Program-made: the position numbers and the translations under genes
In this document: piece by piece, positions 1 through 20,382 of the stretch
How the letters are laid out: each line of letters starts with the position of its first letter
How positions within the stretch are numbered: the first letter of the stretch is position 1
The notes under the pieces: generated by a model
What the model saw: the letters and a program-made list of their open reading frames with translations, nothing else
The model's database searches: none
Told to the model about the DNA's origin: nothing
Origin: a virus
Strand: one strand, 5' to 3'
Virus record (IMG/VR): IMGVR_UViG_3300017756_000153
Location: 1-20,382 of that record
DNA length: 20,382 nt

Positions 1-2
1 AC

Positions 3-86
3 ATGGCGGCATCGAAATACTGCAAAGACCCGAACTACGGGAAAGGCAAGCGTCCGAAACTTAAAATCAAAAAGAACCGTGGGTGA
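3..86 (+). CDS. Small lysine-rich peptide (27 aa) or 3' end of a longer gene
   Basis: An ATG two bases into the window opens a 27-residue frame that is strongly basic (KGKRPKLKIKKNRG at the C-terminus). The frame may continue upstream of the window, so this could be the tail of a longer protein. It overlaps the GTG start of the next gene by 8 bp, which fits translational coupling. The next gene also encodes a Lys-rich protein. No function can be assigned. Confidence is low because of the size and the window edge. Confidence 0.3.
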   Translation: MAASKYCKDPNYGKGKRPKLKIKKNRG

Positions 87-327
87 GCTAGCTAAGTGGA
101 GAAACCAGAATTGGGTCCGTATTGGAACCGATGGAAAGATCAAAGGCGAATGCGGAACCTCAAAGAACAAAAAGAACCCAGACAGATGTCTTCCATTATC
201 GAAAGCGAGATCCCTAAGTATCCCTCAACGTGCTGCGACTGCGAAGAAGAAGAAGCGTGCCGGAGCGAAGGGGAAACAGTTTGTTGCCAACACACCGACT
301 GCCCGTGTGAAACGGAAGAAGTCGTAA
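79..327 (+). CDS. Small basic phage protein, unknown function
   Basis: An 82-residue protein starting at GTG (79), which overlaps the previous stop by 8 bp. The N-terminal half carries a W-R-x-Q-x-W-V-R core followed by G-x-C-G-x-S-K and R-C-L-P-x-x-K-A. The C-terminal half is Lys/Arg-rich (for example KKKKRAGAKGK) and ends KRKKS. This layout (Trp core, then CG..K and C.P..KA, then a poly-basic tail) resembles small conserved proteins of unknown function in marine T7-like podoviruses; this is recalled, not searched. The high positive charge would suit nucleic acid binding, which is inference only. It sits just upstream of the capsid gene. Its 3' half overlaps the following gene out of frame by 142 bp if that gene starts at 186. 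Confidence 0.65.
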   Translation: MGELAKWRNQNWVRIGTDGKIKGECGTSKNKKNPDRCLPLSKARSLSIPQRAATAKKKKRAGAKGKQFVANTPTARVKRKKS

Positions 328-548
328 TTGGTGACATCGTTCAAATAGATTTTTTAGACCACGCGCAAGACAGCGAAGATGGTCCAATTTCATGCACCGT
401 CTATGGTTGTGTTATCGACCAAGGCGAGCATTACATCACAGTCGCTTCGTGGCAAACCCACATAGACGACTTTGAAGAGACAACTTTCACCATTGTTACA
501 AGCTGCATTACTAGCTTGGTGGTGTTAAAACAACAACCGTCATCATAA
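186..548 (+). CDS. Hypothetical protein, Cys-rich N-terminus in overlapping frame
   Basis: The frame from ATG 186 encodes 120 residues. The part after about residue 47 (from base 324) looks like a real folded domain: it alternates hydrophobic and polar residues (GDIVQIDFLDHAQD, then TVYGCVIDQGEHYITVASW, then TTFTIVTSCITSLVVL), as in a small beta-rich protein. The first 47 residues overlap the preceding gene in another frame and contain nine cysteines, which may be a by-product of that overlap. The start is uncertain: GTG 96 and ATG 186 are in frame, and a rare ATT at 327 would give a TA-ATT stop/start overlap with the upstream gene. The stop is at 546-548, 129 bp before the capsid gene. Function unknown. 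Confidence 0.6.
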   Translation: MSSIIESEIPKYPSTCCDCEEEEACRSEGETVCCQHTDCPCETEEVVIGDIVQIDFLDHAQDSEDGPISCTVYGCVIDQGEHYITVASWQTHIDDFEETTFTIVTSCITSLVVLKQQPSS

Positions 549-677
549 CGATAGACTCCGTAACGAGGCCGAAGATGAGACCCACCGAGGTGGACAATCA
601 ATAACTCTGAACCCGACCACTGGATAAATTTGATTGAGGACACCCCAAACCAAAAACAAAAATAGAAACCATATATT

Positions 678-1691
678 ATGGCTAACGGAAATACTACTGC
701 GTCCCGCTTGGGACAAATCAACGGGGCTAACGATGCCCAAGCGTTGTTCTTGAAGGTGTTCTCAGGAGAAATCCTGACCACCTTTGAAGAGATGAATGTT
801 ATGAAGGGTCTTCACACGATCCGCACCATCTCTAACGGAAAGTCCGCTCAGTTCCCTGTAACGGGAATTGCGACTGCTAAATACCACACTGCTGGAGAAA
901 ACATTGCTGACGCTGGAAACAGCTATCTTAGCACTGTTAAGCACGCTGAGAAGGTCATCACGATTGATGATGTTCTCCTTGCTTCCACCTTCATTGCTAA
1001 CATCGATGAGCTTAAGAACCACTACGATGTCCGTAGCATTTACGCTAAGGAACTCGGTAAGGCTCTTGCCAAGCGTTTCGATGTCGCGACCATGAAGACT
1101 CTCGTTGCTGCTGCTCGTTCTGCTACCACTATTACTGGAGGCAAAGCTGGTATCGCTATCGACGGAGGAGAGGCTGCTGACTTCAGTGCTGCTGTCATCC
1201 AGGAGAAGCTCTTTGAAGCTGCTCAGAAGTTGGATGAGAACGACATCCCGAACGATGGACAGCGTTACGCTATCTTGAAGCCCGGCGATTACTACAAGCT
1301 TCTCCAGTCTGGCGAAGATGTAATCAACCGTGACTTCGGTGGTCGTGGTGACGTTGCTACTGGCGCACTTCCAATGGTTGCTGGTCTTCGCATCTTCAAG
1401 TCCAACCACCTCTCTGACGTTGCTGTCGCCGAGGCTTCGCAGGACCAGGATGACGATAGTGCCCGTAACGATGTCTTCGGAGGAAGCGGAACCGGATACA
1501 ACGGTGACCTCTCCAAGACCTTCATCATTGGTGGACACCCGTCTGCTGTTGGAACCGTCAAGCTTCTTGACCTCGCTACCGAGAGTGATTACAAGCTTGA
1601 GCTTCAAGGAACCCTGTTCGTTGCTAAGTATGCAATGGGCCATGGTGTTCTTCGTCCCGAAGCTGCGTTTGAAATCAAGGACGCTGACTAA
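678..1691 (+). CDS. Major capsid protein, T7 gp10A-like
   Basis: A 337-residue protein, close to T7 gp10A (345). The N-terminal third matches T7 gp10 closely as recalled: ALFLKVFSGEILTTF, then TISNGKSAQFPVTG, then AGEN, then KHAEKVITIDDVLLAS and NHYDVRS. It should be the HK97-fold shell subunit assembling into the T=7 head. The insert rich in Asp/Gly around residues 255-275 is variable relative to T7. ATG 678 follows an A-rich leader (positions 644-677) without Shine-Dalgarno. The 129-bp gap upstream contains only a short CCAC/GTGG stem (582-593). A strong terminator follows the stop by 17 bp, so capsid transcripts probably end mostly here. Codons are strongly biased to GCT, CTT and AAG, consistent with a highly expressed gene. 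Confidence 0.96.
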   Translation: MANGNTTASRLGQINGANDAQALFLKVFSGEILTTFEEMNVMKGLHTIRTISNGKSAQFPVTGIATAKYHTAGENIADAGNSYLSTVKHAEKVITIDDVLLASTFIANIDELKNHYDVRSIYAKELGKALAKRFDVATMKTLVAAARSATTITGGKAGIAIDGGEAADFSAAVIQEKLFEAAQKLDENDIPNDGQRYAILKPGDYYKLLQSGEDVINRDFGGRGDVATGALPMVAGLRIFKSNHLSDVAVAEASQDQDDDSARNDVFGGSGTGYNGDLSKTFIIGGHPSAVGTVKLLDLATESDYKLELQGTLFVAKYAMGHGVLRPEAAFEIKDAD

Positions 1692-1708
1692 TCCCACACC
1701 AAGGTTTT

Positions 1709-1763
1709 CATCCCTGTCCCCTTCGGGGGATGGGGGTGTTACCTTCCCTTTCCTTTTTCTTTT
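1709..1763 (+). terminator. Intrinsic terminator after capsid gene
   Basis: A 13-bp stem pairs 1709-1721 with 1726-1738 (including G-T wobbles) around a TTCG tetraloop closed by C-G, and is followed by a pyrimidine/T-rich tract to 1763 containing TTTTT. It lies directly after the capsid stop, the place where T7 has its T-phi terminator after gene 10. It would set a high capsid to tail-gene transcript ratio through partial readthrough. Confidence 0.8.
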
Positions 1764-1778
1764 ATAATAACAACAACT

Positions 1779-2375
1779 ATGGCTACCCTGACTTCTGAAC
1801 TTAATGCGGTTAACACCATGCTGGGATACATCGCGGAATCTCCTGTTAACTCCATCGCGGATACAACCGCCCTGCCACCGTCAGCGGCATTAGCTAAAGG
1901 TATTCTTGATGAGGTCTCTCGTGAGGTTCAACAAGAAGGGTGGCATTTCAATACAGCTAAAGACTACACGCTTGAGGCTAACTCATCCAACGAGATTGTG
2001 TTACCTGATAACGTCCTTCAAGTAGATGCTGTAGACAACACACACGATGTGGTCCAACGAGGAAACAAACTGTTCAACCGTAAGGACTACACAACGACTT
2101 TCACCATTGATGAGATCAAGGTAGATGTTACCTTCCTTCTCGACTTCACCGAGCTTCCCGAACAGGCTCGACGTTACATCACACTCAAAGCATCCCGGAT
2201 GTTCTCCAACAGGCTTGTTGGTTCGCGTGAGATTGAAGCACTTATCTATCGGGACGAGATCATGGCTAAAGCAGCTATGGAAGAAGCCGAAGGAACCAAC
2301 TCAGATCGCACCATCTTTGACAACTACGACACCGCAAGTCGCATTGGGATTAACCGGAGAACCGACATTGCGTAA
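1779..2375 (+). CDS. Tail tubular protein A (gatekeeper), T7 gp11-like
   Basis: A 198-residue protein, matching T7 gp11 (196) in length and pattern: N-terminal LTSELNAVNTMLGYIAESPV compares with ELSAVNDILASIGEPPV, then QQEGWHFN compares with QSRGWTFN, a central D.V...N.LF...D.T, and ITLKASRMFSNRLVGS..IE compares with VTKASRQFNNRFFGAPEVE. Gp11 forms the dodecameric adaptor ring between portal and nozzle. ATG 1779 is preceded by a CAA-rich leader (1765-1777) without Shine-Dalgarno, 16 bp after the end of the terminator T tract. The next gene begins 11 bp after the stop. Confidence 0.95.
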   Translation: MATLTSELNAVNTMLGYIAESPVNSIADTTALPPSAALAKGILDEVSREVQQEGWHFNTAKDYTLEANSSNEIVLPDNVLQVDAVDNTHDVVQRGNKLFNRKDYTTTFTIDEIKVDVTFLLDFTELPEQARRYITLKASRMFSNRLVGSREIEALIYRDEIMAKAAMEEAEGTNSDRTIFDNYDTASRIGINRRTDIA

Positions 2376-2385
2376 TCATTAACAC

Positions 2386-5184
2386 ATGGCTAACATCACC
2401 ACATCCGTCCCCAACCTGATTCAAGGAGTAAGCCAACAGTCTCCTCGTGTCAGGATTCCTGGTCAATGCGAGGAGCAACTTAATGCTCTTCCTACGGTCA
2501 CCAAGGGACTCACCAAGCGTCCACCAGCGCGGCTTATCAAGAAGCTGACCGATGCGAACGTCTTTAACAAAGGCGACATGATTCACTTCATCGAACGCAG
2601 TGCGACCGAACGGTATGTGGTTGTTATTGAACACAGGAGTCAGAGTGACCGCCAAGGTGTTCTTAGGGCTTTCAATGTGGACACAGGAGATGAGGCATTC
2701 ATCAACACTGTTACTGGTGGTTATAACATCAATAACAATTACCTCCAACTGAAAGCAACGGATGACACTCTTTTCCCTGCTTCAGACTCCCACAAGCTGC
2801 TTAAGGCTCGCACCCTTGGAGACAGCACGTTCATCCTTAACACTACTAAGACTGTTGCGAAAGGCACGGAGAAGTCCGAAGCTCTCGACAAGTCCCGCGC
2901 TTTGGTGTTCATCAAGCAAGGTGACTACGGTAAGAAGTATGGTCTTAAGTTCCGTGAAGTGGGGCGTTTCAACGATGAAGGCGCGACCTTTAATGTTACT
3001 TGGGAAATTGAAAGAGAACGAGGTTCCAAAGGCGGGACATTTTATCGTTATCGGATCTCGGACGTTGAAGTTAATAATGGAGGATCGGGTTACAACGTGA
3101 ACGACACTCCCACCTTAGATTTTGACGGTGTAAGCTGGATTGACCGCCCTGAGATTGTCACAACGGTAACACTAGCGGACGCTGCTGATGAAAATAGCGG
3201 AGTGATTACAGACGTTGACGTAATCCATAAAGGAGTCACGGAAGAGTATAGGTTTGACGAGTTGCCGACTTTTCCCTCTTTTGTTAGGGCTTCACCTCCT
3301 TATGAAGAAGTATCTATTGTAACACACGATGCTAATGGAGGGGCGCATGAAAGGATTGCCGATTCCACAAACATCGCGAACGAACTTTACAATGCGCTTA
3401 AGGGTCTAGACACGACAAGCAACGGATACGCAAGCTCATCGTCTCTCGCATCACAGGATTTCATAGACAAATACACCTGCACCCTTAAGGACGGATCAAT
3501 CATAATCCAACGCGATGACGGAAGGGACTTCTTTGTAGAAGCCTTCGACGGTCTCAACGGATCTGGATTAGGACTCGTCCATAAAGAGGTGGATGCCCTC
3601 AGTGACCTTCCGGTTCGCGCACCTGATGGATTCCGTGTGGCAGTCCGAGGGGACGCTGATGCTAACGAGGATGACTACTATCTTAGATTTGAAAGTAACG
3701 ATGGACAAGCGTTTGGAGAAGGTGGATGGGTTGAAGACGTAGGCCCAGACCTTGAAGTCGCCTTTGACGCTAACACCCTTCCTTTACAACTGATCAACAC
3801 TGCTCCCAACACCTTCACACTCAACACTACCTCATGGGGCAGACGCGAAGCTGGCGACGATGAAACCAACCCGTTCCCCTCCTTTGTTGGCAATACGATC
3901 AACAACATGGTCTTCTTCAAGAACCGCTTTGGGTTCATCTTCCAGGATATTATCGTGCTGTCTGAGGCTGCTGAACTATTCAACTTCTTTAGGACCACCG
4001 TAAGGACGCTTCTGGATACCGCTCCGATTGATATAACATCTGCCACCGCTAACGTGACTGACCTCCGCAGCAGTATTGCATTCCAAGAGAATTTGTTATT
4101 GTTTGGTAATCGTGGTCAGTTCGTCTTGAAGGGCGACCCGTTGACCAACGACACGGTAACACTCAATGCCATCACGAACTACAACTCGGACACCACCGCA
4201 GACCCGCTTGCAGTAGGATCGTATGTTTACTTTCCGTATGAGCGTGGAGAGTTCCTTGGAGTCCAAGAGTATAGCCTTAACGCCACTACGGATGTCTATG
4301 ACTCCGACGAGATCACCACACAGATCCCAGCGTATATCCCTAAAGGGGATGTGTTATTTGCTGCTGGGACATCCTCAGAGGAACTCTTGGCGTTCGCTAC
4401 GGGAGGCCCAGACATCTACCTTTACAAATACTTCTTTAATGGACGAGAGAAAGTCCTGAGTTCATGGGGCAAGCTGACGATGCCATTTGATGTCATTGGG
4501 ATGCACTTCATGAAGAGTTCGTTGTTCTGTGTAGGCGACAAGGCCGGACAGTCAGTGATCTCTGAGGTTAAGTTTGAAGAGCTACGCTTGGAGGATGACA
4601 CCACAGGAGGATTTACGGTTCACCTTGATCTTCTCAAGAAGCACACCTTTGACCAGAGTGTTGTTACTGACGCAGTGGACATCACCATCGACCTAGGGTT
4701 CGTCCCGGAGAGTGGAGATGTAGTTGAGGTGTATGACTTGGATGGAAGGAAACTGAACATTGTTTCAATTAACAACAACACCGCCACCATCCAGGGCTTC
4801 TACAAGACATGCTTCTCTGGTCTTAAATACAACATGGAATGCACCTTGAGTGAGCCGGTGTTCAAGCAAGGGAACCCTCCGACATCCTCGGGCCTCGCCC
4901 GGTTGATCCTTCGGAACGGCACGTTGTTCTTTTCGGATGCTTCAGCGTTCCAAATCGAGGTAACACCACGCGCCCGTGACAAGAGAGTTTATTCTTACAG
5001 TCCCTTAAACATCAACGTCGATGCGCTGGGGTCACGAGCTTCCGAGGAAGGTAAGTTTAGGTTTTCCATCTATACAGCAGCACCTGAGTCTGTTATTAAG
5101 ATTGTAAATTCAAGTGCCTTTACCGCCAACTTCCAGTCCTGTGAATACGAAGCCAACGTCCACACCCGTTCAACTAGAATATAA
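2386..5184 (+). CDS. Tail tubular protein B (nozzle), T7 gp12-like
   Basis: A 932-residue protein, longer than T7 gp12 (794). Both ends match gp12: N-terminal SVPNLIQGVSQQSPRVRIPG and KGLTKRPPA (T7: NLKGGISQQPDILRYP and EGLQKRPP), central NPFPSFVGNTINNMVFFKNR (T7: NPWPSFVGSSINDVFFFRNR), and C-terminal CEYEANVHTRSTRI (T7: CGWEGNYLRRSSGI). It should form the hexameric tail nozzle through which DNA passes. Much of the extra length is an insertion of roughly residues 212-300 carrying an NNGGSGY motif typical of small beta repeat domains. The 3' end overlaps the next gene by up to 71 bp. No Shine-Dalgarno is seen at ATG 2386. Confidence 0.96.
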   Translation: MANITTSVPNLIQGVSQQSPRVRIPGQCEEQLNALPTVTKGLTKRPPARLIKKLTDANVFNKGDMIHFIERSATERYVVVIEHRSQSDRQGVLRAFNVDTGDEAFINTVTGGYNINNNYLQLKATDDTLFPASDSHKLLKARTLGDSTFILNTTKTVAKGTEKSEALDKSRALVFIKQGDYGKKYGLKFREVGRFNDEGATFNVTWEIERERGSKGGTFYRYRISDVEVNNGGSGYNVNDTPTLDFDGVSWIDRPEIVTTVTLADAADENSGVITDVDVIHKGVTEEYRFDELPTFPSFVRASPPYEEVSIVTHDANGGAHERIADSTNIANELYNALKGLDTTSNGYASSSSLASQDFIDKYTCTLKDGSIIIQRDDGRDFFVEAFDGLNGSGLGLVHKEVDALSDLPVRAPDGFRVAVRGDADANEDDYYLRFESNDGQAFGEGGWVEDVGPDLEVAFDANTLPLQLINTAPNTFTLNTTSWGRREAGDDETNPFPSFVGNTINNMVFFKNRFGFIFQDIIVLSEAAELFNFFRTTVRTLLDTAPIDITSATANVTDLRSSIAFQENLLLFGNRGQFVLKGDPLTNDTVTLNAITNYNSDTTADPLAVGSYVYFPYERGEFLGVQEYSLNATTDVYDSDEITTQIPAYIPKGDVLFAAGTSSEELLAFATGGPDIYLYKYFFNGREKVLSSWGKLTMPFDVIGMHFMKSSLFCVGDKAGQSVISEVKFEELRLEDDTTGGFTVHLDLLKKHTFDQSVVTDAVDITIDLGFVPESGDVVEVYDLDGRKLNIVSINNNTATIQGFYKTCFSGLKYNMECTLSEPVFKQGNPPTSSGLARLILRNGTLFFSDASAFQIEVTPRARDKRVYSYSPLNINVDALGSRASEEGKFRFSIYTAAPESVIKIVNSSAFTANFQSCEYEANVHTRSTRI

Positions 5185-5641
5185 AAACGTCTACATCCGT
5201 TCTGCACTCCCAAGTGACATCGAGGACGTAGGCGATAACATGCGGGAGATAGACAAGCTGGAGTGTTTGTTAAGCTCCGGGACTCGCCCTAGAGACGCTA
5301 TACGCGCCGGCCTTGAGACTGATTTCCATACATGGTCTATCTGCTCCAACAAAACCAAGAAGCCTTTGGCTTGCTTCGGGGTTGGCCCGTTGATGCCGAA
5401 TGACACCAATTACATCTGGTTGCTTTGCACGGATGACTTGATCAAAGAATCAGGTAGTGAGTTCGCCAAAGCCAGCAAAGCGTGGGTTAAGTTTATTGTT
5501 AACCACTACCAACTTCCTTGTGTCAACGAGGTCCACACCGAGAACACCCTAGCGTTACGCTGGTTGAAATGGTGTGGTGCTATTGTTGAAGAGCCAAAAG
5601 AAAACGATTTCTCCTTATTTACTATACACCCCAACGAATAA
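5114..5641 (+). CDS. Virion-associated GNAT-like protein, T7 gp13-like
   Basis: From GTG 5114 this encodes 175 residues; GTG 5141 is an alternative start (166 residues). Homology to T7 gp13 begins at VYIRSALPSDIEDV (T7: MMTIRPTKSTDFEV) and includes IWLLCTDDLI, the AKASKAWVKFIVNHY helix, and a C-terminal NTLALRWLKWCGAIVEEP that matches T7 gp13 SHIRFLKTIGAVFHEE. The fold is GNAT-like but the usual acetyl-CoA loop is not evident, so a structural or assembly role is more likely than catalysis. Start choice: 5114 has the A-rich leader typical of this genome, and all candidates overlap the end of the nozzle gene. Position between gp12- and gp14-like genes supports the call. Confidence 0.85.
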   Translation: MPLPPTSSPVNTKPTSTPVQLEYKNVYIRSALPSDIEDVGDNMREIDKLECLLSSGTRPRDAIRAGLETDFHTWSICSNKTKKPLACFGVGPLMPNDTNYIWLLCTDDLIKESGSEFAKASKAWVKFIVNHYQLPCVNEVHTENTLALRWLKWCGAIVEEPKENDFSLFTIHPNE

Positions 5642-5648
5642 CATTATT

Positions 5649-6323
5649 ATGTGTCTTCCCGCTGTCCCCGCAATCGTAGGTGGTTTAACCGCTATAACAT
5701 CATACGCTGGTCAACGAGCCGCTGCTAATGCTCAAGAAAAAGCTCAAGCTGAAGCCTCTGCTGCTGAACAGATTAGAGCAGGAAAAGCAAACACCGCTGT
5801 CCGTCTTAGACAGGCCCAAGAGAGCATCGCACGCGCACAACGTAAAGACGCAGCGCAGATCAAAGGGATGGCAGCCAAGTCCAGCACTACACTCAGTGCC
5901 CTCACAGAGGGAGGCGTAGCAGGACGCACCTTGGATATGTTAGAGCGAGACCTCGCAGCACAAGAAGCACGTTATCAGTTCTCTGAGGATCGCCAGACGA
6001 ATCTACAAGCGACTCAAGCCGCATTCACCTTGGAGGAGGAAGCATCACGAACAATGATGAACCAGCTTCGGATCAATCGCCCGATCAAACAAGCAAGCCT
6101 TCTTGAATCCGGTCTTCAAGGACTGCGAGCGGGGATGTCTATGTCCCAAGCAATGCAAGGCATGGGCGCACCGGAAGAAGTAAATAAAGCTCTCGCCGGC
6201 GACCCCGTTGGGGCAGGTGGGGGTTCAATCGTTAACACTGGCGCACCTGTTGGACCTGGTGATCTACCCCCCGTAGGAATTAACGGAACCATGCTTCCAA
6301 AATACGGAACGATGCCACAGTAA
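5649..6323 (+). CDS. Internal virion protein, T7 gp14-like
   Basis: A 224-residue protein starting at ATG 5649, 7 bp after the upstream stop, with an A/T-rich leader. A short hydrophobic N-terminus (LPAVPAIVGGLTAITSYAG) is followed by a long Ala/Gln/Arg-rich helical region (about residues 20-150) and a Gly/Pro-rich C-terminus ending in LPKYGTMPQ. Length and composition fit T7 gp14 (196), an ejection protein that leaves the capsid core and inserts near the outer membrane during infection. An in-frame extension to 5574 exists but would overlap the upstream gene and lacks support. The family call rests on gene order and composition more than on motifs. Confidence 0.85.
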   Translation: MCLPAVPAIVGGLTAITSYAGQRAAANAQEKAQAEASAAEQIRAGKANTAVRLRQAQESIARAQRKDAAQIKGMAAKSSTTLSALTEGGVAGRTLDMLERDLAAQEARYQFSEDRQTNLQATQAAFTLEEEASRTMMNQLRINRPIKQASLLESGLQGLRAGMSMSQAMQGMGAPEEVNKALAGDPVGAGGGSIVNTGAPVGPGDLPPVGINGTMLPKYGTMPQ

Positions 6324-6362
6324 AAACAAGATAACACACACCTACAAAAAGAACACTTTTCT

Positions 6363-8861
6363 ATGACTCAGCAAGACGCACTACTTTCCTCCTTACTTAA
6401 GAGTGAGCAACGCCGCCCTGTAGATGTTAATCTCGGACAGGTTCCCATTACTCCTACTATTGGACGCATGGGGAACTACTCTGTCGTTACTCGTGAAACG
6501 CCGAGAGACAACGCAGCATTAGAACTCTCCCGTGCGCTCTCTCAGCTTCCTCAACTACTAGGACAGGCAAAGAACATAAGTGTTGCGGCGGGTTTGAAAC
6601 AGGCTCAAGAGATGGATCTTGAGGAGATCGAAAAGAGATGGAACAAAGGGGACACCGAGGCTGAAGGATTCATGACATGGCTCGGGGGAAACAAAGCGTT
6701 CCAAGAGGCAGCTTATCAGAGGTTATTTGACGCGAGCATCAAGCCAAGACTCCAAAAGGTTTCCAGTGAGATTGATGGGATGACTAACGGTGAACTCTTG
6801 CAGTTTGATTCAGACGAATCCATCAAGGAGTATGCCCAGAGTCGCTTAGTTGGTTCGATAGCACCAGGAGTCCTAGATACAGTTAGGACTAACTCATGGT
6901 TAGCCATCCGTCACAACAGAGCGATGGAGGCGATCATTCCTGACTACGTTCAGAAAGCAGCAGCGAGCATTGACGCACGCAAAAGGGACTTCCAAGAAAA
7001 AGAAGCTCTTGCAGCAGTGGAGACCAACTTCTTTACACACGCTGATTTCGACATTGCTCTTCCGGGTTTTGATATACCAGACAGCGCGATAGATCAAATG
7101 GACAGCGCACTGGCGGCGAGTCAATCTGCACAATACATTGACCCCAATAAGCTGTGGAAGGACAACCTTCAAGCCTCCATTGATTTCGCAGTAGAAAATG
7201 GGTTCGCAGGGCGTTTAGACAAGTTCCAAATCGAAGCGAAACTGATACCAGCACTCACTGCAAAATATCGAATGCTGATTGAGGATGACAAGTTTAGCGA
7301 AGCGGATCTATTCTTAGAGTTAATGGAAAGCGGGTCTCTCAACATCAACGGTAGACCAATCAACAAATCCTCCGCTGGGATGAATCTTATTGAAACCGCT
7401 GAATCACTTCTTGAACGATCTCTTGAAGCTGACGAAGGGGAGTTTGACCAAAAGAAGGTTGACTCTTACATGTTAAAAGAAATCACTCGTTATAACGATG
7501 CACGAGCATTGTCTGACTTCCAGACCGAGGACTACGAAGAATACTACCGCCAACAACGTGCAGACCTTGATAATCCCGAGTTGGGTTTAAGTGTTAGAGA
7601 ACAGCTTGAACTAAGCTCATTCTACGACAAAGAGATCGCCCGTCTTCGTGGCAGCGAGAGAATCTATGAGAACTTCTCCAACCCCGCAAAAGACAAAAAG
7701 AAAGAGGAGTTCCATCAAACGTATGAAACCACACAACGCACTATTCTAAAGAAAGGAATATCAGTTGAAAGAGCAAGGGAGTCTTCTGGTCTTGATCCCG
7801 CAGAGTTCAACTCAATGTTCCTTATGGAAGTGAAGAACCAATATGAAGAAGTAACAGGTATGGTCTTCAGACCAGAGACGGAACATATCTTATTCGATGC
7901 TGCTCTACAGGCTGAAATGAGCACAGTGGAAACTTACATCGACCGTCCACGAGGTGATCTCTTTTTAGGGAGTGATAGTGTTAATGCAGGGAACGTCCCT
8001 AATCAAACGGAATTTCGCCAGGAGGTCTCAGAAACCGCACAAGGATTCCTTGATGAAGCATTAGGAAAATATTTTAGTTCTTACGCCGAACGCAGACAGG
8101 CTCAAAACCCACCCGTAACACCCGAGGAGATGCAACAGAGGGAAACGAACTCAGCAGCGGTAAAACAGAAGCGAAGAGCTTACCGTCGAATGGCTGCGAG
8201 CGGAGAGACTTTGACAGACGAAGACGGAAACATTAGAAGGGAGAAGATACCCAGTGACCGTCAAGGAGAGTTTTCTCTCGTTCCCGATAATCAGGTCGAT
8301 TTTTATTACCCACTAACCTCCGCTAACAACACGTTCAATAACGAGCTTGGTCGTATGGATTTCAAAAATGCGCCTGTATCAGCAAGGTTGTATGCACTGA
8401 AAGGACTGGAAAAAGAAGCTGGTGACTTATTCCGAGTGACTTCTGTGGCAGAGGACATAGAGTCAGTTGTAGGTCAGGACCAAGAAGGCGTGCTATATGA
8501 CAAAGAGCTTGATCTTGTGAGGCATTCTGGACTGCCGTTGAACACGCTATTAAAGGATAAAGGAGTGCGAGAAGTTTCCATCGACGGAGGCTTTTCCTCT
8601 GAGGACACGACAGCGGCAATCCTTTACAATAAATATGGTCACTTTAACGACCCAAAAGAAACAACAAAGAGGATCTTTAACCTTCCTGCTATTATTAGGT
8701 ATATCCAAACCGGTAAAGATAACCGTCTCAGAGCAATCCACGATCAATACCTTAAAGACAAAATGCCTCTAAAGGACTTCATTAACAACCAAGTTACATT
8801 CTTTGAGTCTTTCGCGGGTAGTCTCACTGACGTTCAAAAACCACAAAAAATCAACAAATAA
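6363..8861 (+). CDS. Internal virion protein, T7 gp15-like
   Basis: An 832-residue, mostly helical, charged protein in the position of T7 gp15 (747). T7 gp15 is part of the internal core stack and the ejected periplasmic channel. No catalytic motif or membrane segment was seen. ATG 6363 follows a 39-bp A-rich gap without Shine-Dalgarno. The next gene starts 1 bp after the stop, so the two are likely translated together. Assignment is by order, size and composition; detailed similarity to T7 gp15 was not confirmed by eye. Confidence 0.8.
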   Translation: MTQQDALLSSLLKSEQRRPVDVNLGQVPITPTIGRMGNYSVVTRETPRDNAALELSRALSQLPQLLGQAKNISVAAGLKQAQEMDLEEIEKRWNKGDTEAEGFMTWLGGNKAFQEAAYQRLFDASIKPRLQKVSSEIDGMTNGELLQFDSDESIKEYAQSRLVGSIAPGVLDTVRTNSWLAIRHNRAMEAIIPDYVQKAAASIDARKRDFQEKEALAAVETNFFTHADFDIALPGFDIPDSAIDQMDSALAASQSAQYIDPNKLWKDNLQASIDFAVENGFAGRLDKFQIEAKLIPALTAKYRMLIEDDKFSEADLFLELMESGSLNINGRPINKSSAGMNLIETAESLLERSLEADEGEFDQKKVDSYMLKEITRYNDARALSDFQTEDYEEYYRQQRADLDNPELGLSVREQLELSSFYDKEIARLRGSERIYENFSNPAKDKKKEEFHQTYETTQRTILKKGISVERARESSGLDPAEFNSMFLMEVKNQYEEVTGMVFRPETEHILFDAALQAEMSTVETYIDRPRGDLFLGSDSVNAGNVPNQTEFRQEVSETAQGFLDEALGKYFSSYAERRQAQNPPVTPEEMQQRETNSAAVKQKRRAYRRMAASGETLTDEDGNIRREKIPSDRQGEFSLVPDNQVDFYYPLTSANNTFNNELGRMDFKNAPVSARLYALKGLEKEAGDLFRVTSVAEDIESVVGQDQEGVLYDKELDLVRHSGLPLNTLLKDKGVREVSIDGGFSSEDTTAAILYNKYGHFNDPKETTKRIFNLPAIIRYIQTGKDNRLRAIHDQYLKDKMPLKDFINNQVTFFESFAGSLTDVQKPQKINK

Positions 8862-8862
8862 C

Positions 8863-9780
8863 ATGAGTCTTTTTGCTTCCCGAAGTTTATTCCAAAGCCC
8901 ACGCTTCCTTGCTCCTAACTCCCAAGATGTTACCACATTCGGAGAGGTTGATGAGGATTACGCCCATCTCGACCGCTTTCAAACTGCCCAGCAGATGAAG
9001 CGAGAAGCTCCCGATGATGTGGGTTTCTTTGAAGACGTAGGGACTGGTCTTTTGGCTGGTGTTGAAGGATTCGGTAGATCACTCATTGGCTTTGCCGATA
9101 TGGTCCTGTTTGATGCGCTTCCAGAAGAATGGGAGGAACGCTCCTTTGATCGTCCACAAGGGATGGTTGGAGGACTTGTTGAAGGCATCACTCAGTTTGG
9201 CTTAGGTCTTGTTCCTGGTCTTGGAGTTGCCGGGCTAGCAGCGAAAGGAGCCAAGGCTTTTGGAGCCGGAAGTAAACTTGTATCGGGTGTTAAGACCGTA
9301 TCGGCTGGAGCCACGGCTGACTTCATTGCCTTCGACGAACATGAGGCGCGACTTAGTGACTTCCTTGTAGGTCATGATGCAACCCGTAACGCCATCACCG
9401 AATACCTACAGTCCAACGAAGAGGACAGTGCCTTTGAGGGGCGCATGAAGAACGTCATTGAAGGAGGAGCATTAGGTGCAATCGGAGGAGTCCTTATCAA
9501 AAGCGTAAAGGCTCTTAAGAAAGGAAAACAACTGGATGGAACCCCTGCTTCGATAGCCGCTAAAGAAGCTGCTGACAAGGAGCTTAAACACGCTCTAGTG
9601 GACACAGGACTCGCAACTGAGGACGGTCTTAGGTTGGTGCAAGAAACCGACGAACTACTACCCGAAGCGACCATGAGAGTTCAAACTCAAATGTCAGTGT
9701 CTCGTCTGGATTACCAAGGAAGCCCTAACACAAAGACTGACCCAACAAGCATCACTCCAAAATACCCAGAGTGTAAATAA
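8863..9780 (+). CDS. N-terminal part of a gp16-like internal virion protein
   Basis: A 305-residue protein from ATG 8863; the frame is open to 8803 but that would extend into the previous gene. Residues about 55-75 (FEDVGTGLLAGVEGFGRSL), FDALPEEWEE, and the glycine-rich stretch GGLVEGITQFGLGLVPGLGV are followed by an Ala/Gly-rich amphipathic region, then DFIAFDEHEARLSDFL and IEGGALGAIGGVL. This pattern is recalled from the N-terminal parts of very large virion proteins of phages, where a membrane-active helical region follows an FEDV...G..EG start. Here it ends as its own gene with a polar tail, and the next large gene is in another reading frame. Its role is inferred to be DNA ejection together with the following protein. 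No transglycosylase motif was recognised. Confidence 0.75.
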   Translation: MSLFASRSLFQSPRFLAPNSQDVTTFGEVDEDYAHLDRFQTAQQMKREAPDDVGFFEDVGTGLLAGVEGFGRSLIGFADMVLFDALPEEWEERSFDRPQGMVGGLVEGITQFGLGLVPGLGVAGLAAKGAKAFGAGSKLVSGVKTVSAGATADFIAFDEHEARLSDFLVGHDATRNAITEYLQSNEEDSAFEGRMKNVIEGGALGAIGGVLIKSVKALKKGKQLDGTPASIAAKEAADKELKHALVDTGLATEDGLRLVQETDELLPEATMRVQTQMSVSRLDYQGSPNTKTDPTSITPKYPECK

Positions 9781-9806
9781 GTGGATAATAATAATAATCA
9801 ACAATC

Positions 9807-12800
9807 ATGAGTGAACCCTGTTATACTGGAGGCCCAGAAGCCCTTATAAACAACGCTAACGCCCTTGAAGCACTATTAGGCGCGGATAAGTTTAGTAAAA
9901 TACGAGATGTCGTTAATGGCATCACTAAAAACTTAGAAGAAGAACTACCCACACTCACTGAGGATAACTTAAAAGAAGTGTTCGCTACAATGCGTGCGCG
10001 TGAGGCAGCTACAGGTGGAAACCCTGAGATTTATAAGAGCGCACTCCAGAACATCACACTAAAGAATCCCGATGGGACTAGAGCAGATGATGTGTTTGAA
10101 GCAATCCGTTCCGTGATGTTACACCAACATGTTTACACCCAGGGGATGCAAGTAAGCACGAACAAGATGATTGGGTTGGCTGAACGGATAACAAACGCCA
10201 AGTCCAAGGGGTTGACCGCAAAAGAGGTAGAAGGTTTAGAGGTTCAGTTTATCTCCGCACAGGCACAGCTACGGAACTACATGGCACATCGTTCATCCAT
10301 CGGTTCTGGGTTGAGTTTTGCCTTCTCCCAGAGACGCAAGGCGAACGTGGTTAGTGCGACAGAAGCCTTGGATGGTTATGTGGAGTCAATCACCAAAAAC
10401 TACAAGGACGCTTTTGAAGGCGAAGAGTTTCTTCAAGGAGTTGAACGCAACAGTAAAACCAAAGAAATCCTTGAGAGTCAGATCAAAGACCTGGCCGAGG
10501 ATGCTGACATATCACCTCACGTTCAAGCCGCAAAGGATGCGGTGACGGAGACCCAAGCGGATCTTGATAACTACCTTAAGACACGCGAAACCGGCGTAAC
10601 GAAGACAGCTGATGAAGCTGGAGCAACGAAGAAGAAGAAGAAGACCGAAGTGGATCAGACGGAAGTGGATCTTCAAGCCAAGGTGAAAGCAGCGAAGGAG
10701 GATGTTACTCAGTTAACACGACTCAAAGACCTTCAAGATAAAGTTAAGGTTGAAGAGATGGACGCAAGCGCACTCCAAGCGGAGATTGACAATCTTAAGC
10801 CCGCCCAAGGGAAATCCCTTTCAACTCTCCAACGCCAGCTCACTAAACTCAAAAAAGAAAAAGCATCTCCAGAGGAAATCGAGGATCTTACTAATCAGAT
10901 CAAGGAGGTTAATACCGCCACGAAAACAAGAAACACCCTGCAAAAAAGACTAGACAACCTCAAGAACAACAACAAAGAGATTTCTAAGGTTGAAGCAGAG
11001 ATCGAACAGCTAAAAGGCAAGGTAGACAAGATTAAGGAACTTAACCAACTGGAAAAGACCTTAGCTGCACTCAAGAAGCCTAAGAGCGACATCAAGAAGA
11101 CCAAAGAGGAGATCGAGAAGATCAAGAAGGCCCGAGAAGAAGAGGCCAGACGTAAGATCGAAGCATCGGAAATCACAACCGAAGCCCAATACAAGAAATT
11201 CATCAACCAGACTCTAGGAGCTAGGGATGCAAAAACCTTGGCTAAACGTCTTACATTCGCTGATAAGATGGGAAAAGCCGAAGAGTCCGTAAGGCACGCT
11301 GCAAACATGTCAGAGAAAACCGGGTTCCATAAGACACTGGATATGGGATTGCAGTGGTTCACAGGAAGTCTCCTGAGTGGTCCTCCAACATTCGTCCTTA
11401 ACGCAGTAACACCTATCCTTTCCAGAACTCTTCAACAACTTGAGCTAGCCACAGGCGCACTGATGACAGGTAACATGCCTCTCTTCAAAGCCTCCCTAGA
11501 TCTACACAACCTATTCTACGGGACACGCGATGCCTTCAAAATGGGGAACGCATCCCTCCAGATGGATAAAGACGCACTCTTAGGGGGGCAACGGATGTTT
11601 GACGAAGGTGATGACTTCGGCGCGTTTGCGTCTGCCAACTTCAAAAACGTCTTCCTGAGTAACGAACCGATGTCGAAAGTGATGGACACCATTAACTTCC
11701 TTACAAGGCTCCCCAACAGGATCAATGGATCGGTTGACTCATTCAACAAAACAATGGCAACCATGAAGTATCTTCGGACTCACTTTACGGCTGACGCAAT
11801 CGCCAAGAAGATTCCGCATGGTGAAGTAGAAGAATACGTTCGTAAGAATGTCCAAAAGATGTTCAACAAGGACGGATCGCTTTACTCGGAAGCTAGGATG
11901 ATGAAGGCAGCGGTGAAGCAAGCCAACGACGAAGGTCTTAGTCGCTCATCGGACGAAGCTACCATCAAGTTCCAACAAAGAGTTGCAGAGATTATTGAAG
12001 GTCGCCTCAAGGATCTAGGGCCAGATAAAACTAACGCCGATACCTTATCACGCACGGCTGAAAAGTTTGCCCGTGAAAGCACCTTCACTGATGAACCAGG
12101 TAAGTTCACTCAACTCATCAAACAAGGCTTGAACCACATGCCCGTGTTTAAGTTCATCATGCCGTTCGTAAGCACCCCAATGAACATCCTTCACTTCGGT
12201 TGGAGACGCACTCTTCCAGGCGCGATGCTTGATGGAATGATTCCCGTTCTTAAAAAGACCAAAGACGCAAGAACGAAGGAATGGGCTGAACTCACTCCTA
12301 TGGAGCAAGCAGCATCAAGAGGACGTTATGCAACCGCAGTGGCTTCCACAGGGGCTATGATTTACTTCGCCTCCCAACACGGTGACCGCATCACTGGGGG
12401 TGGACCAAGAAACCGACAAGAACGGAAAGCATTGATGGCGACCGGGTGGCAACCTTACTCGTTCGTTATGAAGGGCGAAGACGGCTCAAAGACGTATGTT
12501 AGTTATGAACGAGTAGATCCGTTGGCAACCATGATCGGTCTTATCGCTGACGCAGCGGAGTTCACAAAGATGAACCCTGATGACAACGAAAGTTTTGCCG
12601 AGTTGTTTTCAGCGTTGTCCTTCACCGTGGCAGAGAACATGACCGACAAATCATTCCTTCGTGGTATTAACAACATTCTTAACATCACTCAAGAGCCGGA
12701 CATTTACATACCGAAGACGTTCAAGGACATCACCTCTGCGATGGCAGTGCCTATGTTCATCGATAAAATCAAGAACGTAGATGGTGAGCAAATGATCCGC

Positions 12801-13391
12801 GAGTCACGGACACTTGGAGACGCGATCTTGCGTAAATTACCTGTTGCCGAAGAAAGAGTTCCCCCAAAGAGGACTTTTCTTGGTGAAGCTGTTTACAAGC
12901 AGAACCCAATCGGAGTCTTGGGAATGATGAATCCCATCTACATCAAAACCACCAAAAACGACTTAGTGGATGAAAAGATCCAAGGACTTCTTTATGGATT
13001 CTCGATGCCTCAAACCAACTGGACAAAGGGCAAGGAGACGGACATGAGAGAGTTCTACAATGCTGATGGAAGGCAAGCCTACGACCGCATGTTGGAACTC
13101 ACCAGTGAACACAAGATCTACGGACGCACCCTTCGCCAGTCATTGAAGGCACTGTTCAAATCACCTGCATACAAACAAGCCGAACAGAACTTCCAGCAAT
13201 TTGGAGGTGGTGAAGGGGACACCGATCCCCGAGTGCGTCTTGCTAAGAGAGTCATCACACGCTACCGTAGTGTCGCCAAACGCCTTGTTATTCAAGAGTT
13301 TCCAGAACTTCAACAAACTGTTAAACAGGTGCAACAACGTAACTATCAACTCCGAACCGGACAATCACTAAACCCAATCCCATCCCTTTAA
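9807..13391 (+). CDS. Large internal virion protein, T7 gp16-like, with long coiled coil
   Basis: A 1194-residue protein, the largest in the window, in the position of T7 gp16 (1318). Residues 1-205 are helical. About residues 210-460 form a very Lys/Glu-rich coiled coil with a KKKKK run at 275-279. From about 510 a more hydrophobic, conserved-looking part begins: LQWFTGSLLSGPPTFVLNAV, later INFLTRLPNRINGSVDSFNK, then LNHMPVFKFIMPFVSTPMN near residue 775, and a likely membrane-inserting stretch VASTGAMIYFA near 842. This layout fits the ejection protein that spans the inner membrane and helps draw DNA in. It starts 26 bp after the previous stop, after an (AAT)n leader without Shine-Dalgarno. 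T7 gp16 has an N-terminal transglycosylase; none is evident here. Confidence 0.88.
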   Translation: MSEPCYTGGPEALINNANALEALLGADKFSKIRDVVNGITKNLEEELPTLTEDNLKEVFATMRAREAATGGNPEIYKSALQNITLKNPDGTRADDVFEAIRSVMLHQHVYTQGMQVSTNKMIGLAERITNAKSKGLTAKEVEGLEVQFISAQAQLRNYMAHRSSIGSGLSFAFSQRRKANVVSATEALDGYVESITKNYKDAFEGEEFLQGVERNSKTKEILESQIKDLAEDADISPHVQAAKDAVTETQADLDNYLKTRETGVTKTADEAGATKKKKKTEVDQTEVDLQAKVKAAKEDVTQLTRLKDLQDKVKVEEMDASALQAEIDNLKPAQGKSLSTLQRQLTKLKKEKASPEEIEDLTNQIKEVNTATKTRNTLQKRLDNLKNNNKEISKVEAEIEQLKGKVDKIKELNQLEKTLAALKKPKSDIKKTKEEIEKIKKAREEEARRKIEASEITTEAQYKKFINQTLGARDAKTLAKRLTFADKMGKAEESVRHAANMSEKTGFHKTLDMGLQWFTGSLLSGPPTFVLNAVTPILSRTLQQLELATGALMTGNMPLFKASLDLHNLFYGTRDAFKMGNASLQMDKDALLGGQRMFDEGDDFGAFASANFKNVFLSNEPMSKVMDTINFLTRLPNRINGSVDSFNKTMATMKYLRTHFTADAIAKKIPHGEVEEYVRKNVQKMFNKDGSLYSEARMMKAAVKQANDEGLSRSSDEATIKFQQRVAEIIEGRLKDLGPDKTNADTLSRTAEKFARESTFTDEPGKFTQLIKQGLNHMPVFKFIMPFVSTPMNILHFGWRRTLPGAMLDGMIPVLKKTKDARTKEWAELTPMEQAASRGRYATAVASTGAMIYFASQHGDRITGGGPRNRQERKALMATGWQPYSFVMKGEDGSKTYVSYERVDPLATMIGLIADAAEFTKMNPDDNESFAELFSALSFTVAENMTDKSFLRGINNILNITQEPDIYIPKTFKDITSAMAVPMFIDKIKNVDGEQMIRESRTLGDAILRKLPVAEERVPPKRTFLGEAVYKQNPIGVLGMMNPIYIKTTKNDLVDEKIQGLLYGFSMPQTNWTKGKETDMREFYNADGRQAYDRMLELTSEHKIYGRTLRQSLKALFKSPAYKQAEQNFQQFGGGEGDTDPRVRLAKRVITRYRSVAKRLVIQEFPELQQTVKQVQQRNYQLRTGQSLNPIPSL

Positions 13392-13397
13392 AACATC

Positions 13398-14471
13398 ATG
13401 GCTTTAACAACAACAACCGCCCTGTCATATTATCAGCAAGAAAGCAGTGGAAACTACACTGAGTGGACCAACCCTATTAACTTCTCCTTGGAAGCATTAA
13501 GTGCTGACGATGTGGAAGTGTGTGTTATCAACTCACAAGCCGCTGAAGGGTTTCAAAAGCTGACACTTATCAAAGATACGGACTATACCCTAGACTTTGC
13601 CTCTAAGACCGTGACATGCACATCGTCTGCTTGGGGTGATATAAGCAAAATCGCCAACCACTCAGCGAACCACATTAGAATCTTTCGTGCAACCTCAATA
13701 ACCGAACTCGTTGATTTCACCAATGGTGCGGTATTGAATGCAGACGATCTTAATCTTGCCTACAAGCAAAACTTGTTTTCAACACAAGAAATGAATGAAG
13801 ATGCTGGGCATACTAGAGGTGGAATCCAGAGTGTTAGTGAGACAGCATTAGCGGATTCCTCAGTGGCCAATGCAAAGATTCAAAACAATGCTGTGACTTC
13901 CGACAAGCTTGCCGCTGATGCTGTGATTACAACAAAGATAGCGAACGGAGCCATCACGCAACAAAAAATAGCAGGAGAGGCAGTAACCTCCGATGAACTT
14001 GAAGCAGATGCGGTTACCACTAACAAGATTGAAGACCTTGCAGTCACCACGGTGAAGATCGAGGACGCAGCGGTAACATACGATAAAGTAGCCCCAGCGA
14101 GTAAAGCCCAAATGGAAGGACAAAGTGCCGCCGGTGTGGTGACTCCTGATGTTCTTAAGAATAGTCCGTTGGTCCCTAAGTGTTATGGTGTAGTTAGTTA
14201 TGATGATAGCACTCCATCGCTTTCAAGCGGATCTTTTAACGTAGCCTCGGTTTCCGAACCATCAGCAGATAAACGAACAGTCACTTTTACAACCCCGTTA
14301 CAGGACGCAAATTATGTTGTAGTGGCAACAATGCAAACCGCTACCACAGTAGGTGCTAGTGAAATAGTAAGCATAACTAATAAATCAGCCACAACCTTTA
14401 CAATGGAGTCGCAGCACGATGATAATGCGGACTTAAGTATTAACTTCGTTGTCTTCGGAAGCACCTATTAA
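13398..14471 (+). CDS. Tail fibre, T7 gp17-like N-terminus
   Basis: A 357-residue protein, shorter than T7 gp17 (553). Residues 8-135 match the gp17 attachment domain: YYQQESSGNYTEW.NPI.F, LIKDTDYTLDFASKTV, then HIRIFRATSITELVDFTNGA and LNADDLNLAYKQNLF (T7: IELRRVTSTTDRLVDFTDGS and LRAYDLNVAQ). This part docks the fibre to the tail. Residues about 156-235 are eight decapeptide repeats of the form AVTxxKIxxx. The last 90 residues (VVSYDDSTPSLSSGSFNV to VVFGSTY) form a beta-rich tip domain, the probable receptor binder. ATG 13398 lies 6 bp after the upstream stop. Confidence 0.93.
   Translation: MALTTTTALSYYQQESSGNYTEWTNPINFSLEALSADDVEVCVINSQAAEGFQKLTLIKDTDYTLDFASKTVTCTSSAWGDISKIANHSANHIRIFRATSITELVDFTNGAVLNADDLNLAYKQNLFSTQEMNEDAGHTRGGIQSVSETALADSSVANAKIQNNAVTSDKLAADAVITTKIANGAITQQKIAGEAVTSDELEADAVTTNKIEDLAVTTVKIEDAAVTYDKVAPASKAQMEGQSAAGVVTPDVLKNSPLVPKCYGVVSYDDSTPSLSSGSFNVASVSEPSADKRTVTFTTPLQDANYVVVATMQTATTVGASEIVSITNKSATTFTMESQHDDNADLSINFVVFGSTY
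13863..14102 (+). repeat. Eight tandem 30-bp units encoding fibre decapeptides
   Basis: Eight in-frame units of ten codons in the fibre gene have Lys at every tenth residue (160, 170, 180, 190, 210, 220, 230) with Glu at 200. The consensus is AVTxxKIxxD/G. The DNA copies have diverged, so the repeat is selected at protein level. It probably forms a trimeric shaft whose length can change by unit gain or loss. Confidence 0.85.
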
Positions 14472-14477
14472 TAACCA

Positions 14478-14633
14478 ATGAACCCAAATCTTAACACACC
14501 TATGATCGGGGTCACCGGATTGATCGCTAACATAACCCTTGAACAAGTGAACACATTAGTAGCTATCGCCGTAGGATTAACAACCTTAACATACATGGTC
14601 ATTAAGATTTACCACGCACTAACCAAACGATGA
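14478..14633 (+). CDS. Holin-like small membrane protein
   Basis: A 51-residue protein: MNPNLNTPMIGVTGLIANIT, then one clear membrane segment (about residues 24-43, VNTLVAIAVGLTTLTYMVIK), then a short basic tail ending HALTKR. It sits between the fibre and small terminase genes, exactly where T7 has its gp17.5 holin (67 aa). A holin would form inner-membrane lesions that time lysis and let the amidase reach peptidoglycan. The TGA stop overlaps the next ATG (ATGA). One membrane segment with a positive C-terminus is compatible with a holin, but any small membrane protein would look similar. Confidence 0.72.
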   Translation: MNPNLNTPMIGVTGLIANITLEQVNTLVAIAVGLTTLTYMVIKIYHALTKR

Positions 14634-14860
14634 AAGACGAATCACGCAGCATTAAAATGGAGGGTCTCCAGGATCTCTTGATTGACACCTTCATCGACCG
14701 TATCCAAAGTGGAGATGACACCCCTGCTCTCTTAAACGCTGCCCGACAGCTACTTAAGGACAATAACATCAGTGCAGCAGTCACCAAGGGATCACCTGTA
14801 GAGAACCTTGTGAACCTCCTTCCCTTTGATGATCCGACCGATCAAGTAGTCAACGAATGA
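14630..14860 (+). CDS. Small terminase subunit, T7 gp18-like
   Basis: A 76-residue acidic helical protein, near T7 gp18 (89), lying directly before the large terminase as in T7. The segment LLNAARQLLKDNNISAAVTK resembles the T7 gp18 LYNAINKLLDRHKFQIGKL region. The small subunit recognises the concatemer and regulates the ATPase/nuclease subunit. It has ATGA overlaps with the genes on both sides, which suggests coupled translation in fixed ratio. Confidence 0.85.
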   Translation: MKDESRSIKMEGLQDLLIDTFIDRIQSGDDTPALLNAARQLLKDNNISAAVTKGSPVENLVNLLPFDDPTDQVVNE

Positions 14861-16530
14861 GCGATCTTCCTAAACAACTCCAAGACTTCCGCAACTTCCT
14901 TTGGATGACTTGGAACCACCTGTCACTTCCGGCTCCCACTCCTATCCAATACGAGATAGCCGAGTGGATGCAACACGGTCCACGCCGAGGTGTTATCCAA
15001 GGGTTCCGAGGTGTAGGTAAGTCATGGATTTGTTCAGCCTTCGTCGTTCACCAACTACTCCTTGATCCACAGAAGAACATCCTGGTGGTCTCCGCATCCA
15101 AGAACCGCGCTGATGACTTCTCTACGTTCACCCTCCGACTCATTCACGAGATGGAGATCCTTGGACACCTAAAGCCCAACGACAAACAACGCTTCTCCAA
15201 GATCTCCTTTGACGTTGGCCCGGCTCAAGCCTCACACGCCCCCAGCGTCAAGTCCCTCGGTATAACATCCCAGCTCACCGGTAGCCGTGCAGACATCATT
15301 GTGGCTGATGACGTAGAGGTTCCCAATAACTCCGCGACCCAATCCATGCGGGACAAGCTCTCGGAACAGGTCAAGGAGTTCGAAGCTATCCTTAAGCCCA
15401 ACGATGACAGTCGCATTCTGTTCCTTGGGACTCCACAGTGCGAGGACAGCATCTACAACAAAATGCTCGAAAGGGACTACGAGACTCGCATCTGGCCCGC
15501 AAAGAAGATCGGTGTGGAGAAGTCCGAGAAGATCTATCGAGGTAACATAGCAGCTTCGTGTATTGATGATGACCTCGTAGGATTGCCCACAGAACCTACA
15601 CGATTCTCGGAGATTGACCTAGCCGAACGTGAAGCATCCTACGGTAAGTCAGGGTTCGCTATGCAGTTCATGCTGGACCCCAAGCTGTCCGACTTGGATC
15701 GTTATCCATTGAAGATCAATGACTTAATTGTTATGGACATTGATGACACCACGGCTCCCGAGAAGCTGGTCTGGGCACAGTCACCTGAGAACGCTTGGGA
15801 CAACACAGTGCCTAACGTAGGGTTCACCGGGGACCGCTTCTTTCGCCCCATGAAGGTCATCGGTGATAACATCCCCTTCACTGGTAGTGTGTTAGCCATT
15901 GACCCATCGGGACGAGGCAAGGACGAAACCTCATGGGCAGTCGTAAAGATGCTCAACGGGTATCTCTATGTGACCGATGCTGGCGGTATGCAAGGGGGAT
16001 ACGATGATACCGTCTTAAAGGTTCTCACGATGAAGGCCAAGATGAACAACGTGAATGTGATTGTTGTTGAAAGCAACTTCGGTGACGGCATGTTCGTAGA
16101 GATCCTAAAGCCCTATCTATCAAAGATTTACCCCGTAACCGTCGAAGAGGTTCGTCATAACATCCAGAAGGAGAAGCGCATCGTGGACACCCTGGAACCC
16201 GTGATGAACCAACACAAGCTGGTCATTGATCCAAAGGTCATTCGGAACGACTACGACACCGCCCAGAAGTATCCCATCGAGACCCAACTAAAATACCAGT
16301 TGATGTTCCAGATGTCTCGCCTGACACGCGAAAAGGGAGCCTTAACACACGATGACAGACTTGACGCACTATCTATGGGAGTGGCATACTGGGTCGAACA
16401 GATGGCACAAGATGCCGACATTAAGATCTCTGAACGAAAAGAGGAGGACATCCAAAGACAGCTTCAAAAGTTCAAGGATTCCTACTACAAGATTAACACT
16501 AATCAAGCACCCTCAACCACATGGATATAA
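14857..16530 (+). CDS. Large terminase subunit (ATPase/nuclease), T7 gp19-like
   Basis: A 557-residue packaging motor. The ATPase domain has Walker A GFRGVGKS (residues 49-56), Walker B IIVADDVE (147-154) and a coupling motif LFLGTPQ (188-194). The RNase H-like nuclease domain has VLAIDPSGRGKDETSWAVV (catalytic Asp 349), VIVVESNFGDGMF (Glu 405) and THDDRLDALSMGV (Asp 499/500). Length is close to T7 gp19 (586). It pumps DNA into the prohead and cuts concatemers. The start overlaps TerS by 4 bp, and the stop overlaps the amidase gene by 10 bp. Confidence 0.97.
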   Translation: MSDLPKQLQDFRNFLWMTWNHLSLPAPTPIQYEIAEWMQHGPRRGVIQGFRGVGKSWICSAFVVHQLLLDPQKNILVVSASKNRADDFSTFTLRLIHEMEILGHLKPNDKQRFSKISFDVGPAQASHAPSVKSLGITSQLTGSRADIIVADDVEVPNNSATQSMRDKLSEQVKEFEAILKPNDDSRILFLGTPQCEDSIYNKMLERDYETRIWPAKKIGVEKSEKIYRGNIAASCIDDDLVGLPTEPTRFSEIDLAEREASYGKSGFAMQFMLDPKLSDLDRYPLKINDLIVMDIDDTTAPEKLVWAQSPENAWDNTVPNVGFTGDRFFRPMKVIGDNIPFTGSVLAIDPSGRGKDETSWAVVKMLNGYLYVTDAGGMQGGYDDTVLKVLTMKAKMNNVNVIVVESNFGDGMFVEILKPYLSKIYPVTVEEVRHNIQKEKRIVDTLEPVMNQHKLVIDPKVIRNDYDTAQKYPIETQLKYQLMFQMSRLTREKGALTHDDRLDALSMGVAYWVEQMAQDADIKISERKEEDIQRQLQKFKDSYYKINTNQAPSTTWI

Positions 16531-17231
16531 AAGACGAACTAAACGAGGCAATCAGGCTTCTTGAAGGAATACGCTCTAGGATCGCTTCTGAGGGCCTTTT
16601 GGATAATTCTGGAGGTCACACTCCAAAAATCTCTAAAAACGCACAGGAACGCATCCTCGTGCTTGCAGTGGGGCATTCTAGGGAGCTTGATGCGGGTGCT
16701 GTGGCTTACGACAGCGAAACCTACGAATGGCACTACAACACCAAGCTCGCCCACAAGATCAAGGAATACCTTCCAAGCCACATCAATACAACCATCATCA
16801 ACCACTACGAAGGGGACTCCTACACTGAGTCAATGCGATGGCTTAAAAGAACCGTTGACCCCCTCAATGCTGACCTCGTGTGTGAACTCCACTTCAATAG
16901 CTTCAGCAACCCCAACGTGAAAGGCCACGAGATGCTCCACTGGAACTCCTCCTTGAAAGGCTTAATCGCCGCCACCAACATCAACGATGCCATGAACGAA
17001 GACTTCCCAGGGAACACCGACCGAGGAGTCAAAAAGGTAACACACGGTGAACGCGGTGCTGGATTCCTTTACGGACCCAAGGCTCCCTGCGTGATCATTG
17101 AGCCGTTCTTTGGGTCAAACCCCGATGAATGGGAGGCTTTTGGGGAGACCGAAACCACCTTCAACGCCCTTGCAAAAACACTTGCACGGGGAATCTCTAT
17201 AACACTCTCTTACTCAGGGACTAATAAATAA
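16521..17231 (+). CDS. N-acetylmuramoyl-L-alanine amidase (Amidase_3), endolysin
   Basis: A 236-residue zinc amidase. About 42 N-terminal residues (a charged helix and a linker) precede the catalytic domain. Visible motifs are VLAVGHSRELDAGA (Zn ligand His 52), TYEWHYN (probable Zn ligand Glu 69), NADLVCELHFNSF (Zn ligand His 124) and VIIEPFFGSNPDE (catalytic Glu 194). The family cleaves the bond between MurNAc and L-Ala in peptidoglycan. No signal peptide is seen, so export would need the holin-like protein encoded upstream. It overlaps terL by 10 bp. T7 instead has an Amidase_2-type lysozyme (gp3.5) in its early-middle region, so this phage places a different lysis enzyme next to packaging. 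The N-terminal helix could be a wall-binding or regulatory element. Confidence 0.92.
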   Translation: MDIKDELNEAIRLLEGIRSRIASEGLLDNSGGHTPKISKNAQERILVLAVGHSRELDAGAVAYDSETYEWHYNTKLAHKIKEYLPSHINTTIINHYEGDSYTESMRWLKRTVDPLNADLVCELHFNSFSNPNVKGHEMLHWNSSLKGLIAATNINDAMNEDFPGNTDRGVKKVTHGERGAGFLYGPKAPCVIIEPFFGSNPDEWEAFGETETTFNALAKTLARGISITLSYSGTNK

Positions 17232-17263
17232 CACCCATAATAGGGAGGAAAGAAATAGCCCCT

Positions 17264-17425
17264 ATCTTAAAGATTATCTCTGAGATTTTTATTATTAATA
17301 ACAACAATAACTATCCCTCTTAGAGACATCTCTGAGATAAAGCTCTAAGATATTGATTATTATTAATATTAATAACAACAAACACAGAGAGGATCTCTAA
17401 GACATCTCTAAGACATCTTAAAGAG
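17264..17425. repeat. Array of 11-bp near-palindromic repeats in non-coding gap
   Basis: The 212-bp gap 17232-17443 holds no gene but is filled with copies of an 11-bp unit close to ATCTCTRAGAT. They occur at 17264-17274, 17276-17286, 17317-17327 (inverted), 17328-17338, 17341-17351, 17393-17403, 17404-17414 and 17415-17425. ATCTCTGAGAT occurs exactly twice and ATCTCTAAGAC exactly twice. The copies form three clusters spaced by about one helical turn, separated by AT-rich spacers that share the 14-mer TATTAATAACAACA (17293-17306, 17367-17380). An 8-bp inverted pair TCCCTCTT/AAGAGGGA (17314-17321, 17421-17428) brackets the last two clusters. Position after the terminase/lysis genes suggests a genome-end, packaging or processing region. 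Confidence 0.8.
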
Positions 17426-17443
17426 GGACCTTCGTAGTGTTCA

Positions 17444-17731
17444 ATGCAACGTAACTCCAACATCCCAGAGTCAGCTAAGGATCGCCTTAAGCTAGCCTTG
17501 AGTATTCTTAACGAACACTTCGATGATGTCCTGGTGGCTGTGAATCACAGGGAGACCTGTAACATCCATGTGGAGTCCCCAACGCCTTATGCTGCCCTCG
17601 GGATGCTTCCGACTGTCCAAGGGAAGCTACGGGAGTCTGTAGGACGCAACGAGTTGGCTCAGAGCATGCGTGAAGAGGGAGGAGATTATGGATTGTTATT
17701 TGATGAAGAAGACAATGAGGAGCCGGAATAG
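17444..17731 (+). CDS. Small acidic hypothetical protein
   Basis: A 95-residue protein I do not recognise. The N-terminal half looks helical (ESAKDRLKLALSILNEHFDD), followed by VLVAVNHRETCNIHVES, a Pro/Gly stretch, a second helix (GKLRESVGRNELAQSMREE), and a very acidic tail (FDEEDNEEPE). It is isolated between two non-coding regions, 18 bp after the repeat array, with no Shine-Dalgarno at ATG 17444. Acidic tails of this kind occur in phage DNA mimics and host inhibitors, but nothing here establishes that. It lies at the presumed junction of late and early genome arms, so it could be the last gene of one or the first gene of the other. Confidence 0.65.
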   Translation: MQRNSNIPESAKDRLKLALSILNEHFDDVLVAVNHRETCNIHVESPTPYAALGMLPTVQGKLRESVGRNELAQSMREEGGDYGLLFDEEDNEEPE

Positions 17732-17733
17732 TT

Positions 17734-17763
17734 TTGTTACAAAAATCTGAAGGGGTATATATA
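17734..17763 (+). promoter_or_regulatory. Sigma70-like promoter candidate
   Basis: TTGTTA (17734-17739) is followed by 16 bp and then TATATA (17756-17761), within the run TATATATA (17756-17763), so spacing of 16-18 bp is possible. The -35 box lies inside a 13-bp palindrome TTTTGT-T-ACAAAA (17732-17744), which could be a repressor site. It is placed to drive the early-type genes from 18160 through a long leader. It is sequence-based only, and its use depends on an unknown host sigma factor. Confidence 0.4.
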
Positions 17764-18063
17764 GCTCAGCGCCGCGAAATTCCCCCCGCGACCCTCCCAG
17801 TAATGACATTGTAACTACCGATTGCCGCGCTTTTTAGCAAGGGGGGGATAGTCACTGGGGATTCACGACGTGAGCAATTCATAGATAGGTAATTGTAGAG
17901 ACACTATGAAAGTCTTTGCATGCGATTGGATGCACCGGGGGAGTGTTATTGACCAAGGGGAACCCCCACAATCGGAATTGTCGCTTTGCCAAGGCTTTGT
18001 GCATTTCCGCTTGTTTTTGTCGTGTCACCCCTTTTGAAATGTGAAATCCTCGTAACACACTCA

Positions 18064-18103
18064 AAGCCAACACCTTAAGCCAACCTGTCATACAACCTGT
18101 GTA
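18064..18103. repeat. Three imperfect 12-13 bp direct repeats upstream of early genes
   Basis: AAGCCAAC occurs at 18064-18071 and 18077-18084 (13-bp step), and CAACCTGT occurs at 18081-18088 and 18093-18100 (12-bp step), giving three overlapping imperfect copies in phase with about one DNA turn. They lie 57-96 bp before the first early-type ATG. They could be operator or iteron-like binding sites; the short length leaves chance possible. Confidence 0.4.
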
Positions 18104-18159
18104 AAAACTTAAAGAAAACACTGGCCATTGCTCTGATAATCGACAATACTGCCTTCGTT

Positions 18160-18528
18160 ATGGAAACAAAAACAAAGCAAACAAAACCAAAAGCAACCAT
18201 CTCTCCGCTGTTTCAAAAGGCCGCCGAGAATCCACCAAAAACAGCACAAAGAAAACTCGGCGCAAATCGCGGCAAGACTCGCCTATGGTTGGAAGGAAAC
18301 ATTCTTTCAGAGTCCAATTGGAAGCGGGGAGATGCCTTTGATGTTATCTGGCTCGACGGCGTTTTGCGCTATATCAAGAATCCAAACGGATCGCGAAAAG
18401 TCGCCGGAACGGAAGCGCGTCCAATTATTGATACCAACACCGACAAGCTCGCTACCACGCTCCACGCGTCAACGGGTGACAAGGTGAATATCACTGTTAC
18501 GTCTCAAAGCATCACAATTCAGAAGTAG
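18160..18528 (+). CDS. Small protein with two AbrB/SymE-like half repeats
   Basis: A 122-residue protein. A basic, Lys/Gln-rich N-terminus (residues 1-40) precedes two related units: TRLWLEGNILSESNWKRGD with FDVIWLDGVLRYI, then RPIIDTNTDKLATTLHASTGD with KVNITVTSQSITI. Each unit reads strand, N-x-L helix, GD turn, then two strands, as in swapped-hairpin (AbrB/SymE-like) barrels, so two units in one chain could make a complete barrel. Between them is NPNGSRKVAG, a motif I associate with small plasmid and phage proteins of this type. DNA binding or an antitoxin/regulator role is inferred from fold only. It is the first gene after the long non-coding region. The leader lacks Shine-Dalgarno. Confidence 0.75.
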   Translation: METKTKQTKPKATISPLFQKAAENPPKTAQRKLGANRGKTRLWLEGNILSESNWKRGDAFDVIWLDGVLRYIKNPNGSRKVAGTEARPIIDTNTDKLATTLHASTGDKVNITVTSQSITIQK

Positions 18529-18530
18529 CC

Positions 18531-18788
18531 ATGACACAAAAAGAAGCTCAACAAGCAATCCTGAAAATCCACTACGGAATGAAAGACGTTCAAGCACTTT
18601 TGACGCATCGCAACAACACCGGATTAACAACCTTGGAACGCTACAAGTCCGGCGAGATTGACAATCCCTCGGGATATCTCATGGAGATCTCACGCGAGGT
18701 TATCCAAGTGAATTCTGTTCGAGACATTACGCGCCGTAATGAAGCTATTTCAGATGCTTTGCAATACTTGCGGAGTGCCAAACACTAA
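18531..18788 (+). CDS. Small hypothetical protein, early cassette
   Basis: An 85-residue protein starting 2 bp after the previous stop, likely co-translated. It looks mainly helical (QKEAQQAILKIHYGMKDVQA, then MEISREVIQV, then RNEAISDALQYLRSAK) with a polar loop in the middle. There are no membrane segments, cysteines or recognisable motifs. Not recognised. Confidence 0.7.
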   Translation: MTQKEAQQAILKIHYGMKDVQALLTHRNNTGLTTLERYKSGEIDNPSGYLMEISREVIQVNSVRDITRRNEAISDALQYLRSAKH

Positions 18789-18805
18789 CAAAAGAAAAAG
18801 AAACG

Positions 18806-19219
18806 ATGAAAAAACTAACAACGGACCAAGCCATAAACCAAGAGGCCATGAACCTTGCCGACGCGCTGGCAAGCGGGTGTCTTGAATTGAATGATGATTT
18901 CATTTCCCGCCATTTCTCAAAAGACTGCGCGGAAATCCTAATGCGTCTTAAATGTCGTAAAGAGCGGGAAATGGTTATTGATAATCACCTCGCCGATGAT
19001 AATTGGCGGGGGATGGTGGGTTATGATGAAGGCTCCCATATAAATCTTCCTATTGGAGAAATTGAAATCCAATTTGAAGGTAAAGCGGAAGACTATTTTG
19101 AGGAGCCTAGCGAATGGTATATCAAAGGGGATATCGCCTATCTCGCCCTTGACGGGATTTGTTGGACCTTGGACTTGGAAGAGTTGAAAAATGACGTAAA
19201 CGATTGGATAGCGTGTTGA
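18806..19219 (+). CDS. Small acidic hypothetical protein, early cassette
   Basis: A 137-residue protein from ATG 18806, preceded by a purine-rich AAAAGAAAAAGAAA leader. The N-terminal half is helical (AINQEAMNLADALASGCLEL), with ISRHFSKDCAEILMRLKCRK next. The C-terminal half is acidic with aromatic strands (GEIEIQFEGKAEDYFEEPSE, then WYIKGDIAYLALDGICWTLD). Not recognised. Codon use is more A/T-rich than in the virion genes. A stable hairpin follows the stop. Confidence 0.7.
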   Translation: MKKLTTDQAINQEAMNLADALASGCLELNDDFISRHFSKDCAEILMRLKCRKEREMVIDNHLADDNWRGMVGYDEGSHINLPIGEIEIQFEGKAEDYFEEPSEWYIKGDIAYLALDGICWTLDLEELKNDVNDWIAC

Positions 19220-19227
19220 TTCCCTTT

Positions 19228-19255
19228 AATCCCTCTCGTGCAAGCGCGGGGGATT
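19228..19255 (+). promoter_or_regulatory. GNRA-loop hairpin between early genes
   Basis: Arms 19228-19239 and 19244-19255 pair over 12 positions with one mismatch and some G-T wobbles, closing a GCAA tetraloop. It lies in the only sizeable gap (64 bp) of the early cassette. Four T follow but then GGGG, so it is a poor intrinsic terminator. An mRNA processing or stability element, or an attenuator, is more likely. Confidence 0.5.
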
Positions 19256-19283
19256 TTGGGGAGGTAATAACTCCATTTTGATT

Positions 19284-19523
19284 ATGAAAAAAGAACAAGA
19301 AATAAGACAAGCCCTCTCCACGGGCATACCGGTGACCGTAAACGGTCGCCAAATGACCACCCAAGGAACGCGCTTGGTAGTTGTTATCAAAACCGGACGC
19401 GGCAAGGTGTTTACTCACGCTAATCGTGAAGACATAGAAGCTGCCGTCATTGACCCAAGCACCGTCGAAATGGGACGCGTGTTTGATCGCATTGAAGCCT
19501 TATTGGAAAGGAGCGCGAAGTAA
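19284..19523 (+). CDS. Small basic hypothetical protein, early cassette
   Basis: A 79-residue protein starting at ATG 19284; an in-frame TTG at 19278 is possible but weaker. A beta-rich core is visible (GIPVTVNGRQMTTQGTRLVV, then VIKTGRGKVFTHANREDIEA), followed by a C-terminal helix (GRVFDRIEALLERSAK). It may form a small barrel. A perfect-with-one-wobble 8-bp inverted repeat with a TAAA loop lies inside the gene (19331-19350). The stop overlaps the next start as TAATG. Not recognised. Confidence 0.7.
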   Translation: MKKEQEIRQALSTGIPVTVNGRQMTTQGTRLVVVIKTGRGKVFTHANREDIEAAVIDPSTVEMGRVFDRIEALLERSAK

Positions 19524-19828
19524 TGAACTCCTACAAATACGAATATACGGACACCTTTGCAGGTGATGCAAACTACTCATGGGTTCATCGTGGGAGTGTT
19601 AGTGTCCCAGAATTGACACATTACGGATTTGATGGATCTCATGGATATTCCAAGGCTAACAAATCACAAATGCGTGAAGTCATGCGACTCGTGAAGCGCG
19701 AGCTTGGATTGACTGGGACTAAGGGAGAGAGATTAGAGTATGGTGATGGAACTATAGAGTTCCGCCCTTGTGGATTGTGCACGGTTGTTTTTATTGATCC
19801 GAACGATGAAGGAGGGCTTGAGGAATGA
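19523..19828 (+). CDS. Conserved hypothetical phage protein
   Basis: A 101-residue protein. The opening YKYEYTDTFAGDANYSWVHR is a pattern I recall from a widespread small hypothetical family in phages and bacteria; no function is known to me. The middle has a helix (KSQMREVMRLVKRELGLTG) and the end is acidic. The start overlaps the previous stop by one base (TAATG) and has AAGGAG 10 bases upstream, one of the few Shine-Dalgarno-like sites in the window. The stop overlaps the next start (ATGA). Confidence 0.75.
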   Translation: MNSYKYEYTDTFAGDANYSWVHRGSVSVPELTHYGFDGSHGYSKANKSQMREVMRLVKRELGLTGTKGERLEYGDGTIEFRPCGLCTVVFIDPNDEGGLEE

Positions 19829-20193
19829 AACTCGAACTAAGCACAAGCCACGCTGTCGACCTATTGCGCCAAGACGAATACGCTGCTTGGAGTTACAAAG
19901 GCGCAACCGCGCTGGTCGAATACCTGGAAAACCTGGAGGAAGACTTGGAAGAAGAAATCAATTTTAACGTGGTTGATTTTCGTTGTGAGTTTTCGGAATA
20001 CAAAAGCTTGCGAGATTGGCTCTTTAATTATTACGGACTGGGAATGACGCTGAAAGACGCATTGGAAAGCGTGGGGATATACCGTGATGATGATGATGCT
20101 GAAGAGATCGATTCGTTGATTGCTGAATTCATCCGCGACCGGGGTACTCTTGTTGATTTTGACGGGGGGGTCATCGTCTCATCAGATTTTTAA
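19825..20193 (+). CDS. Conserved acidic hypothetical protein
   Basis: A 122-residue strongly acidic protein with the sequence landmarks W-S-Y-K-G-A-x-A-L-V-E-Y-L, VVDFRCEFSEY and a C-terminal TLVDFDGGVIVSS. I recall this arrangement (helix, DxRCxFSEY, acidic helix, FDGGVI end) from a family shared by phages, plasmids and bacteria, with no firm function. The net negative charge would suit a DNA mimic, but that is speculation. ATGA overlap with the preceding gene, and GGAGGG 9 bases before its ATG, suggest coupled translation. Confidence 0.75.
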   Translation: MKLELSTSHAVDLLRQDEYAAWSYKGATALVEYLENLEEDLEEEINFNVVDFRCEFSEYKSLRDWLFNYYGLGMTLKDALESVGIYRDDDDAEEIDSLIAEFIRDRGTLVDFDGGVIVSSDF

Positions 20194-20204
20194 GCCTTTA
20201 CATC

Positions 20205-20339
20205 ATGACAAACGAACAAACCAAAAAGCTGCTTGCATTTTACATGCGCCAAAGGAGCCGATCCAATAAAGCAGCGCGGGCGTTTATAACGCCACGCATT
20301 GACAAACTGACTTCTAAACTTCTACCAGGCAATCCATGA
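20205..20339 (+). CDS. Very small basic hypothetical protein
   Basis: A 44-residue frame starting 11 bp after the previous stop, with the helical, basic sequence TKKLLAFYMRQRSRSNKAAR. The stop overlaps the next ATG as ATGA, matching the neighbours and supporting that it is a real gene. Not recognised. Confidence 0.55.
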   Translation: MTNEQTKKLLAFYMRQRSRSNKAARAFITPRIDKLTSKLLPGNP

Positions 20340-20382
20340 AACTAAACAAAAAAGAATGTATCTTCCTAGCTTGGATGATCGC
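20336..20382 (+). CDS. Start of a gene cut by the window end
   Basis: ATG at 20336 overlaps the preceding TGA (ATGA). The visible 15 residues begin MKLNKKECIFLAWMI and the frame stays open to the window edge. The basic start followed by hydrophobic residues says little about function. Confidence 0.5.
   Translation, partial: MKLNKKECIFLAWMI

Follow-up and report, generated by a model that had tools for sequence, protein, structure and literature searches.

A near-palindromic repeat array in the putative concatemer-junction region of a T7-like marine virus

Downstream of the packaging and lysis genes of a T7-like marine virus lies an array of eight short, near-palindromic repeats, which we read, with a probability of about one half, as an SRR-type (right-end) short-repeat element of a T7-type concatemer junction: a protein-docking array that would serve concatemer processing and packaging. 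The source is a 20,382-base IMG/VR record near Ayaqvirus S45C18, and this whole stretch is referred to as the window. From the architecture and conservation of the array and from a nearby terminal-repeat edge box, all of which can be read directly in the sequence, we infer protein binding and a role in processing or packaging. The near-palindromic units, spaced by about one helical turn within clusters, may be sites for cooperative binding by a multimeric phage protein, the first candidate for which would be, as a guess, the small terminase. The bound array could mark the junction on replicated concatemers and could help to load the terminase or to process the right end; transcription from a phiOR-like promoter would run through it.

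The array and its genomic setting

The gene order is small terminase (terS), large terminase (terL), amidase, phiOR-like promoter, array, a conserved gene for a 95-residue protein, and edge box. The gp18-like small terminase (14630..14860, plus strand) matches PHROG 891, terminase small subunit (E 4e-11), and Pfam DNA_Packaging_2 (E 5e-14), the gp19-like large terminase (14857..16530, plus strand) matches PHROG 38 (E 1.7e-113) and is 89% identical to that of Ayaqvirus S45C18, and the N-acetylmuramoyl-L-alanine amidase, an endolysin (16521..17231, plus strand), matches Pfam Amidase_3 (E 5e-19). The conserved 95-residue gene (17444..17731, plus strand) has homologues in about 40 relatives with identities down to 33–36%, and throughout the lineage it separates the array from the inferred terminal repeat. 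PHROG and Pfam searches with its product gave no confident family match; the protein family has the motif EHFDDVVVAV..NPYAGLGMLPTIQ and an acidic tail. As a candidate array binder the protein was set aside: its AlphaFold model is poor (pLDDT 60) and too weak for a fold search.

The array comprises eight non-overlapping units between 17264 and 17425, all found by consensus scan within two mismatches of ATCTYWRAGAT and seven of them within one: ATCTTAAAGAT (17264..17274), ATCTCTGAGAT (17276..17286), CTCTTAGAGAC (17317..17327), again ATCTCTGAGAT (17328..17338), AGCTCTAAGAT (17341..17351, absent from most relatives), ATCTCTAAGAC twice (17393..17403 and 17404..17414) and ATCTTAAAGAG (17415..17425). 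The unit starts are 12, 41, 11, 13, 52, 11 and 11 bp apart and form clusters of two, three and three with within-cluster steps of 11–13 bp, separated by two AT-rich spacers (17287..17316, 17% G+C; 17352..17392, 22% G+C). When the same 260 bp were shuffled 2000 times by a dinucleotide (Markov) model, 0.91 units on average and never more than five occurred within two mismatches, and never more than two within one mismatch. This bears out the earlier note, which had counted at least eight units near ATCTCTRAGAT in three clusters at this spacing. A pattern search across the whole window, which the note had also proposed, returned 27 matches versus 11 expected, a number reached in none of 100 shuffles, with a pile-up at the array only. 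Scored by unbiased 8-mer clustering, the array shares top place in the window with a coding repeat at about 10801–11200, a Lys/Glu-rich repetitive stretch in a 1194-residue putative internal virion protein. Unit cores are enriched in the gap left of the edge box (8 versus 0.3 expected in the window).

The suggestion that a protein could bind successive copies on one DNA face holds within the clusters. Across them it does not: a best-period fit to the helical phase between clusters is no better than for random cluster gaps (p about 0.34), and we rejected a single face over the whole array because the between-cluster phase is at chance level.

Upstream of the array, the phiOR-like candidate promoter for a phage RNA polymerase, AAATAACACCCATAATAGGGAGG (17226..17248, plus strand), agrees with the T7 consensus at 16 of 23 positions, the top match in the window (runner-up 15) and a score that taken alone is possible by chance in 20 kb. 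The candidate is kept in all close relatives and occupies the position of phiOR in T7 and T3. S45C18 and three relatives have a variant, CCCATARTAGG, just upstream of a middle gene in syntenic position. Several relatives also have a second promoter-like site, RRCCCATARTAGG, directly upstream of a middle gene (loci L138–L141 and S45C18 20554, minus strand). The AATAACAACAA stretches, set aside as promoters, are of low complexity and occur as two exact copies, in the array only.

This setting raises a serious rival, which we regard as a good deal short of probable: the array may belong to a replication origin, in which the phiOR-like promoter together with AT-rich DNA carrying iterated sites would start DNA synthesis, the units binding an initiator or aiding melting. 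T7 RNA-polymerase promoters with AT-rich sequence start DNA synthesis, and the array, which follows immediately on the promoter candidate, has about 27% G+C versus 47.6% and ranks with the 160-bp stretches of the window that are richest in A+T; a promoter followed by AT-rich DNA is the layout of a phage RNA-polymerase-primed origin. The nearby phiOR-like promoter and the extreme AT-richness make an origin role a real alternative, one that is absent from the earlier note. Against it, the primary origin of T7 lies elsewhere, in the gene 1.1 region, we know of no iteron-type initiator protein in the T7-like family, and similar repeats occur beyond the terminal repeat, a place at which they would be superfluous for an origin.

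Recurrence and conservation of the array

The junction reading gains from the relatives, where the 900 bp to the left of the edge box were searched without bias for the 8-mer with the strongest clustering. Most lineages carry five to nine copies of this 8-mer, versus about 3.2 by chance, 300–550 bp left of the box; the units are CTCTGAGA here, ATCTTAGG in S45C18 and TATCTTAGAG in L081, L073 has TAACTTAGAG nine times at exact 10-bp steps, and L076 has ATACTCTAAG at 10-bp steps. In three lineages related units stand in tandem at 10-bp steps. From lineage to lineage the unit drifts, with a step that is often 10–12 bp, and the gap is enriched in a common core of type CT-N-AG or CTTAAAG (in L076, 12 versus 1.1 expected). 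The array returns at one position in lineages with large terminases of 73–100% identity. The search of related genomes for the same unit at this place, as the earlier note had recommended, thus returned similar arrays in most of them, with units that differ by lineage. Some close relatives lie near the shuffle maximum by a mismatch-limited 8-mer score, yet have seven units by consensus scan. Weak arrays or none were found in the Roseobacter phages CRP-125 and CRP-171 and at loci L054–L056, L061 and L072, and HTVC019P has no room for an array because only 17 bp lie between its last gene and the repeat. The element is therefore not essential to the T7-type packaging mode.

In this lineage the arrays keep a fixed distance to a conserved cut-site box but vary in unit word and step (10 to 13 bp), and some related phages have none. 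The features kept across this natural series are position, near-helical-turn spacing and a core of the CT-N-AG type, and the series supplies test pairs with which the protein that reads the arrays could be sought. A further, doubtful reading is that the arrays are a fast-changing address label, in which a lineage-specific unit word and a matching phage DNA-binding protein would let each phage in a mixed infection pick out its own concatemers when packaging or replicating DNA; array and binder would in that case make up a specificity pair, something that has not been described in T7-like phages.

Among 13 aligned sequences of close relatives the units are better conserved than the spacers (0.89 versus 0.82; 4 of 161 rotations as good), and the spacers are exchanged wholesale between two unrelated versions; the first spacer is unrelated sequence in most close relatives. 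Both spacers switch together between a TTATTAATAACAACAATAAC type and a GGAGATAAAAATAACAATCC/TTTATTATTTTTTATCC type (compare L008–L020).

The same comparison bears on the improbable reading that the array is a transcription element, acting in RNA transcribed from the phiOR-like promoter (as terminator, processing site or pause site) or controlling the 95-residue gene. The array does lie between a promoter candidate and a gene, and as RNA the region folds better than its shuffles (z about −2.6), but near-palindromic repeats fold by construction, no T run follows a GC-rich stem, and the spacers are freely exchanged. The alignment of relatives gave no covariation support (term +0.26), with three compensatory pairs only, located in the AT-rich spacers, and an Rfam search of the array region returned sub-threshold miRNA hairpins only; an RNA hairpin as the main explanation was rejected for want of this covariation. 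Kept units, swapped spacers, within-cluster steps of 11–13 bp and absent covariation together point to double-stranded DNA sites that would be read by a protein.

Such sites might also form an operator array for a phage regulator, for example a MarR-like repressor of temperate relatives, which we consider less probable still: the units are near-palindromic and relatives do have MarR-like regulators and integrases, but in the four near-complete relatives searched the dense unit cluster is confined to the junction site and is not found at early lysogeny genes, which led us to reject a MarR operator, and it is the packaging junction that forms the conserved context. The gap might also simply tolerate a tandem expansion that is selfish or neutral; this would suit the lineage-dependent unit and the relatives that have no array, but it is the least probable reading given the recurrence at one position and the units kept while spacers are replaced.

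The terminal-repeat edge and the repeats beyond it

The reading as a junction element depends on where the genome ends. A terminal-repeat edge box, AAAAATCTGAAGGGGTA (17741..17757, plus strand), was identified by homology to phages with annotated ends and is close to invariant among close relatives. Its counterpart in T7 (AAAAATCTGAGTGACTA^TCTC), in T3 (AAAAATCTGAATGGGTA^TCTC) and in HTVC019P (AATTATGAGGGGGTA^TCG), whose record has an exact 162-bp end repeat, ends precisely where the annotated terminal repeat starts, and in gh-1 it lies within a few bases of the annotated start; LUZ100 is a weak case, in which the annotated repeat start does not align with the box and a subsequent GTTCCCCCC motif does. 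Because the box matches the termini of T7, T3, HTVC019P and gh-1, the terminal repeat of this phage probably starts at 17758, which is 333 bp to the right of the array (junction by alignment AAAAATCTGAAGGGGTA^T), and would span 17758..18062, the left edge being set by homology and the right edge being an upper bound. The contig itself continues across the inferred junction. Immediately past the inferred repeat start, the right ends of relatives' contigs reach about twice the density found before it and several times that found further along; this rise after 17758 agrees with a physical end and is only suggestive, as the hypervariable neighbouring region could also break assemblies. The inferred repeat (17758–17990 and its counterparts in relatives) is hypervariable right after the edge box even in close relatives, as if exchanged by recombination. 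The box allows terminal repeats to be located in metagenomic contigs without read data.

To judge from these homologies, the array region is a T7-type concatemer-junction region, with terS, terL and amidase upstream and the edge box downstream, a possibility that the earlier note had raised. With the array in this region and arrays at the same place in most relatives, neither of the outcomes that the note had named as refuting a junction element is seen. The idea that the array occupies the place equivalent to the T7 repeats, beside the terminal repeat, survives in part: it is near the ends, but 333 bp and the 95-residue gene lie in between.

To the right of the inferred repeat lies an SRL-like stretch, AAAGCCAACACCTTAAGCCAAC ... 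AACTTAAAGAA (18063..18116, plus strand), which includes a unit at 18106. AAAGCCAACACCTTAAGCCAAC (18063) shares 20 of 22 positions with T7 SRL, a match that none of 1000 shuffle pairs equalled, and CCTATCTTAAAGATTA matches T7 SRL CCTATCTTAAAGTTTA at 15 of 16 positions (nominal p 0.024). Repeats are thus present on the left-end side, but the units are few and do not form an array by the unbiased score. These matches also qualify the claim that the unit differs from the CCTAAAG type of T7: the main unit is indeed near-palindromic, but two of the eight array copies are CTTAAAG, and there is the CCTATCTTAAAGATTA match.

Comparison with known systems

Ayaqvirus S45C18 (AP013544) and close IMG/VR contigs share with this phage the gene order, the promoter candidate, the array position, the 95-residue gene and the edge-box position. 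They differ in the unit (ATCTTAGGAT/GATCTAAGGAT), in an insert, CCCCGAAGG, and in many steps of 26–38 bp, which do not fit a single DNA face. The CCCCGAAGG inserts are repeated in the array (L003 6240–6400 and similar loci) and read on the opposite strand as CCTTCGGGG, a typical tetraloop hairpin; the T7 terminal repeat contains a CCTTCGG hairpin. The right end of LUZ100 has, in this order, a large terminase, a phage promoter (phi8), a run of CCTCAAG-like units at 12-bp steps and a 244-bp terminal repeat, but its roughly four CCTCAAG units are not above its shuffles and neither amidase nor 95-residue gene is present there. Iteron-type replication origins resemble the array in that AT-rich DNA holds repeats spaced by about one helical turn, but no Rep-like initiator gene was seen beside the array.

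The closest functional comparison is with SRR and SRL of T7 and T3. A search of the open literature found no paper testing the function of T7 SRR/SRL or phiOR, and to our knowledge the function of these short repeats is not established. In both cases the short repeats follow the large terminase and phiOR or, here, its candidate counterpart, lie close to a conserved edge box of the terminal repeat, and flank that repeat on both sides; CTTAAAG copies and the 20 of 22 SRL match add to the resemblance. The main unit here, however, is near-palindromic ATCTCTRAGAT at 11-bp steps, whereas the T7/T3 unit is CCTAAAG at about 13-bp steps; the right repeats of T7 and T3 lie between the last gene and the terminal repeat, whereas here the array lies to the left of a small intervening gene and the SRL side is short. 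Because unit and exact position differ, we do not claim strict membership in T7 SRR; the claim that the array would work like these repeats stands.
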